Shown in pieces: positions 1 to 64,000 of a stretch of DNA of 64,000 nucleotides. The notes below the pieces were generated by a model. That model was not told the origin of the DNA. It saw only the letters and a program-made list of their open reading frames with translations, and did not search any database. Made by a program: the position numbers and the translations under genes. This DNA is from Lacinutrix sp. 5H-3-7-4 (GTDB lineage Bacteria > Bacteroidota > Bacteroidia > Flavobacteriales > Flavobacteriaceae): NCBI RefSeq assembly GCF_000211855.2, contig NC_015638.1:1612001-1676000 (forward strand), given 5' to 3'. The first letter of the stretch is position 1; each line of letters starts with the position of its first letter.

Positions 1-2088
1 GAATTCAAGCCATTTAAAACGTTCTTGGTCTATTTCAGAAATTCTATCATTTGCAACTGCTACTTGTCCTGTTGTGCTTGTTTCGTCTGTAAGTATGTCT
101 AATTTAGCATCACGTTCTTCACTTAAAGCTTCATAATCTTCTCCATTAAATAATGAATATGGAAGAGAGAATTTGGCTGTAATATTAAAGTTAGATCCTC
201 CAGTTGGGAAAATAGGGTCGTTAAATGTGTTATTTCTGCTTAAACCTACTGTATAAGATAGGTTATTAGAGTAACCATCACCAAATGTAAATAAACCTGT
301 GTTATAATTTTTTAAGTTATAATGTTGGAAACTTAAAGCTTGAGATAGTGTAAAGTAATCATCTGGTACAGATAGTCTTTTTGCTAAACCAAATGTTATA
401 CCTGTAATGTTAAAACGTCTGTCTTTATCTGCATTTCCTGTTGTTGCATCATAAAGAAATTGTTTAGTATGTGATAAAGATGTTGAAAACTGTACTGGTT
501 TTTTACCTCCTAACCAAGGTTCTGAAAAAGAGAAACTATAAGTTTGATAAAACCTACTAGCTTGTAATCTTAATGCTAATTTTTGTCCATCTCCAGTTGG
601 TATTGGTTTATAGGCATCACCATTAAATAAATCTTTAATAGAAAAGTTGTTAAAAGACAATCCTAAGGTACCAATAAAGCCTCCACCACCATAACCACCT
701 TGTAACTCAATTTGGCTTGAACCGGCTTCAACTACAGAGTATTCCATATCTATAGTACCATCTTCTGGGTTTGGATTGTTAAAATTTGGTGTTATTTGTT
801 CTGCATCAAAAAATCCTAGTTGACTAAGTTCACGAACAGTTCGTACAACATTTGCTTTACTGTATAATTCACCTGGTCTTGTTCTAATTTCTCTATAGAC
901 AACGTGATCGTTAGTTTTTTCGTTTCCAACTACACTTACTTTATCAAAGTAAACTGGTTTACCTTCGGTAATTCTAATTTCCATATCGATAACGTTATTT
1001 TCTGCACTTATTTCTACTGGATTAATTGTAGAAAATAAATAACCGTTATCTTGATATAGGTTAGTAATATCATTACCATCTGGTTTTGTTTCATCAGCAA
1101 TACGTTTTGCTAATTCTACACCGTTATAAGTATCTCCTTTTTCTATTCTAAGAACTCTTTTTAAATACTCGTCAGAATATACTGTGTTACCAACAAATGT
1201 AATATCTCCAAAACTGTATTTTTCGCCTTCTTCAATTTTAATATTTAAGGCTACATTTTTTTTGTCAATTACAGACATTGTATCTGCAACTATTCTTGCA
1301 TCTCTATATCCTACAGATTTATATTTGTTTATTATGCTTTCTAAATCTTCTTTATAATCTGCTTCAATAAATTTTGATCTTTTTAAAACACGAAGAAAGT
1401 TTTTTTGTTTCGTATTTTTCATGGCTTTTCTAAGCTTTTTGTCGCTTATAACCGTATTACCTTCAAATGATATATCTTTAACTTTTACCTTTTCGCCACG
1501 GTCTACATATAGTAGCATGTTAACTCTAGCTTTCTCTATAGAGTCTTGAACTTCAACTGTGTTTATAGACACTTTTGTGTTTAAAAAACCAGCTTTACGG
1601 TTTTTGTTTTGTATGTAGTTTTTTGTTGTTGTTATAAGGTTTTCTGTGACTTTTACACCTTTTTGTAGATTGTTTTCTTTAATTAAAGCTTCTTTTTTAC
1701 TGTTTTTTACACCTTCAATTTTTAAGGTGTTTAGTTCTGGTAAGTCAGATAGTCTTATTTCTAGGTAAGCAGCACCATCTTCAACTTTTATTAAGTAAAC
1801 TTCTATATCACTAAATAGGTTTGAAGTCCATAGTTTTTTTACAGCATTACTAATTTCCTCTCCAGGAATTGAAATATCTGCTCCTTTTCGTAAGCCAGAA
1901 TATGTAACAATAGTTTGTTCACTAAAACTAGTGTTTCCTTTTACTGTAATATCTGCAATTGTATAGGTTTTACTATTTGCGTAAGATAGGTCTTGTGCTT
2001 GTGTAAAAAAACTAGCCATAAAAAAGGCTATAATCAAGGTGTACTGTAGAATTGTTTTCAATTGTAATTGTTTAGCTAATTTGTTCAC
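1..2088 (-). CDS. bamA: BamA, outer-membrane protein assembly factor (C-terminus cut by window edge)
   Basis: Core subunit of the BAM complex, which folds beta-barrel proteins into the outer membrane. The 696 visible codons read as a signal peptide ending near SFFTQAQ, then a series of POTRA repeats with typical segments such as GNTVISDKKLRKAM and GNTVYSDEYLKRVL, then the start of the barrel with YGGGGFIGTLGLSFNNF and FSEPWLGG. The remaining barrel strands lie beyond position 1. There is no ATG at the start: candidates are GTG at 2088, which overlaps the end of uppS by 17 bases, and TTG at 2061. I chose GTG because it gives a lysine-containing n-region; either leaves a good signal peptide. 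The overlap suggests translational coupling with uppS. The family call is very secure, the start is not. Confidence 0.95.
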   Translation of the reverse strand, partial: MNKLAKQLQLKTILQYTLIIAFFMASFFTQAQDLSYANSKTYTIADITVKGNTSFSEQTIVTYSGLRKGADISIPGEEISNAVKKLWTSNLFSDIEVYLIKVEDGAAYLEIRLSDLPELNTLKIEGVKNSKKEALIKENNLQKGVKVTENLITTTKNYIQNKNRKAGFLNTKVSINTVEVQDSIEKARVNMLLYVDRGEKVKVKDISFEGNTVISDKKLRKAMKNTKQKNFLRVLKRSKFIEADYKEDLESIINKYKSVGYRDARIVADTMSVIDKKNVALNIKIEEGEKYSFGDITFVGNTVYSDEYLKRVLRIEKGDTYNGVELAKRIADETKPDGNDITNLYQDNGYLFSTINPVEISAENNVIDMEIRITEGKPVYFDKVSVVGNEKTNDHVVYREIRTRPGELYSKANVVRTVRELSQLGFFDAEQITPNFNNPNPEDGTIDMEYSVVEAGSSQIELQGGYGGGGFIGTLGLSFNNFSIKDLFNGDAYKPIPTGDGQKLALRLQASRFYQTYSFSFSEPWLGGKKPVQFSTSLSHTKQFLYDATTGNADKDRRFNITGITFGLAKRLSVPDDYFTLSQALSFQHYNLKNYNTGLFTFGDGYSNNLSYTVGLSRNNTFNDPIFPTGGSNFNITAKFSLPYSLFNGEDYEALSEERDAKLDILTDETSTTGQVAVANDRISEIDQERFKWLEF

Positions 2089-2809
2089 TTGTTTTTCCAA
2101 AGCGTCTTTCTCTTTTTTGATATTCTATGATAGCATCACACAAGTGTTGCTTTGTAAAGTCTGGCCATAGTGAATTAGTAAAATATAATTCGGCATAGGC
2201 TATTTGCCATAACAAAAAATTACTTATACGTTGTTCTCCGCTAGTTCTAATTAGCAAGTCTACATCTGGTAAATTTTGCGTGTAAAGATGCTCATTAATA
2301 ATCGATTCGTCAATATTTTCGGCAGAAATTATATTATTTTTAACTTTAAGACTTATTTCTTTAATGGCATTTAGCATTTCGGCACGTGAGCCATAGCTTA
2401 AAGCAAGAGTTAAAGTCATGCGAGTATTGTTTTTTGTTTTCTCTATAACTTCTTTTAACTCTTTTAAAACTTTTTTTGGTAAGTTGTGTAAGTCACCAAT
2501 TGCATTTAGTGTTATATTGTTTTCTTGTAATGTGCTTATTTCTTTTTTTAAAGAAGAAACTAAAAGCTTCATTAAAGTGTCTACTTCTAATTTAGGACGG
2601 TTCCAGTTTTCTGTAGAAAAGGCATAAAGTGTTAAGTTTTCTATACCAATTTCTGTGGCTGCTTCTACAGTTTCTCTTACAGATTTAGTGCCATTTTCAT
2701 GGCCAATAGCTCTAATGAGTCCTTTTTGTTTTGCCCAACGACCATTACCATCCATAATTATGGCAATGTGTTTGGGTAATTTTTTTGTATTTATTTTTGA
2801 TGTATCCAC
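2072..2809 (-). CDS. uppS: Isoprenyl transferase (undecaprenyl diphosphate synthase)
   Basis: Cis-prenyltransferase that condenses isopentenyl diphosphate onto farnesyl diphosphate to make the C55 lipid carrier for peptidoglycan and other envelope glycans. The sequence shows the substrate-binding motif HIAIIMDGNGRWA, with catalytic Asp near residue 20, and the C-terminal RTSGEQRISNFLLWQIAYAE block with the final Glu/Arg region. Length of about 245 aa is normal. I start at GTG 2809, one base after the stop of the upstream barrel gene; an ATG at 2842 would add 11 residues but lies inside that gene. It sits in an envelope operon just before bamA, a common Bacteroidota arrangement. Confidence 0.95.
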   Translation of the reverse strand: MDTSKINTKKLPKHIAIIMDGNGRWAKQKGLIRAIGHENGTKSVRETVEAATEIGIENLTLYAFSTENWNRPKLEVDTLMKLLVSSLKKEISTLQENNITLNAIGDLHNLPKKVLKELKEVIEKTKNNTRMTLTLALSYGSRAEMLNAIKEISLKVKNNIISAENIDESIINEHLYTQNLPDVDLLIRTSGEQRISNFLLWQIAYAELYFTNSLWPDFTKQHLCDAIIEYQKRERRFGKTSEQIS

Positions 2810-2810
2810 T

Positions 2811-3503
2811 TTATTCTGGGCAAAAGCATGGGTTACGGCCAAAGGTATACGTTAAAGTAATACCAGTAAACATATACCAGTCATTATTATTAACATTACC
2901 AAAGCTTACTGATGAGTCTTCGTCTCCATAATCTGGAACGCTACCATCTAGTTCGTCTGAAAATGTATATCTAGCGCCAATTTCTAAGGCTAATATAAAA
3001 TTTGTTGAAACAGATGCTTTATAACCTAGTGCCATTGGAATGCCAAAAGCAAAGCTAGAGGTGTCTTCTGGTGTTAATTCTCCTTGGTTATTAAAAAAGA
3101 AATTATCATGTTTAGCAACACTTACTCCAGTATAAAGGTATGGCGTTGAAACAAAACCTCCGCTATGTAAATCGAAAGGGAGAAAGGTATATTCCATACC
3201 TAAAGACAGTTCTATTATATCGTTAGTAAATTCTAAACCTCTAATTTGTCTGCTTGGATCGTCAGAATCTGTGTCGATTCCCTCAAGCTCTGTGTACATT
3301 AAGGAGATTCTATAAGAATGTCTTGGACTCCTGTTCCATTTATATAAAGCTCCAATAGCAGGTTTTTTTGGTGCGATATAGTTTGTAGCACCAACATCAC
3401 CAATAAAATTACTGCCACCAATAAAAATACCAAACTCGTTAATTTGAGCAGTACTAATTTGTGTGCTAAAAAAGACTATTATTAAAAGTGTTAAATACCT
3501 CAT
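2811..3503 (-). CDS. DUF6089-type outer-membrane beta-barrel protein
   Basis: A 230-residue exported protein with a signal peptide (residues 1-20, ending STAQ) followed by alternating hydrophobic/aromatic strands, including GIFIGGSNFIGDVGATNYI and GITLTYTFGRN, typical of an 8-stranded-type outer-membrane barrel. Proteins of this kind are regularly found between nadK and uppS in Flavobacteriaceae and are named DUF6089; the role is unknown. The stop is one base from the uppS start, so it is part of the same operon. It ends with an unusual CFCPE tail. The barrel assignment is good, the DUF number is from memory of the neighbourhood. Confidence 0.8.
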   Translation of the reverse strand: MRYLTLLIIVFFSTQISTAQINEFGIFIGGSNFIGDVGATNYIAPKKPAIGALYKWNRSPRHSYRISLMYTELEGIDTDSDDPSRQIRGLEFTNDIIELSLGMEYTFLPFDLHSGGFVSTPYLYTGVSVAKHDNFFFNNQGELTPEDTSSFAFGIPMALGYKASVSTNFILALEIGARYTFSDELDGSVPDYGDEDSSVSFGNVNNNDWYMFTGITLTYTFGRNPCFCPE

Positions 3504-3644
3504 GAACCTTCAAAGTTTGCAAATATAATAAATAAGATTAGCCTACAATAATTTAGGCTAATTTGTTACAGTTTAAAACAGTAATTACTTTGAAATATTG
3601 TAAAAAACTTTATTTCTCTTTGAGATTAATGTTAATTTTAGGTA

Positions 3645-4520
3645 TTAATTTCTTTTGTCTTCTCCCCAAAGTAGTTTTTTACGAAGTGTAGTTAAAAAGC
3701 TTTCGGTATTTAACTCTATCATATTAATGGTAAATGGCGATTTTTTAATTGTTATTATAGTATCGTTAGATAACGTTGCAATTCTAGAATCTAATGATAC
3801 TAAATAGTTGTCTTCACGGCCGCTTACTTTTAATTCTATTACTGTAGAGTCTTCTATAACTAAAGGTCTTGCACTTAAATTATGAGGTGCTATAGGTGTG
3901 AGTACAAAACTTGTTGTGTCTGGCGTTATAACAGGACCAGCGCAACTTAAAGAATAGCCTGTAGAACCTGTAGGTGTAGAGATTATTAATCCATCGCTCC
4001 AATAAGATGTTAAAAACTCACCGTTTAATTTAGTGTCTACAGTAATCATTGAAGTCGTATTTTTTCGACTAATTGCAATTTCATTAAGAGCAAAATTTAC
4101 ATTTTTTATTTCGTTATTTTCGGGTGTAGTTTCAATTGAAAGTAAAGTGCGTTTACTAAGTGTGTATGCTTTATTTTTTATTTGCTGTATTGCTTCTTTA
4201 ATATTTTCGGGTTGTATTGTTGCCAAGAAACCAAGGCGTCCAGTGTTTATACCTATTACGGGTATGTTTAAGTCTTTTATATATGTAACAGCTCTTAAAA
4301 TGGTTCCATCTCCACCAATACTTACAAAAAGGTCAAAACTTTTGTCTAACTTATTAAAAGTTTTGTAGGCATCAGGATTTAGAAGTTTGTTTTTTATATT
4401 GTTAAAAAATTCAATTTCTAAAAAAAGTGTTGCCTCAAGTTTTAAAAGTTCGGTAGTTAAAATTTCTAAAGAATCTTTAGATTGTTTTTTTGGGTATTGA
4501 CTATAGATTGCTACTTTCAT
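3645..4520 (-). CDS. nadK: NAD kinase
   Basis: Phosphorylates NAD to NADP in the cytoplasm. The diagnostic GGDGT motif is at residues 69-73, followed by the GINTGRLGFLATI segment and the TPTGSTGYSLSCAGP substrate loop; the length of 291 aa matches the family. It lies 4 bases downstream of the CBS protein gene and 140 bases upstream of the barrel gene on the same strand, so it is probably co-transcribed with the CBS gene. Confidence 0.97.
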   Translation of the reverse strand: MKVAIYSQYPKKQSKDSLEILTTELLKLEATLFLEIEFFNNIKNKLLNPDAYKTFNKLDKSFDLFVSIGGDGTILRAVTYIKDLNIPVIGINTGRLGFLATIQPENIKEAIQQIKNKAYTLSKRTLLSIETTPENNEIKNVNFALNEIAISRKNTTSMITVDTKLNGEFLTSYWSDGLIISTPTGSTGYSLSCAGPVITPDTTSFVLTPIAPHNLSARPLVIEDSTVIELKVSGREDNYLVSLDSRIATLSNDTIITIKKSPFTINMIELNTESFLTTLRKKLLWGEDKRN

Positions 4521-4524
4521 GCAA

Positions 4525-5184
4525 TTACATATTTAAATATTTGTTTAAATAATCTGATCGTTCTTTTAAGCCAATTAAATATTTATCGTCTTCATAATTA
4601 GATAAAACATTATAACTGTAGCGTCTAAAAGATTGCATGATTTCATTTAAATCTGCATCACCAACTTTTATGGTTATTTGAGCAACATCATTTTCGATTT
4701 TAGAAATAAAAGCACCTAAAAGTTTTCCGTTATTAGACTCTACAATTTGGCTTACTTCGCTAAACGAATAATCTTGTAAACTTTTCTCTATTATAAGTAT
4801 AGAGCCAGGTTCAGAGAAAAAAGGTGTTTCGTTAAAAAGACCAATTACATCATTTAATTCATAATAACCTAAATAAACATTTTTATTACTAAGTACAGGC
4901 ATTATGTTAGTAGAGTTTTGTGCAAAGGCTTCTAAAATGTCAAGCCAATTGGTGTCTTCTCTAACAAAAAAACCTTCAGCAGAATAACTATAATCTTTAA
5001 TTAGTTTTTCACTTTCAAAACAGTGAGCATCATTTTCAGACATGCATCCTAAGTAAATATTGTCTTCATTTTTAATAGGAATATGAGAGTAAGTTAGTTG
5101 GTTAAATAGCAATTGAATTTCGCTAACTTTATCTGTTATAGAAAGAGGTTTTATGTCGTTAATTATATAATTTAAAAGATTCAT
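4525..5184 (-). CDS. CBS-domain protein
   Basis: A 219-residue cytoplasmic protein with two N-terminal CBS motifs (about residues 10-120; TDKVSEIQLLFNQLTYSHIPI and WLDILEAFAQNSTNIMPVLS), which usually bind adenine nucleotides, and a C-terminal part with ACT-like character (GKLLGAFISKIENDVAQITIKV). Start chosen at ATG 5184 rather than the upstream 5229, because the extra 15 residues are low complexity and lie in the pdxJ intergenic region. It is head of the nadK-uppS-bamA gene series and divergent from pdxJ. Substrate or partner unknown; coupling to nadK suggests nucleotide sensing, which is inference. Confidence 0.82.
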   Translation of the reverse strand: MNLLNYIINDIKPLSITDKVSEIQLLFNQLTYSHIPIKNEDNIYLGCMSENDAHCFESEKLIKDYSYSAEGFFVREDTNWLDILEAFAQNSTNIMPVLSNKNVYLGYYELNDVIGLFNETPFFSEPGSILIIEKSLQDYSFSEVSQIVESNNGKLLGAFISKIENDVAQITIKVGDADLNEIMQSFRRYSYNVLSNYEDDKYLIGLKERSDYLNKYLNM

Positions 5185-5247
5185 TCTTCTTATTTCAATT
5201 TTATGCAAAATAATTAAAAAATAGTTCAAAACCGCAGTTCTACTTCG

Positions 5248-5255
5248 TATTTTTG
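5248..5255 (+). promoter_or_regulatory. Probable -7 box of the pdxJ promoter
   Basis: TATTTTTG matches the Bacteroidota -7 consensus TAnnTTTG exactly and lies 21 bases before the pdxJ ATG. The expected upstream TTG box is only partly matched (TTC at 5225-5227). Confidence 0.4.
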
Positions 5256-5276
5256 TTTTTTAAAAGTCTAGAAAAC

Positions 5277-5990
5277 ATGACAAAATTAAGTGTAAATATT
5301 AATAAAATAGCCACTTTAAGAAACGCTCGTGGTGGAGATACTCCTAATCTGCTTCAGTTTGCTAAAGATGTGCAGCGATTTGGTGCACAAGGTGTAACCA
5401 TACATCCAAGGCCAGACGAGAGACATATTCGTTACCAAGATGCAAGAGATTTAAAATCTATTGTTAATACAGAGTATAATATAGAAGGAAACCCTAATTC
5501 TAAATTTATTGATTTAGTTTTAGAGGTTAAGCCAACGCAGGTAACATTGGTTCCAGATGCAGTAGATGCTATAACAAGTGATGCTGGTTGGGATACAATT
5601 AAGCATAAAATTTTTTTAACTGAAGTTATAAGCGAATTTAAAAGTAATGGAATAAGAACATCTATTTTTGTAGATCCTGTTCTTGCTCAAATTGAAGGCG
5701 CAAAAGCTACTGGAACCGATAGAGTTGAGTTGTATACTGAAGCATTTGCACACCAATTTGGTCTTGGTAATACTAATGCCGTTAAACCTTATACAGATTG
5801 TGCAGTTTTAGCAAATACTTTAGATTTAGGTGTAAATGCTGGTCATGACTTATCTCTAGACAATATTAAATTTTTTAAAGAAAATATTCCAAATTTATTA
5901 GAGGTTTCTATTGGTCATGCATTAGTGTCAGAAAGCTTATATTTAGGTGTAGAAAACGTAGTAAATATGTATTTAAATAAATTAAAATAA
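5277..5990 (+). CDS. pdxJ: Pyridoxine 5'-phosphate synthase
   Basis: Last step of de novo vitamin B6 synthesis: condenses 1-deoxy-xylulose 5-phosphate with 3-amino-2-oxopropyl phosphate. The N-terminal block VNINKIATLRNARGG, the QGVTIHPRPDERHI segment and the ELYTEAFAHQFG region are characteristic; 237 residues is standard. I start at ATG 5277 (MTKLSVN), 24 bases inside the longest open frame, because it follows a good -7 box and matches family N-termini. The stop codon overlaps the next ATG by one base (TAATG), so the esterase downstream is translationally coupled. Confidence 0.97.
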   Translation: MTKLSVNINKIATLRNARGGDTPNLLQFAKDVQRFGAQGVTIHPRPDERHIRYQDARDLKSIVNTEYNIEGNPNSKFIDLVLEVKPTQVTLVPDAVDAITSDAGWDTIKHKIFLTEVISEFKSNGIRTSIFVDPVLAQIEGAKATGTDRVELYTEAFAHQFGLGNTNAVKPYTDCAVLANTLDLGVNAGHDLSLDNIKFFKENIPNLLEVSIGHALVSESLYLGVENVVNMYLNKLK

Positions 5991-6760
5991 TGCAATTACA
6001 CGCTAACATTTTAGGAGATCAAGGCAAAACATTTGTTATTCTTCATGGGTTTTTAGGCATGAGTGACAATTGGAAAACCTTAGGAAAACAATTTAGTGCT
6101 AATGGTTTTAAAGTGTATTTAGTAGACCAAAGAAATCATGGTAGAAGCTTTCATAGCGGAACTTTTAATTATGATGTTTTAGCTCAAGATTTAAAATCGT
6201 ATTGTGACGATAATGACCTTAAAAACATAGTGCTTTTAGGTCATTCTATGGGAGGAAAAACAGCAATGTTATTTGCTACACAGTACCCAGAATATGTTTC
6301 AAAATTAATTATTGCAGATATTTCTCCAAGATTTTACCCTATACATCATGATGCTATTCTTGAAGGTTTAGGCCGTTTAGATTTTAAAACCTTAAAAAGT
6401 AGGAGCGAAGCAGATGAGCAATTGTCTAATTACGTTAATGATTTTGGTACGCGACAGTTTTTACTTAAAAATTTATATTGGGTAAAAAAAGGAACACTAG
6501 GTTTACGAATAAATTTAGAAGTATTAACCCAAAATGTAAGTGAAGTTGGTGAAGCTTTACCATTACATGCCACTTTTGAAAAAGACACACTTTTTTTAAG
6601 AGGAGACAAAAGTGAGTATATTGCTGCGCAAGACGAAAGCCTAATAAAGTCTCATTTTATAAATTCAAAAATTGAAACAATAGCAAATGCAGGCCATTGG
6701 TTGCATGCCGAAAATCCAAAAGATTTTTATAAAGCTGTAATAGATTTTGTAAATTTATAG
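5990..6760 (+). CDS. Alpha/beta-fold hydrolase (YbfF-type esterase)
   Basis: Cytoplasmic serine hydrolase of 256 aa. Visible features: HGFLGMSDNW oxyanion region, nucleophile elbow GHSMGG with Ser86, DQRNHGRS, and the catalytic His236 in NAGHWLHAENP. This pattern matches the YbfF/acyl-CoA esterase group; the physiological substrate cannot be read from sequence. It overlaps the pdxJ stop by one base and is followed 18 bases later by a small membrane protein gene, forming one operon. Confidence 0.88.
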   Translation: MQLHANILGDQGKTFVILHGFLGMSDNWKTLGKQFSANGFKVYLVDQRNHGRSFHSGTFNYDVLAQDLKSYCDDNDLKNIVLLGHSMGGKTAMLFATQYPEYVSKLIIADISPRFYPIHHDAILEGLGRLDFKTLKSRSEADEQLSNYVNDFGTRQFLLKNLYWVKKGTLGLRINLEVLTQNVSEVGEALPLHATFEKDTLFLRGDKSEYIAAQDESLIKSHFINSKIETIANAGHWLHAENPKDFYKAVIDFVNL

Positions 6761-6778
6761 TACTAAAACTTTAAACTT

Positions 6779-7132
6779 ATGAATCTTATTATAAAACTCC
6801 TATTAAATGCTATAGCAGTATTTGTATTAGCACATGTTTTAAATGGAGTTAATGTAGATGGTTATATATCTGCAATAATTGTAGCAATAGTATTATCTAT
6901 ACTCAACCTATTAGTAAAACCAATTTTGGTAATATTTACCCTACCAATAACAATATTAACATTAGGTCTATTTTTACTAGTAATAAACGCATTATTAATA
7001 TTATTAGCAGATAAACTAATAGATGGGTTTGAAGTAATAAATATATGGTGGGCAATTTTATTTAGCGTTCTATTATCAATATTACAATCGCTATTACATT
7101 CATTTTTAAAAAAGGATAAAAATAAAGCGTAA
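6779..7132 (+). CDS. Phage-holin-family (DUF360-like) small membrane protein
   Basis: A 117-residue integral membrane protein with four hydrophobic helices (about 4-22, 30-50, 56-78 and 85-110) and a short charged KKDKNK tail. The NLLVKPILVIFTLPITILTLGLF segment is typical of the widespread Phage_holin_4_2 family, which is chromosomal and not phage-derived in most bacteria. Function unknown. It ends the pdxJ operon; an inverted repeat at 7166-7200 follows. Confidence 0.8.
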   Translation: MNLIIKLLLNAIAVFVLAHVLNGVNVDGYISAIIVAIVLSILNLLVKPILVIFTLPITILTLGLFLLVINALLILLADKLIDGFEVINIWWAILFSVLLSILQSLLHSFLKKDKNKA

Positions 7133-7161
7133 TAAAGACTGAAATTCAATACATTAAAAAC

Positions 7162-7192
7162 TTTGATGGAGTGTAAAAAAGTAGTACTTTTG
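7162..7192 (+). promoter_or_regulatory. tig promoter (TTTG-N19-TACTTTTG)
   Basis: TTTG at 7162-7165 and TACTTTTG at 7185-7192, separated by 19 bases, match the primary Bacteroidota sigma-factor consensus completely. The predicted start of transcription is near 7199, about 30 bases before the tig ATG. The promoter is interleaved with an inverted repeat (separate entry). Confidence 0.75.
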
Positions 7193-7200
7193 CACTCCAT
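7166..7200. repeat. Inverted repeat overlapping the tig promoter
   Basis: Arms ATGGAGTG (7166-7173) and CACTCCAT (7193-7200) are perfect complements, and the interior AAAAGTA/GTACTTTT continues the dyad with one unpaired stretch. A run of five T follows at 7201. It could terminate the upstream operon, act as an operator on tig, or both. Confidence 0.6.
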
Positions 7201-7229
7201 TTTTGGTTACATTAAATAGATTATTCAAA

Positions 7230-8558
7230 ATGAATATTACAAGAGAAAATAAAGACGCATTAAATGCTGTAGTAACAGTAGCGATTGAGAAAGACGATTA
7301 CGCTTCTAAAGTAGAAAAAATCTTAACAGATTATAGAAAAACTGCAAACATTCCTGGTTTTAGAAAAGGTCACGTACCAATGGGAATGGTAAAAAAGCAA
7401 TACGGTAAAGCAGTATTAATCGATGAGGTAAATAAACTTATACAAGAAGGTTTAAATAAATATTTAACAGAAGAAAAGTTAGACGTTTTAGGGCAACCTT
7501 TACCAAAACCACAAGATGATATCAATTGGGATGAAGATAATTTTTCATTTGAATTTGAATTAGGTTTAGCACCAGAATTTGATGTAGAGTTAAAAGCTAA
7601 AAAAGCAATAACGCAATACAATATTGTTGCAGACGATAAAATGATTGATGACCAAGTTGTAAATATCCAAAAACAATACGGTAAATTAATCGCACAAGAT
7701 AAAGTAGCTAAAGACAGCGAAATTACAGGAACTTACACTAACGAAGAAGAAGGAATTGAAAACAAAGTAACGCTAACTTTAGATAAGTTTAAAGGGAAAG
7801 CTACCGAAAAGCAATTTATTGGAGCCAAAGTTGGAGATGTAATTACATTAAAAACTAAAGGTTTATATAGTGATGATCATGAGTTAATGCACGCATTAAA
7901 AGTAGAGCACGACAAAGCACACGGTTTAGATATAGAAGTTAACTTTGAAATTTCTGAAATAAATAGTAGAGAATTAGCAGAATTAGACCAAGAGCTTTTT
8001 GATAAGTTATTTGGTAAAGATGTTGTAAAATCTGTTACAGAATTAAAAGAGAAAATAAAAGAAGACGCAGAGAAGCAATTCGTTCAGCAGTCAGACCAAA
8101 AACTTTTAAACGATGTTACAGAATATTTAGTTGATGCTACTAAATTTGATTTACCAGCAGAATTTTTAACAAAATGGATGCAGGCATCGGGTGAAAAGCC
8201 AATGGATGAAGCAACTGCTAAAGAAGAATATGAAAAGTCTGAAAAAAGCTTACGTTACCAGTTAATTGAAGCTAAAATTATGGAAGCTAACGAACTTAAA
8301 GTTGACTTTGAAGATGTAAAAGAAAGCGCTAAAAACATGATTAAAGTTCAAATGGCGCAATTTGGGCAAATGAATCCTAGTGATAAAGAATTAGAGGATA
8401 TTGCAGCAAGAGTATTATCTAACCAAGATGAAGTAAGACGTTTAAGCGAGCAAGTTGTTAGCCAGAAATTATTAAACCTTTACAAAGAAAAGGCAAATAT
8501 TAAAACTAAAGAATTAACGTACGAGAAGTTTGTAAAAGAAGTTTACGGCGACAAATAA
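7230..8558 (+). CDS. tig: Trigger factor
   Basis: Ribosome-associated chaperone with peptidyl-prolyl isomerase-like fold that meets nascent chains at the exit tunnel. The N-terminal ribosome-binding signature is GFRKGHVPMGMVKKQYG; a PPIase-like middle (about 150-250) and a long helical, lysine/glutamate-rich C-terminal chaperone domain follow. I start at ATG 7230 (MNITRENKD), 9 codons inside the open frame, 30 bases after the predicted start of transcription. The 442 residues fit the family. It has its own promoter and terminator and lies upstream of clpP-clpX, the usual order. Confidence 0.96.
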   Translation: MNITRENKDALNAVVTVAIEKDDYASKVEKILTDYRKTANIPGFRKGHVPMGMVKKQYGKAVLIDEVNKLIQEGLNKYLTEEKLDVLGQPLPKPQDDINWDEDNFSFEFELGLAPEFDVELKAKKAITQYNIVADDKMIDDQVVNIQKQYGKLIAQDKVAKDSEITGTYTNEEEGIENKVTLTLDKFKGKATEKQFIGAKVGDVITLKTKGLYSDDHELMHALKVEHDKAHGLDIEVNFEISEINSRELAELDQELFDKLFGKDVVKSVTELKEKIKEDAEKQFVQQSDQKLLNDVTEYLVDATKFDLPAEFLTKWMQASGEKPMDEATAKEEYEKSEKSLRYQLIEAKIMEANELKVDFEDVKESAKNMIKVQMAQFGQMNPSDKELEDIAARVLSNQDEVRRLSEQVVSQKLLNLYKEKANIKTKELTYEKFVKEVYGDK

Positions 8559-8593
8559 ACATAGGCGTTCTTTTAAAGAATAATCATTATATT

Positions 8594-8632
8594 TAGGCGT
8601 TGAATTAATATACATTCAACGCCTATTTTATT
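8594..8632 (+). terminator. Terminator after tig
   Basis: Perfect 12-base arms TAGGCGTTGAAT (8594-8605) and ATTCAACGCCTA (8614-8625) with an 8-base loop, followed by TTTTATTA. Confidence 0.8.
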
Positions 8633-8738
8633 AGCGTTAAATTCAGCTTAAAAAGTTTGAAAACAACGTGTTTAACAATATATTGATGACATTCTAAATT
8701 TTTAAAGAATGTAGTTTAAATTATAAAATTCAAAATAT

Positions 8739-9413
8739 ATGGATTACGGAAAAGAATTCGAAAAATTTGCAATAAAAGACCAAGGTATAAACAGCAACTA
8801 CTACAGTAAAATTATTAGTAGTATGTATCCTCAAAGCATGACGCCTTACGTAATAGAAGAGCGTCAATTAAACATTTCTCAATTAGATGTGTTTTCTCGA
8901 TTAATGATGGATCGTATCCTTTTTTTAGGAACAGGAATTAATGACAATATCGCAAATATTATACAAGCACAATTGTTATTTTTAGCAAGTACAGATAATA
9001 CTAAAGATATCCAAATGTATATAAACTCTCCAGGAGGAAGTGTTTATGCAGGATTAGGTATTTACGATACTATGCAATTTATTGGTCCAGATGTAGCAAC
9101 CATTTGCACAGGAATGGCCGCATCAATGGGAGCAGTATTATTATGTGCTGGAGAAAAAGGAAAACGTAGTGGTTTAGAACATTCGCGAGTAATGATTCAT
9201 CAACCATTAGGAGGAGCTCAAGGTCAGGCAAGTGATATAGAAATTACAGCAAGAGAAATACTTACACTTAAAAAAGAATTATACGAAATTATTAGTAAGC
9301 ATTCAGGACAAGATTACGACACAATTTATAATGATAGTGATCGTGATTACTGGATGAAAGCAGATAGAGCTAAAGAATACGGTATGATTGATGAAGTCTT
9401 AAAAAGAGACTAA
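8739..9413 (+). CDS. clpP: ATP-dependent Clp protease proteolytic subunit
   Basis: Serine protease subunit that forms the double-heptamer chamber of ClpXP. Catalytic Ser129 lies in GMAASMGAVLL and His154 in RVMIHQPLGG; the NSPGGSVYAGLGIYD motif is present. At 224 aa it is longer than E. coli mature ClpP by an N-terminal extension, common in Bacteroidota. A 7-base inverted repeat (8689-8695/8706-8712) lies in its leader. clpX follows after 77 bases, so both likely share a transcript. Confidence 0.97.
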   Translation: MDYGKEFEKFAIKDQGINSNYYSKIISSMYPQSMTPYVIEERQLNISQLDVFSRLMMDRILFLGTGINDNIANIIQAQLLFLASTDNTKDIQMYINSPGGSVYAGLGIYDTMQFIGPDVATICTGMAASMGAVLLCAGEKGKRSGLEHSRVMIHQPLGGAQGQASDIEITAREILTLKKELYEIISKHSGQDYDTIYNDSDRDYWMKADRAKEYGMIDEVLKRD

Positions 9414-9490
9414 ATAAATTAAATTAATAATAGTAAAAGCGTTAAGAATAAAATGATAAACTTTTCGTTTTTACTTTTTACTAAGAAACA

Positions 9491-10723
9491 ATGGCAAAGG
9501 AAGAATTAGAATGTTCATTTTGTGGTAGGAAAAAGCCAGAAACAAGCTTGTTAATAGCAGGATTAGATGCGCATATATGTGATAGATGTATTGAGCAAGC
9601 TCACGGTATTGTTCTAGAAGAATCTAAACAAACAGATAATAGTGAGTTATCTGCAGAGTTAATGTTGCGTAAACCGCAACAAATAAAAGCCTTTTTAGAC
9701 GAATACATTATTGGTCAAGAACACACCAAAAAAGTAATGTCTGTAGCAGTATACAATCATTATAAGCGTTTATTACAACAACCAACTAATGATGATATAG
9801 AAATTCAAAAATCTAATATCATTATGGTTGGAGAAACCGGTACAGGAAAAACATTAATGGCAAAAACCATTTCAAAAATGTTAAATGTACCTTTATCAAT
9901 AGTAGATGCCACGGTGTTAACAGAAGCAGGATACGTTGGTGAAGATGTAGAAAGTATTTTAACACGTTTATTACAAGCAGCAGACTATAACTTAGAAAAA
10001 GCCGAAAAAGGAATTGTTTTTATTGACGAAATAGATAAAATTGCACGTAAAAGTGATAATCCATCAATAACAAGAGATGTTTCTGGAGAAGGTGTACAAC
10101 AAGCACTACTTAAGCTTTTAGAAGGAACAGTAGTTAACGTACCACCAAAAGGAGGACGTAAACATCCAGACCAAAAATTTATTGAAGTAAATACAGAAAA
10201 TATTTTATTTATAGCTGGTGGAGCTTTTGATGGTATCGAGCGTGTAATATCTAAACGCTTAAATATGCAGGCTTTAGGTTATAGCGCAGCAATGAGTGAA
10301 GATACTGTAGATAAAAATAATATACTACAATACATTATTCCAAAAGATTTAAAAGACTTTGGTTTAATACCAGAAATTATAGGAAGATTACCTGTGTTAA
10401 CACATATGAATCCTTTAGATGCTAACACGCTTAGAGCTATTTTAACAGAGCCTAAAAATGCAATTATAAAGCAGTATAAAAAGCTGTTTTCTATGGATGA
10501 AATAGAGCTTTCTATTACAGATGGCGCATTAGAATATATTGTAGGTAAAGCAATTGAATATAAATTAGGAGCCAGAGGTTTACGTTCGCTATGTGAAGAA
10601 ATTTTAACAGATGCAATGTTCGAGTTACCAGGTAGTGATACTAAAAAACTAAGTGTAACTAAAGCATATGCAGAGCAAAAGCTTTCTAAAACTACACTTA
10701 AAAAATTAAAAGCAGTATCTTAA
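9491..10723 (+). CDS. clpX: ClpX, ATPase subunit of ClpXP
   Basis: AAA+ unfoldase that recognises substrates and feeds them to ClpP. The N-terminal zinc-binding domain has Cys8, Cys11, Cys30 and Cys33; Walker A is GETGTGKT, Walker [11 protein letters not shown], and the GARGLRS sensor-2 region is near residue 358. The length of 410 aa is normal. It is the last gene before a strong terminator. Confidence 0.97.
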
Positions 10724-10744
10724 TTAATTGATATTTAAAATTTT

Positions 10745-10780
10745 AAAGCCTATATTTATTTAAGTATAGGCTTTTTTTAT
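10745..10780 (+). terminator. Terminator after clpX
   Basis: Arms AAAGCCTATA (10745-10754) and TATAGGCTTT (10765-10774), 10-base loop, followed by a T run. Confidence 0.85.
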
Positions 10781-10786
10781 TTTAAA

Positions 10787-11311
10787 ATGAAATTCACCAC
10801 AACCAAAAACTTAGAAACCAATAGGCTCTATTTAAATAAAATTGAACAACATCAAGTTGAAATTATATTCAAATTAAGATCAAACAGTATTGTATGCAAA
10901 TACATTGCTAGACCATTGTATAAAAAACGTACCGAAGCTAGAATACATCTTGATAAAGTAATAAATGAGTTAAAGCAAAATAGCGCTATTACTTGGGTTA
11001 TAAGCTTAAAGACCGATAATACTCCAATTGGTACAATATGTCTTTGGAATTTTTCAGACGATAGAAAAACAGCCGAAGTTGGTTACGATTTACTGCCAGA
11101 ATACTTTAAAAAAGGCATCATGAGTGAAGCTCTAGATGCTGTTGTAGATTTTGGTTTTAATACAATACATTTAAATGCAATTGAAGCATTTACTCAATTT
11201 GAAAACTTAGCCTCAATAAGCCTATTAGAAAAAAAAGGATTTAAATTTCAAAAAGACAGAGAAGATAAGGATTATCCTAAAAATAGAATTTTTGTATTAA
11301 GTAAGCTCTAA
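10787..11311 (+). CDS. GNAT-family N-acetyltransferase (RimJ/RimL type)
   Basis: A 174-residue cytoplasmic acetyltransferase. The order of the GNAT elements is visible: N-terminal TNRLYLNKI, WVISLKTDNTPIGTICLWNF, acetyl-CoA-binding region AEVGYDLLPEYFKKGIMSEAL and NLASISLLEKKGFKFQKD. This layout matches the RimJ/RimL group that acetylates protein N-termini or small amines; the substrate is unknown. It begins 7 bases after the clpX terminator T-run, so its leader is very short, and it is convergent with the GH3 gene. Confidence 0.88.
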   Translation: MKFTTTKNLETNRLYLNKIEQHQVEIIFKLRSNSIVCKYIARPLYKKRTEARIHLDKVINELKQNSAITWVISLKTDNTPIGTICLWNFSDDRKTAEVGYDLLPEYFKKGIMSEALDAVVDFGFNTIHLNAIEAFTQFENLASISLLEKKGFKFQKDREDKDYPKNRIFVLSKL

Positions 11312-11334
11312 AAGTTTCAAGTTGTTTAAACTGC

Positions 11335-12846
11335 CTAATTTAACTTTAAAAGCGCATCAATATAATCTCTAGTATTAGAGAGTCTTGGGACTTTATGTTG
11401 TCCGCCAAGTTTATCATTCTCTTTTAGCCAATCATAAAATAACTGCTGTCTTGCTACATTAATTTTTGGCTTGTTTAATGTCATGTTATTATAACGCTTA
11501 GCTTCATAATCAGAGTTTAAAGACTTTAAAGCATTATCAAAAAGTTCATTAAAGTAATTAATATCTTTTGGCGGTGTTTTAAATTCTATTAGCCATTCGT
11601 GTGCGCCTTTTTCTTTACCTTCCATAAAAATGGGAGCAGCCGTATAGTCTACAATTTCACTTTGTGTTTTTTTGCAAACTTTTTTTAAGGCATCTTCAGC
11701 GTTTTCAATAATTAACTCTTCACCAAAAACATTAATATGGTGTTTTGTTCTACCAGAAACTTTTATGCGATATGGAGAAATAGAGGTAAACCTAACTGTG
11801 TCGCCTATTTTATAACGCCATAAACCTGCATTTGTCGTAATTATTACAGCATAGTTTTTGTTTTTTTCTACTTCGCTTAAAGGAATAATTTTCTCATTGG
11901 GAGTTCCATAAGTATCCATTGGTATAAACTCATAAAAAATGCCATAGTCAAGCATTAATAATAACTCACTAGAGTGGTTTTTATCTTGAATGGCAAAGAA
12001 ACCTTCAGAAGCATTATAAATTTCATAATACTTAAAATCTTTTTTAGGTAAAATGTTGCGATACTGTTCTAAATAAGGGTTAAAGCTTACACCGCCGTGA
12101 AAATAAACTTCTAAATTTGGCCAAATATCAAACAATGAGTTTTTATCGGTTTTTTCTAATACATTATTTAAAAGCACGAGCATCCATGAAGGTACACCAG
12201 CTAAACTGGTAACATTTTCATTAATAGTTTCATTTACAATTGCAGCCATTTTAGTTTCCCATTCGCTCATTAAGGAAACACGGTTACTAGGTGTGCTACT
12301 GTATTCTGCCCAAAAAGGCATATTGTCTATAAGTATGGCGCTTAAATCTCCAAAAGCAGTACCATTTTCTCTGTACAATTCCTTACTTCCACCTAAGCGT
12401 AAGCTTTTACCAGTAAATAATTGAGAGTTTTCATTATTGTTTAAATACAAACACAATAAATCTTTACTTGCAGCATAATGGCAATCTTCTAAAGACTCAG
12501 AGCTTACAGGAATAAATTTGCTTTTTCCACTTGTAGTACCACTAGATTTTGCAAACCATTTTATTGGTTTAGGCCAAAAAATATTATGTTCGCCTTGCCT
12601 TGAGCGTTCTATAAGTTCATGATATTCTTCATAATTAGAAATAGGAACACGAGAAGAAAAGTCTGTATATGTTTTTATTGAGCTAAAACCGTGTTGCTTA
12701 CCAAACTCGGTGTCTTTTGCTGTTTCTATTAAACCTAAAAGTAGTTCTTCTTGAACTTCATTTGGGTATTTTAAAAAAAGATCTATTTGATGGAATCGTT
12801 TTTTTAAAAACCATGAGGCAATAGAATTTACTAAAGGTATTGGCAT
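11335..12846 (-). CDS. GH3-family acyl-acid-amido synthetase-like protein
   Basis: A 503-residue adenylate-forming enzyme of the GH3 family, best known from plant auxin conjugation but widespread in Bacteroidota. The ATP-binding motif SSGTTSGKSKFIPVS is at about residues 105-119, the YNASEGFFAIQD motif and the GLWRYKIGDTVRF motif follow, all GH3 hallmarks. Bacterial substrates are not established. The gene stands alone, convergent with the acetyltransferase and divergent from the DUF2797 gene. Confidence 0.9.
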   Translation of the reverse strand: MPIPLVNSIASWFLKKRFHQIDLFLKYPNEVQEELLLGLIETAKDTEFGKQHGFSSIKTYTDFSSRVPISNYEEYHELIERSRQGEHNIFWPKPIKWFAKSSGTTSGKSKFIPVSSESLEDCHYAASKDLLCLYLNNNENSQLFTGKSLRLGGSKELYRENGTAFGDLSAILIDNMPFWAEYSSTPSNRVSLMSEWETKMAAIVNETINENVTSLAGVPSWMLVLLNNVLEKTDKNSLFDIWPNLEVYFHGGVSFNPYLEQYRNILPKKDFKYYEIYNASEGFFAIQDKNHSSELLLMLDYGIFYEFIPMDTYGTPNEKIIPLSEVEKNKNYAVIITTNAGLWRYKIGDTVRFTSISPYRIKVSGRTKHHINVFGEELIIENAEDALKKVCKKTQSEIVDYTAAPIFMEGKEKGAHEWLIEFKTPPKDINYFNELFDNALKSLNSDYEAKRYNNMTLNKPKINVARQQLFYDWLKENDKLGGQHKVPRLSNTRDYIDALLKLN

Positions 12847-12889
12847 TTTTTTAATGTATATTTAGACTTTAAAAGTAAGATATTTTTTT

Positions 12890-13681
12890 ATGACCTACCA
12901 AGGTGTTTTAACAAAAATGACGACAGAGCTCGGCAGTCCAATACAATATTATTTAATATTTGAGAATGATTTTATAAACATGAATCAATTGCTCAATAAA
13001 GAATTAAAGCTTCAATTTATTAAACATCAATGTTTAAACTGTAAAAATGATAGGCCTATTTATAGGCAAGGGTTTTGTAAAACTTGTTTTTTCGATATTC
13101 CTCAAGCTGCAGATTGGATTATGAGACCAGAGCTTAGTAAAGCTCATTTAGATCAAGAAGATCGTGATTTAGTGTACGAAAAGAAAGTGCAGCTGCAACC
13201 ACATATAGTTTATTTAGCGAATTCAAGTAATATAAAAGTTGGAGTAACGCGTAAAACGCAAGTTCCTACACGATGGATAGATCAAGGCGCACATGAGGCT
13301 ATAGAAATCGTTGAGGTGCCTAATCGTTATTTAGCTGGTATTACAGAAGTTGCTTTAAAAGATCATGTTGGTGATAAAACCAATTGGAGAACAATGCTAA
13401 AAAATGATATAGTTGATGAAAACTTAGTAGATTGGCGCAACAATTTAAAGCAATATATTCCAGATGAAGCTTTAGAGTATTTTATTGAAAATAATACAGA
13501 AACCAATTTAGAGTTTCCTGTGTTGCAATATCCTAAAAAACCAAAAAGCTTAAAAATAGAAAAAGCGCAAAGTTATACTGGTGTTTTAAAAGGAATAAAG
13601 GGACAGTATCTAATTTTTGAAGATGATACAGTTTGTAATATTAGAGGTAATGAAGGAAGTTATATTTCTTTAGAAATATAA
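12890..13681 (+). CDS. DUF2797 protein with zinc-finger cysteines
   Basis: A 263-residue protein recognised as DUF2797. It carries a four-cysteine site (Cys48, Cys51, Cys63, Cys66; C-x2-C-x11-C-x2-C) followed by a conserved VYLANSSNIKVGVTRKTQVPTRWIDQGA segment, which resembles a GIY-YIG-like core (YLANS...KVGVT). The two ends carry similar strands (TYQGVLTKM and SYTGVLKGIKGQYLIF). Function unknown. It is followed at once by a bidirectional terminator shared with rpsU. Confidence 0.85.
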   Translation: MTYQGVLTKMTTELGSPIQYYLIFENDFINMNQLLNKELKLQFIKHQCLNCKNDRPIYRQGFCKTCFFDIPQAADWIMRPELSKAHLDQEDRDLVYEKKVQLQPHIVYLANSSNIKVGVTRKTQVPTRWIDQGAHEAIEIVEVPNRYLAGITEVALKDHVGDKTNWRTMLKNDIVDENLVDWRNNLKQYIPDEALEYFIENNTETNLEFPVLQYPKKPKSLKIEKAQSYTGVLKGIKGQYLIFEDDTVCNIRGNEGSYISLEI

Positions 13682-13691
13682 CGAAGCAAAA

Positions 13692-13721
13692 AAACCTCGC
13701 ATTTTGAAAAATGCGAGGTTT
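13692..13721. terminator. Bidirectional terminator between DUF2797 gene and rpsU
   Basis: Perfect 13-base arms (13692-13704 and 13709-13721; AAACCTCGCATTT and its complement) with a 4-base loop, A/T runs on both sides, between convergent genes. Confidence 0.85.
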
Positions 13722-13750
13722 GTATATATTGAAAAAATTCTACGTATTAA

Positions 13751-13945
13751 TTATACGTTTTCAGCGTCTCTTAATCCTTGGATGTAAGATGCTTTTTGAA
13801 TTTGACGACGACGAACAACAGAAGGCTTAGTAAAGAATTGGTTCTCTCTTAAGTTTTGCATTACTTTAATGTTACGGTGCTTTCTTTTGTAACGTTTTAA
13901 CGCTCTTTCTATATTTTCTCCGTCTTTAATTTCTATTCTTAACAT
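13751..13945 (-). CDS. rpsU: 30S ribosomal protein S21
   Basis: Small basic ribosomal protein of 64 aa. The sequence begins MLRIEIKDGENIERALKRYKR and is rich in Arg/Lys throughout (FFTKPSVVRRRQIQKA), as expected. In Bacteroidota S21 has been implicated with bS18/bS6 in masking the anti-Shine-Dalgarno end of 16S rRNA, consistent with the lack of Shine-Dalgarno sites in this window. It has its own promoter and a strong terminator, so it is monocistronic. Confidence 0.96.
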   Translation of the reverse strand: MLRIEIKDGENIERALKRYKRKHRNIKVMQNLRENQFFTKPSVVRRRQIQKASYIQGLRDAENV

Positions 13946-13981
13946 ATCTATAAATTATGTGTATTCTTAAAATTCAGGTTG

Positions 13982-14013
13982 CAAATGTACGTCTAAGTTT
14001 TAAGTTATACAAT
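13982..14013 (-). promoter_or_regulatory. rpsU promoter
   Basis: On the minus strand, ATTG (14013-14010), 20 bases, then TACATTTG (13989-13982), a full match to TAnnTTTG, about 37 bases before the rpsU start codon. Confidence 0.7.
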
Positions 14014-14040
14014 AGACTTATTATTTTTTTGCAAATTATT

Positions 14041-16722
14041 TTATTTAATAGTATCTTTTTGTTTCTTTTTCTTGCCAAATAGGCCAATAATATTTTTTAC
14101 CGTATTGCTCGTAGACTTTGTTGTGTCTGCTGTTGTAGACTCGGTGCTATTAGAATTGTTACCTAAAATAACATCTTTAATAATATCTTTTACAGGTGCA
14201 TTTGTTTCTGTAGTTGTTGAGTCTTTATTGGTTTGGCTACCACCTAAACCACCTAAAAGATCTTTTATTTTGTCTTTTCCGTCGTTTACTAACTTTTGTT
14301 TCTGTATTTCAATAAGTTGTGCTGTTAGATTTTTTACACCACTTGTTAAGTCTGTACTTACTTTTGGGCTATCAAAATTCCCAGTTAAACTTGCAGTAAT
14401 TGGTACCGAAATATTATTTACTTCGCTGTCATTTATTTGGCCTATTAAACGGTTTACATCGCTACCTAAATATTTGGCAGGAACATTAAAAACCAAATTA
14501 TAGTCCATAGATTGGTCAAAGCCATGAGATCCTCCAATGCTAATGCCAATATCTTTATAATTTAAGTTAAAAGGTGTAATGTTTACTTTTCCATCATCAA
14601 ACTGTAATGCTGTTTTTAAATCTTTTAAATCAAGTTTGTCAAAATCTATAAAATTTAATTTACTATTTAGAGCATTTAAAAGTTTTGCATTTTCTGGTTT
14701 AACATTTGTTGTTAAAAGCTCTGCTAAAGCACCACCAGAAATAGAGTTTAGTACAGGAGTAAAATCCTCTCCTAAATTTCCTTTTAAGTTTATTGCACTA
14801 TTTAGTTTACCATCAAGCACTTTGGCAATAGGCGCTAAAGCTTTTAAAACATCAAGGTCTTTAAAAGATTGAGAGATATCAAAATTTTCAATACCTAAAT
14901 CCATATTAAAATTAGGTATTTCGGTTTTAGTATCCACAATTCCGCTTAATGCTAAATTACCACCAAAAATACTTGAAGTTACTTTTCTTAAATCGGCTTT
15001 TTCATCTTGTATTACTAAAGTACCTTTTACATTTTTAAGTGTTAAATTATCATATAAAACGGTAGTTGCATTTGCATTAATTGTGCAGTCTAAAAAAGCT
15101 GGAATTTTTAAAGCATCATCTGGCTCTGTACTTTGGTTAATAGGTTTGTCGCTTCCGCCTTCAACCATAAAATCACTAATTAAAAATGTATTAGAGTTAA
15201 CAGTAAAATCTCCTTTTAGTTTTTTATCACTTAATAAAAACCCAAGCACATTGTTTAAAGTTCCTTTGGCATCTAAATCTGTTTTTCCTGTGGTTGCTTT
15301 AAAATTTTCTAGAGTCGTTACATTAGGATTAAAACTTACGTTAGCTTCAGATATTTTTATTGGGTTTACAATATCTGCCGATGAGAATTCAAAGTTATTC
15401 ACACTTACATTTCCATTATTTTTAATACGTTCGTAAGCATTAGTCTCAATAGCATTCATATCAAAACTTGTATTTAATTTAGCTTTTACAATACCTTGTA
15501 ATTTATTTTCAAGTTCAATAGGATATGCCTGAGTAATATTTGCTAAATTTAATACACCATCAATATTTGCATTTATGTTTTGATTGCTGGTAAGGTTTTT
15601 AATAATTGCTGAAGATTTAAATTCGTCTTCATCTATTTTAAAATTAAGGGTTTTAATATCTAGAAAAGTGTCATCAACATTGCCTGTGGTGTTTTTAACT
15701 GAAGCATTAATACTTATGTTTTTAACAGTTTTTGGTAAATCTGGATATTTAAATGATGCGTTATTTGAGGCTATATTTATATCTAATTTTGGTATAGTTT
15801 CGTTAGAAACTATACCTTTAATTAGACCTTTAATTTTAAAGTTTCCAGAGGTTTGAACATTGCTAATGTTTTTAGAGTAGGTTTCTGGAATTACAGCAAG
15901 AAAATCTTTAAAGTCTGATCCTGGATTTTCAAAAGTGATATCTATATTTTGACCGTTTTCTATATTCTGAACAAAGCCATTAAACTCTAATGGTAAGTTA
16001 TTTATATAACCTGTATTTTTTTTAAAGGTATATTTGTTTTCTTCTAAATTTAAATCAATTAATGCCGAAAGTTTAATTTTATTATTACTCAAGTACTCTG
16101 TGCTGTCAAGGCTAAATGTAACATTTGCTTCGGTTTCTGTATCAAGTTCAGATAAGGTTTCAGAAAATGTACCTTTACCAGAATGATTTAATTCTGTAAT
16201 ATAAATTTGGGTATTGCCAGCTTCATCTAAATAGGTTAATGCGCTATTTTTTAAAGTGTAATCTTGAATGTCTAGCGTAAAACCTTCAGTGTTTGTGTTT
16301 GTTGCTTCTGTTTTACTTTCTTTAGCAATGTCCCAATTAGAATCTCCTAATTTGTTTGTTTTTAAGGTAACTAATGCTTCATTTATATCTATACCGTTAA
16401 CAATAATTGGTCCTTCGCTAGCACTTTTAAAAAGTTCTTTTACAGACATGTCGAATGAAAAAGATTTTACACTCGCTAATGTTTCATCTTTAAAAGGTTC
16501 AAAGTTTGTTATTTTTAATTCGTCTACAGTAACATTTGCTTGAGGGAAGCTGCTTATAAAGCTTAGGCTAACATCGGCAAATTCTACATTTGCATTCACA
16601 TTTTGATTTATAAAATTGCGAACCATGTCTTTTATTTGAGATTGAAAAACAAATGGAGCAAGAATTAATAATATAATTACTATAAGTAAAGTAATGCCTG
16701 TTATTTTTAGTATTTTTTTCAT
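14041..16722 (-). CDS. AsmA-family protein
   Basis: An 893-residue protein with one N-terminal membrane helix (about 5-25) and a long periplasmic part rich in beta-strands and Asn/Thr, with an AsmA-type N-terminal section (VELKITNFEPF-like repeats) and a C-terminal AsmA_2-like region (about 560-800; GDFTVNSNTFLISDFM, ILDGKLNSAINLKGNLG). Family members (AsmA, TamB, YhdP) form bridge-like lipid-transport proteins between inner and outer membrane; which lipid is moved here is unknown. The tail is low-complexity Ser/Thr/Asn with a final KKKKQK cluster. A GC-rich mini-hairpin lies just before its start codon. Confidence 0.85.
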   Translation of the reverse strand: MKKILKITGITLLIVIILLILAPFVFQSQIKDMVRNFINQNVNANVEFADVSLSFISSFPQANVTVDELKITNFEPFKDETLASVKSFSFDMSVKELFKSASEGPIIVNGIDINEALVTLKTNKLGDSNWDIAKESKTEATNTNTEGFTLDIQDYTLKNSALTYLDEAGNTQIYITELNHSGKGTFSETLSELDTETEANVTFSLDSTEYLSNNKIKLSALIDLNLEENKYTFKKNTGYINNLPLEFNGFVQNIENGQNIDITFENPGSDFKDFLAVIPETYSKNISNVQTSGNFKIKGLIKGIVSNETIPKLDINIASNNASFKYPDLPKTVKNISINASVKNTTGNVDDTFLDIKTLNFKIDEDEFKSSAIIKNLTSNQNINANIDGVLNLANITQAYPIELENKLQGIVKAKLNTSFDMNAIETNAYERIKNNGNVSVNNFEFSSADIVNPIKISEANVSFNPNVTTLENFKATTGKTDLDAKGTLNNVLGFLLSDKKLKGDFTVNSNTFLISDFMVEGGSDKPINQSTEPDDALKIPAFLDCTINANATTVLYDNLTLKNVKGTLVIQDEKADLRKVTSSIFGGNLALSGIVDTKTEIPNFNMDLGIENFDISQSFKDLDVLKALAPIAKVLDGKLNSAINLKGNLGEDFTPVLNSISGGALAELLTTNVKPENAKLLNALNSKLNFIDFDKLDLKDLKTALQFDDGKVNITPFNLNYKDIGISIGGSHGFDQSMDYNLVFNVPAKYLGSDVNRLIGQINDSEVNNISVPITASLTGNFDSPKVSTDLTSGVKNLTAQLIEIQKQKLVNDGKDKIKDLLGGLGGSQTNKDSTTTETNAPVKDIIKDVILGNNSNSTESTTADTTKSTSNTVKNIIGLFGKKKKQKDTIK

Positions 16723-16730
16723 CTTTAGTT

Positions 16731-16742
16731 CCGCGAAAGCGG
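16731..16742 (-). repeat. GC-rich mini-hairpin in the AsmA gene leader
   Basis: CCGC-GAAA-GCGG on the plus strand (4-base arms, tetraloop), 8 bases ahead of the AsmA start codon on the minus strand; conspicuous in a very AT-rich setting. Confidence 0.45.
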
Positions 16743-16854
16743 TAATAGTTTTAAAGGTTTTAAAAACAGAAATTTTCTGGTTAAGTATTGGTTACAAATA
16801 ATATACGCAAAAATGTTAAAATTTGATCATAAAGGCTTTTGTTTTAAGAGAACT

Positions 16855-17592
16855 TTATAATATTTCAATTTCTTGATTTGTTTTTAGATTGAAGCGTTTT
16901 TTAAATAAATAAACACCTAAATAAAGTAGTGGTGTGTCTAGTGCAGCAATTAATACTTTAAATAAAAAACCACTTATAAGTAGGCCTTTAAAATTCTCCC
17001 ATGGAATTATACCAAAAGAAGATAGTAGTATTAATATGGTAAACGTGTCTACAAATTGAGAAAACCATGTAGAAAAATTATTGCGTAACCATAATTTTTT
17101 GCCTTTAGTGTAGCGTTTCCAAAAATGATAAATTTGAATATCTATTAATTGTGCTAATAAATAGGTTACCATACTTGCAAATACAGCTATTGTAGAGTTG
17201 CCAAAAACAGTGTTAAATAAATTGTCATTAACGTAAGACCATGATGTTGCTGGCGCAACGTTAGCTACTAAAATAATAAATAACGAGAAAACCGAAGCAA
17301 AAATACCTGCAACTACAATGTCGTTAGCTTTTTTCTTTCCGTAAATTTCACTTATTAAATCGGTAATTAAAAATGTTATGGGATATGGTAGTATGCCAAC
17401 AGAGATTTCAAAAAGTTTGCTTCCAAATATTTCAATATCTAGAGGATACCAATAAAAAAATTTCTGAAAAATTAAATTAGAAACCACTAAACTTGTTATA
17501 AATAAGCTGCCTAAAAATAGATAAATGCGTTGCGCAAAAAGTTTGTCTTTTGGGTCTAATGCATTTCTTTTTGTTACACTTGTCACAGTCAA
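16855..17592 (-). CDS. Queuosine-precursor transporter (YhhQ/VUT family)
   Basis: A 245-residue inner-membrane protein with about six helices. Motifs LPYPITFLITDLISEIYGKKKA, YLLAQLIDIQIYHFWK and NNFSTWFSQFVDTFTIL are the signature of the vitamin-uptake-like YhhQ family, which imports 7-cyano/7-aminomethyl-7-deazaguanine for queuosine tRNA modification. Start at the first in-frame codon of the block; the N-terminal 20 residues are charged and cytoplasmic. Monocistronic, divergent from folK. Confidence 0.92.
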   Translation of the reverse strand: MTVTSVTKRNALDPKDKLFAQRIYLFLGSLFITSLVVSNLIFQKFFYWYPLDIEIFGSKLFEISVGILPYPITFLITDLISEIYGKKKANDIVVAGIFASVFSLFIILVANVAPATSWSYVNDNLFNTVFGNSTIAVFASMVTYLLAQLIDIQIYHFWKRYTKGKKLWLRNNFSTWFSQFVDTFTILILLSSFGIIPWENFKGLLISGFLFKVLIAALDTPLLYLGVYLFKKRFNLKTNQEIEIL

Positions 17593-17693
17593 AGAGTTTT
17601 ATGTAGTTTGTAATTAAATTCGTTAATAAATTCTTTGTGTAAATATAAAGGAAACCATTTACTTTTAGTTATTTTGCCTTTCGACAATTTATA

Positions 17694-18821
17694 ATGCATT
17701 CACAACAAATACACATATCTTTAGGAAGTAATAAAGGCGACAAATTCAAGAATTTGCAGTTGGCCATTAATGCTATTTATATAAAAATTGGACCAGTAAA
17801 AAACATATCTAAAGTATACAAAACACCTGCTTTAGGTTTTGAGGGTGATGATTTTTTTAATGCTTGTATTGCGGTAGAAAGCGATTTAAAACCAAGTAAG
17901 GTTTTAAAAGAGTTGTTGCTTATAGAAAAAAGCTTAGGTCGTGTAAGAAATAAAACTCAAGGCTACCAATCTAGAACCATAGATTTAGATATATTATTTG
18001 TAGAGCAACAAATAATAGATGTAAAAACGCTAAAAGTACCACATCCAGAATTGCAAAACCGAAAGTTTGTTTTACAGCCTTTACATAATATTGCGCCTAA
18101 TTTTAAACATCCGGTTTTAGAAAAAGATATTTCTGTTTTAATAGAAGAGTGTGAAGATAAAAGTACTTTAGAGACTGTAAATATTTGGCTTAAAAACCCA
18201 AGTAAACAACATGATTTTTCTAAGTATAATTATATAGCTATAGAAGGAAATATTGGAGCTGGAAAAACAAGTCTAGCTACTAAAATGGCAAACGATTATA
18301 ATGCGAAACTAATACTAGAGCGTTTTGCAGATAATCCTTTTTTGCCAAAGTTTTATAAAGATGCACAGCGCTATGCTTTTACTTTAGAAATGTCTTTTCT
18401 AGCAGATAGATACCAGCAAATTAATGACGATTTATCTCAATTAGACCTGTTTAAAGATTTTATAGTTAGTGATTACGATATTTTTAAGTCTTTAATTTTT
18501 TCAAAAATAACACTACATCAAGACGAGTTTAAGTTATATCGTAAACTTTTTTACTTAATGTATAAAGATATTGCAAAGCCAGAATTGTATGTGTATCTCT
18601 ACCAAAATACAAAAAGGCTAAAAGAAAACATTAAAAAGCGTGGTAGAAAATATGAGCAAGATATAGATAACGAATATCTTGAAAAAATTAATGCTGGATA
18701 TTTAAATTTTTTAAAAAATCAAACCGATTTAAATGTTAAAATTATAGATATATCAGATAAAGATTTTGTAAAAAACCGAGAGGATTATTTATTTGTATTA
18801 GATGCTATTTGTGAAGCTTAA
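17694..18821 (+). CDS. folK: Fusion of HPPK (FolK) and deoxynucleoside kinase
   Basis: Two enzymes in one 375-residue chain. Residues 1-160 are 6-hydroxymethyl-7,8-dihydropterin pyrophosphokinase of folate synthesis (ISLGSNKGDKFKNLQLAI, GRVRNKTQGYQSRTIDLDILF). Residues 175-375 are a deoxyadenosine/deoxyguanosine-type kinase with P-loop GNIGAGKT at 185-192, the ERFADNPFLPKFY substrate segment and a RGRKYEQDI lid. No stop or frameshift separates the two parts. The same fusion is known from other Bacteroidota and links folate and deoxynucleotide salvage only by speculation. Confidence 0.93.
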   Translation: MHSQQIHISLGSNKGDKFKNLQLAINAIYIKIGPVKNISKVYKTPALGFEGDDFFNACIAVESDLKPSKVLKELLLIEKSLGRVRNKTQGYQSRTIDLDILFVEQQIIDVKTLKVPHPELQNRKFVLQPLHNIAPNFKHPVLEKDISVLIEECEDKSTLETVNIWLKNPSKQHDFSKYNYIAIEGNIGAGKTSLATKMANDYNAKLILERFADNPFLPKFYKDAQRYAFTLEMSFLADRYQQINDDLSQLDLFKDFIVSDYDIFKSLIFSKITLHQDEFKLYRKLFYLMYKDIAKPELYVYLYQNTKRLKENIKKRGRKYEQDIDNEYLEKINAGYLNFLKNQTDLNVKIIDISDKDFVKNREDYLFVLDAICEA

Positions 18822-18825
18822 TATA

Positions 18826-19356
18826 TTAAGCTTTTAATTTTGAGAACAAATCCCAAACAACAACACCGCAGCTAACAGAAATATTTAAAGAATGTTTAGT
18901 GCCAAATTGAGGGATTTCAATAACACTATCGCTGGCATTTACAATATTTTGGTCTACACCTTTAACTTCATTACCAAAAACTAAAGCATAAGTAGTATTT
19001 TTTTCTACAGTAAAATCGTTTAGCATGGTTGCATTTTCTGCCTGTTCAATGCTACAAATTTTCACGTCTTTAATTTTAAGTTTTTCAATAACTTCCATAG
19101 TGGTTTTTGCATATTCCCACGAAACAGCATCTGTACTTCCCAATGCGGTTTTGTTTATATCTTTATGTGGTGGCGTTGCAGTTATGCCACACAAATAAAT
19201 TTTTTCAACTAAAAAAGCATCACTAGTTCTAAAAACAGAACCTATATTATTTAGACTTCTAATATTGTCTAAAACTATAATAATGGGTGTTTTACTAGCT
19301 TGTTTAAAGTCGTCAACACTCAATCTATCAAGTTCGCTGTTTTTTAGTTTTCTCAT
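18826..19356 (-). CDS. SpoU/TrmH-family RNA methyltransferase
   Basis: A 176-residue SPOUT methyltransferase that would 2'-O-methylate tRNA or rRNA using SAM. The three SPOUT motifs are visible: LDNIRSLNNIGSVFRTSDAF, ALVFGNEVKGVDQNIV and IPQFGTKHSLNISVSCGVVVWD, the latter forming the trefoil knot. The target nucleotide cannot be decided. Convergent with folK, only 4 bases apart; no terminator separates them. Confidence 0.9.
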   Translation of the reverse strand: MRKLKNSELDRLSVDDFKQASKTPIIIVLDNIRSLNNIGSVFRTSDAFLVEKIYLCGITATPPHKDINKTALGSTDAVSWEYAKTTMEVIEKLKIKDVKICSIEQAENATMLNDFTVEKNTTYALVFGNEVKGVDQNIVNASDSVIEIPQFGTKHSLNISVSCGVVVWDLFSKLKA

Positions 19357-19536
19357 TGAAATTATTATTAATTAAAGTTATAAATAAAGTTAATATTCTT
19401 ATTAATGCTATTTAAAATAAAACAGAAGCAAATTTGTGAATAATTATCAATAACTTAAAGAGATTAGATTTTAAAAAAAATCAATATTTAGTTACATTGC
19501 AAAGCTATATTAAATAATACTTAAAACAGAATACCT

Positions 19537-22158
19537 TTGGCAAAAAAGACTAAAAAAGTAACGCCTTTAATGAAGCAGTATAATGCGATAAAGGCTAAAT
19601 ATCCAGATGCTTTATTGTTATTTCGAGTGGGTGATTTTTACGAAACCTTTGGTAGCGATGCTGTAAAAGCAGCTGGAATTTTGGGTATTATACTAACCAA
19701 GCGTGGTGCAGGAAGCGAAACAGAAACTGAGCTTGCAGGTTTTCCTCATCATTCTCTAAATACGTATTTACCAAAACTTGTAAAAGCAGGAGAACGTGTT
19801 GCCATATGCGATCAGTTAGAAGATCCTAAACAAACAAAAACAATTGTAAAACGTGGTGTTACAGAGTTGGTTACGCCTGGAGTGGCATTGAACGATGAGG
19901 TTTTACAATCTAAAACAAATAACTTTTTATGTTCTGTTTATTTTGGAAAAAATACCATAGGTATAGCATTTTTAGATATATCTACAGGAGAGTTTTTAAC
20001 ATCTCAAGGAAACCAAGAATATATTGATAAGTTGTTACAAAACTTTAGTCCAAGTGAAATATTAGTATCTAAACAAAAACGACTTCAGTTTGCAGAAAAT
20101 TTTGGTGAAGATTTTCACACCTTTAATTTAGAAGATTGGGTTTACCAGTCAGACTATTCAAACGAAACACTTTTAAAGCATTTTAACACCAAATCTTTAA
20201 AAGGTTTTGGAGTTGAAAACCTTACTGAAGGTATTATCGCTTCGGGTTCAATTTTACATTATTTATCAGAAACACAACATAATAAATTAGAGCATATTAC
20301 ATCTGTGTCTAGAATAGCTGAAGATGAATATGTTTGGATGGACCGCTTTACAATTAGAAATTTAGAGTTGTATAACTCAACAAATAATAATGCAGTAACA
20401 TTATTAAACGTTATTGATAAAACAATTTCGCCTATGGGCGGAAGACTTTTAAAACGTTGGTTAGCTTTACCATTAAAAAATGTAGAAAGAATAAAACAAC
20501 GTCACGAGGTTGTTTCATTTTTAAAAGCAGAAAAAACGATACATCAAAAAATTCAAAATCATATAAAAAGTATAGGAGATGTAGAACGCTTAATATCTAA
20601 GGTTGCTACAGGAAAAGTAAGTCCAAGAGAAGTAATTCAGCTTAAAAATTCTTTAGAGTCTATTATACCTATAAAAGCATTATCATCTAATTGCGATAAT
20701 GAATCTTTAAAAATTATTGGAGATACTTTACAAGGCTGTGATATATTAAGAGATAAAATAAAACAAACGTTAGACGAAGAAGCTCCAGTAAATATATTAA
20801 AAGGAAAAACAATTGCAACAGGCTTTTCTAATGAGCTAGATGAACTTAGAGAACTTTCTGCTTCCGGTAAAAGTTATTTAGATAATATGCTAAAACGAGA
20901 AAGTGAACGTACAGGTATTACTTCACTTAAAATAGCATCTAATAATGTGTTTGGTTATTATATAGAGGTTAGAAATACGCATAAAGATAAAGTGCCAGAA
21001 GAGTGGATTAGAAAACAAACACTTGTTAATGCAGAGCGTTATATAACCGAAGAGTTGAAAGAATACGAAGCCAAAATCTTAGGAGCAGAAGAGCGTATAA
21101 CTACTATCGAACAAAAATTATTTGCAGAACTTGTGTTATGGATGAATCAATACATAAAACCTGTACAGCAAAATGCTTTTTTAATAGCAAAATTAGACTG
21201 TTTGTGTGGTTTCTCTCAATTAGCTAATGAGAATAATTATGTATATCCAGAAATAGACAACTCTTACGATTTAGAGATAATAGAAGGAAGGCATCCTGTA
21301 ATAGAAAAACAATTACCAATAGGAGAACAGTACATTGCTAATAACGTTTTTTTAGATCGAGATACACAACAAATAATAATGATTACCGGACCAAACATGT
21401 CTGGTAAATCTGCAATACTACGTCAAACAGCATTAATTGTATTATTAGCGCAAATAGGAAGTTTTGTGCCAGCAGAAAAAGCAAGAATAGGTTTGGTAGA
21501 TAAAATATTTACAAGAGTAGGAGCAAGTGATAATATATCAATGGGAGAATCTACTTTTATGGTAGAGATGAATGAAACAGCCTCTATCTTAAATAATATG
21601 TCCGATAGAAGCCTAGTCTTACTAGATGAAATAGGAAGAGGAACAAGTACGTATGATGGTATATCTATAGCTTGGGCAATTAGTGAATACCTTCATGAGC
21701 ACCCAGCAAAAGCAAAAACGCTTTTTGCAACGCATTATCATGAGTTAAATGAAATGACCGAAACTTTTCCAAGAATAAAAAACTTTAATGTATCTGTCAA
21801 AGAGTTAAAAGACAATGTACTTTTTTTAAGAAAACTAGTTGAAGGAGGAAGTGAACATAGTTTTGGTATACATGTTGCTAAATTAGCGGGAATGCCACAA
21901 CAAGTTTTGCGTAGAGCTAATAAAATTTTGAAAAAATTAGAGCAATCACATTCCAGCGAAGAACTAACAGATAAGGTGAAATCTATTAAAGATGAAATGC
22001 AATTAAGCTTTTTTAACCTAGACGATCCGTTGTTAGAACAAATTAAAGAAGAAATTTTATTAACAGATATTAATACGTTAACACCAGTTGAAGCATTAAT
22101 GAAGCTAAACGAAATAAAACGTATGTTAGTGAAGACCAGCGAGGTAAAAAATAATTAA
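19537..22158 (+). CDS. mutS: DNA mismatch repair protein MutS
   Basis: Mismatch recognition ATPase of 873 aa. The N-terminal mismatch-binding domain contains [16 protein letters not shown], which includes the Phe-x-Glu wedge; the ATPase has Walker A GPNMSGKS at about 618-625, the [19 protein letters not shown] Walker B/signature block and LFATHYHEL. The start is TTG at 19537, giving [10 protein letters not shown]; no closer ATG gives a complete domain I. It runs to just before the tRNA promoter. Confidence 0.97.
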
Positions 22159-22177
22159 ATTATTTTCAAAAAAAACC

Positions 22178-22207
22178 TTTGTAATTAGAAGAAAAGTTTT
22201 AAATTTG
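22178..22207 (+). promoter_or_regulatory. Promoter of the tRNA-Gly/tRNA-Leu operon
   Basis: TTTG at 22178-22181, 18 bases, then TAAATTTG at 22200-22207, a full consensus match; about 38 bases ahead of the first tRNA. Confidence 0.75.
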
Positions 22208-22244
22208 CATCCGCAATAGCAATGTTGCTCGTTCATAAAAAACT

Positions 22245-22316
22245 GCGAAAGTAGCTCAGGGGTAGAGCATCACCTTGCCAAGGTGGAGGTCGTGGGTTCA
22301 AATCCCATCTTTCGCT
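22245..22316 (+). tRNA. tRNA-Gly (anticodon GCC)
   Basis: A 72-base cloverleaf with acceptor GCGAAAG/CTTTCGC, D-arm GCTCAGGGGTAGAGC, anticodon loop TTGCCAA and T-arm with GGTTCAAATCC. No CCA is encoded. It shares promoter and terminator with the following tRNA-Leu. Confidence 0.96.
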
Positions 22317-22364
22317 CTGAGATTTACTTTAAAATATACCAAAGATGTTTATACATCTATGCCT

Positions 22365-22448
22365 GCTGAAGTGGTGGAATTGGTAGACACGTTGGACTTA
22401 AAATCCAATGTCCATTAGGACGTACGGGTTCAAGTCCCGTCTTCAGTA
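22365..22448 (+). tRNA. tRNA-Leu (anticodon TAA)
   Basis: An 84-base class II tRNA with acceptor GCTGAAG/CTTCAGT (final G-U pair), discriminator A, D-loop with GGTAGAC, anticodon loop CTTAAAA, a long variable arm (TGTCCATTAGGACG) and T-arm GGTTCAAGTCC. It decodes UUA, the preferred Leu codon in this AT-rich sequence. Confidence 0.96.
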
Positions 22449-22454
22449 CAGATG

Positions 22455-22487
22455 AAAAGCCGAAACGAAAGTTTCGGCTTTTTTTAT
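22455..22487 (+). terminator. Terminator of the tRNA operon
   Basis: 12-base arms AAAAGCCGAAAC (22455-22466) and GTTTCGGCTTTT (22471-22482), GAAA loop, then a T run. Confidence 0.9.
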
Positions 22488-22504
22488 TTTAATTATTATA
22501 TAAA

Positions 22505-22535
22505 AAAAGCCTCACTATCTGTGAGGCTTTTTAAT
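22505..22535. terminator. Terminator after the coiled-coil lipoprotein gene
   Basis: Arms AAAAGCCTCAC (22505-22515) and its complement from 22521, 5-base loop, T/A runs on both sides. The stem is the same as that of the terminator at 32531. Confidence 0.8.
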
Positions 22536-22550
22536 TTTTATTAAATGAGA

Positions 22551-23231
22551 TTATTGCTTATCATCTGCAATTTTATTTAGTTTTTTAATCTCTTCATTAT
22601 ATTCTTCCTTTGCATCTTCCATTTCTCCATCTTTAGCTTCTTCGTTATACTCTTCGATGGCGTTACGGTTAATTTTTACATACATATCAAAAGTTTCATT
22701 TATCTCTTCAACTAAATCAGCATAAGCTTCATTTACCTCTTCAATATTTTCATTTACTTCTTTTTCTTTACCATTTCTTTCTTCTACAAACTCATTATAT
22801 TCTTTTTGTAGATCTTCAACATCTTCTCTAATTTCCTCAGTCATCATCCAGTCTGGCCTATTTGTATTAAGTGCCGCTATTGTGCTACTAATATTAGGAA
22901 GTGTAGTTTTCATTTTAGCAAAGTCTGCACCTTCTAGTTTTTTCATTTCTATTGATAGATCATTAAAAGAATTCCATCCACTAATTTGCATAGCTTTTAC
23001 ATCGTTATTCATAGATCTTTCAACAGTAATGCCGTCTTTCGATACAACTTTGTTGTTTGATGCCATCATTTCTCCTTTTTCACTTAAAGTGATGTTTGTA
23101 TTTGTTTCGGTATTTAATTCCGTATTCATTTCCATATTATCAGCATCTTTAGATTTTTTGTCATCCATACAAGAAGTAAAAGCTAATCCTGATATTGCTA
23201 TTGCTGCTACTGTTATCTTTAAATTTTTCAT
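22551..23231 (-). CDS. Coiled-coil lipoprotein, function unknown
   Basis: A 226-residue exported lipoprotein: N-terminal MKNLKITVAAIAISG signal, lipobox FTSC with Cys21, then a Met/Asn/Thr-rich linker and a strongly charged, Glu/Lys/Asn-rich C-terminal half (about 120-226; EEIREDVEDLQKEYNEFVEE) that should form a coiled coil. I do not recognise a named family. It is a single gene between two terminators and an AT-rich 270-base upstream region in which I see no further gene. Confidence 0.75.
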   Translation of the reverse strand: MKNLKITVAAIAISGLAFTSCMDDKKSKDADNMEMNTELNTETNTNITLSEKGEMMASNNKVVSKDGITVERSMNNDVKAMQISGWNSFNDLSIEMKKLEGADFAKMKTTLPNISSTIAALNTNRPDWMMTEEIREDVEDLQKEYNEFVEERNGKEKEVNENIEEVNEAYADLVEEINETFDMYVKINRNAIEEYNEEAKDGEMEDAKEEYNEEIKKLNKIADDKQ

Positions 23232-23503
23232 AATAATTTAATTTGATTTTTGGTTCACTACAAAGTTATATTGTTGATGTGTGTTCGTAAAATCGTCGTT
23301 AATAAATTATTCTTAAATTTTTTTGATTATTTAACAGAAAATGATATCAAATTAACATTTATGTGCCTTTTGTTTAATAATGCTTAAAATTTTTAACTAA
23401 ATAATGAATTGTATTTTTACGAAAATTAAAATGGTATTAGAATATGTATTAGAGCAGCATATTTAAATAATAGATTATCTTTAAGCTTAAAATTGAATTA
23501 TTA

Positions 23504-24127
23504 GTGTCTAACGATAAAAATCTTAAAGCTTCAATTAAAAATGAAGCCATGCTAAAAGACGGCCTTGAAGGATTAGAAACCAGTCCAGAAAGGGCAATAC
23601 AATCTTTTTATATGATTTCTTTAAAAAATCATATTAAGTTAAGTGCTATTGCAGATACTAAAGCTAATATTTTATTATCTGTAAATGCTATTATTATTTC
23701 TTTGGTATTAACTAATTTAATTGCAAAATTAGGAGAGCCAAATAATAAACATCTTACTATACCTGTAATTATAATTTTAATGTCTAGTTTGCTTTGTGTG
23801 GTTATTTCAATACTAATTACTAGGCCTAATGTTACTAAAGGTAAGTTTACTCAGGAAGATATAGATAATAATAAAGTTAATTTAGCCTTTTTTGGTAATT
23901 TTCATAGTATGGAATATAAGGAATATGAAGCGGCTATAAAGGATATGCACAATAATAACAATTATATATATGGTGCTTTAACTAAAGATTTATATTTTTT
24001 AGGTGATGTGATGAGTTTAAAATATAAGTGGTTACGTATTGTTTATACCATTTTTTTAATTGGTTTAATTGTTTCTGCTTTAGCATTTGGTATAGCAATT
24101 AAGTTTTTTGGTCCACATTTACATTAA
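23504..24127 (+). CDS. Pycsar-effector-type (DUF5706) membrane protein, no cyclase nearby
   Basis: A 207-residue membrane protein. Residues 42-70 (KNHIKLSAIADTKANILL and the following helix) and the central block NLAFFGNFHSMEYKEYEAAI match the Pycsar effector/DUF5706 family, whose defence members disrupt the membrane when a cyclic nucleotide is made. Helices at about 52-73, 86-106 and 184-203. Many flavobacterial relatives carry an N-terminal HD domain; here it is absent and only a short polar N-terminus remains. The start is GTG 23504. No nucleotide cyclase or HD gene lies next to it, so a housekeeping role is at least as likely as defence. Confidence 0.8.
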   Translation: MSNDKNLKASIKNEAMLKDGLEGLETSPERAIQSFYMISLKNHIKLSAIADTKANILLSVNAIIISLVLTNLIAKLGEPNNKHLTIPVIIILMSSLLCVVISILITRPNVTKGKFTQEDIDNNKVNLAFFGNFHSMEYKEYEAAIKDMHNNNNYIYGALTKDLYFLGDVMSLKYKWLRIVYTIFLIGLIVSALAFGIAIKFFGPHLH

Positions 24128-24144
24128 AAAATTAATATGCGATA

Positions 24145-24180
24145 AAAAAAAGCCTTTTCTAATTTGAAAAGGCTTTTTTA
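24145..24180. terminator. Bidirectional terminator between the DUF5706 gene and valS
   Basis: Arms around AAAAAAGCCTTTTC (ending 24159) and GAAAAGGCTTTTTT (24166-24179), 6-base loop, between convergent genes. Confidence 0.85.
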
Positions 24181-24197
24181 TAGTGTATTTGCGTAGT

Positions 24198-26834
24198 TTA
24201 TTTTAAATTTTCTAAACTACTTTTTAATGTTTCAATTTTGGCTAAAGCATCTGCTTCTTTCTTTTTCTCTGCGGCTACTACTTGTTCTGGTGCTCCTGCA
24301 ACAAAACGCTCGTTAGATAGTTTCTTTTGTACAGATTTTAAGAAACCTTCTGTGTAGTTTAATTCTTCGGTTAATTTTTTAATTTCTGCCTCAATATCTA
24401 TTGCGCCTTCCATTGGTATGAAGTATTCGTTAGATTTTACTCTAAATGTTAATGCGCCTTCCACAGGCTCTTTAACATAGTCTATAGCTTCTAAATTTCC
24501 AAGCTTTGATATTACTGCATCGAAATCTGAATTAGAATTTTCGTTGTTTATAACTGAAAAACTTATGGCGTCTTTAAAGGCTATATTTTTTTCTTTTCTA
24601 ATGTTTCTAATACCAGAAATTACTTCTGAAGCAAATTCAAATTGAGAAATAATCTCTTTATTTACAGGTTTAGCTTCTGGCCATTTTGCAATTATTAATG
24701 CTTCTTCTGGAGTACGTTCTGCAATGTATTGCCAGATTTCTTCTGTTAAGAAAGGCATAAACGGATGTAGTATTTTAAGGTTATCCTCAAAAATAGACAT
24801 TACCTTATTATATGTTGCGACATCAATTGGTTGTTGGTAAGCTGGTTTTACAATTTCTAACAACCAACCACAAAAATCATCGTAAATTAATTTATAAATT
24901 GCCATTAAAGCATCACTTAACCTGTATTTGCTAAAGTGATCTTCAATTTCTAAAAGTGCTTCGCTAAATTTTGCTTCATACCAGTTTAAAGCAATTTTAC
25001 TTGATTCTGGTTGTGCTATATTATCACTTACTTCCCATAAGTTAGTAAGGTTAAAGGCGTTCCAAATTTTATTTCCGAATCCCTTTCCTTGTTGGCATAA
25101 TGCTTCGTCAAACATTAAATCATTTCCTGCTGCGCTACTTAAAAGTAATCCAACACGAACGCCATCTGCACTGTAATCTTCAATTAGCTTTAAAGCATCT
25201 GGAGAGTTTCCTAAAGATTTTGACATTTTACGACGTTGCTTGTCACGAACTAAACCTGTTAAATATACATTGTTAAATGGTTTTTGGTCTTTATATTCGT
25301 AACCTGCAATAATCATACGTGCTACCCAAAAGAATAAAATATCTGGTCCAGTTACTAAATCGTTAGTTGGATAGTAGTATTTTATTTCTTCGTTTTCTGG
25401 ATTACGTATACCATCAAAAACAGACATTGGCCATAACCATGAGCTAAACCAAGTATCTAATGCATCTGTATCTTGTTTTAAATCTTTGGCTTTTAAATCT
25501 TGATTATTTGTTTTTACAATAGCTTTTTTAAGTGCTTCCTCGATAGTTTCTGCAACTACAAAATCTTCTTTTCCGTCGCCATAGAAATACGCAGGAATTT
25601 GTTGTCCCCAAAGTAATTGACGAGATATATTCCAATCGCGAATATTCTCCATCCAGTGGCGATAGGTGTTTTCAAATTTCTTCGGGAATAATTTAATTTC
25701 AGAATCTTCACCTAAAACTGCCTCAATTGCTGGTTTTACCAACTCTTCCATTTTTAAGAACCACTGGTCGCTTAATCTAGGCTCGATAACAGCTTTAGTA
25801 CGTTCAGATGTTCCTACTTTATTAATATGTGTTTCAGTTTTTATTAAAACACCTAAAGTTTCTAATGCTTTTGCTACATTTTTTCTTGCTACAAAACGAT
25901 CTTGACCTTCAAATTGTAAGCCATAGCTATTTAATGTAGCATCTTCATTAAAAATATCTATCACCTCAAGTTTGTGTTTATCGCCAAGGTTTTTATCGTT
26001 TTCATCATGTGCAGGTGTTACTTTTAAACAACCTGTACCAAATTCAAGGTCTACATATTCATCTTGAATAATAGGTATTACACGATTGCTAATTGGTACT
26101 ATGGCTTTTTTTCCACGTAAGTGTGCAAAACGTTCATCTTCTGGATTAATACAAATTGCTGTATCGCCAAATATTGTTTCAGGACGTGTTGTTGCAATGG
26201 TTAAGGCATCATCGCTTCCTTCTATTTTATAATTTATGTAATATAAGTTTCCTTGTCTTTCTTCGTGTATTACTTCTTCATCAGACAAAGTTGTCTTTGC
26301 TTCTGGATCCCAATTTACCATTCGGTATCCTCTATAAATCAATCCTTTTTCGTGTAAATCGACAAAAACTTTAATTACAGCTTCAGACATATCGTCATCC
26401 ATTGTAAATTTAGTACGGTCCCAATCGCAAGAACACCCTAATTTTTTAAGTTGCTCAAGTATTACACCTCCATATTCTTCTGTCCATTCCCAGGCGTGTG
26501 CTAAAAACTCATCTCTTGTTAGGTCATTTTTGTCAATACCTTGTTCTTTTAATTTAGCAACAACTTTAGCTTCGGTTGCAATAGAGGCGTGATCTGTACC
26601 AGGGACCCAACAGGCGTTTTTACCTTGTAAACGCGCGTGACGAATTAATACATCTTGTATAGTATTATTAAGCATGTGTCCCATGTGTAAGACTCCTGTT
26701 ACATTTGGTGGAGGAATTACTATGGTATATGGTTCTCTTTCGTCTGGAGTAGAATGAAAATAGTTATTCTTCGTCCAGTAATCGTACCACTTGTTTTCTG
26801 CTTCAATAGCATTATATTTTGATGGAATTTGCAT
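24198..26834 (-). CDS. valS: Valine--tRNA ligase
   Basis: Class I aminoacyl-tRNA synthetase that charges tRNA-Val. PPPNVTGVLHMGHMLN contains the HIGH-type motif, RRKMSKSLGNSPD the KMSKS motif; the CP1 editing domain lies between, and the C-terminal coiled-coil arm (about 810-878) is complete. I start at ATG 26834 (MQIPSKYNAIEAENKWYDYW) rather than 26867, since the extra 11 residues do not belong to the family N-terminus. Single gene with a convergent terminator. Confidence 0.97.
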   Translation of the reverse strand: MQIPSKYNAIEAENKWYDYWTKNNYFHSTPDEREPYTIVIPPPNVTGVLHMGHMLNNTIQDVLIRHARLQGKNACWVPGTDHASIATEAKVVAKLKEQGIDKNDLTRDEFLAHAWEWTEEYGGVILEQLKKLGCSCDWDRTKFTMDDDMSEAVIKVFVDLHEKGLIYRGYRMVNWDPEAKTTLSDEEVIHEERQGNLYYINYKIEGSDDALTIATTRPETIFGDTAICINPEDERFAHLRGKKAIVPISNRVIPIIQDEYVDLEFGTGCLKVTPAHDENDKNLGDKHKLEVIDIFNEDATLNSYGLQFEGQDRFVARKNVAKALETLGVLIKTETHINKVGTSERTKAVIEPRLSDQWFLKMEELVKPAIEAVLGEDSEIKLFPKKFENTYRHWMENIRDWNISRQLLWGQQIPAYFYGDGKEDFVVAETIEEALKKAIVKTNNQDLKAKDLKQDTDALDTWFSSWLWPMSVFDGIRNPENEEIKYYYPTNDLVTGPDILFFWVARMIIAGYEYKDQKPFNNVYLTGLVRDKQRRKMSKSLGNSPDALKLIEDYSADGVRVGLLLSSAAGNDLMFDEALCQQGKGFGNKIWNAFNLTNLWEVSDNIAQPESSKIALNWYEAKFSEALLEIEDHFSKYRLSDALMAIYKLIYDDFCGWLLEIVKPAYQQPIDVATYNKVMSIFEDNLKILHPFMPFLTEEIWQYIAERTPEEALIIAKWPEAKPVNKEIISQFEFASEVISGIRNIRKEKNIAFKDAISFSVINNENSNSDFDAVISKLGNLEAIDYVKEPVEGALTFRVKSNEYFIPMEGAIDIEAEIKKLTEELNYTEGFLKSVQKKLSNERFVAGAPEQVVAAEKKKEADALAKIETLKSSLENLK

Positions 26835-26937
26835 ACTTTGGAATAGTTTTTGAAATATATCTTGCAAAAGTACTTATATTTCTTTTTCTGCGAAAAATTA
26901 ACGAGTATTAATGTATAGTTAAATATGTATAATGTAC

Positions 26938-26968
26938 TTGTGAGATTGCATTACATCTAATATTTTTG
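26938..26968 (+). promoter_or_regulatory. Promoter of the DUF1573 gene
   Basis: TTG at 26938-26940, 20 bases, then TATTTTTG at 26961-26968, a full -7 match; about 48 bases before the start codon. Confidence 0.65.
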
Positions 26969-27016
26969 CAGAACAAAGAGAAAGTATATACATTTACAAA
27001 ACATATAAAACAATAA

Positions 27017-27445
27017 ATGATGAAAAATTTAATAGTAGTAATGTTTGTCGGTTTAATGACATTTTCTGTTAACGCTCAAGAGAAAGTTGCAAAAATTGAA
27101 TTTAAAGAAACAACCATAGATTATGGTACAATTGAAAAAGGAGCTAATGGAATTAGAACTTTTGAATTTACAAACACAGGAGATGCTCCATTAATTATAT
27201 CTAAAGCAAGTTCTACATGTGGTTGTACGGTTCCTAAAAAACCAAAAGATCCTATTATGCCAGGAAAAACAGGAGAGATAGAGGTTAAGTATGATACTAA
27301 AAGAGTTATGCCTATTAGAAAAACAATAACTGTTTTATCTAATGCAGATACGCCAAGTGTAGCTTTAAAAATTAAAGGAGAGGTAATAGATCCTTCTAAA
27401 ACTAGTGTGTTAAACGCTAAGAAAAAGAGCGTAATGGAGCAATAA
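27017..27445 (+). CDS. DUF1573 exported protein
   Basis: A 142-residue secreted or periplasmic protein: signal peptide 1-21 (ending SVNAQ), then a single Ig-like DUF1573 domain with FEFTNTGDAPLIISKASSTCGCTVP and GKTGEIEVKYDTKR. The CGC motif is family-typical. DUF1573 proteins are abundant in Bacteroidota and their function is not established. ATG codons at 27017 and 27020 are both possible starts. Monocistronic with its own promoter. Confidence 0.9.
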   Translation: MMKNLIVVMFVGLMTFSVNAQEKVAKIEFKETTIDYGTIEKGANGIRTFEFTNTGDAPLIISKASSTCGCTVPKKPKDPIMPGKTGEIEVKYDTKRVMPIRKTITVLSNADTPSVALKIKGEVIDPSKTSVLNAKKKSVMEQ

Positions 27446-27464
27446 TACTTTGTTAACATAAATT

Positions 27465-27502
27465 AAAAAAAGCCGGAAACATTAGTTTCTGGCTTTTTTT
27501 AT
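27465..27502. terminator. Terminator between DUF1573 and aspartyl-protease genes
   Basis: AAAAGCCGGAAAC pairs with GTTTCTGGCTTTT (one G-T pair) over a 4-base loop, A and T runs on both sides; between convergent genes. Confidence 0.85.
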
Positions 27503-28833
27503 TTTAAAGGTGATTTTAGTAGAAACTTATATTTTAAAAGCTGTCCATTTCTATCTACGGTTAGAGTGATTTTTTTTCCTTCTTCTTTAAAAAACTTAGC
27601 TGTTAGTTGTTGTAAACTGTAATTTTTAGTATCGACATTGTTAATCCTCAAAACAACGTCACCTTTTTTTAAACCGGCAACAAAAGCAGGAGAGTTGTCT
27701 CTAATTTCCCAAATTACAAATGCAGGTTTTATATCAAACTTTGTGTTTAATGAATAGGTGTTGTTTGAAGAGTTTTCATTTTGCGAAGCGTATGTAAATA
27801 CATTGCTATTATCAATTTCCTCGACAAGTCTTATGCCTTCTTTTATAATAGTTATACCGCTTTTATTATAACTAAAAATAGTATTGAAATTTTTATTTTT
27901 TTTAAATTTAATTATAGAATCTTTATAATTAATAGTAAGATTAAATCGTTTTAAAATTTCGCCTCCAATACTACCGTTTCTACCATCTATTTGTTTTACT
28001 AAGGTTAAGTATTCTTCATCAGGAAAAGACACTTTAGGTTTATTTAAATTATATGAATTTATTGTTATGGTTTCAATAATAGAACGCGTACCATGAATGC
28101 TTCCGCTTAAACCAAAACCTAAAAAATCACTAAACCTCTTATTGGTATTTACAATGCCTAAACTATCATCTTTAAAAAGCCATAAAGAATCACTACTTCC
28201 AGTATCTATCAATAATTTTAACGGTACTTGTTTATTGTTAATCTTAGCTTTTAAATTTATATATGGTTTGTTTTTATGAAATTGCAATTTAAAATACTCA
28301 CATTTCTTGCATTTTTTAGGTTTGTAATTTTTATGGTTAGATAGTTTTAGTTGTTTTTTAGTGTAATTTATATCAACAATTAAATTTTTAAAAATATCAT
28401 AGCCAATTATGCCATGAATAGGTACACCAAGGTAAGGTGCGAAATTTATAGAGGAGTCCAAAACTATATAAAAATCTTGATTGTAGCTTGTGGTGTTTCC
28501 AATTACAAAAGTGTTGTTTTTAGATTTTAAAGCTTGAGTTAAGCCGCCGTTACCTAAACCTTTAAGGTATATTTTTTCAGAATATTTGTTATTTAAAGAG
28601 TCTGTTACATTTAAAAAGTTAAAAACAATAGGTTTGTTAACTCCAGAATCTAATAGAAAAGAAAGCTCTACGCCATTTACAGTTATGGGAACAATTATAA
28701 TGTTATTAATAAGTTTAAAATTAATTTTATCAACACCTTTTTTGTTATTAATAGCAAATCCATTTTGTGCAAAATTAAAATTAAGAAAGCACAAAAATAA
28801 AATGAAACTACAAGCAATATTTTTTAAAAACAT
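27499..28833 (-). CDS. Retropepsin-like aspartyl protease with C-terminal PDZ domain
   Basis: An exported 444-residue protein with signal peptide (ending NFNFAQ) and two aspartyl-protease half-domains, each with a catalytic motif: LLDSG near residue 60 and LLIDTGSSDSLW near 210. A PDZ domain follows at about 355-440 (NSPAFVAGLKKGDVVLRIN). This architecture is common in Bacteroidota and of unknown substrate. I start at ATG 28833 (MFLKNIACSF), which gives a normal signal peptide; the longer frame to 28863 adds ten residues. Confidence 0.87.
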   Translation of the reverse strand: MFLKNIACSFILFLCFLNFNFAQNGFAINNKKGVDKINFKLINNIIIVPITVNGVELSFLLDSGVNKPIVFNFLNVTDSLNNKYSEKIYLKGLGNGGLTQALKSKNNTFVIGNTTSYNQDFYIVLDSSINFAPYLGVPIHGIIGYDIFKNLIVDINYTKKQLKLSNHKNYKPKKCKKCEYFKLQFHKNKPYINLKAKINNKQVPLKLLIDTGSSDSLWLFKDDSLGIVNTNKRFSDFLGFGLSGSIHGTRSIIETITINSYNLNKPKVSFPDEEYLTLVKQIDGRNGSIGGEILKRFNLTINYKDSIIKFKKNKNFNTIFSYNKSGITIIKEGIRLVEEIDNSNVFTYASQNENSSNNTYSLNTKFDIKPAFVIWEIRDNSPAFVAGLKKGDVVLRINNVDTKNYSLQQLTAKFFKEEGKKITLTVDRNGQLLKYKFLLKSPLK

Positions 28834-28908
28834 AACATAGTAAGTTAAGCATTTTATTAACATAGATTAGACTTTTTTTTTGCAACTTTGTTTTTTAAAA
28901 TTAATTCT

Positions 28909-30099
28909 ATGCCAACGATTTCAAAAAAAGGGCAATTAATGCCACAATCGCCAATAAGAAAGTTAGTTCCTTATGCAGAAAAAGCATATAAAGCAGGGAA
29001 AACCGTTTACCACTTAAATATTGGGCAACCAGACATAAAAACACCTCAAGTAGCATTAGATGCAGTAAAAGTGCACTCGTTAGATATTTTAGCATATACA
29101 CGATCTGAAGGTTCTGAAGGTTACAGAAGAAAAATAGCAGATTACTATGCTAAAAATGAAATTAATGTAAAACATGATGATATAATTGTAACTACAGGAG
29201 GAAGTGAAGCATTACTGTTTGCATTTGGTAGTATAATGGATGTTGAAGATGAAATCATAATTCCAGAACCTTTTTATGCAAATTATAACGGGTTTTCAAC
29301 AGCATCAGGAGTGAAAGTTGTTCCTGTTATATCTAAAATTGAAGATAATTTTGCATTACCACAAATAGAGGAGTTTGAAAAACTAATAACTCCAAATACA
29401 AAAGCGATATTAATTTGTAACCCAGGAAATCCAACAGGTTATTTATATTCTAAAGAAGAAATAAAAAAACTAGCTGCTATAGTTGAAAAGCATGATTTAT
29501 TTTTAATTGCAGATGAGGTTTATAGAGAGTTTGCTTACGATGGAGCAACACATTATTCAATTTTACAAGAAGAAAGTTTAGAAGATTATGCTATAGTAAT
29601 AGATTCTGTGTCTAAGCGTTATAGCATGTGTGGTGCTAGAATAGGATGCTTAGTTTCAAAAAATAAAGAAGTTATACAAACAGCATTAAAATTTGCTCAA
29701 GCAAGACTAAGCCCACCAACATTAGCACAAATTGCTAGTGAAGCAGCATTACAAACTCCACAAAGCTATTTTGATGAAGTTATAGAAGAGTATGTAGAAA
29801 GACGAAACACTTTAATTAAAGAATTAAACAAAATTGAAGGTGTACAAGTCGCAAATCCAAAAGGTGCGTTTTATTGTATAGCACAATTACCTATAAAAAA
29901 CAGCGATGCCTTTGCGCAATGGTTATTAGAGGAATTTGATGTTGATGGAGAAACTGTAATGGTAGCACCTGCAGCAGGATTCTATTCAACACCTGGTGTT
30001 GGACTAAACCAAATAAGAATTGCTTATGTTTTAAATAATGAAAGTTTAGTAAAAGCTGTAAATATTTTAAAAGAAGCACTAAAAATATATAAAGATTAG
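28909..30099 (+). CDS. PLP-dependent aminotransferase, class I (aspartate aminotransferase type)
   Basis: A 396-residue cytoplasmic aminotransferase. The PLP lysine is in DSVSKRYSMCGARIG; CNPGNPTGYLYS, IADEVYREF and the C-terminal LNQIRIAYV arginine region are present, the pattern of the AspB/AspC-like fold-type I group. Substrate range is undecided. Start at ATG 28909 (MPTISKKG) by comparison with family N-termini. Its stop TAG shares a base with the GTG start of murB, indicating coupling. Confidence 0.93.
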   Translation: MPTISKKGQLMPQSPIRKLVPYAEKAYKAGKTVYHLNIGQPDIKTPQVALDAVKVHSLDILAYTRSEGSEGYRRKIADYYAKNEINVKHDDIIVTTGGSEALLFAFGSIMDVEDEIIIPEPFYANYNGFSTASGVKVVPVISKIEDNFALPQIEEFEKLITPNTKAILICNPGNPTGYLYSKEEIKKLAAIVEKHDLFLIADEVYREFAYDGATHYSILQEESLEDYAIVIDSVSKRYSMCGARIGCLVSKNKEVIQTALKFAQARLSPPTLAQIASEAALQTPQSYFDEVIEEYVERRNTLIKELNKIEGVQVANPKGAFYCIAQLPIKNSDAFAQWLLEEFDVDGETVMVAPAAGFYSTPGVGLNQIRIAYVLNNESLVKAVNILKEALKIYKD

Positions 30100-31112
30100 T
30101 GCGAGTACAACACAACATATCTCTTAAAAAATATAATACCTTTGGTTTGGATGTGGCAGCAAAACACTTTGTGTCTGTTGCTACTGTAGACCAGTTGTTA
30201 GATGTTTTAAAACTTGACAACTATCAAGATAAATTTATACTTGGTGGAGGTAGTAATATGCTTTTAACAAAAGATATTGATGCGCTAGTAATACATATAA
30301 ATTTAAAAGGTATAAGTATAGAAAAAGAAACAGATACTCATGTATATGTAAAAGCTAATGCAGGAGAAAACTGGCATGAATTTGTACTGTGGACATTAAA
30401 TAATAATTTTGGAGGCTTAGAAAACATGTCTCTAATTCCAGGCAATGTAGGGACATCTCCAATACAAAACATTGGAGCTTATGGTGTAGAATTAAAAGAT
30501 AATTTTGTGTCTTGCGAAGCTTTAAATTTAAGCACTTTAAAGTTAGATAGTTTTAATAAAGAAGCTTGCGAATTTGGATACCGAAATTCTATTTTTAAAA
30601 ATCAAGCTAAAGGAAAATATATTATTACAAGTGTAGTTTTTAAACTAACAAAAAAGAAACATAACCTTCAAACAAATTATGGAGCAATACAATCTCAATT
30701 AGAAATAATGGGAGTTGTGCACCCAACAATAAAAGAAGTTTCGAAAGCAGTAATTGCAATAAGACAAAGTAAATTACCAAACCCAAAAGAGATTGGTAAT
30801 AGTGGAAGCTTTTTTAAAAATCCAATAATTTCTTTAGAAGAGTTTGAAAAATTAAAAGAAAATTTTCCAACTATACCAAGTTATAAAGTATCAGGAAAAA
30901 AAATAAAAATACCAGCAGGTTGGTTAATAGAAACAGCAGGATTTAAAGGTAAAACTTTTGGAAATTATGGAGTACATAAAAATCAAGCTTTAGTTTTAGT
31001 TAATTATGGTGGTGCAAAAGGTGAAGATATTGTAAATCTTTCAAAATTGATACAAAAAACAATTTATCGTATATTTAAAATCTCTATAGAAGCAGAAGTA
31101 AATATTATATAG
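30099..31112 (+). CDS. murB: UDP-N-acetylenolpyruvoylglucosamine reductase
   Basis: FAD enzyme that reduces UDP-GlcNAc-enolpyruvate to UDP-MurNAc in peptidoglycan synthesis. GGGSNMLL is the FAD-binding motif, PGNVGTSPIQNIGAYGVE the central block and GNSGSFFKNPI carries the catalytic Ser; 337 aa fits type I MurB. GTG start overlaps the previous stop by one base (TAGTG). Confidence 0.96.
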   Translation: MRVQHNISLKKYNTFGLDVAAKHFVSVATVDQLLDVLKLDNYQDKFILGGGSNMLLTKDIDALVIHINLKGISIEKETDTHVYVKANAGENWHEFVLWTLNNNFGGLENMSLIPGNVGTSPIQNIGAYGVELKDNFVSCEALNLSTLKLDSFNKEACEFGYRNSIFKNQAKGKYIITSVVFKLTKKKHNLQTNYGAIQSQLEIMGVVHPTIKEVSKAVIAIRQSKLPNPKEIGNSGSFFKNPIISLEEFEKLKENFPTIPSYKVSGKKIKIPAGWLIETAGFKGKTFGNYGVHKNQALVLVNYGGAKGEDIVNLSKLIQKTIYRIFKISIEAEVNII

Positions 31113-31170
31113 TTGTAAAACGACAATATTTTAGATTATTAACTGTTAACTAACAAACAAATAACCAACA

Positions 31171-31701
31171 TTGAGTAATACTTTAGAAAATACTATAATA
31201 ACGTTACTTAAAAACAACGATAAAAAAGCGATATCCTTATTATATGAAAATTACTCTGGAGCTCTTTTAGGAGTTATAAAAAAAGTTATAAAAGACGATG
31301 ATACAGCTCAAGATGTATTACAAGAGAGTTTTGTAAAAGTTTGGAAAAAAGGGAAAAGTTATGACCCAGAAAAAGCAAAATTGTTTACATGGTTATACCG
31401 TATAGCATATAACTCTGCAATAGATAAAGTACGTTCTTTAAACAATAAAATGACTAAAGAAGTCCAAATTGAAGAATCAAACGTATATAAATTGACGACC
31501 AGTAGTTTAAATCAAGACACTTTAGATATAAAAAAGCACATGAGTAGTTTAGATTTTAAATATCAGGTAGTGCTAAACGCGCTTTTTTTTGAAGGCATGA
31601 CACAACAAGAAGCGAGCGACGAATTAGAAATTCCGTTAGGAACAATAAAATCAAGATTAAAAATAGGATTACGTGAATTGAAGAAGATTTACAACCCTTA
31701 A
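31171..31701 (+). CDS. ECF RNA polymerase sigma factor (SigK-like)
   Basis: A 176-residue extracytoplasmic-function sigma factor with region 2 (DDDTAQDVLQESFVKVWKKG, FTWLYRIAYNSAIDKVR) and region 4 (FFEGMTQQEASDELEIPLGTIKSRL). TTG start at 31171. The next gene encodes a membrane anti-sigma factor of the RskA type 10 bases downstream, so this is a classical sigma/anti-sigma pair. The stimulus is unknown; related pairs respond to oxidative or envelope stress. Confidence 0.92.
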   Translation: MSNTLENTIITLLKNNDKKAISLLYENYSGALLGVIKKVIKDDDTAQDVLQESFVKVWKKGKSYDPEKAKLFTWLYRIAYNSAIDKVRSLNNKMTKEVQIEESNVYKLTTSSLNQDTLDIKKHMSSLDFKYQVVLNALFFEGMTQQEASDELEIPLGTIKSRLKIGLRELKKIYNP

Positions 31702-31711
31702 TTGTAAGAAA

Positions 31712-32506
31712 ATGACTGTTGATACTAAAACATTTTTGAAATCTGGCTTATTAGAAAAGTATTTAATTGGCCAAACAACAACTCAAGAAACTCTTGAGGT
31801 TGAGACGCACATAGAATCCTCGATAGAGGTGAAAACTGCATACAATAAATTACAGGATAATTTAGAATTAGTTGCATTGGCTAACGCCAAAGAAGCTCCA
31901 GTACATATATTAGGTGATATATTAAATGAGTTAGACGAAAAACCTGTAGTAACTATGGCAGAAAAACCTAAAAAATCATTTTTTGCTTTTGGAATAGCAG
32001 CAAGTGTTGCCGCATTAATATTTGCAGGTACCTCGTTGTTTTTCTACAACATGAATGTAGGTTTAATGGAAGAAAACCAGAAAATTGTTGATGAGGTTTT
32101 TGATTTAAGAGACGATATTTTAGGAAATAATTTAAAATTAGAAGCGCTCTCAAGTCAAATTGCTCAACTTAACGATCCAGAAACCGAAAAGTATATACTA
32201 AAAGGAGACCGAAGAGCAAAAAATCTTAAAACGGTAGCTTATATAAATCCTAAAAAAAAGAAAGCCATGATAGATGTTGTGTCTTTACCAATTTTGCCAG
32301 CGAATAAGGAATACCAAATGTGGGTAGAAATTCAAGATAAAATGGTAAATATGGGAGCTTTAACTGTTACAGAGAGAAGATTGCAGGAAGTGCCATTTAC
32401 AAAAGATGCATTGGGTTTAAGTATAACTATAGAAGAAAAAGGAAAAAATGTTTTAAAATCATCTGAAACACCTGTTGCAGAAATTTCTTTAAAACTTGAT
32501 GAATAA
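31712..32506 (+). CDS. RskA-family anti-sigma factor
   Basis: A 264-residue inner-membrane protein: cytoplasmic N-terminal anti-sigma region (1-85; KYLIGQTTTQETLEVETHIES), one membrane helix at 91-112, a short coiled segment, and a periplasmic RskA C-terminal domain (KKKAMIDVVSLPILPANKEYQMWVE, ALGLSITIEEKG). It should sequester the sigma factor encoded just upstream. A strong terminator ends the operon. Confidence 0.9.
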   Translation: MTVDTKTFLKSGLLEKYLIGQTTTQETLEVETHIESSIEVKTAYNKLQDNLELVALANAKEAPVHILGDILNELDEKPVVTMAEKPKKSFFAFGIAASVAALIFAGTSLFFYNMNVGLMEENQKIVDEVFDLRDDILGNNLKLEALSSQIAQLNDPETEKYILKGDRRAKNLKTVAYINPKKKKAMIDVVSLPILPANKEYQMWVEIQDKMVNMGALTVTERRLQEVPFTKDALGLSITIEEKGKNVLKSSETPVAEISLKLDE

Positions 32507-32530
32507 CTTTAGTTACCATTTATTTTTATA

Positions 32531-32564
32531 AAAAAAAGCCTCACAAATAGTGAGGCTTTTTTTG
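32531..32564. terminator. Bidirectional terminator between anti-sigma and aquaporin genes
   Basis: Perfect 14-base arms AAAAAAAGCCTCAC (32531-32544) and its complement (32550-32563), 5-base loop; convergent genes on both sides. Confidence 0.9.
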
Positions 32565-32585
32565 TTTTATGTCCAAACTCTAGAA

Positions 32586-33275
32586 TTAGTCTTTACTAAA
32601 AAACGCTTTATGTATAAAACCAGCAACAATTGCTCCAGCAATTGGCGCTAGCCAAAACAGCCATAATTGACCAAGATAATCACCACCTTGAGCAAAAAGT
32701 GCTTGACTTGTTGATCTAGCAGGATTTACAGATGTATTGGTTATAGGTATGCTAATTAAATGAATTAAAGTCAAAGCTAAGCCAATAGCAATGCCAGCGA
32801 ATCCTTTTGGAGCTTTAGGATAAGTGCTTCCTAATATAATTAATAGAAAAAACATAGTTAATAAAAACTCAGCTAGCAAAGCTGAAGTCATAGAATAACC
32901 ACCAGGAGATAAAGCATCATAACCGTTAGCAGCAAAACCTCCAACATCTGTAAAGCCAGATTTACCAGAAACAATAAATAATAATGCAGTTGCTGCAGTT
33001 ATAGCACCAATTAATTGAGCAATAATATAACCAGGAAGCTCTTTAGCAGGAAACTTACCTCCAGCCCAAAGCCCAATTGATACAGCCGGATTGAAATGTG
33101 CTCCAGAAACATGACCAACAGCATAAGCCATAGTTAGTACAGTTAAACCAAAAGCTAATGATACACCAACAAATCCAATACCTAACTCTGGAAATCCAGC
33201 AGCAAAAATTGCACTACCACAACCACCAAAAACCAACCAAAAAGTTCCAAAAAACTCTGCAAATAATTTTTTCAT
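32586..33275 (-). CDS. aqpZ: Aquaporin Z-type water channel
   Basis: A 229-residue inner-membrane channel of the MIP family with six helices and the two pore motifs [11 protein letters not shown] and [15 protein letters not shown]. The sequence between the half-repeats and the narrow-filter surroundings (SVNPARS with a preceding H in [11 protein letters not shown]) fit the water-specific AqpZ group better than glycerol facilitators. Monocistronic. Confidence 0.93.
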
Positions 33276-33475
33276 AATTTAAAATGTTAAAAGTTAAAGT
33301 ATCAAATTATAAAATAATCAACCAATTGGCTCTTAGGTTTTTTTATAAATAACTTTTTCGTTAAAAAACTAATTTTAATGTTTAAATGAATTTTCAAAAA
33401 ACTATTCAAATTATAAATATGAGCTTGTTTTTCTAAAAAACCGTATCTTTGTAGTTCTAAAAAAAAGCAATTATT

Positions 33476-33679
33476 TTGAAACTTTTACTACTAACATTAG
33501 CATTATTAGGTATAGCTGTTGCAGGAATTGCAATAAAAATTTGGGCAAAAAAAGACGGTAAATTTGCAGGAACTTGTGCTAGCCAAAACCCAATGATAAA
33601 TACAGAAGGTGAAGCCTGTGGCTTTTGTGGAAAAACTCCAGATCAATTTGAAAATTGTAGCGAACCACAACATTCATAA
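33476..33679 (+). CDS. Small membrane-anchored protein with cysteine-rich tail
   Basis: A 67-residue protein: one N-terminal membrane helix (about 2-20), then KIWAKKDGKFAGTCAS and a tail with four cysteines (CASQNP, CGFCGK, FENC). Similar short proteins occur widely in Flavobacteriaceae and are unnamed; the cysteine spacing hints at metal or disulfide binding. TTG start 33476; a TATCTTTG -7-like box lies at 33444-33451. It is followed by the glycosyltransferase gene after 6 bases. Confidence 0.72.
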   Translation: MKLLLLTLALLGIAVAGIAIKIWAKKDGKFAGTCASQNPMINTEGEACGFCGKTPDQFENCSEPQHS

Positions 33680-33685
33680 AATTGC

Positions 33686-34804
33686 ATGGGTCTATTAGAC
33701 TTTGTTTTCTATAGCTTTGTAGCTATAGTATGTGTTCAAATTGTTTTTTATGGAATCCTTTTTGGTAAATTCGCTTTTAAAAAGCAGGAACTTGAAACCA
33801 AAAAAGAAGTTTCAATGCCAATTTCTGTTTTAGTTTGTGCAAAAAACGAAGCTCAAAATTTACAAGAGTTCTTACCTTTAATATTAACTCAGGACTATAC
33901 TAAGTACGAAGTTGTTTTAATTAACGATGCTTCACATGATGATACATTAGATGTCATGGAAGCATTTGCAGCAAAACATAACAATATTAAAATTGTAAAT
34001 GTAAAAAATACCGAAGCTTTTTGGGCAAATAAAAAATACGCTTTAACACTTGGTATAAAAGCAGCAACACACGACCATTTATTATTTACAGATGCAGATT
34101 GTAAACCAGTATCAAAACATTGGATTACTCAAATGGCATCTCATTTTGTAGAAAATAAAACTATAGTTTTAGGCTATGGTGCTTACCATAAAATAAAAAA
34201 ATCTTTTTTAAATAAATTAATACGTTACGAAACGCTTTTAACTGCAATACAATATTTTTCTTTTGCACAATTAGGGACACCTTATATGGGAGTTGGCAGA
34301 AATTTAGCCTACCATAGAAAAGAGTTTTTTAAAACAAATGGATTTATAAAGCATATTAAAATACGTTCTGGTGATGATGATTTATTTATAAATGAAGCTG
34401 CAAATGCAAAAAACACAAGCGTTTGTTATAATAATAACAGTTTTACAACATCAAATCCAAAAACCACTTTTAATAGCTGGTTTAGGCAAAAAAGGCGTCA
34501 CGTTTCTACAGCCAAATTATATAAATTTAAACATAAAGCATTATTGGCGCTATTTTACACTTCGCAAATATTGTTTTGGGTATTATTAACACTACTATTA
34601 ATCACTTTATTTAACTGGCAATTAGTACTAATTTTAACGTGTTTTAGGTTGTTAATACAATATTTAGTTATTGGCTTTTCGGCAAAAAAATTAAATGAGA
34701 TAGATGTGCTTTTTGTATTACCTTTTCTCGAAGTTTTTTTAATTGGATTTCAATTAACTATATTTATAACCAATCTTATCTCAAAACCTAACTATTGGAA
34801 ATAG
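33686..34804 (+). CDS. Family 2 glycosyltransferase, membrane-bound
   Basis: A 372-residue inner-membrane glycosyltransferase: N-terminal helix (about 5-27), GT-A domain with PISVLVCAKNEAQNLQEFL, DASHDDT, TDADCKP and the processive-type RQKRRHVSTAKLY (QxxRW-like) motif, then helices at about 290-330 and 340-362. The acceptor is unknown. The last codons overlap the next gene's TTG start by 10 bases. Confidence 0.88.
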   Translation: MGLLDFVFYSFVAIVCVQIVFYGILFGKFAFKKQELETKKEVSMPISVLVCAKNEAQNLQEFLPLILTQDYTKYEVVLINDASHDDTLDVMEAFAAKHNNIKIVNVKNTEAFWANKKYALTLGIKAATHDHLLFTDADCKPVSKHWITQMASHFVENKTIVLGYGAYHKIKKSFLNKLIRYETLLTAIQYFSFAQLGTPYMGVGRNLAYHRKEFFKTNGFIKHIKIRSGDDDLFINEAANAKNTSVCYNNNSFTTSNPKTTFNSWFRQKRRHVSTAKLYKFKHKALLALFYTSQILFWVLLTLLLITLFNWQLVLILTCFRLLIQYLVIGFSAKKLNEIDVLFVLPFLEVFLIGFQLTIFITNLISKPNYWK

Positions 34805-35340
34805 AACAAGCCATTGCTAAGGCAAAAGAAAATAATCAAAAGGCATTTAATTTTTTGTTAGATGAGTTTTGGGATTACGTTTACGGTTTTCAGTTAAAAC
34901 GCATAGAAAATGAAAATGATGCTGAAGATATAACCATTCAAACATTTTCAAAAGCTTTCGATAAAATAAATACTTATAACGAAAAATATACATTTAAAAC
35001 TTGGTTAATAACCATTTCTAGAAATATTCATATCGATTTACTTCGAAAAGAAAAAAGCTCCATTCACTCCAAAATAACAGATCAAGACCAAGAAAAAATA
35101 TATCGTGTTATGGATGATGCACCATCGCCAGAAGACAAATTAATTACCGAACAAAATCTGGCAAAACTACTCCGCGATATAAAAAAACTTAAACCACACT
35201 ACCAAGAGGTAATAAACTTAAGGTATTTTCAAGAGTTAAGTTATTCAGAAATTAGTGACCAACTTAACGAGCCAATAAATAATGTTAAAGTTAAATTACT
35301 TCGAGCAAAAAAGCTTTTAGCAGCAATTATTAAAAAATAG
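34795..35340 (+). CDS. RNA polymerase sigma factor, sigma-70/ECF family
   Basis: A 181-residue ECF-type sigma factor with region 2 (ENDAEDITIQTFSKAFDKI, FKTWLITISRNIHIDLLRK) and region 4 (YQEVINLRYFQELSYSEISDQL). No anti-sigma gene is adjacent. It starts at TTG inside the end of the glycosyltransferase gene, a coupling often seen for this flavobacterial gene pair. Target promoters cannot be inferred. Confidence 0.9.
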   Translation: MEIEQAIAKAKENNQKAFNFLLDEFWDYVYGFQLKRIENENDAEDITIQTFSKAFDKINTYNEKYTFKTWLITISRNIHIDLLRKEKSSIHSKITDQDQEKIYRVMDDAPSPEDKLITEQNLAKLLRDIKKLKPHYQEVINLRYFQELSYSEISDQLNEPINNVKVKLLRAKKLLAAIIKK

Positions 35341-35390
35341 GCAAGACAGCTTTTAGTATTTACTAGCAGCCTATTTTATAGAATACTTCG

Positions 35391-35398
35391 TATCTTTG
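35391..35398 (+). promoter_or_regulatory. Probable -7 box of the lipA promoter
   Basis: TATCTTTG matches TAnnTTTG exactly, 20 bases before the lipA ATG. No good upstream TTG box is visible. Confidence 0.4.
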
Positions 35399-35417
35399 TA
35401 TCTGGATATTTTTATAT

Positions 35418-36299
35418 ATGAGTACAGAAACAATATTAAAACCAAAACAAACCGAAAGACAGCCAAAACCTAAATGGTTACGTGTAAAATTACCAACAGG
35501 TAAAAAATACACAGAGCTTCGTGGTTTAGTAGATAAATATAAGTTAAATACTATTTGTACATCTGGTAGTTGTCCTAATATGGGAGAATGTTGGGGAGAA
35601 GGAACTGCTACATTTATGATATTAGGAAACGTATGTACACGTTCATGTGGTTTTTGTGGTGTAAAAACAGGAAGGCCAGAAACTGTAGATTGGGATGAGC
35701 CAGAAAAAGTAGCACGCTCTATAAAAATAATGAATATTAAACATGCGGTTTTAACTAGTGTTGATAGAGACGATTTAAAAGATATGGGAAGCATTATGTG
35801 GGCAGAAACTGTAAAATCTGTTCGACGTATGAATCCGCAAACCACAATGGAAACACTTATTCCAGATTTTCAAGGTTTAGAAAAACATATAGATCGTATT
35901 ATAGAAGTTGCTCCAGAAGTAGTATCTCATAATATAGAAACTGTAAAACGTTTAACACGTGAAGTTAGAATACAAGCAAAATACGAACGTAGCTTAGGTG
36001 TTTTAAAATACTTAAAACAACAAGGGCAACGCCGCACAAAATCTGGTATTATGTTAGGTTTGGGTGAAACTAGAGAAGAAGTTATAGAAACGCTACATGA
36101 CCTTAAAGCAAATGATGTAGATGTAGTAACTATTGGGCAGTATTTGCAGCCAAGTAAAAAGCATTTGCCTGTAAAACAATTTATCACGCCAGAGCAATTT
36201 AAAGAATACGAAACTATAGGTTTAGATTTAGGATTTAGACACGTAGAAAGTAGTGCTTTAGTACGTTCATCGTATAAAGCACAAAAACACATTAATTAA
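35418..36299 (+). CDS. lipA: Lipoyl synthase
   Basis: Radical-SAM enzyme that inserts two sulfurs into protein-bound octanoate. Both iron-sulfur sites are visible: the auxiliary cluster Cys motif [12 protein letters not shown] (C-x4-C-x5-C) and the radical-SAM motif CTRSCGFC (C-x3-C-x2-C). The 293 aa length and the C-terminal [11 protein letters not shown] agree. gap follows 3 bases downstream. Confidence 0.97.
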
Positions 36300-36302
36300 A
36301 AA

Positions 36303-37316
36303 ATGATTACTGTTGCCATTAATGGCTTTGGCCGTATAGGTCGTCGTGTTTTTAGATTATTACAAGATTATAATAATATAAAAGTAGTCGCAATAAATGA
36401 TTTGGCAGATGCTAAAACATTGAGTCATTTGTTTAAATACGATAGTATTCACGGTGTGTTTAAAGGTAATGTTTCTTCAGGAAGGAATAGTATTATAGTT
36501 AACGAAGAAGAAGTGCCACTATATAATTTTAAGCATCCACAAGAAATAGATTGGAGTGTTTTAAAACCAGACTTTGTAATTGAAGCTACAGGAAAATTTA
36601 AAACAACCGAAACATTAAACTACCATATTAAAAACGGTGCAAAAAAAGTAATTTTAAGTGTTCCTCCAGTAGATGATGATATAAAAACTATAGTGCTAGG
36701 TACAAACGAGCATATTTTAAATGGTAATGAAACCATTATTAGTAATGCTTCATGTACAACAAATAATGCAGCACCAATGATTGCTATAATTAACGATTTG
36801 TGCGGCATTAATCAAGCTTATATTACAACAATTCATTCCTATACTACAGATCAAAGTTTGCATGATCAACCACATCGCGATTTACGTAGAGCAAGAGCAG
36901 CAGGACAATCTATTGTGCCAACAACAACAGGAGCAGCAAAAGCACTAACTAAAATTTTTCCAGAATTAGAAGAGGTTATTGGTGGTTGTGGAATTCGTGT
37001 TCCAGTAGCTAATGGTTCGTTAACAGATATTACTTTTAATGTAAAACAAACGGTTTCTATAGATATTATAAACCAGGCATTTAAAAAAGCCTCAATGACT
37101 AAATATAAAGGAATTGTTGAGTATACAGAAGATCCAATTGTTTCTATTGATATTGTTGGGAATCCACACTCTTGTATTTTTGATTCGCAAATGACTTCTG
37201 TAATTGGAAATATGGTAAAAATTATTGGTTGGTATGACAATGAAACAGGATATTCTAACCGAGTTATTGAACTAATGCTCAATTTGTCGTCAAAAAACGT
37301 GCTTTTATCGATATAA
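36303..37316 (+). CDS. gap: Glyceraldehyde-3-phosphate dehydrogenase, type I
   Basis: Glycolytic/gluconeogenic enzyme of 337 aa. INGFGRIGRRVFR is the NAD-binding motif, SNASCTTNNAAPM holds the catalytic Cys, and GIRVPVANGSLTDITF and WYDNETGYSNR are conserved. The Asn-Asp after the second strand (VVAINDLAD) favours NAD over NADP. The common SCTTNCLAP is SCTTNNAAP here, a variant seen in a second GAPDH group of this phylum, so this may not be the only gap gene. Possibly co-transcribed with lipA. Confidence 0.93.
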   Translation: MITVAINGFGRIGRRVFRLLQDYNNIKVVAINDLADAKTLSHLFKYDSIHGVFKGNVSSGRNSIIVNEEEVPLYNFKHPQEIDWSVLKPDFVIEATGKFKTTETLNYHIKNGAKKVILSVPPVDDDIKTIVLGTNEHILNGNETIISNASCTTNNAAPMIAIINDLCGINQAYITTIHSYTTDQSLHDQPHRDLRRARAAGQSIVPTTTGAAKALTKIFPELEEVIGGCGIRVPVANGSLTDITFNVKQTVSIDIINQAFKKASMTKYKGIVEYTEDPIVSIDIVGNPHSCIFDSQMTSVIGNMVKIIGWYDNETGYSNRVIELMLNLSSKNVLLSI

Positions 37317-37348
37317 TAATTATATTTGAACCAATTAAAGATTAACCA

Positions 37349-39559
37349 ATGTCCCTCTGTAATAAGATATTAAGTGCTTTTTTATTATTATTAAGTGTTT
37401 CTGTTCATTCTCAAAATTTTAGTGAACAAGAAATAGAGTCTTTGCAAGTTGTTGTAGATAACTCATTAAATAAAGCGCAAACAAGTATTAATACACATCA
37501 ATACTTTAAAGCGCAACAAGATTTAAATAAAGCATTAGAAAACGCTACAACTATAGACAATAAAAAAAGTCTTGGTTTAATCTACTCTAAAATGGGTAAG
37601 GTTAATTATGCGTTAGAAGCACCTAATGACGCGGTAAAAAACCTTATTAAAGCCAGTGAACTACAGCGTTTTAGTAAAGATTATATAAATCTTGCAGAAA
37701 CCTATAAAACGTTAGGTGATGTATATAGTTTTACAAAAGATTTCGATAAAGCATTAGACTATTATAAGTCTGCAGAAACATACTTTAATCAAGAAAGCTT
37801 ACATAATTATGAAACCGAAGCTATTTTAAAAAAAGGAAATGTTTTATTGGCTTTAGGTAATAAAAATAAAGCAATAAAGGCATTCCAAAAAGCAAACCAA
37901 TTAGCAAACCAATATCAAGTTAAAAATATTGCAAGTGCGGCACTTTTTTCTTTAGCAAAAGCACAGCAAGACGATAATTTAAAAGACGCTATTAAAAAAG
38001 CAACGCAAGCCTTTGTAATAGCAAAAGAGAATGGTTATGCAAACATTTTAAACGATGGTTACTTAACATTAAGTAGTTTATACGAAAAAGATAATAATCT
38101 AGAGTTAGCTAATTTATATTTAAAAGCACACTTAAAATTATCAGACTCATTATTACAAGTAAAACGATCTCAGGCAGCTTTAGATAAGGCGCAGCTTTTA
38201 ACAATAAATAAAACCGAATTTCAAAACCAAAAAGAAGCAGATTTACAAAAAGAATCTGAGTTTAGTACATTCGACCAATTAACAACAATACTTAGTATAG
38301 CGTTAATTACAATTTTATCTTTATTAACATTATCGCTTTATAAAAATAATAATATAAGACTAAAGTCTAATAATATACTTCACAAAAAAAATAGTGAATT
38401 AATAGTCGCTATGGAAAAAGCAGAATTAGCATCTAGAACAAAAGCTAATTTTTTATCTACAGTAACACATGAGTTACGTACGCCATTATATGCTGTTACG
38501 GGTTTAACAAATATGCTTTTAGATGAAGATCCAAAACCAGAACAAGTCCAGCATTTAAAATCATTAAAATTTTCAGGAGACTACTTACTTACATTTATTA
38601 ATGATATTCTTCAAATTAATAAAATTGAAGCTAATAAAGTAGATATTGAAGCAGAGGTTTTTAATCTTAAAAAGAAAATGTCTAATGTAATTTCAGCATT
38701 AAACAATTCAGCTTTAGATAATAATATTAAAATCCACTTAGAGTATGATGAGAGTTTACCACTTAATTATAACTCCGACCAATTAAAAATTTCTCAAATA
38801 TTAATTAACCTAATAGGTAACTCTATAAAATTCACAAAAGATGGAGATATTTGGGTAAGAGCGAAAAAAATTAGTGAAAAAAACGGACTTTACAATGTTT
38901 TGTTTGAAATTGAAGATAACGGTATAGGTATTAGCAAAGAAAAACAAGAACACATGTTCGAGAGCTTCTCTCAAGGCTCAATTCAAATTAACAGAAAATA
39001 CGGTGGAACAGGTTTAGGACTATCTATTGTTAAAGGATTAATAGATATTTTAAAAGGAAAAATTTACTTAAAAAGTGAATTAGGAAAAGGATCTACTTTT
39101 TATTTCGAACTACCAATGCAATATACAGAGCAAGTAGTTAAAGAAAAGGAAGTAAATTACTTTAAAGATGTTGAAGAAGTAAAGCTAGATAATGTTAAAA
39201 TCTTAGTAGTTGAAGATAATAAAATCAACCAAATGATTACTAAAAAGATTTTAAATAAAATGAAGCTTAATTGCGATGTTGTAGACAATGGTGAAGTAGC
39301 AGTAGATAAAGTACAAAATGGTAATTACGATGTAGTTTTAATGGATATTCATATGCCAGGAATTAGCGGTATAGAAGCTACAAAACTTATTAGAGCTTTT
39401 GATAAAGACTTAACCATTTTTGCACTTACAGCTGTAACCATAGAAGATAAAATGCAGGAATTTGACGAAGCTGGATTTACAGATATAATCTCTAAGCCAT
39501 TTAAACAAGAAGATTTCGAGAAAAAATTATACGAAGCCTTAATTGTAAAACAAAACTAA
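37349..39559 (+). CDS. TPR-containing hybrid sensor histidine kinase
   Basis: A 736-residue membrane sensor. Signal peptide 1-21; TPR-type helical repeats at about 45-270 (ALDYYKSAETYF, NKNKAIKAFQKA) in the periplasm; one membrane helix at 312-331; HisKA domain with phospho-acceptor His374 in THELRTPL; HATPase with NLIGNSIKFTKDG, DNGIGIS and GGTGLGLSIVKG; C-terminal receiver domain with VVEDNKINQM and acceptor Asp in VVLMDIHMPG (about 665). No separate response regulator lies next to it; the phosphate target is unknown. It overlaps the lpxK stop by 4 bases, convergent. Confidence 0.92.
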   Translation: MSLCNKILSAFLLLLSVSVHSQNFSEQEIESLQVVVDNSLNKAQTSINTHQYFKAQQDLNKALENATTIDNKKSLGLIYSKMGKVNYALEAPNDAVKNLIKASELQRFSKDYINLAETYKTLGDVYSFTKDFDKALDYYKSAETYFNQESLHNYETEAILKKGNVLLALGNKNKAIKAFQKANQLANQYQVKNIASAALFSLAKAQQDDNLKDAIKKATQAFVIAKENGYANILNDGYLTLSSLYEKDNNLELANLYLKAHLKLSDSLLQVKRSQAALDKAQLLTINKTEFQNQKEADLQKESEFSTFDQLTTILSIALITILSLLTLSLYKNNNIRLKSNNILHKKNSELIVAMEKAELASRTKANFLSTVTHELRTPLYAVTGLTNMLLDEDPKPEQVQHLKSLKFSGDYLLTFINDILQINKIEANKVDIEAEVFNLKKKMSNVISALNNSALDNNIKIHLEYDESLPLNYNSDQLKISQILINLIGNSIKFTKDGDIWVRAKKISEKNGLYNVLFEIEDNGIGISKEKQEHMFESFSQGSIQINRKYGGTGLGLSIVKGLIDILKGKIYLKSELGKGSTFYFELPMQYTEQVVKEKEVNYFKDVEEVKLDNVKILVVEDNKINQMITKKILNKMKLNCDVVDNGEVAVDKVQNGNYDVVLMDIHMPGISGIEATKLIRAFDKDLTIFALTAVTIEDKMQEFDEAGFTDIISKPFKQEDFEKKLYEALIVKQN

Positions 39560-40563
39560 AAACGGTTTATAAAATTTAAAATAGAGGCATTAAAACCCTT
39601 ACTATTATCAATAGAAACTGTAATAGGTAAGTAATATAAGTTGTCACTTAACTCACTATGGTCTTTAAGTCTAACAAAATCTTTTTCGGTAGTAATTATT
39701 AATGTTTCTTTAGCAAAACGCTCTATATCTAAAGCAGAAAAATTATAATGATCTTTAAATTCTAGATGATTAAATTTAAGTTGTTTTTTATTTAAAAAAG
39801 AAACTAAAGGCTTAGCGTTTGCAATACCAGTAACTAATGTAAAACTTTGCACATCTTGTAACGCAATTTTTTTAGAGTTAGAAATAACAAACTCACTATA
39901 ACTAATAGAGCTAAAAAAAACTTTTTGGTAAGGCTTAGGCTTTATTTTACTTATAATAATATCTTTTTCAAGCTTGTTAATAGTTTCTGGGCATTTAGTT
40001 ACAACAATAACTTGTGCTCTTTTCGCGCCGTTTTTAGGTTCTCTTAAATCACCAGTAGGCAAAACAAAATCACTGTAAAAAGGCTTATTATAAGTTGTTA
40101 GTAAAATATTAAATCCGGCTTTTACTTTTCTATGCTGAAATGCATCGTCTAATACTACAACTTCAGGCTTGTTTTTTAATGCTCTAAGTATTTCAATACC
40201 ATGTTGTCTATTCTCATCAACAGAAACTAAAATATCATCTTTAAATTTATGATAAAACTGAAACGGTTCGTCTCCAATTTCTAATGCTGTAGTAGTTGTA
40301 TTTGCTAATCTAAAACCTTTCGTCTTTCGGCCATAACCACGACTTAATGTAGCTATTTTATAGTCTTCTTTTAAAAGCTTTATTAAATATTCAACCATTG
40401 GCGTTTTACCAGTGCCACCAGCACTTAAATTCCCAACACATAATACAGGAAATGTATAAGATTTAGACGATTTGTAGCCCAAATCATAAAACAAATTTCT
40501 AAACCATGTAATTGCAAAATATATGGGTACAATAGGTAATAATAAAAGTCTAATTAATTTCAT
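39556..40563 (-). CDS. lpxK: Tetraacyldisaccharide 4'-kinase
   Basis: Inner-membrane kinase that phosphorylates the lipid A disaccharide precursor. N-terminal hydrophobic anchor (about 2-18), P-loop GNLSAGGTGKTP near 50, LSRGYGRKTKGF, VVLDDAFQHRK and TTEKDFVRL motifs; 335 aa. It lies back to back with the Nif3 gene. Confidence 0.95.
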   Translation of the reverse strand: MKLIRLLLLPIVPIYFAITWFRNLFYDLGYKSSKSYTFPVLCVGNLSAGGTGKTPMVEYLIKLLKEDYKIATLSRGYGRKTKGFRLANTTTTALEIGDEPFQFYHKFKDDILVSVDENRQHGIEILRALKNKPEVVVLDDAFQHRKVKAGFNILLTTYNKPFYSDFVLPTGDLREPKNGAKRAQVIVVTKCPETINKLEKDIIISKIKPKPYQKVFFSSISYSEFVISNSKKIALQDVQSFTLVTGIANAKPLVSFLNKKQLKFNHLEFKDHYNFSALDIERFAKETLIITTEKDFVRLKDHSELSDNLYYLPITVSIDNSKGFNASILNFINRF

Positions 40564-40640
40564 TAACTGTGTTTAAGCATAACGAAAGTAAAAATTTTAT
40601 ATTTGTTAAGTATTATTTCAACAAAACAATTACAAATCAC

Positions 40641-41735
40641 ATGATAATTCAAGACGTTATAAACCATTTAGAAGACTATGCACCATTAGCTTATGCCGAA
40701 GCGTTTGATAATGTAGGATTATTAGTTGGCGATAAACAAAATGAAGTCACAGGAATTTTAGTCACACTAGACACGCTTGAGGCAGTTGTGGACGAAGCAA
40801 TTGAGAAAAATTGCAACCTAATTGTAAGTTTTCATCCTATAATATTTAAAGGTTTAAAAAAACTCACGGGTAAAAATTATGTAGAACGTACTGTGTTAAA
40901 AGCCATAAAAAATGATATTGCAATTTACGCCATACATACAGCTTTAGATAACCATATAAATGGAGTAAACGATATTATTTGCGCCCAGTTAAAATTAAAC
41001 AACCGTAAAATATTAATACCACAAGCACAAACAATAAAAAAGCTAACAACTTATGTACCTAAAAACGAAGCAGAAAACTTACGAAATGCTATTTTTAAAG
41101 TTGGAGCAGGAGCAATAGGTAATTATAACCACTGTAGTTTTAATGTAGAAGGCGTGGGTACTTTTAATGGAAACGAAAATTCAAATCCAACAATTGGAGA
41201 AAAAGGAAACACCCATTTTGAAAACGAAACACAAGTTTCAATAACATTTTCAAAACATCTAGAATCCAAAGTAATTAAAGCTTTGCATAAAAATCATACA
41301 TATGAAGAAGTAGCGTATGAGATAACGACTTTAGAAAACAAAAATCAAAATATAGGAATAGGCAAGATAGGTGAGTTGCAAACTGCTATGGAAGAAACAG
41401 AGTTTTTTACCTATTTAAAACAAAACATGAATGTAAATGTTGTTCGTCATTCTAATTTATTAAATAAATCCATAAAAAAAGTTGCCGTGTTAGGAGGTTC
41501 TGGAAGTTTTGCAATTAGTGCAGCAAAAGCAATGGGAGCAGATGTTTTTATTACTGCAGATTTAAAATATCATGACTTTTTTCAAGCAGAAAACAATATA
41601 ATCTTGGCAGATATTGGGCATTATGAAAGCGAACAATACACAAAAAACGGAATAGTAGCACATCTTACAAAAAAAATTAGTAATTTTGCAATCATTTTAT
41701 CAAATATAAATACCAATCCTGTTCAATATTTTTAA
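40641..41735 (+). CDS. Nif3-like dinuclear metal centre protein
   Basis: A 364-residue member of the Nif3/YbgI family: N-terminal FDNVGLLVGD, SFHPIIFKG and IYAIHTALDN (metal His ligands), an inserted central domain (about 130-240; TTYVPKNEAENLRNAIF), and C-terminal VAVLGGSGSFAIS, ITADLKYHDF and DIGHYESE. The three-part structure is the long Bacillus YqfO-like form. GTP cyclohydrolase I type 2 activity has been suggested for the family but the role is not settled. I start at ATG 40641; the open frame extends 72 bases upstream into the lpxK intergenic region. The zinc-ribbon-family gene follows 2 bases later. Confidence 0.92.
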   Translation: MIIQDVINHLEDYAPLAYAEAFDNVGLLVGDKQNEVTGILVTLDTLEAVVDEAIEKNCNLIVSFHPIIFKGLKKLTGKNYVERTVLKAIKNDIAIYAIHTALDNHINGVNDIICAQLKLNNRKILIPQAQTIKKLTTYVPKNEAENLRNAIFKVGAGAIGNYNHCSFNVEGVGTFNGNENSNPTIGEKGNTHFENETQVSITFSKHLESKVIKALHKNHTYEEVAYEITTLENKNQNIGIGKIGELQTAMEETEFFTYLKQNMNVNVVRHSNLLNKSIKKVAVLGGSGSFAISAAKAMGADVFITADLKYHDFFQAENNIILADIGHYESEQYTKNGIVAHLTKKISNFAIILSNINTNPVQYF

Positions 41736-41737
41736 GT

Positions 41738-42517
41738 ATGGCAAAGAGTAAAGAAGTAACTGTAGAAGAACGATTAAGATCTTTATACGACTTACAATTA
41801 ATCGATTCTAGAATCGACGAAATAAGAAACGTTCGTGGAGAACTGCCTTTAGAAGTTAGTGATCTAGAAGATGAAGTTGCTGGTTTAAACATAAGACTTG
41901 AAAAACTTAGTGATAGTTTAGCACTAATAGATTCTCAAATTAGTGATAAGAAAAATTTAATTGAAGAGGCAAAAACTTTAATTAAAAAATACAGCGAGCA
42001 GCAAAAAAATGTTAGAAATAACAGAGAATTTAACTCTTTAACTAAAGAAGTTGAGTACCAAGAGCTTGAAATTGAATTAGCAGAAAAACACATTAGAGAG
42101 TTTAAAGCTCAAATAGAGCAAAAAAACGAAGTTATTGCTAAAACAAAAGAATTAACTAAAGAAAGAGAAAAGCACTTAAAGCACAAAAAAGGTGAGTTAG
42201 ATGCCATTCTTAGCGAAACAGCAAAAGAAGAAGAAGCTTTACTTAAAAAATCTGAAGATTATAAAAAGAAAATCGAAGAGCGCTTAGTAAAAGCATATAG
42301 CCGTATTCGTGCAAACGTAAAAAATGGTTTAGCAGTTGTGCCTATCGAAAGAGGAGCATCTGGAGGTTCTTACTTTACAATTCCACCACAAGTACAAATG
42401 GAAATAGGTTCGCGTAAAAAAATTATTACAGATGAGCATTCTGGACGTATTCTTGTAGACGAATTATTAGCTGCAGAACAAAAAGAAAAAATGGAAAAAA
42501 TGTTTAAAAAACTATAG
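41738..42517 (+). CDS. CdsZ/DUF164-type coiled-coil protein with degenerate zinc ribbon
   Basis: A 259-residue protein: long coiled coil (about 10-190; LEDEVAGLNIRLEKLSDSLA and further heptads), then a C-terminal region corresponding to the family zinc ribbon. In the family this has two C-x2-C pairs; here they read SGGS and DEHS within GASGGSYFTIPPQ and ITDEHSGRIL, so all four ligands are gone while the rest of the fold motif (IPPQVQMEI, SGRILVDE) is kept. It follows the Nif3 gene by 2 bases, the usual pairing of the two families. Confidence 0.88.
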   Translation: MAKSKEVTVEERLRSLYDLQLIDSRIDEIRNVRGELPLEVSDLEDEVAGLNIRLEKLSDSLALIDSQISDKKNLIEEAKTLIKKYSEQQKNVRNNREFNSLTKEVEYQELEIELAEKHIREFKAQIEQKNEVIAKTKELTKEREKHLKHKKGELDAILSETAKEEEALLKKSEDYKKKIEERLVKAYSRIRANVKNGLAVVPIERGASGGSYFTIPPQVQMEIGSRKKIITDEHSGRILVDELLAAEQKEKMEKMFKKL

Positions 42518-42532
42518 TTCCATTACAAACTT

Positions 42533-42569
42533 AAAAAAGCCTTCAATACGTTGAAGGCTTTTTTTTTGC
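42533..42569 (+). terminator. Terminator after the Nif3/zinc-ribbon operon
   Basis: Perfect 14-base arms AAAAAAGCCTTCAA (42533-42546) and its complement (42551-42564), TACG loop, long T run. Confidence 0.9.
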
Positions 42570-42633
42570 ATAATTTTAAAACAATTTAAATTAAGTTTTA
42601 ATAGCTTTATTCGACTAACAACAAAAATTAAAT

Positions 42634-43302
42634 ATGAAAAAGATACTATTATTACTAACAGTTAGTTTGTTTTTTAGCTGTAAAAATACCGCTCAAAACA
42701 CAAATAAAACAGCAGAAAAACAAGATGTTAAAAGTGCTACACCTGTTCAAGTACCTTTAGAAAATGGAAAAGCAAAAGCCTACTTTGCAAGTGGCTGTTT
42801 TTGGTGTGTAGAAGCAGTATACGAAAGTGTAAAAGGAGTAGAAGAGTCTATTAGCGGTTATGCTGGAGGTCATACTAAAAACCCAACTTATGAATCAAGC
42901 AACACAGGCAGAACAGGTCATGCCGAAGCTGTTGAGGTTATTTATAATCCAGATGTAGTAAGTTTTGCAACTTTAGTAGATGTTTATTTTGCTTCGCAAA
43001 ACCCAACCCAAGTTAACGGTCAAGGTCCAGATAGAGGTTCACAATACCGCTCTATAATATTCTATCAAAATAATGAACAAAAAGAAATTATAGAGCGTAA
43101 AAAAGAAGCATTGGCAAAAAAAATAGGTAAACCAATCGCAGCAGAAGTGTATCCGTTTCAAAAATTTTGGATAGCAGAAGATTATCATCAGGATTACGAA
43201 AAACTACATCCTAATAATCCTTATATAAAAAATGTTTCAGTACCTAGATTAAAGCGCTTTCAATCTAAAATGCCAGAAGTATTAAAGAAAAATGCACATT
43301 AA
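42634..43302 (+). CDS. msrA: Peptide-methionine (S)-S-oxide reductase, lipoprotein
   Basis: Repairs methionine-S-sulfoxide in proteins. A lipoprotein signal (MKKILLLLTVSLFFSC, lipid Cys16) puts it in the periplasm, unusual relative to cytoplasmic MsrA but frequent in this phylum. Catalytic Cys55 is in SGCFWCVEA; YAGGHTKNPTYE, TGHAEAVEV and FWIAEDYHQDY are conserved. 222 aa. It overlaps the convergent methyltransferase by 4 bases. Confidence 0.95.
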   Translation: MKKILLLLTVSLFFSCKNTAQNTNKTAEKQDVKSATPVQVPLENGKAKAYFASGCFWCVEAVYESVKGVEESISGYAGGHTKNPTYESSNTGRTGHAEAVEVIYNPDVVSFATLVDVYFASQNPTQVNGQGPDRGSQYRSIIFYQNNEQKEIIERKKEALAKKIGKPIAAEVYPFQKFWIAEDYHQDYEKLHPNNPYIKNVSVPRLKRFQSKMPEVLKKNAH

Positions 43303-44099
43303 ATTTTAGTCGCTTTAAGTTCAAAAATAAGAGGATATAATTTATCCTTTGTTACATAATTACCCGATTTAGTTTGCTCTAGGTCGGGCAAAACATTATA
43401 AGGGCTTTCGTTATGCTCATTTAAATATTCAATTTTTAAACCAGCTTCAGTTAGAGCATTAATAACTTCGCTTAAACCATGGTTCCAGCCATATTCTTTA
43501 CTAGTAATATTAGCGTTTTCATTAGCATAAGTGCCTTCATATTCTTCATAAATTACTTCGTCTTGCATATAGCCATATTTCATTACTGGTTTGCCATCTA
43601 AATAATCAAACATCCAAACTATTGGGTGAAATTCAGCCATATAAAATGTGCCTCCAGTCTTTAATTTTTCAGCAATCATTTTTCCCCAAGGTTTTAAATC
43701 TGGTAGCCAGCCAATAACACCGTAACTTGTAAATACAATGTCAAAAGAGTTCCTAACGTGTTTAGTTGTATCTAATACATTGCAGCACACAAATTCTGCA
43801 TCTAAATTTAATTCATTATTTAAATCTTTAGCAAGTTTTATACCTGCATCGCTTAAATCTACACCAGTACATTTTGCTCCCAATCTACTCCAGCTTAATG
43901 TGTCTTGGCCAAAATGACATTGTAAATGTAATAGTGATTTTCCTGTAACATCACCCAAAGCATTTAGCTCATAAGGCATTAGTGAATTTTTTCCTTTTTT
44001 AAATGCATCCATGGCATACATCTCACTTTCAGCATGTACTTTTACTTTGTTATTCCATGTTATTTTGTTAGTACTAAAGTATTGAGAATTATCGGTCAT
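43299..44099 (-). CDS. Class I SAM-dependent methyltransferase
   Basis: A 266-residue methyltransferase with motif I LHLQCHFGQDTLSWSRLGAKCTGVD, which is degenerate relative to the usual D/E-x-G-x-G-x-G, motif II region AEFVCCNVL and post-motif FDIVFTSYGVIGWLPDL. The C-terminal ~100 residues resemble the Methyltransf_11-like group acting on small molecules. Substrate unknown. Single gene, divergent from the following lipoprotein gene. Confidence 0.85.
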   Translation of the reverse strand: MTDNSQYFSTNKITWNNKVKVHAESEMYAMDAFKKGKNSLMPYELNALGDVTGKSLLHLQCHFGQDTLSWSRLGAKCTGVDLSDAGIKLAKDLNNELNLDAEFVCCNVLDTTKHVRNSFDIVFTSYGVIGWLPDLKPWGKMIAEKLKTGGTFYMAEFHPIVWMFDYLDGKPVMKYGYMQDEVIYEEYEGTYANENANITSKEYGWNHGLSEVINALTEAGLKIEYLNEHNESPYNVLPDLEQTKSGNYVTKDKLYPLIFELKATKI

Positions 44100-44138
44100 A
44101 TCTTAAGCGGTATTTTACCAAAACTAATTATAATTTCT

Positions 44139-44146
44139 TAGCTTTG
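44139..44146 (+). promoter_or_regulatory. Probable -7 box at the head of the kynurenine cluster
   Basis: TAGCTTTG matches TAnnTTTG exactly, 18 bases before the first gene of the cluster. The upstream box is poor. Confidence 0.4.
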
Positions 44147-44163
44147 AAAGAAAACCAAAAACC

Positions 44164-44814
44164 ATGTATCGATTACTCTTTATTTGCCTGTTTGTTGTGC
44201 TTTCTTGTAAAGAAGAAAAACCCGAAAAACAATACACTCTTGCCGAAAAAATAGCAAATGCTCATGGCTTTAAAAACTGGGATAGCGTAACAGAATTTCA
44301 ATTTACTTTTAATGTAGATACAGATAGTACAAACTTTGGACGCTCTTGGATTTGGAAACCAAAGGCGAATAAAGTAACCATGCTTACAGCAAAAGATACC
44401 ATAGTGTATAATACATTTAAAGTAGAACAAGAAAGTTTAAATGCAGATCGTGCATTTATAAACGATAAATATTGGGCACTACTGCCATTTCAATTAATTT
44501 GGGATACAAGTGCAACATTAAGTGAGCCAATAAAATCTCAAGCACCAATTAGTAAAAAGCAACTTAATAAAGTAACACTAACATATCCAGTAAAAGGTGG
44601 TTATACGCCAGGTGATGCTTATGATATTTTTTATAATGACGATTTTATTATTCAAGAATGGGTGTTTAGAGAGGCTAATGCAAAAGAAGCCTCTATGATA
44701 AATACTTTTGAAAACTATAAAGAATTTAATGGTATTAAAATAGCACAAGATCATAAAAAAGAAACCGGAAGCTGGAACCTTAACTTTACAGATATAAAAA
44801 TAATTACTCAATAA
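44164..44814 (+). CDS. Lipoprotein of DUF6503 type
   Basis: A 216-residue exported lipoprotein: MYRLLFICLFVVLSC signal with lipid Cys15, then a globular beta-rich domain (WDSVTEFQFTFNVDTDS, WIWKPKANKVTML, WALLPFQLIWD, VFREANAKEASMINTFENYKEF). The pattern matches proteins annotated DUF6503 in Flavobacteriaceae, possibly lipid-binding like LolA relatives; I am moderately sure of the name and do not know the function. It lies 14 bases upstream of kynU. Confidence 0.7.
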   Translation: MYRLLFICLFVVLSCKEEKPEKQYTLAEKIANAHGFKNWDSVTEFQFTFNVDTDSTNFGRSWIWKPKANKVTMLTAKDTIVYNTFKVEQESLNADRAFINDKYWALLPFQLIWDTSATLSEPIKSQAPISKKQLNKVTLTYPVKGGYTPGDAYDIFYNDDFIIQEWVFREANAKEASMINTFENYKEFNGIKIAQDHKKETGSWNLNFTDIKIITQ

Positions 44815-44828
44815 AAAAATACAACCAA

Positions 44829-46094
44829 GTGTCAAACTATACATTAGGTCGCGATTTTGCACAACAATTAGACAAAGAAGACCAACTAGCACATTATAGA
44901 AATCAATTTCATATTCCAAAAGATAAAAATGGAGACGATTTAATATACCTCTGCGGAAACTCTTTAGGCTTACAACCAAAAGTAACAAAAGATTATATTA
45001 ATCAAGAATTAGAAGATTGGGCAAACTTAGGAGTAGAAGGGCATACCGAAGGTAAAAACCCATGGCTACCATATCATGAGTTTTTAACAGAAAGTATGGC
45101 AAAAGTTGTAGGAGCTAAACCTATAGAAGTTGTAGTTATGAATACTTTAACTGCAAACCTTCACTTTATGATGGTTAGTTTTTATAAACCTACCAAAAAA
45201 CGATATAAAATTTTAATCGAGGCAGATGCTTTTCCAAGTGATAAATATGCAGTAGAATCACAATTACGTCATCATGGCTTTGACGACAAAGAAGGTTTAG
45301 TATTATGGAAAGCACGAGAAGGTGAAGAATTAGCCAATTATGAAGACTTAGAAGCTATACTAGAAGCGCAAGGCGATGAAATAGCTTTAATCATGATTGG
45401 AGGCGTAAACTACTATACTGGTCAGTTTTTCGATTTTAAACGCATAGCAGCTTTAGGTCATAAAAATGGCTGTATGGTTGGTTTTGATTGTGCACATGGA
45501 GCAGGAAACGTAAATTTAGATTTGCATAATTCTGGAGCAGACTTTGCTGTGTGGTGTACTTATAAGTATATGAATGCAGGACCAGGTAGCTTATCTGGCT
45601 GTTTTGTACACGAACGTCATGCTCATAATAAAGATTTAAATCGTTTTACAGGTTGGTGGAGCCACAATAAGGAAACCCGTTTTAATATGCGTGGAGAGTT
45701 TGACCAATTGCCAGGAGCAGAAGGTTGGCAATTATCTAACCCACCAATTTTATCTATGGCAGCAATAAAAGCTTCAGCAGATATTTTTGCAGAAGTTGGT
45801 ATGGAGAAACTTACTCAAAAATCTAAAAAATTAACAGGCTATTTTGAGTTTTTACTAAACGAATTAAATAATTCAGATATTAAAATAATTACACCAAGTA
45901 ACCCAAACGAGCGTGGCTGTCAATTATCAATACAAGTTAAAAATGCAGATAAAGCATTACACCATAAACTTACAGAAAGTGGTGTAATTAGCGACTGGAG
46001 AGAGCCAGATGTTATACGTTGCGCACCAGTACCACTGTATAATTCTTTTGAAGATGTTTATAATATGGTAGAGCGTTTAAAGGCTTGTTTATAA
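44829..46094 (+). CDS. kynU: Kynureninase
   Basis: PLP enzyme that cleaves kynurenine or 3-hydroxykynurenine to (3-hydroxy)anthranilate plus alanine. LCGNSLGLQPKV, NTLTANLHFMMVSF, GFDCAHGAGN and the PLP-lysine motif WCTYKYMNAGPG are all present, in 421 aa. GTG start at 44829. It opens the enzyme part of the kynurenine cluster and supplies the substrate of the dioxygenase at 51055. Confidence 0.95.
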   Translation: MSNYTLGRDFAQQLDKEDQLAHYRNQFHIPKDKNGDDLIYLCGNSLGLQPKVTKDYINQELEDWANLGVEGHTEGKNPWLPYHEFLTESMAKVVGAKPIEVVVMNTLTANLHFMMVSFYKPTKKRYKILIEADAFPSDKYAVESQLRHHGFDDKEGLVLWKAREGEELANYEDLEAILEAQGDEIALIMIGGVNYYTGQFFDFKRIAALGHKNGCMVGFDCAHGAGNVNLDLHNSGADFAVWCTYKYMNAGPGSLSGCFVHERHAHNKDLNRFTGWWSHNKETRFNMRGEFDQLPGAEGWQLSNPPILSMAAIKASADIFAEVGMEKLTQKSKKLTGYFEFLLNELNNSDIKIITPSNPNERGCQLSIQVKNADKALHHKLTESGVISDWREPDVIRCAPVPLYNSFEDVYNMVERLKACL

Positions 46095-46100
46095 TATATT

Positions 46101-46394
46101 TTGAATTCATTTTATAAAATTATAAAGGGTGAGGAAACCTTATTTAAGATTAAAAAGAAAAGTGAAATAGGTTTTTGGCAATATCAAATTCTAGGTCTAT
46201 TTAGTTATTTTGTAAATAAATCTTCAGATTATTTAATTATTACAGATAGAAGAATTTTAATAGTAATTAAAGATGAAATTGTAAACAATATAGAATATAA
46301 AGATTTTCCCAAAATAAAGTATAATTCGATTAGTGGTATTTTAAGTTTTCAGAATACATTAAATAAAACTAAAAACTTATCATTAAAAAACTAA
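46101..46394 (+). CDS. Small PH-like protein, apparently frameshifted near its end
   Basis: The open frame gives 97 aa from TTG 46101, 6 bases after kynU: KIIKGEETLFKIKKKSEIGFWQ, one hydrophobic stretch, then YLIITDRRILIVIKDEIVNNIEY, which resembles a bacterial PH-like domain. It ends early at 46394. In the frame one base earlier, sequence reading IIKKLRLTYEEIQLLKKKL continues to TAG at 46442-46444, which overlaps the kmo ATG (46437) as neighbouring genes in this operon do. One extra A in the A tract at about 46373 would join both parts. It is therefore either broken or a sequencing/assembly error. Function unknown. Confidence 0.55.
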   Translation: MNSFYKIIKGEETLFKIKKKSEIGFWQYQILGLFSYFVNKSSDYLIITDRRILIVIKDEIVNNIEYKDFPKIKYNSISGILSFQNTLNKTKNLSLKN

Positions 46395-46436
46395 GATTAA
46401 CTTATGAAGAAATTCAATTACTTAAAAAGAAGTTAG

Positions 46437-47834
46437 ATGTCTAGCAAACAAAACATACTAATAGTTGGCGCAGGATTATGTGGTTCACTTTTGGCTTTAA
46501 GATTAGGGCAAAGAGGTTATAATGTAACTGTAATGGAAATGCGTCCAGATTTACGAAAAGTAGATATTTCTGCAGGACGTTCAATAAACTTAGCTTTTTC
46601 AGATCGTGGAAATAAAGCTATGAAACTCTGCGGTATAGAAGATAAAGTAAAAGCACTTTGTATACCAATGCATGGTCGTATGCTTCATGATATAGAGGGC
46701 AATACAATTATGGCTAATTATAGTGGTCGTGAGCATGAATATATCAATTCAATATCAAGAGGAGAATTAAATGCATTATTACTTGATGAAGCAGAGAAAC
46801 ATGAGAATGTAACCATTCATTTTAATAAAAAATGTAAGTCTGTAGATTTCGAAAATACTACAGCACTTTTTAAAGACTATAATACAAAAGAAGAATTTGT
46901 AGAAGATGCCGATGCTATAATAGCAACAGATGGAGCAGGCTCTGCAATGCGTAAAAGTTATTATCTAGGTAAAAAATTTCTATTTAGCTTTTCTCAAGAT
47001 TATTTAACACATGGTTATAAAGAGTTAAGTATTTTGCCTGCAAAAGATGGCGGTTATAAAACCTATAAAAATGCACTACATATTTGGGGTAGAGGCGACT
47101 TTATGGTAATAGCCTTGCCAAATTTAGACGGAAGTTTTACAGTAACATTATTTTTAAGTTATAACGAAGGTGAATATAATTTTAATAATCTAACAACAAA
47201 AGAACGTGTGTTAGAATTCTTTAATAAGTATTTTAAAGACGCTCTAGCATTAATGCCAAACCTTGTAGATGATTTTTTCGAAAACCCAACAGCTCCACTA
47301 GGTACAGTAAAATGTTCACCTTGGCATTATAAAGGTAATACTTTATTAATGGGAGATGCTGCACATGCTATAGTTCCATTTTATGGGCAAGGTATGAATG
47401 CATCTTTTGAAGATGTTGTAGAGTTCGATAAAATTTTAGACCAAGATCATGATAACTGGGAAAGCATTTTTAAAGCATACCAAACCGCAAGAAAACCAGA
47501 TACAGATGCTATTGCAGATTTAGCAATCGATAATTTTCATGAAATGAAAGGTCACGTTAATAATGCAAACTTTAGAGAAAAACGTACTTTAGAAATGGCA
47601 TTAGAAAAAGAATTTCCTACACAATATTCCTCAAAATATTCATTAGTAACATTTAATGAAAATATTGGATATCGCGAAGCAATGTTAAGAGGAAGAGCCC
47701 AAGATAAAGCCATATTAAATATGTTGGCAGAAGGAACTTTAGATATAAAAGACGATTTAAAAAGTAATTTAGAAAAGGTTTTAACCGAAACTAAAAATAT
47801 TTTAGAAGAAGATAAAATAGCAGGATTACATTAG
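46437..47834 (+). CDS. kmo: Kynurenine 3-monooxygenase
   Basis: FAD-dependent hydroxylase converting kynurenine to 3-hydroxykynurenine with NADPH and O2. [18 protein letters not shown] binds the FAD ADP part; [27 protein letters not shown] and the [22 protein letters not shown] motif are diagnostic of the KMO group. 465 aa. Together with kynU and the dioxygenase it forms the aerobic kynurenine route. Confidence 0.95.
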
Positions 47835-47845
47835 AAACTAAAAAT

Positions 47846-48271
47846 ATGAGTGAAAAAAATCAAACTTCCGAAGGAACAAAAGTAACACCAAGAGGTGCTT
47901 ATCCTCATGTAAAGCGTGTAGGTGATTTTATTTTTGTTTCTGGCACAAGTTCACGTAGAGCAGATAATAGTATAGCAGGAGTAGATATTATAGACGAAAT
48001 GGGTACAAAACGCTTAGATGCAGAAGTACAAACCAGAGAAGTTTTAAAAAATATAGACACAAACCTTAAAAAAGTTGGAGCAAGTATTAAAGATGTAGTA
48101 GATGTAACATCATTTTTAGTAAATATGAATGACTTTGCAGGTTACAATAAAGCATACGCAGAGTTTTTTGAAAAAGAAACAGGACCAACCCGTACAACCG
48201 TTGCAGTACACCAATTGCCACATCCAGATTTGGTTGTAGAAATTAAGGTTATGGCCTATAAAAAACAATAA
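47846..48271 (+). CDS. RidA-family protein, probable 2-aminomuconate deaminase
   Basis: A 141-residue RidA/YjgF-fold protein ([60 protein letters not shown]). RidA proteins hydrolyse enamine/imine intermediates; members encoded inside 2-aminomuconate pathways (AmnD/NbaF) deaminate 2-aminomuconate to 4-oxalocrotonate. The assignment rests on the neighbours kmo and the aldehyde dehydrogenase, 11 and 39 bases away, rather than on a unique motif. Confidence 0.85.
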
Positions 48272-48310
48272 AAAAAATAGAATCTCGCAGCTATCTACCA
48301 TATAATTATA

Positions 48311-49753
48311 ATGGAAAACATTAAAAACTACATAAACGGAACGTTCTCATCACCAGTTAATAATAATTGGATGGATAATTATAATCCTTCTAATGGCGAA
48401 GTGTATGGGAAAATTCCAGAGTCATCAAAAGAAGATGTAGATTTGGCATACAAAGCAGCAAAATCTGCATTTAAACAATGGTCACAAACCACATTAGAAG
48501 AACGTAGTAGAATACTCATTAAAATTTCAGAATTACTAGAAGCAAACTTGCAACGCTTTGCAGAAGCAGAAAGTAAAGATAATGGGAAACCTGTAAGTTT
48601 AGCAAAAGCGGTAGATATACCAAGAGCAGCAAGTAATTTTCGTTTTTTTGGTAATGCAATTACTCAATTTGCAAGCGAAAGTCATGAAAGCATTGGGCAA
48701 CAAGCAGTAAATTATACTTTAAGACAACCCATAGGCGTTGTTGCTTGTATTTCACCTTGGAACTTGCCATTATATTTATTCACCTGGAAAATTGCTCCAG
48801 CAATAGCAGCAGGAAATTGTGTAGTAGCAAAACCAAGTGAAGTCACACCAATGACTGCTTATTTATTAGGTGAAATTTGTAATGAAGCTGGTTTACCTAA
48901 AGGTGTTTTAAATATTATTCATGGTTTAGGCGGTACAACAGGTCAGGCAATTATTGAACATCAAGATATTAAAGCAATATCATTTACAGGAGGTACAGCA
49001 ACAGGAGCACATATAGCAAGAGTAGCAGCACCAATGTTTAAAAAACTCTCTTTAGAATTAGGCGGAAAAAACCCAAATATCATTTTTGCAGATTGTGATT
49101 ACCAAGAGATGTTAAATACAACCGTACGCTCTTCATTCGCAAACCAAGGACAAATTTGTTTGTGCGGAAGTCGCATTTTTGTAGAAGAAAAAATATACCA
49201 ACAGTTTAAAACCGATTTTGTAACAAAAGTAAAAGCGCTAAAAGTTGGTCATCCAGCAAAACAAGCAACAAATATTGGAGCTTTAGTTTCAAAACCACAT
49301 CTTGAAAAAGTTAAAGAGTATATTGAAATCGCTAAAACTGAAAACGGAACAATACTTTGCGGAGGCAATGAAGTTAAAGTTGAAGGTTATGAAAACGGCT
49401 ATTATTTAGAACCAACAGTAATAGAAGTACCAAATGATGAATGTCGCGTAAACCAAGAAGAAATTTTTGGACCAGTAGTTACAATAATGCCATTTAAAAC
49501 CGAAGATGAAGTATTATTAATGGCAAACAAAGTAAAATACGGTTTATCTGCTACACTTTGGACAAATAATTTAAAACGTACTATGCGAATGAGTAACCAA
49601 TTACAAGCAGGAATTGTTTGGGTAAATACCTGGATGATGCGAGATTTACGCACACCTTTTGGTGGAATAAAAGCTTCTGGTGTAGGTCGTGAAGGTGGCT
49701 TTGAAGCACTTCGCTTTTTTACTGAAGCTAAGAATGTTTGTATTAAGTATTAA
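48311..49753 (+). CDS. Aldehyde dehydrogenase, probable 2-aminomuconic semialdehyde dehydrogenase
   Basis: NAD-dependent ALDH of 480 aa. ISPWNLPLYLFTWKIAPAIAAGN, LELGGKNPNIIF (catalytic Glu) and GQICLCGSRIFV (catalytic Cys) are present; the sequence is of the AmnC/ALDH8A1 (aminomuconate/hydroxymuconate semialdehyde) type. In this cluster it would oxidise the semialdehyde made by the decarboxylase at 51652. The GIY-YIG unit sits right behind it. Confidence 0.9.
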   Translation: MENIKNYINGTFSSPVNNNWMDNYNPSNGEVYGKIPESSKEDVDLAYKAAKSAFKQWSQTTLEERSRILIKISELLEANLQRFAEAESKDNGKPVSLAKAVDIPRAASNFRFFGNAITQFASESHESIGQQAVNYTLRQPIGVVACISPWNLPLYLFTWKIAPAIAAGNCVVAKPSEVTPMTAYLLGEICNEAGLPKGVLNIIHGLGGTTGQAIIEHQDIKAISFTGGTATGAHIARVAAPMFKKLSLELGGKNPNIIFADCDYQEMLNTTVRSSFANQGQICLCGSRIFVEEKIYQQFKTDFVTKVKALKVGHPAKQATNIGALVSKPHLEKVKEYIEIAKTENGTILCGGNEVKVEGYENGYYLEPTVIEVPNDECRVNQEEIFGPVVTIMPFKTEDEVLLMANKVKYGLSATLWTNNLKRTMRMSNQLQAGIVWVNTWMMRDLRTPFGGIKASGVGREGGFEALRFFTEAKNVCIKY

Positions 49754-49763
49754 ATTGATGTTG

Positions 49764-49783
49764 CCTCGAGCGCAGCCGAGAGG
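49764..49783 (-). repeat. Left hairpin repeat of the GIY-YIG unit
   Basis: Read on the minus strand: CCTCTCGGCTGCGCTCGAGG. Identical at 15 of 20 positions to the repeat at 50111, in inverted orientation. Ends CCTC/GAGG pair, TC is bulged, a G-C and G-T pair close a six-base loop. GC-rich in an AT-rich setting, 10 bases after the dehydrogenase stop. Confidence 0.8.
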
Positions 49784-49789
49784 TTAATT

Positions 49790-50107
49790 ATGAAAACGTA
49801 TTATGTTTACATATTGAAATGTTCAGATGGGTTAACTTATACTGGAATAAAAAATAACATATCTAGACGATTTGAAGAACACCAAAATGGATTAAACAAA
49901 ACCTGTTTTACATATAAAAAAAGGCCTTTAATATTGATATTTCAACAAGAGTTTAACAATGTAGAACAAGCAATATATTTTGAAAAGAAAATAAAAAAAT
50001 GGAGTGCAAAAAAGAAATTTGCTTTAGCTAATGGAGATTATAATTTGTTGCAAATTTTAGCCGAATGTAGAAATGCAACACATTCTAATTTTAAACCGAA
50101 AAGTTAA
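49790..50107 (+). CDS. GIY-YIG nuclease family protein (UPF0213/UvrC-N type)
   Basis: A 105-residue single-domain GIY-YIG protein: YYVYILKCSDGLTYTGIKNNISRRFEEHQNG contains the Tyr-Val-Tyr, T-G-I and catalytic Arg elements, and the later FEKKIKKWSAKKKFALANGD provides the conserved Glu. Enzymatic relatives cleave DNA; free-standing ones of this size are mostly uncharacterised. It starts 6 bases after one hairpin repeat and ends 3 bases before another, and interrupts the kynurenine operon, with which it has no functional relation that I can see. It looks like an insertion. Confidence 0.88.
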   Translation: MKTYYVYILKCSDGLTYTGIKNNISRRFEEHQNGLNKTCFTYKKRPLILIFQQEFNNVEQAIYFEKKIKKWSAKKKFALANGDYNLLQILAECRNATHSNFKPKS

Positions 50108-50110
50108 GTA

Positions 50111-50130
50111 GGTCTCGACTGCGCTCGACC
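50111..50130 (+). repeat. Right hairpin repeat of the GIY-YIG unit
   Basis: GGTCTCGACTGCGCTCGACC. Ends GGTC/GACC pair, TC bulge, G-C and A-T pairs, six-base loop CTGCGC. Against the left copy the outer two pairs are swapped on both sides (CC..GG versus GG..CC), i.e. compensatory. Confidence 0.8.
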
Positions 50131-50141
50131 AGACAAAAATT

Positions 50142-50924
50142 ATGAATCTAAACTTAAATAACAAATACGCACTAGTTTGCGGTAGTACAGCAGGAATAGG
50201 AAAAGCAACAGCAATTGCTCTAGCAGAAGAAGGTGTTCAAGTAACACTTATTGCTAGAAATGAAGATAAATTAAAAAAGACTTTATCTGAGTTACCAACA
50301 CATAGAAATCACAACTACATAGTTGCAGACTTTTCAAATCCTATGGAATTGAAAACAAAAGTAACAGAGTATATTTCTAATAATCATGGCTTTCATATTT
50401 TGGTGAATAATACTGGCGGACCAAAAGGCGGACCTGTTTTTTCGGCAGAAGTAGACGAATTTGAAAATGCATTTACACAACACTTAAAATGTAACCATGT
50501 ACTAGCTCAAAGTGTTGTCCCTTTTATGAAACAGGAAGAATATGGCAGAATTGTAAATGTAATTTCAACATCTGTAAAACAACCACTAGATGGTTTAGGA
50601 GTAAGTAATACTATTCGTGGAGCAGTTGCAAACTGGAGTAAAACGTTAGCAAATGAGCTTGGACAATTTGGTATCACTGTTAATAACGTATTACCAGGTG
50701 CAACAGGAACAGATCGTTTAGCAGAAATTATAAAAAATAAATCAACAAAATCTGGAAAAACAGAAGAAGAATCTGCAAATGCAATGAAGAGTGCTGTACC
50801 AGCAAAACGCTTTGCTAAACCAGAAGAATTAGCAGATGCCATTACATTTTTAGCAAGTGAAAGAGCTGGTTATATTAATGGAATAAATCTTCCAGTAGAT
50901 GGAGGAAGAACCAAAAGTCTTTAA
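50142..50924 (+). CDS. SDR-family oxidoreductase lacking the Tyr-x3-Lys motif
   Basis: A 260-residue Rossmann protein: CGSTAGIGKATAIALAEEG binds the cofactor, NNTGGPKGG replaces the usual NNAG, and the C-terminus is AGYINGINLPVDGG. Where classical SDRs have Y-x3-K, this one reads SNTIR ahead of GAVANWSKTLANELG, so the catalytic Tyr and Lys are Ser and Arg. That fits a known divergent group resembling ketoacyl reductases. Its step in the kynurenine cluster is unclear; a role in handling oxalocrotonate-type intermediates would be a guess. Confidence 0.87.
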   Translation: MNLNLNNKYALVCGSTAGIGKATAIALAEEGVQVTLIARNEDKLKKTLSELPTHRNHNYIVADFSNPMELKTKVTEYISNNHGFHILVNNTGGPKGGPVFSAEVDEFENAFTQHLKCNHVLAQSVVPFMKQEEYGRIVNVISTSVKQPLDGLGVSNTIRGAVANWSKTLANELGQFGITVNNVLPGATGTDRLAEIIKNKSTKSGKTEEESANAMKSAVPAKRFAKPEELADAITFLASERAGYINGINLPVDGGRTKSL

Positions 50925-50988
50925 TATCAAACACAAGGCAATCACGCATAAATTGAAAAGTAATTACTAACTTTATATCAATTTGAAA

Positions 50989-51035
50989 TCTTGAAATTTT
51001 CAAGAAACCCTTAAAACATATCGTAAACTTTACGA
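50989..51035. promoter_or_regulatory. Two dyads upstream of the 3-hydroxyanthranilate dioxygenase gene
   Basis: TCTTGAAA-T-TTTCAAGA (50989-51005) and TCGTAAA-C-TTTACGA (51021-51035), both perfect, centres 31 bases apart, 20 bases ahead of the dioxygenase start. Candidate operator pair or leader hairpins in a 130-base gap that otherwise holds no gene. Confidence 0.4.
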
Positions 51036-51054
51036 AGTAAAAAAATAAAATATC

Positions 51055-51588
51055 ATGAGTAATATAGTATCTCCAATAAATTTTAAAGCATGGATAGAAG
51101 AAAACCGTCACCTTTTAAAGCCGCCAGTTGGTAATAAAGTAGTATGGAAAGATGGTGATTTTATAGTCATGGTTGTTGGTGGGCCTAATAGTAGAAAAGA
51201 TTACCATTATAACGAAACACCAGAGTTTTTTTATCAAGTAGAAGGTGATATAGTTTTAAAAATTATAGATAATGGCACACCAAAAGATGTGCATATAAAA
51301 GAAGGTGATATTTATTTATTGCCACCTAAAGTACCACATTCTCCGCAGCGAGGTGCAAATACAGTAGGATTAGTTATAGAGTATAAACGTCCAGAAGGTA
51401 TGCGTGATGCTTTACTTTGGTTTTGCGAAAATTGTACAACAAAACTTTATGAGGAAGATTTTACTGTTGAAAATATTGAAACAGATATGCCTAAAATTTT
51501 CGATGAATATTATGGAGATAAACAAAAACGAAGTTGCCCTAACTGTGGCGAGGTAATGCAACCACCAAGTAAAGTTAAAATAGAATAA
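51055..51588 (+). CDS. 3-Hydroxyanthranilate 3,4-dioxygenase
   Basis: Non-haem iron cupin of 177 aa that opens the ring of 3-hydroxyanthranilate to 2-amino-3-carboxymuconate semialdehyde. Iron ligands lie in KDYHYNETPEFFYQVEG (His/Glu) and VPHSPQRGA (His); the C-terminal rubredoxin-like site (CENC and CPNCGE) is typical of bacterial enzymes. It is known as haaO/nbaC. Product feeds the decarboxylase 63 bases downstream. Confidence 0.95.
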   Translation: MSNIVSPINFKAWIEENRHLLKPPVGNKVVWKDGDFIVMVVGGPNSRKDYHYNETPEFFYQVEGDIVLKIIDNGTPKDVHIKEGDIYLLPPKVPHSPQRGANTVGLVIEYKRPEGMRDALLWFCENCTTKLYEEDFTVENIETDMPKIFDEYYGDKQKRSCPNCGEVMQPPSKVKIE

Positions 51589-51651
51589 GTTTTTGGTTTA
51601 GATATTTAAACGAAAACATTTTAAAAATCACAAAAACTTAGGAATAATAAA

Positions 51652-52740
51652 ATGGGAAACAAAAGAAAACTTAGAATAAACGGTCACTCACATTTATTGC
51701 CATATCCAGAACAAATTCCACAATTTATGCAGGATAAAGGTATATTTTGGGTAGATAAAGACCGTAAATTCATGCTTCAAAAAGATTGGAGTCGTCCTGT
51801 AACAGATTCTAGTTTTTTCTTAGACGAAAAACTAGCATGGATGGAGCGCAATAAGTTAGACCATGCCGTAGTACTTAATTTATCGCAATTATACGGTAAT
51901 GGTTTGCGAGTAGAAGAAATGAAACAAGCCTTACGTTTTCAAAACGATTTTAATGCTAATGTACAGCACGAAAACCCAAGTAAATTTACTTGTGGTTTTG
52001 TAGTCCACCCAGGTTTTGTGCGTGGTGCATGTTGGGAAATTGAACGTTGTGTAGAAGAGTTAGGCATGCAATTATTATGCTTACCAACACATTATATGGA
52101 TACTATTGGTACCTGGCGTTGCATTTTTGATGAGGAAAACGAACCTATTTTCGAGCTAGCTAATAAGTATAATCTTGCAGTAGAAATCCATCCATATGAT
52201 GGAGAAAAATTTATAAAATTAGAAAACACCTCTTGGCGTTTTCATTTAATCTGGATGTTAGCACAATGTGCAGATGCTTATCACTTTTTAACCTTAAATG
52301 GGTATCAAGATAAATATCCAAATATGAGAACTTGTTTTGCTCACGGTGGGCAATTAGCACAAATAAACCTAGGTAGAAGAATTCAAGGTTTTGATGGAAG
52401 GCCAGATTTATTTGAAGGTAAAAGCCATCCAAGAAAAGCAGTAGGACATAAAAATATATTTTTCGATACTTTAGTTCATGATACTGGCGGATTAGAATTG
52501 TTAATTAAAAATCAAGGCTCAAAACAAGTATTAATGGGACTCGATGATCCTTACCCATTAGGAGAAATGGAAAGTGAAAAACAAAGCTCTTACCCAGGAA
52601 AAATTCTAGATTTAGCAATGGAGCGTAAAATTATTACAGAAGTAGAACGTGATAATATTTGGGAAGATAATGTACTAAGATGGCTTTGTGGTGAAGATGA
52701 AGCAGCCAAGCAAAAATTAGTAAATAGAATATTAAGTTAA
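51652..52740 (+). CDS. Amidohydrolase, 2-amino-3-carboxymuconate-6-semialdehyde decarboxylase type
   Basis: A 362-residue TIM-barrel metal enzyme of the ACMSD family. Metal ligands: NGHSHLLPY (His-x-His), AVEIHPYDG, CFAHGGQLA and LMGLDDPYPLG (Asp). ACMSD decarboxylates the dioxygenase product to 2-aminomuconic semialdehyde, the substrate of the dehydrogenase at 48311. Position next to the dioxygenase makes this call firm. The 150 bases after it hold no gene that I can support. Confidence 0.92.
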   Translation: MGNKRKLRINGHSHLLPYPEQIPQFMQDKGIFWVDKDRKFMLQKDWSRPVTDSSFFLDEKLAWMERNKLDHAVVLNLSQLYGNGLRVEEMKQALRFQNDFNANVQHENPSKFTCGFVVHPGFVRGACWEIERCVEELGMQLLCLPTHYMDTIGTWRCIFDEENEPIFELANKYNLAVEIHPYDGEKFIKLENTSWRFHLIWMLAQCADAYHFLTLNGYQDKYPNMRTCFAHGGQLAQINLGRRIQGFDGRPDLFEGKSHPRKAVGHKNIFFDTLVHDTGGLELLIKNQGSKQVLMGLDDPYPLGEMESEKQSSYPGKILDLAMERKIITEVERDNIWEDNVLRWLCGEDEAAKQKLVNRILS

Positions 52741-52893
52741 ATAAGTGAATCCGTTTTATTAAGTATTGTCTTTAGTTTTTTAATGTTCTTAAAATGTATA
52801 GAAACTAAATACTATTTTTCTAAAGAAAAGAAGAAGAAGGATTTCAAACTTATTATAAAACGATTATTGACATAGAATTTTGGAAATAATAAA

Positions 52894-53535
52894 ATGCATT
52901 TTATACCAGAAAAATTAGACGATTATGTAGTAGCACATTCTCAAAATGAGCCAGAGCTATTACAACAATTAACACGCGAAACTTTTCAAAAAATATTACA
53001 ACCACGCATGTCTAGTGGTCCGTACCAAGGTCGTGTGTTAAGTATGATTTCAAAATTAATACAACCAGAAAATATTTTAGAAATAGGTACATTCACAGGA
53101 TATTCAACATTATGTCTGGCTGAAGGTTTAAAACCTAATGGTAGTATAGACACCATAGATATTAATGAAGAACTTTTTGATTTTCAGCGTAATTTTTTTG
53201 ATAAATCTACTTATGGAAACCAAATAAATCAACATTTAGGTAATGCTTTAGAAGTAATACCAGAATTAAATAAAACCTTCGATTTAGTTTTTATTGACGC
53301 AGACAAGGATAATTATATAAACTATTTTAATTTAATAGTAGATAAATTAAAACCGGGAGCAATTATATTATCAGACAATGTATTATGGAGCGGTAAGGTT
53401 ATAGAAAAACTAGACCCAAAAGATAAAATGACAAAAGCAGTGTTAGATTATAATGCACTTTTAAAAACCGATGCTAGAGTAGAAACAGTTGTATTACCTA
53501 TTCGAGACGGATTAACAATAAGCCGAAAGCTATAG
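52894..53535 (+). CDS. SAM-dependent O-methyltransferase (CCoAOMT-like)
   Basis: A 213-residue methyltransferase of the caffeoyl-CoA/catechol O-methyltransferase fold: ILEIGTFTGYSTLCLAEGL (motif I), TIDINEE, FDLVFIDADKDNYINYF (metal Asp) and LSDNVLWSGKV. Likely methylates catechol-type hydroxyls; the substrate is unknown. Its position after the kynurenine cluster may be accidental. The HipA-like gene follows 6 bases later. Confidence 0.92.
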   Translation: MHFIPEKLDDYVVAHSQNEPELLQQLTRETFQKILQPRMSSGPYQGRVLSMISKLIQPENILEIGTFTGYSTLCLAEGLKPNGSIDTIDINEELFDFQRNFFDKSTYGNQINQHLGNALEVIPELNKTFDLVFIDADKDNYINYFNLIVDKLKPGAIILSDNVLWSGKVIEKLDPKDKMTKAVLDYNALLKTDARVETVVLPIRDGLTISRKL

Positions 53536-53541
53536 AATTAA

Positions 53542-54321
53542 ATGAGCACACTAGAAATTAGAACTGTAGATGTCGTTAAGTATGTAACGCCGTTGCGTGA
53601 AGGTGGATCGCTACCAGCTATTGTAAAGGGTAGTGATGACTTTTTGTATGTGCTTAAGTTTAGAGGTGCAGGACAAGGCACAAAAGCATTAGTTGCAGAG
53701 TTTATTGGTGGAGAATTAGCTCGAGCTATTGGTTTAAAAGTACCAGAATTGGTGTTTATGAACTTAGACGACTCGTTTAGTAAAACCGAACCAGATGAAG
53801 AAATTCAAGATTTATTAAAGTTTAGTGTAGGTTTAAACTTAGGTTTACATTACTTAAGTGGTTCTATAACATACGATCCATTAGCATCTGTAGCAGACGC
53901 TCTAACAGCTTCTAAAGTAGTGCTGCTAGATAGTATTATAAGTAATATTGACAGAACAGCAAAAAACCCAAACATATTAAACTGGAATAAAGAACTTTGG
54001 GTAATAGATAATGGTGCCAGTTTTTATTTTCATCATAATTGGGATACTTGGAGAAATCACCTAACAAGAACATTTCCATTAATAAAAGATCATGTATTGT
54101 TAGATCGCGCTCAACATTTAAAGGAAGCAGCTAGTGAAATAGTTAAAACCTTAGATTTTAAAACAATTGAGAGAATAATTAATAAAATTCCTGAAGATTG
54201 GTTAGAAAATGAAGGCGATACAATGTCTCCTAACGAAATTAAATTAGCTTATATAGAATATTTAGAAGCTAAATTGTCAATGATTGATTTATTAGTAAAA
54301 GAAGCTGAAGATGCAAGATAA
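53542..54321 (+). CDS. HipA-family kinase-like protein
   Basis: A 259-residue protein with the HipA/PI4K-like kinase core: Lys39 in FLYVLKFRG, KALVAEFIGGELARAIGL, catalytic SNIDRTAKN (Asp137, Asn142) and metal-binding VIDNGASF (Asp156). It lacks the HipA N-terminal domain and is shorter than HipA (about 440 aa); no HipB-type antitoxin is next to it. Instead it overlaps a DUF3037 gene by 11 bases. Target unknown. Confidence 0.85.
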   Translation: MSTLEIRTVDVVKYVTPLREGGSLPAIVKGSDDFLYVLKFRGAGQGTKALVAEFIGGELARAIGLKVPELVFMNLDDSFSKTEPDEEIQDLLKFSVGLNLGLHYLSGSITYDPLASVADALTASKVVLLDSIISNIDRTAKNPNILNWNKELWVIDNGASFYFHHNWDTWRNHLTRTFPLIKDHVLLDRAQHLKEAASEIVKTLDFKTIERIINKIPEDWLENEGDTMSPNEIKLAYIEYLEAKLSMIDLLVKEAEDAR

Positions 54322-54718
54322 AGTTACTTTTGAATACGCTATAATACGCTTGGTGCCTAGAGTAGAACGTGAAGAGTTTTTTAATATAGGAGTGATTTTA
54401 TTCTCGAAAAGAAAAAAATTTTTGAGCGTAAAATATAATATTAACGAAGCCAAACTAGCTGCTTTTTCTTGTGATTTGCAGTTAGAAGATTTAAATAATT
54501 ATTTAAAATCTTGGGACTTAATTTGCAAAGGTGATAAATCTAGCGGTAAAATAGGTGCGTTTGAATTAGCCGATAGGTTTAGGTGGTTAGCTGCATCAAG
54601 AAGTACTGTAATACAAAGCTCTAAAACACATTCTGGCTTAACAAATAACCCACAAAAAGAATTAGAAGCTATTTTTAGGCAATATGTTTTATGTGATAAT
54701 AAAGAGAAGTTATTTTAA
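54311..54718 (+). CDS. DUF3037 protein
   Basis: A 135-residue protein beginning FEYAIIRLVPRVEREEFFNIGVILFS, the hallmark of DUF3037, and ending in a helical region. Function unknown. Its ATG lies within the end of the HipA-like gene (11-base overlap), strong evidence for stoichiometric, coupled synthesis. It overlaps the convergent monooxygenase stop by 4 bases. Confidence 0.88.
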   Translation: MQDKVTFEYAIIRLVPRVEREEFFNIGVILFSKRKKFLSVKYNINEAKLAAFSCDLQLEDLNNYLKSWDLICKGDKSSGKIGAFELADRFRWLAASRSTVIQSSKTHSGLTNNPQKELEAIFRQYVLCDNKEKLF

Positions 54719-55758
54719 TTTTTATTACGTATTACATTTGCAAGGTAGCTGGCATCTTTTGATACACCACCTAAAGTCGCAGATCCTCGTGTAAACATCC
54801 ATGGTAAGCCAATAAAATAAAGACCATCTATATTGCTAACACCACGATAGTTTTTTGGGTAGCTGTCTGCATCTAATTCTAAACCATTAATCCATTTAAA
54901 ATTAGGGCGATAACCGGTTGACCAAATCACGTTTTTTATAGTTGAAACCTTGGTAGATTCAAAAATAATTTCTTGATTTAAAGCATCTTTAGTTCTTCCT
55001 ACAGAAATTACATTTTCTCTAGATAAAATTTCTTTTACATCTGTACCAATAACTGGTTGAGTAGAAGAGTTTATTTTTTTTCCAATCCAACTATACTTAT
55101 TATAACTTAAAAAACCAATTTTAGTAAACCACCACCATAAGGTTTTACCTAAAAACTGTTGAGGTAAAGATTTTACTTTTGTATCTCCAGAAAAATAAAC
55201 AGTTCTTGCTTTGTCTTTAGATATTTCATTTAATATTTGGTATCCAGAATCTCCACCACCAACAACTAAGGCATCACCATCTTGCAATTGTTTAACATTT
55301 TTATAGTAGTTACTATGCATTTGTAAAACACTTTTGTCAATTTTTGTATGGCAAGGTGGCGTATATGGTATATGAAAAGGTCCAGTGGCAACAATAACAT
55401 TGTTAGCAATCAATTGTTCGTTATTGTATGAGATTTCAAAACCTTTTTCGGTTTTATTTATTTTAGTTACAAGAGTATTTAACTGTACAGGAATATTAAA
55501 AGTGTCTACGTATTTTTTAAAATAATTAGCAACTTCAACCTTAGAAGGATAATGACCTTTTGGAGCGTTAAATGGTAAACCAGGTAAATGATTGTATTCT
55601 GTTGGTGTAAATAATTTTAAAGAATCCCATCTGTTTAGCCAAGAGGCACCAATTTCAGATTCGCCATCAAGAACTATAAACTTTTTATTCATTTTTTTTA
55701 AATGATAAGCTATAGCTAATCCTGCTTGTGCACCACCAATAATCACATAATCAATCAT
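54715..55758 (-). CDS. Flavin-containing monooxygenase / FAD-NAD(P)-binding oxidoreductase
   Basis: A 347-residue CzcO/FMO-like flavoprotein: FAD site VIIGGAQAGLAIAYHL, LDGESEIGASWLNRWDSLKLFTP, NAD(P) site VVGGGDSGYQI, and STGYRPNFKWI near the C-terminus. The first glycine motif reads G-G-A-Q-A-G. Oxidises soft nucleophiles or ketones in known relatives; substrate unknown. Start at ATG 55758 (MIDYVIIGG), 39 bases inside the open frame. Confidence 0.9.
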   Translation of the reverse strand: MIDYVIIGGAQAGLAIAYHLKKMNKKFIVLDGESEIGASWLNRWDSLKLFTPTEYNHLPGLPFNAPKGHYPSKVEVANYFKKYVDTFNIPVQLNTLVTKINKTEKGFEISYNNEQLIANNVIVATGPFHIPYTPPCHTKIDKSVLQMHSNYYKNVKQLQDGDALVVGGGDSGYQILNEISKDKARTVYFSGDTKVKSLPQQFLGKTLWWWFTKIGFLSYNKYSWIGKKINSSTQPVIGTDVKEILSRENVISVGRTKDALNQEIIFESTKVSTIKNVIWSTGYRPNFKWINGLELDADSYPKNYRGVSNIDGLYFIGLPWMFTRGSATLGGVSKDASYLANVIRNKN

Positions 55759-55913
55759 TAAATCCTTGTTTTTTATCTTTTGCAAAAGTAGAAACAATTT
55801 ATTGATTAGCGTAAGTTTCTTAATGTTAGATTTTTATTTATACAGTAAAGCAACCATTATAAATTTTATTACGTCTATAATAATATAATAACCAACGTAA
55901 TATATTTATTTTA

Positions 55914-56696
55914 ATGAAATCTAAACTTAAATTTTGGAGCCAGTTTTTTCTATTTGTTTTAATTCTTTTAATATTATTATTTACAAGAGCATTTTTTTGG
56001 CATCAGTTAATAAGACTTAAAATTGATTCCTACAATTATCATACATTAATAAGTATTATTACCAATTTAATTTTAATTATAGTTTCATATTTATTTATAA
56101 AACGAAACAACCTTTTTGTCATTGCAGGTTTAAAACAAGTGAAATTAAAACGTGCTTATTTACTATTATTTCCTGTACTTTATTTGTGTGCTCTTAATGG
56201 TATTTTTATGGATGATTTAAATGCTAATATTTCATTTACTAATATCTTAATTTTTTCACTTTATGTTATTACAATTGGTTTTGCCGAAGAATTAAGTATT
56301 AGAGGTTTTTTACAATCTCATTTTATAAACCATTTAGGAAACTCTAAAAAAGGCGTTATAATTTCGGTTTTTTTAGCCTCACTTTTTTTTGGGTTAATAC
56401 ATATTATTAATTTTGATAAAGGTATTTATGGAGAGCTGTCCCAAATAGGATTTGCAACATTTATTGGTGTTATGTTTGGGTTTTTATTGATTGTAACAAA
56501 AAGAATCTACCCGTTAGTTATTATTCATGCAATAATTGATTTTGTAGGAGATCTTGATGAAGTAGGTGCAAAAATTACTACAAAAATTGTTGAACCAGTT
56601 TCTTTGGAGAATAGTATTTTTATTACGCTTCTTACGCTACCATGTTTACTTTATGGTTTGTTTTTAATGAAAAAGTATATTTTAAAAGCAGAGTAA
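55914..56696 (+). CDS. CPBP-family intramembrane metalloprotease
   Basis: A 260-residue membrane protein with about seven helices. The abortive-infection/CAAX-type protease motifs are in order: EELSIRGFL (Glu-Glu-x3-Arg), LFFGLIHIIN (His) and IIHAIIDF (His). Members process prenylated or membrane peptides or act in immunity to bacteriocins; nothing nearby indicates which. Single gene followed by a terminator. Confidence 0.9.
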   Translation: MKSKLKFWSQFFLFVLILLILLFTRAFFWHQLIRLKIDSYNYHTLISIITNLILIIVSYLFIKRNNLFVIAGLKQVKLKRAYLLLFPVLYLCALNGIFMDDLNANISFTNILIFSLYVITIGFAEELSIRGFLQSHFINHLGNSKKGVIISVFLASLFFGLIHIINFDKGIYGELSQIGFATFIGVMFGFLLIVTKRIYPLVIIHAIIDFVGDLDEVGAKITTKIVEPVSLENSIFITLLTLPCLLYGLFLMKKYILKAE

Positions 56697-56712
56697 AATA
56701 ATTTATAAAAAA

Positions 56713-56747
56713 AAAGCCTCCTTAATAAGGAAGCTTTAATTTTTTTA
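56713..56747. terminator. Terminator between CPBP and S8 protease genes
   Basis: AAAGC-C-TCCTT pairs with AAGGA-A-GCTTT (one mismatch), 3-base loop, then AATTTTTTT; between convergent genes. Confidence 0.7.
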
Positions 56748-56756
56748 AAAGATATT

Positions 56757-58268
56757 TTATTGCACAGCTTGTAGTGCATTAATATTACCATAACCAAAAC
56801 TTGAATTTTTGTTAGGGTAAAATTCTGATGATTGTTTTAATTTATTTAAAACTTGAGCTCTGCTCCAGCTTGGGTGTCTAGACCAAACTAATGCAGCAAT
56901 ACCTGCTGTTGTTGCTGTTGCTACAGAAGAGCCACCAGTATAACGTCTTTGGTTATTATAAAAACCTAAAACTGGAGGTGCTTTACTTGTGTTATTGTCA
57001 CCTTCCATAATAATTGTAAAATCAATTTTGCTACCACTATGGCAAGTGTCACAACGTTCGTAATTAGACCCATCGTTTACACCAGTAACAGCTACAGTTT
57101 CACTCATTGTAGCAGGAAAAATTACACCATAACCATTTGTAAAACTAGTAGAAGTACCACCAGCTGCAAATATTAATTTACCTTTACTATAAGCATATTT
57201 TACAGCATCTTTAATATTACCAATAGACCAAACATAACCAATAGACATAGAGATTATTTTAACATCGCTTCTGTTAGCTAATTCTGTTAATGCTTTAGAT
57301 ACACCTTTACGTTCATGATAATCGTTTAGTAATACATCTTCAGTAGCTCTATAGGCTACTAAATTTGAATTATAGGCAACACCTACAGGCATGCCATTAT
57401 CGTTTCTTGGTGCAGCCATTGTAGAAGCCATTGCTGTACCGTGACCACATTTATCATGTGGTCCATCATAATTACTTGACCACCACCAATTAGAGTCTAT
57501 AAACGTACCGTATTTTTGTACAAATCTTGAGTTTGATGAGTAACCATCTTTAAAGCCATTACCATTTAATAAAGATTGTGATTGTGATACTCCAGTATCT
57601 ATTAAGCCTATAGTAATGCCAGAACCTGTACTATAATTCCATGCTTGTGGTATATTATGCTCATTAAAATGCCAGCTTACCTGCGCATTATTAGGTGCAA
57701 TTGTAGAGTAGTGTGCGCTATTAATAGATTCACCATCTTTACTACAGCCAGAACTAGAACGCATAGCATTGTTGGCTCCATAGTGGTTGTAACCATTTGG
57801 TTCTAGATAACGAATACCATTTGTTTTTCTTAAACGGATAATAGATTCTAGGTTTTCAATTTTTACATCGATAACATTAATAATTTCATGTTCTACAACA
57901 GTTTCTTTACTGCGAGTGTAGTTTTCTGTAGCTTCAATAGTTTTTAGAATATTTTCTTTTTTATCAAGTAATTCTTTAGATCTATTTTCGCTGAAATTTT
58001 CGTTTTCATTACCGTAGCCTATGGTAAGAATGTTATTTCCGTGTACAACTGCACTCCATAAAAAATGATCGGTTTCATTTTTCCATTCAAATGTTTCGCC
58101 ATTATTAAGTTGCATCTCAATTCTGGCATTAATTTCATCTATTGTAAGAGGTTTAGATTGGTCAAGAAGTTGTTGTTCTTGTTCTTTAATATCAATTGTG
58201 GTGTCTTTAGTACAAGATGAAAAGATTACTAATACTACTAAAAGTAGTTTAATGGGAGTTGTTTTCAT
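56757..58268 (-). CDS. S8 (subtilisin) family serine protease lipoprotein
   Basis: A 503-residue exported protease: lipoprotein signal with lipid Cys19 (VIFSSC), a propeptide-like region to about residue 190, and the S8 triad Asp in IGLIDTGVSQ, His in CGHGTAMASTM and Ser in GGSSVATATTAGIAALV. It would sit on the outer membrane. No type 9 secretion C-terminal domain is visible, the protein ends with the catalytic domain. Monocistronic. Confidence 0.92.
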   Translation of the reverse strand: MKTTPIKLLLVVLVIFSSCTKDTTIDIKEQEQQLLDQSKPLTIDEINARIEMQLNNGETFEWKNETDHFLWSAVVHGNNILTIGYGNENENFSENRSKELLDKKENILKTIEATENYTRSKETVVEHEIINVIDVKIENLESIIRLRKTNGIRYLEPNGYNHYGANNAMRSSSGCSKDGESINSAHYSTIAPNNAQVSWHFNEHNIPQAWNYSTGSGITIGLIDTGVSQSQSLLNGNGFKDGYSSNSRFVQKYGTFIDSNWWWSSNYDGPHDKCGHGTAMASTMAAPRNDNGMPVGVAYNSNLVAYRATEDVLLNDYHERKGVSKALTELANRSDVKIISMSIGYVWSIGNIKDAVKYAYSKGKLIFAAGGTSTSFTNGYGVIFPATMSETVAVTGVNDGSNYERCDTCHSGSKIDFTIIMEGDNNTSKAPPVLGFYNNQRRYTGGSSVATATTAGIAALVWSRHPSWSRAQVLNKLKQSSEFYPNKNSSFGYGNINALQAVQ

Positions 58269-58368
58269 ATTTAATAATTAAAGGTTAGACCTTCAAGATA
58301 TTAAATATTTCGTAAAATATATATTACGATATTATGAAAATTTAAAATTAAGATTTTAAAATTGAGAA

Positions 58369-58656
58369 TTACATTTTACGACTTATTGAACCTGTAAAGT
58401 CTTCAAGATCGTCCTTTACTTTTTTAAGTTCTTCTTGTACATCTTTTGTTATGCTGGTATCAATACCGTTTTGCTCGGCGCTTTTAGTTATTTCGCCTTT
58501 AATATCATTTGATGCATCTTTTAGCATACGCATGCCTTTGCCAAGACCTCTGGCAATTTCGGGTATGTTTTTAGCACCAAATATCATGACTACTGCAAGA
58601 ATAATTAAAATTGCTTCTTGACCGCCAATAAATAAGAATGTTGTAAGTTTTATCAC
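58369..58656 (-). CDS. tatA: Twin-arginine translocase subunit TatA/TatE
   Basis: A 95-residue protein with one N-terminal helix (about 10-28; EAILIILAVVMIFGA), the FGAKNIPEIARGLGKGM amphipathic helix and a charged cytoplasmic tail. It forms the pore of the Tat system for folded proteins. tatB/C are not in this window. A terminator separates it from ppa upstream. Confidence 0.93.
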   Translation of the reverse strand: MIKLTTFLFIGGQEAILIILAVVMIFGAKNIPEIARGLGKGMRMLKDASNDIKGEITKSAEQNGIDTSITKDVQEELKKVKDDLEDFTGSISRKM

Positions 58657-58675
58657 GGTGCAAATATAATAATAA

Positions 58676-58708
58676 AAAAGCCTTTCAAAAATACTTTGAA
58701 AGGCTTTT
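58676..58708 (-). terminator. Terminator after ppa
   Basis: Perfect 14-base arms AAAAGCCTTTCAAA (58676-58689) and its complement (58695-58708) with 5-base loop; on the minus strand a T run follows. Confidence 0.85.
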
Positions 58709-58729
58709 AACTATTTTAATATAATAAGA

Positions 58730-59257
58730 TTATATTGTAAAGTTACCATTGGTTTTATGTTCGCTATTTTCGTAGCGCTCAACGCATTTATTAAGAATCT
58801 CGTAAGCTTCTTTTGCATCTCCCCAACCACCAACATCTACTTTTTTCTTTTCTAAATCTTTATAAACCTGGAAAAAGTGTGTAATTTCTTTAATACGGTG
58901 AGGATTTAAATCATCAATATCATTGTAGCTATTCCAAATAGGATCTGTAACAGGAACACAAATTAATTTCTCGTCAGGACCTTTTTCGTCTGCCATATGA
59001 AAAACACCAATTGGTTTAACTTCTACAACGCACATAGGAAAAGTAGGTTCTGTACCCATTACTAATACATCTAATGGATCTCCATCTAATGCTAATGTTT
59101 CTGGTATAAAACCGTAATCTCCTGGATACATCATTGATGAAAATAACATACGATCGAAACGAATTTTATTTAATTCGAAATCGTATTCATACTTGTTTCT
59201 ACTACCTTTTGGTATTTCTATTAAAACATCAAATGTTAATTTTCCTTCTGGACTCAT
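58730..59257 (-). CDS. ppa: Inorganic pyrophosphatase, family I
   Basis: Hydrolyses diphosphate in the cytoplasm. Metal-binding motif DGDPLDVLVMG, substrate residues in KGSRNKYEYD, MYPGDYGFIPETL and DPIWNSYNDIDDL are conserved; 175 aa is standard. It has a clear promoter and a 70-base leader that begins with a hairpin. Confidence 0.97.
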   Translation of the reverse strand: MSPEGKLTFDVLIEIPKGSRNKYEYDFELNKIRFDRMLFSSMMYPGDYGFIPETLALDGDPLDVLVMGTEPTFPMCVVEVKPIGVFHMADEKGPDEKLICVPVTDPIWNSYNDIDDLNPHRIKEITHFFQVYKDLEKKKVDVGGWGDAKEAYEILNKCVERYENSEHKTNGNFTI

Positions 59258-59309
59258 GAAATATTATTTGTTTATTCCCGAAAATGGGATGCTAATTATT
59301 GTTTTTAAA

Positions 59310-59329
59310 CGAAAAACTAAGGTTTTTCG
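59310..59329 (-). repeat. Hairpin at the 5' end of the ppa leader
   Basis: 8-base arms CGAAAAAC (59310-59317) and GTTTTTCG (59322-59329), 4-base loop, located where transcription from the promoter at 59335-59366 should begin. Confidence 0.5.
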
Positions 59330-59334
59330 GGCAG

Positions 59335-59366
59335 CAAAAATACATATTCATTTGAGTTTTAACAAG
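59335..59366 (-). promoter_or_regulatory. ppa promoter
   Basis: Minus strand: CTTG (59366-59363), 20 bases, TATTTTTG (59342-59335). Full consensus match. Confidence 0.7.
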
Positions 59367-59397
59367 TATTATATAAAATCTTATTATTAAGTTTAAT

Positions 59398-59991
59398 TTA
59401 AAAGTCGAAACCTAATGTAAACTGCCAAACTCTGTTTTTAGGTTTTCCTTCGTCGTAAATATCACCAAGTCCTAAATGGTAGCGAACACCAAGGCTTACA
59501 CCAGAGTTAGTTTTTATACCTGCTCCAAAGTTTACACCATAGTCAAATTTGTTAGGTTCAAATTCTTCTTCATTATCGAACAGGTTAAATTCGCTATCAA
59601 ATTCTTCTTTGTGAGAAATAGCTAAACCAGCTTGTGGACCTGCTTCTAAATAAAAATTTTGTGTTGGATAAATTTTTAATAGTAATGGTACATTTATATA
59701 ATTTACTTTTTGAGTGAAAGTAGAATTATCATTTTTAATTTCGTAGCCTTGTTGAGAATACTGTACTTCTAATTGTATTGCAACAGCATTATTAACAAAT
59801 GATTCGCCATAAAAACCAATAATAAAGCCACTGCGTTGTCCTGTTTCTCCATCGCCATCGAAGCTTACAGAGGCAAGGTTATAGCCACCTTTAATACCTG
59901 CGTGAGATTTGTTTTTAATTTCTTGGTCTTGCGCATTTAATGTTATCGCTGTTATTAATATAAGTGCGAATGATAAGATTTGTTTTTTCAT
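59398..59991 (-). CDS. PorT-like outer-membrane beta-barrel protein
   Basis: A 197-residue exported barrel protein: signal peptide 1-20 (ending LNAQ), then alternating strands (HAGIKGGYNLASVSF, GFIIGFYGESFV, YLEAGPQAGLAIS, GVSLGVRYHLGLGDIY) ending WQFTLGFDF with the C-terminal aromatic typical of outer-membrane proteins. Function unknown. It starts 18 bases after the metalloprotease gene and is probably co-transcribed with it. Confidence 0.85.
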   Translation of the reverse strand: MKKQILSFALILITAITLNAQDQEIKNKSHAGIKGGYNLASVSFDGDGETGQRSGFIIGFYGESFVNNAVAIQLEVQYSQQGYEIKNDNSTFTQKVNYINVPLLLKIYPTQNFYLEAGPQAGLAISHKEEFDSEFNLFDNEEEFEPNKFDYGVNFGAGIKTNSGVSLGVRYHLGLGDIYDEGKPKNRVWQFTLGFDF

Positions 59992-60009
59992 TTTTATTAT
60001 TATTAAATT

Positions 60010-60780
60010 TTATTTTCCTCCGTTTGCCTGCAAGTCTGCAATACATTGAGCATCGAGTTGTGGTACTTGTTCTCCAGAAACCATATCCATTACACCATTA
60101 GCTGTTTCGGTTTTCCAGAACATAAGGCAGTTGGTTTCGTTACAATGTTTTGGGTGGTCTTCATCTTCATGATTTGATTGTAATGGCGCACCTAAATTTG
60201 TTAAGCCAAATATGTGTCCAATTTCATGAAGTGTTACTGTTGTTTCTAATATACTTCTATTTGGTTCAAAGGTTTCATCGCTTAAACCGTGTATGCTTTC
60301 TTCATATATAACAAAGGATGTATTTCTATAAGCGGTACCTAAAACAGAACTGTTTTGAGAGTTACTAGCAGATAGTCCGTCGATATATAACGCCCAAACT
60401 GCCAGCTGATTTTCTGTGTTAAAAATGGTTCTGTTATTGTCTTCAATAGTTCTAATTTCGTTAGTAGTATATGGTGATAAACCTGGAGAGGCAATGCTTC
60501 TTTTTTGTACCGTTATACCATTAGGTTTATAGGTTCTTTCTTCAAAAAAAGAAACTAAATTATCTATAGTTTGTTGTGTAGGTTCAAAACCTTCTACATA
60601 TACTAGTTCTATAATTAGACTAGTAAATTGCTCATCTGAAAGTAGGTCGTTAGATGAGGTGCCAACTGTTTGCAGGTGATATTCTACAGTGTTTTTGGTA
60701 ACATTATTTTCGTCGTCTTTAGAACATGAAAAACTAATAAGAGATAATAAAATAATAAATAAATAGGTTTGCTTTTTCAT
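60010..60780 (-). CDS. Archaemetzincin-like lipoprotein metalloprotease
   Basis: A 256-residue lipoprotein (lipid Cys19 in LISFSCSKDD). Zinc site HEIGHIFGLTN near residue 190 followed by HCNETNCLMF, i.e. C-x4-C-x-M, the archaemetzincin arrangement, although the third zinc ligand is Asn-displaced (HExxHxxGLxN). Likely an active or partly active surface peptidase; substrate unknown. Pairs with the barrel gene downstream. Confidence 0.82.
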   Translation of the reverse strand: MKKQTYLFIILLSLISFSCSKDDENNVTKNTVEYHLQTVGTSSNDLLSDEQFTSLIIELVYVEGFEPTQQTIDNLVSFFEERTYKPNGITVQKRSIASPGLSPYTTNEIRTIEDNNRTIFNTENQLAVWALYIDGLSASNSQNSSVLGTAYRNTSFVIYEESIHGLSDETFEPNRSILETTVTLHEIGHIFGLTNLGAPLQSNHEDEDHPKHCNETNCLMFWKTETANGVMDMVSGEQVPQLDAQCIADLQANGGK

Positions 60781-60799
60781 ATATAAATATACTTTTATA

Positions 60800-60832
60800 A
60801 AAGCTGCTATTTAAGTTTTAAATAGCAGCTTT
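60800..60832 (-). terminator. Long-stem hairpin after the repeat lipoprotein gene
   Basis: 15-base perfect arms AAAGCTGCTATTTAA (60800-60814) and its complement (60818-60832), 3-base loop, T-rich on the minus-strand side. Lies between the repeat lipoprotein and the metalloprotease genes, so the two may be separate transcripts. Confidence 0.7.
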
Positions 60833-60890
60833 ATTTAACAATCATCTTATTACCTACGATAAATTTGGGTTAATAGGTTTTGTTTAGGGA

Positions 60891-61949
60891 TTAAATTTGT
60901 TCTAAAACTAAGGTTACGGCTGCATTAGTTGTACTTTGTAAAGATATAGTTGTATTGTTAAAACTTGTTACTTCCCAGTTTTGGTTAAGTAAACTAAAGC
61001 TAGCATTACTTGTAAAATTTAAGTTTAAAAACACTTGAGTTTGTGAAGTTACTTGGTATGTGCCTTGTATATCTTGAACGGTTGTGTTAACTGTGTTTTC
61101 TGCTACTAGAGATAAATCGTTAGCAAAATCAATTGTATACTCTACATAATCGTTTGCGGTATCTATTCCAGAGTTAATAAAAGTTTCTACTTGAAAAATA
61201 CCATCTACTAATATTTCTTCTAAGTTTTCGGCATTTTCTTCTGCTTCTTCAATAGAATCTTCTTCATCAATACAGTCTTCTACGCTTGATTGTAAATCTG
61301 CATCACTAGATATTGTAATACTACTTCCTCCAGCACCAGTAACAGTAATTGGGTAGTTTACAGAAAATAACTCGTCTTCACCAAAATTATTAATGTAGTT
61401 AAAAAGTTGTTCCTCGCTTTCTATAACAACACTTCCTGTTTGGTCTAAATTTAAATTATAGGTTAAAATAGTAATAGGGAAATTTATATCTACACAAGTT
61501 AGTGCGTTTTGAGCTGTAGCTTCTGCTTCTTCACACGCATCTATAATAGCATCGTATTCAGCTTGGTTTGTTACTACTACTTCGGTGTAATTACTTAAAG
61601 CAATAGTAAACGGAAACTGTAATACAACTGTATCGTCGTCTGTATTAAATTCTCCAAGAATATTTAGTACTTGCTGGTAATCTGCTTGGCTAATTATAGT
61701 AATTTCGGTATTGTTTACTGTAGCAGTTACAGGTAATAAAATAGAAGAGCATGAAACGCCATCTAAAAAATCATCAAAAGAACCATCATACATCGATGAG
61801 CGTTCTAAATTGTTTGCTGTTTGAGAATTTGCTGCGTTTGTATTAGTGTTTGGGTTTTCGCCTGTTTCATTATCTATTTCATCTTGACAAGATGTTAAGG
61901 TTAATAAAGCGGTTAAAAATACTGTTGTAATTAGTTTTAAATTTTTCAT
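60891..61949 (-). CDS. Acidic lipoprotein with internal repeats
   Basis: A 352-residue lipoprotein (lipid Cys21 in LTLTSC). After an Asn/Thr linker there are four related segments of about 35-40 residues, each Pro-x-Thr followed by a strand and a helix: LLPVTATVNNTEITIISQADY, QFPFTIALSNYTEVVVTNQAEY, NFPITILTYNLNLDQTGSVVI..SEEQL and NYPITVTGAGGSSITISSDADL. Paired Cys close each double unit (VSC, DAC, LTC, EDC). A Glu-rich spacer and a beta-rich C-terminal domain follow. Family not recognised. Upstream lies copy A of the ECF-type promoter motif, which places it in the regulon of the sigma factor at 62246. Confidence 0.8.
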   Translation of the reverse strand: MKNLKLITTVFLTALLTLTSCQDEIDNETGENPNTNTNAANSQTANNLERSSMYDGSFDDFLDGVSCSSILLPVTATVNNTEITIISQADYQQVLNILGEFNTDDDTVVLQFPFTIALSNYTEVVVTNQAEYDAIIDACEEAEATAQNALTCVDINFPITILTYNLNLDQTGSVVIESEEQLFNYINNFGEDELFSVNYPITVTGAGGSSITISSDADLQSSVEDCIDEEDSIEEAEENAENLEEILVDGIFQVETFINSGIDTANDYVEYTIDFANDLSLVAENTVNTTVQDIQGTYQVTSQTQVFLNLNFTSNASFSLLNQNWEVTSFNNTTISLQSTTNAAVTLVLEQI

Positions 61950-62005
61950 TGTTTTTAGTTTAAATTTTTCTTTTTTCTTTTTAGCGATTTTCGCCCATCT
62001 ATAAG

Positions 62006-62034
62006 TAAGACAATTGTAAATTTATTTACCCTAC
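62006..62034 (-). promoter_or_regulatory. ECF-type promoter motif, copy A
   Basis: Minus strand: GTAGGGTAAAT (62034-62024), 11 bases, TGTCTTA (62012-62006); 57 bases ahead of the repeat-lipoprotein start codon. Confidence 0.7.
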
Positions 62035-62036
62035 TT

Positions 62037-62138
62037 TTAATTTATTTGATTTATTAAAATAATAGCATAGCCTAATAAAAAGACTAATATAAATGCTAAA
62101 ATAATTTCTATGGCTTCTATAATTTTAATTGGTATCAT
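62037..62138 (-). CDS. 33-aa single-helix membrane peptide
   Basis: ATG at 62138 to TAA at 62037: begins MIPIKIIEAIEIILAF and continues with hydrophobic residues to NQIN, a single predicted membrane helix (about 11-29). It starts 27 bases after copy B of the ECF-type motif on the same strand and stops 3 bases before copy A, so it fits tightly between two promoters. No homology known to me; it may be chance, but position supports a gene. Confidence 0.45.
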   Translation of the reverse strand: MIPIKIIEAIEIILAFILVFLLGYAIILINQIN

Positions 62139-62164
62139 CGTCAATGGTTTTAATGTTATAATAG

Positions 62165-62193
62165 TTAGACAATGAGAAATTGTTTTACCCTAC
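62165..62193 (-). promoter_or_regulatory. ECF-type promoter motif, copy B
   Basis: Minus strand: GTAGGGTAAAA (62193-62183), 11 bases, TGTCTAA (62171-62165); ahead of the small peptide and facing away from the sigma gene. Confidence 0.65.
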
Positions 62194-62245
62194 TTTTAAG
62201 ATCACTTTTTTTTTAACTAACTTGTTTTTACTTTATTTGCAAGAG

Positions 62246-62758
62246 ATGAAGGAACAAAAAAAACTTTGCGAAGAAACTTACTTTAATAGCTTTTATTTAA
62301 AGCATGTCCAGCATGCAAGTAACTTTGCGTATTATAAATGTGGAGATAAGGATAATGCGTTAGATCTTGTACAAGATGCTTTTTCTAAAATCTGGGAGAA
62401 TTGTTCTAAAATTGATTTTAGTAAAGCTAAAAGCTATTTATTTACTACAGTTAATAATCTTTTTCTAAATAAAATAAAACATGAAAAGGTTGTTATGGAA
62501 TATGCAAAAGCAGCGCCTTATATAGATGTTAATAATGAAAGCCCAGAATATATTTTAGAAGAAGAACAGTTTAAAAAAAAATTACAGCACGCCATTGCCT
62601 TGTTAACAGATAAACAGCGAGAAGTTTTTTTATTAAACAGAATTGAAGGAAAAAAATATAGAGAAATAGCCGAAATACTAGGTGTTTCTCAAAAAGCTGT
62701 AGAAAAACGAATGTCTCTAGCATTAACTGTTCTTAGAGAAAAAATAGAAATTTTATAA
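62246..62758 (+). CDS. FecI-type ECF RNA polymerase sigma factor
   Basis: A 170-residue ECF sigma factor: region 2 DKDNALDLVQDAFSKIWENC, AKSYLFTTVNNLFLNKIK, region 4 LTDKQREVFLLNRIEGKKYREIAEILGVSQKAVEKRMSLAL. I start at ATG 62246 (MKEQKKLCEE); the frame runs 66 bases further upstream but through the copy B motif. FecR and a TonB receptor follow, so it is the regulator of a cell-surface signalling unit. Confidence 0.93.
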   Translation: MKEQKKLCEETYFNSFYLKHVQHASNFAYYKCGDKDNALDLVQDAFSKIWENCSKIDFSKAKSYLFTTVNNLFLNKIKHEKVVMEYAKAAPYIDVNNESPEYILEEEQFKKKLQHAIALLTDKQREVFLLNRIEGKKYREIAEILGVSQKAVEKRMSLALTVLREKIEIL

Positions 62759-62763
62759 AAAAA

Positions 62764-62792
62764 GTAGGGTAAATATAAAATTAACTGTCTTA
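62764..62792 (+). promoter_or_regulatory. ECF-type promoter motif, copy C
   Basis: GTAGGGTAAAT (62764-62774), 11 bases, TGTCTTA (62786-62792), 19 bases before the fecR-like ATG, just behind the sigma gene stop. Confidence 0.75.
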
Positions 62793-62811
62793 GAGGTGAA
62801 GCACTTATAAA

Positions 62812-63717
62812 ATGAAAGATGAAAATAAAATACTAAAATGGTTAAATAATGAGCTTTCTCATGAAGAAATTGACGATTTAAAAAAATCAGGAAATTTTAA
62901 AGATTTAGAGAAAATAGCACATTACTCAACACAACTAGAAGCTCCAAAAGTAGATGCAGAAGCTGCATTACATGCTTTTCGATTAAAGCAAAAGCAAAAA
63001 CCAAAAGTTCGCACTTTAAACTTTAGACCTTATTTAAAATATGCTGCTATTTTAGTTATTATGCTTAGTGTGGCTTTTTTAACTTTTTTTAATAACAATA
63101 AAAGTTATAATACTACCATTGCAGAAACCGAAACCATTACATTGCCAGATAACTCTCAAGTAATGCTTAGTGCAGTTTCTAGCCTTAGTTACAATAATAA
63201 AAAATGGAAAAACGATAGGGATTTAGAACTTGATGGTGAAGCCTTTTTTAAAGTAAGTAAAGGAAAGAAGTTTACTGTAAAAACAAGCGTTGGAGAGATA
63301 CAAGTTTTAGGAACCCAATTTAATGTAAAAGAACGCGATAACTATTTTGAAGTACAATGTTACGAAGGTTTGGTAGCAGTTACTTACAATAAAAAAACTG
63401 TAAAGTTATCTAAAGGAAAATCGTTTAGAGTAGTAGATAACACAATAGAGTTAGTAGACGATTTTTCAAGTGCACAACCTTCTTGGTTAAGCCAAGAGTC
63501 AACCTTCGATAAAGTTCCACTAAAACATGTAATAGCAGATTTAGAGAATTATTACAACATTAAAGTAGAAACAAAAGCAATTGATATCGAACAGCTTTTT
63601 ACAGGAACTTTCACACACAATAATAAAAATATCGCACTACAAACTATAACAATACCTTTAAAATTAAGTTATAAAATTCAAGGCGATACCGTTACTTTCT
63701 ATAAATATGAAAATTAA
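62812..63717 (+). CDS. FecR-family anti-sigma factor with DUF4974
   Basis: A 301-residue inner-membrane regulator: short cytoplasmic N-terminus (ILKWLNNELSHEEIDDLK), one helix at about 72-92, periplasmic FecR domain (ITLPDNSQVMLSAVSSLSYN, LDGEAFFKVSKGKKFTVKT, VLGTQFNVKERDNYFEVQCYEG) and a C-terminal DUF4974 part (TFDKVPLKHVIADLENYYNIKV). It would hold the adjacent sigma factor and receive the signal from the receptor encoded next, whose ATG overlaps its end by 11 bases. Confidence 0.94.
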   Translation: MKDENKILKWLNNELSHEEIDDLKKSGNFKDLEKIAHYSTQLEAPKVDAEAALHAFRLKQKQKPKVRTLNFRPYLKYAAILVIMLSVAFLTFFNNNKSYNTTIAETETITLPDNSQVMLSAVSSLSYNNKKWKNDRDLELDGEAFFKVSKGKKFTVKTSVGEIQVLGTQFNVKERDNYFEVQCYEGLVAVTYNKKTVKLSKGKSFRVVDNTIELVDDFSSAQPSWLSQESTFDKVPLKHVIADLENYYNIKVETKAIDIEQLFTGTFTHNNKNIALQTITIPLKLSYKIQGDTVTFYKYEN

Positions 63718-64000
63718 AAACAGGATTGTATTTTTTTTTATTTGTCTAACCACTATTTGTTTTAGCCAGCAAGAAAATCAAGATATTTCATTAGCGAAAT
63801 TTTTAGAAATAACACAAGAAAAATATAATGTCAAATTCTCTTATGCTTTTGAAGATGTTTCTAATATTACCATAAAAACTCCAAAAAACAATTTAAGTTT
63901 AGCAGATACACTAAACTATTTAAATGCTAACACGTTATTAAATTTCAAGACTTTAGATGACCGTTATATTACCGTATCTGTATTAGAAAAAAACATTACT
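63707..64000 (+). CDS. TonB-dependent receptor with STN signalling domain (cut by window edge)
   Basis: 98 codons are visible and the frame is open at the edge. Signal peptide 1-20 (ending CFSQ), then a secretin/TonB short N-terminal (STN) domain: SLAKFLEITQEKYNVKFSYAFEDV, NLSLADTLNYLNANTLLNFKTLDDRYITV. The STN domain is what contacts FecR in surface signalling, and the gene order sigma-FecR-STN receptor is classical. The barrel itself lies beyond 64000; that it is a receptor is inferred from order and domain. Confidence 0.85.
   Translation, partial: MKIKNRIVFFFICLTTICFSQQENQDISLAKFLEITQEKYNVKFSYAFEDVSNITIKTPKNNLSLADTLNYLNANTLLNFKTLDDRYITVSVLEKNIT

Follow-up and report, generated by a model that had tools for sequence, protein, structure and literature searches.

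Within the window, by which we mean the whole 64,000-nucleotide stretch of Lacinutrix sp. 5H-3-7-4 analysed here, an ECF sigma factor, a FecR-type regulator, a TonB-dependent receptor and a divergently encoded lipoprotein very probably form a cell-surface-signalling circuit, in which the sigma factor would read three promoters (P1, P2 and P3) of the form GTAGGG-N16-TGTC. The case is built from sequence comparison, and draws on the motif, its spacing, placement and conservation, its tracking of the sigma factor, the protein domains and a variant of the -10 box in a paralogous circuit. Signalling by FecI, FecR and a receptor is well established, and ECF/anti-sigma loci are described as common in Bacteroidetes, in the parts of the reports considered (PMC9249621, PMC11637429, PMC3878776). 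New here are the definition of the promoter, a partner lipoprotein of no named family, and a co-switch of promoter and sigma factor that occurs in nature and can be tested. Bacteroidetes have many ECF sigma factors, and here the comparison of genomes is enough to yield a sharply defined promoter, its fixed spacer, local and remote targets, and a promoter variant matched by a variant of the sigma factor. The uncharacterised proteins that make up the regulon, and the way in which ECF sigma factors of this phylum read the -10 box, thereby become open to direct test.

The promoter motif

ECF promoters consist of a -35/-10 pair held at a fixed spacer of 16-17. The initial annotation had described three exactly spaced copies of a bipartite motif, GTAGGGTAAAW-N11-TGTCTWA, each facing a gene and each with different intervening bases. 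All three were found where it placed them, on the same strands and with zero mismatches, and their spacers and flanks do differ; its gaps to the start codons, 57 and 27 bases, are corrected here to 56 nt for the lipoprotein, whose ATG is at 61949, and to 26 nt for the peptide, whose ATG is at 62138. P1 (62006..62034, minus strand) is the putative proximal promoter of the lipoprotein gene, and P2 (62165..62193, minus strand), in tandem and co-directional with it, is the putative distal promoter, lying upstream of a small membrane peptide and then of the lipoprotein. P3 (62764..62792, plus strand; GTAGGG-N16-TGTCTTA) begins 5 nt past the stop codon of the sigma gene and precedes fecR and the receptor. 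The three sites thus have the make-up of ECF-type promoters: a -35/-10 pair at a fixed spacer, oriented towards target genes that include the sigma factor's own locus.

The exact motif occurs three times in the 3.30 Mb genome (one contig), all at the sigma locus, in the predicted intergenic places and directed towards the genes, with no match to the reversed control pattern; the shorter core GTAGGG-N16-TGTC-NN-A returns the same three matches alone (control 0). With up to three mismatches allowed, the window yields four matches, a count attained in 1 of 100 shuffles (expectation 0.52), the fourth (6916-6944) lying within a 117-aa reading frame and differing from the motif in its -10 part only. 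The genome yields 16 such matches, of which 13 are additional to the exact three, and the control yields 12; the weak genome matches, with two or three mismatches, are thus at noise level. The motif scan of the genome placed no GTAGGG-type promoter upstream of the sigma gene on its own strand, so the sigma factor would have to be transcribed from another promoter, not of the GTAGGG type. Scans for sigma-70 promoters and terminators gave chance level only, and no Rfam family reached its gathering score in 59000-64000.

The sigma factor, FecR and the receptor

The sigma gene (62246..62758, plus strand) encodes 170 aa with both sigma regions 2 and 4 (Pfam Sigma70_r2, 41.2 bits, cut-off 24; Sigma70_r4_2, 60.3 bits, cut-off 25.7). 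It matches the general sigma70-ECF model (85.5 bits, cut-off 42.9) and falls just below the curated cut-off of the NCBIfam model Sig70_bacteroi1 (TIGR02985; 121.3 bits, cut-off 126.4). The FecR-type anti-sigma/sigma regulator (62812..63717, plus strand; 301 aa) carries the Pfam domains FecR (69.9 bits, cut-off 24) and FecR_C (37.3 bits, cut-off 24.4). The start of the TonB-dependent receptor lies in the window (63707..64000, plus strand); the complete protein, taken from the full ORF of locus L017, has 845 aa and ends about 2.2 kb past the window. Its layout is a signalling domain, a carboxypeptidase-regulatory-like domain (CarbopepD_reg_2, above cut-off) and a plug (26.7 bits, cut-off 23.9).

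The N-terminal domain of the receptor is predicted to fold like the signalling domain of FecA. In the predicted structure of its first 98 aa (mean pLDDT 83), the best Foldseek match is the FecA signalling domain 1zzv (prob 1.00, E 2.4e-3), with further matches to the signalling domains of FoxA, PupA and FpvA; no match reached E ≤ 0.001. The Pfam STN model matches nothing in this genome, so that the earlier label of an 'STN receptor' stands for the predicted fold and not for the Pfam family. Together, the plug and the predicted N-domain fold identify a receptor with an N-terminal signalling domain, of the kind used in FecI/FecR/FecA-type cell-surface signalling. A SusCD nutrient-uptake locus is not indicated: the receptor scores 52.0 bits against an OMP_RagA_SusC cut-off of 368, and the lipoprotein matches no Pfam or NCBIfam model.

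Conservation at related loci

Related loci were gathered by a sigma search, the best 80 of 233 candidates being taken (sigma identity 57-86%), mostly from named flavobacterial genomes and MAGs. Two of them, L096 and L097, were rejected as orthologues as they group with paralogues on the sigma tree; both remain in the totals of 80 or 81 loci, the orthologues numbering 78 plus the window's own, and relatedness among genomes and loci inflates all the counts given here. The initial annotation had proposed conservation at orthologous loci as a check, and the same boxes with the same spacer do recur there before fecR and before the divergent lipoprotein gene. With one change allowed per half, the motif was found at 78 of 80 loci. 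GTAGGG and TGTC are separated by exactly 16 bases in 148 matches across the 80 loci, against at most one match at each spacer of 10-15 and 17-22.

The exact core GTAGGG-N16-TGTC stands before fecR at 63 of the 79 loci that could be tested and, on the lipoprotein side, at 51 of 77; it is absent from the remaining 16 and 26 regions, respectively, most of which carry TGTT, an altered start of the -35 box (ATAGGG, CTAGGG or GTGGGG) or TTTTC. A pattern with up to one change in GTAGGG, followed by N16-TGTYTWA, is present at 65/79 on the fecR side and 65/77 on the lipoprotein side (reversed control 0), and the relaxed form NTAGGR-N16-TGYY precedes fecR and/or the lipoprotein at 81 of 81 loci, the window's included, and at all 20 paralogue loci. 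Three loci (L047, L073 and L078) gave no site on the lipoprotein side in the search with one change per half.

Loci with the C-type -10 box were re-read by picking sites with one box at a time, a procedure that avoids forcing both boxes. Where GTAGGG alone was used, TGTC followed at exactly spacer 16 in 63 of 63 fecR-side and 52 of 58 lipoprotein-side sites; where TGTCTWA alone was used, GTAGGG was present in 60 of 64 and 52 of 61, respectively. The information in the box not used for picking was 1.7 bits per base for -10 and 2.1-2.2 for -35, far above the spacer (0.4-0.5) and the upstream flank (0.3-0.4), so that conservation covers the boxes but not what surrounds them. The three sites of the window are near-identical 29-mers inside 800 bases, as might be expected of functionless copies of a short repeat spread by local duplication; differing spacers and flanks, information confined to the boxes when these are picked singly, and retention of the motif across genera, in trans and at exact spacing make that origin extremely improbable.

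The end of the -10 box lies 15-21 nt ahead of the start codon in all 68 fecR-side (plus-strand) sites with a near start codon, which leaves little room for another core promoter. This placement bears on whether the boxes are instead the operator of a DNA-binding activator, for which conserved bipartite upstream sites are typical too. An operator is nevertheless highly unlikely: the two boxes are unlike each other and non-palindromic, their spacer is fixed at 16 as for ECF -35/-10 pairs, and the -10 letter changes together with the sigma factor (see below). In a more distant locus of like design, L145, with a sigma factor 48% and a FecR 37% identical to those of the window, GTAGGGT..TGTCTTA precedes fecR and also a divergent 446-aa lipoprotein gene.

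The motif and the sigma factor across the family

A near-strict form of the motif, GTAGGGWAAW-N12-TGTCTWA, was used to scan 149 genomes of the family and gave 40 matches in 16 of them, against one for the control. Orthologues of the sigma factor, defined by E ≤ 1.1e-70 (the next best value being 5.2e-59), are present in 15 of the 149. The pattern occurs in 14 of these 15 genomes, compared with two of the 134 without an orthologue (Fisher p 1e-16, a value that ignores relatedness); in the remaining orthologue genome, G125, close variants stand where the sites would be expected. Twenty-nine of the 40 matches share a contig with the orthologue and are no more than 10 kb away from it; the other 11 include five on other contigs of a single fragmented genome, G124. 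One match each was reported in G019 and G045, genomes without an orthologue, and the one match in G008 adjoins a paralogous sigma factor.

Sigma factors of this kind are far commoner than the orthologue itself, for at E ≤ 1e-45 they are found in 95 of the 149 genomes, and each of the 15 orthologue genomes has at least one more. By these sequence counts, the presence of the motif follows this sigma factor and not its commoner paralogues.

Paralogous circuits and the -10 letter

Twenty paralogue loci, chosen by hand, were fetched for comparison. The lipoprotein, FecR and receptor families are all present at every one, and KTAGGR-N16-TGTT precedes both fecR and the lipoprotein in 20/20; the tighter form GTAGGR-N16-TGTTNNA is found at both genes in 14. 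TGTC itself was seen before fecR in none of the 20 and before the lipoprotein in one. Homologues of the lipoprotein occur in 97 of the 149 genomes, many adjoining a sigma factor of this kind.

The window's own genome has one paralogous circuit, at 422 kb. The type B pattern KTAGGRNTTT-N12-TGTTWTA has three matches in this genome, two of them at the paralogous locus (control 0). As judged from sequence, two circuits of like design thus coexist in one genome, each with its own type of promoter; the two types differ in the letters past the -35 core (GGGTAA vs GGAATT) and in the -10 box (TGTC vs TGTT). The third type B site (L169; 1594645-1594673 of the genome, plus strand) stands 121 nt before the gene for a 459-aa secreted protein, CUB-like by eye, a possible trans target of the paralogous sigma factor.

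Each locus was assigned a -10 type by its majority letter and set on a tree of 101 sigma factors, of which 68 are C-type, 32 T-type and one mixed. The letter requires three changes on this tree, against a mean of 28.4 for shuffled labels. One T-type group, a Polaribacter-rich clade, is nested among the C-types, and the -10 letter has therefore changed at least twice; within that clade, four loci (L059, L087, L093 and L094) retain one TGTC promoter. Residue 68 of the sigma factor is T, S or C in 68 of 68 C-type proteins. All 11 proteins of the nested clade (mixed row included) have V, I or L there, as do 7 of 7 in group B2 and 9 of 15 in group B1, the other six of B1 having T. Residue 47 changes together with it. 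Residue 68 as a reader of the -10 letter is thus a lead from sequence, not proof.

These data also bear on whether the three promoters are read by another ECF factor, by the paralogous sigma factor, or by both paralogues with cross-talk. A first look at the genome gave 32 candidate sigma-like stretches, with a single further match at E ≤ 1e-45; the promoter of the paralogous circuit is related and has an equal spacer; and the G008 match lies next to a paralogous sigma gene. Such a reader is nonetheless very unlikely, as the motif follows this sigma factor and not the far commoner paralogues, the -10 letter follows the sigma tree, and the window's own genome keeps the two types apart (type A 3/3 at locus A, type B 2/3 at locus B). 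With the sigma factor encoded at 62246 as the preferred reader, a broader joint interpretation may tentatively be offered, although we give it well under an even chance: that the family contains insulated sigma-promoter pairs, set apart by the letters after the -35 core and by the -10 letter, with residue 68 helping in the distinction and the lipoprotein forming a new class of substrate-binding partner for a TonB receptor.

The lipoprotein, the peptide and the leader

The divergent lipoprotein gene (60891..61949, minus strand) encodes 352 aa, and its family is present in 78 of 81 loci (window's included) as well as in the paralogue loci. Searches of Pfam and NCBIfam returned no family and no SusD match, with sub-threshold noise at E 0.06 only. 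In the predicted structure (mean pLDDT 84), there are four beta-beta-beta-alpha repeats, all containing a proline conserved without exception across 53 sequences, as well as a C-terminal domain rich in beta strands. Structural comparison gave weak matches, the best being to an uncharacterised protein (E 1.1e-3) and to a lipocalin-like protein (E 3.1e-3); with the placement of the matches judged from lengths and strands, the C-terminal domain of the model is probably lipocalin-like. The QDE after the lipid-bearing cysteine resembles the surface-export signal of Bacteroidetes lipoproteins, and the protein would lie on the cell surface. Its most likely role, to which we give about an even chance, would be that of a surface partner capturing substrate for the receptor. 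At five loci (L020, L021, L025, L029 and L150) the lipoprotein gene is present twice in tandem, and each copy has a promoter or a pair of promoters to itself.

Two further genes follow on the minus strand. The first (60010..60780) encodes a lipoprotein with a zinc-protease-like motif, HEIGH, recognized by eye, and an archaemetzincin-like match far below cut-off (20 of 145 bits); the second (59398..59991) encodes an outer-membrane beta-barrel protein (Pfam OMP_b-brl_2). Their families occur in 72 and 65 of 81 loci, respectively, some of which are cut by contig ends. From their sequence context they are neighbours only, and candidate members of the regulon. Potempins inhibit proteases, and inhibition of the neighbouring protease by the lipocalin-like end was considered and rejected, the fold match to potempin E being weak (best E 0.012). 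A 15-base inverted repeat (60800-60832), seen by eye, lies between the lipoprotein and protease genes.

Between P2 and P1 lies an ORF for a hydrophobic peptide of 33 aa (62037..62138, minus strand), which has counterparts in relatives. Tandem P2-P1 pairs number 30 in the 89 loci examined. Of the 19 intervals that measure 131-169 nt, 17 contain an ORF encoding 30-42 aa, and the 11 shorter ones (64-82 nt) contain no such ORF, giving 17 of 30 overall. Values of pN/pS are 0.19-0.66 in the 10 pairs that have equal length and exceed 45% identity. Among the 17 peptides, no fewer than two (L026 and L027) do not look membrane-spanning. A role for the peptide in the circuit is putative.

The predicted leader of the lipoprotein mRNA has a short hairpin near its start (61983..61995, minus strand). 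Of the lipoprotein leaders, 45 of 66 fold with z < -1; the corresponding counts are 3 of 78 for fecR and 4 of 12 for a 151-aa protein family described below. The stems vary in sequence at a similar position (for example GCGA/TCGC, GCAC/GTGC and ACGA/TCGT), loop lengths differ in relatives and the 5' arm slides in the alignment; nine lipoprotein leaders from the Polaribacter-rich clade lack any fold. The hairpin is perhaps an mRNA stabiliser.

The proposed circuit and known systems

In the proposed circuit, a ligand at the TonB-dependent receptor would cause its N-terminal signalling domain to pass a signal to the membrane protein FecR, which would free or activate the ECF sigma factor. RNA polymerase carrying that factor would then read P3, giving more FecR and receptor as feedback, and the tandem P2 and P1, giving more surface lipoprotein, while the small membrane peptide would be made from P2 only. 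The initial annotation had proposed that the sigma factor reads all three promoters and so links the receptor to the lipoprotein and the peptide; the genome scan, the related loci and the tracking of the sigma factor by the motif lend this support. Its picture of a three-promoter regulon holds for the promoters and is to be amended for the targets. Because P2 and P1 are tandem and co-directional, and a P2 transcript could run into the lipoprotein gene, they are probably tandem promoters of one unit, making two target units rather than three; relatives add targets in trans, and the own genome adds a paralogous variant circuit.

The circuit was set beside parts of published accounts. In the Escherichia coli Fec system, fecIR is under sigma-70 control, and the fecA promoter is the only one recognized by FecI (PMC9249621). 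The locus described here is like it in having an ECF sigma factor, a FecR-type regulator, a TonB receptor with an N-terminal signalling domain and a predicted sigma-dependent receptor promoter. Unlike Fec, fecR and the receptor here share an ECF-type promoter with the sigma gene outside it, and a divergent lipoprotein unit and, in relatives, trans targets are added. In Pseudomonas FoxI/FoxR/FoxA, the signalling domain of the receptor acts on the C-terminal STN-like domain of the anti-sigma factor (PMC11637429). A likeness is seen here in the FecR_C model, which matches FecR and, below cut-off, the N-domain of the receptor; known siderophore ligands are a feature of the Pseudomonas system.

In Bacteroides, ECF sigma/anti-sigma pairs are coupled with TonB receptors (SusC-like porins), and a 2013 regulon study described ECF promoter prediction as challenging without transcript starts (PMC3878776). 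Unlike those SusC-like loci, the present one has, in place of a SusD match, a lipoprotein of no named family. A non-canonical -30/-10 promoter of B. thetaiotaomicron with TGTT at about -10 is a proposed ECF target (PMC12596196); its TGTT equals the -10 letters of the paralogous circuit, a comparison that covers the -10 half only. For SM6 of F. psychrophilum, an ECF-type promoter with CGT at -10 was derived from mapped 5' ends and assigned to T9SS genes (PMC9723704). It differs from the promoter of the window in its -10 core and, in the parts of the report considered, in the genes named, and neither 'gtagg' nor 'tgtct' occurs in the main text that was compared, the motif logo being a figure. 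Among the literature matches listed, with subscription journals largely outside their scope, no report concerned a GTAGGG-N16-TGTC promoter or this lipoprotein family.

Putative distant targets in relatives

A family of secreted proteins of about 151 aa is encoded at 13 of the 80 loci, each time with the motif upstream (up to one change per half), and in 15 of the 149 genomes. Ten of those genomes possess the sigma orthologue as well, and in every one of them a site of the TGTC type begins 58-80 nt upstream of the gene; nine of the ten sites fit the search pattern, and that of G125 has two changes in the -35 box. The gene can lie far from the sigma gene on the same contig, at about 0.8 Mb in G131 and about 0.4 Mb in G024. 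Among genomes without an orthologue, G056, whose fetched sigma locus (L120) is TGTT-type, has GTAGGG-N16-TGTT before its 151-aa gene, and G002 has a TGTC site; three genomes with weaker homologues (G120, G086 and G030) gave no upstream site. The window's own genome has no match to the family at E ≤ 0.001, nor at the E of 1e-8 applied to the 149 genomes, and the family is for this reason outside the regulon of this window. At two further loci, L149 and L151, the motif stands far from the sigma gene before genes for proteins of 149 and 141 aa with a hydrophobic start, which are 27% identical to each other (E 5e-7) and are possible further trans targets.
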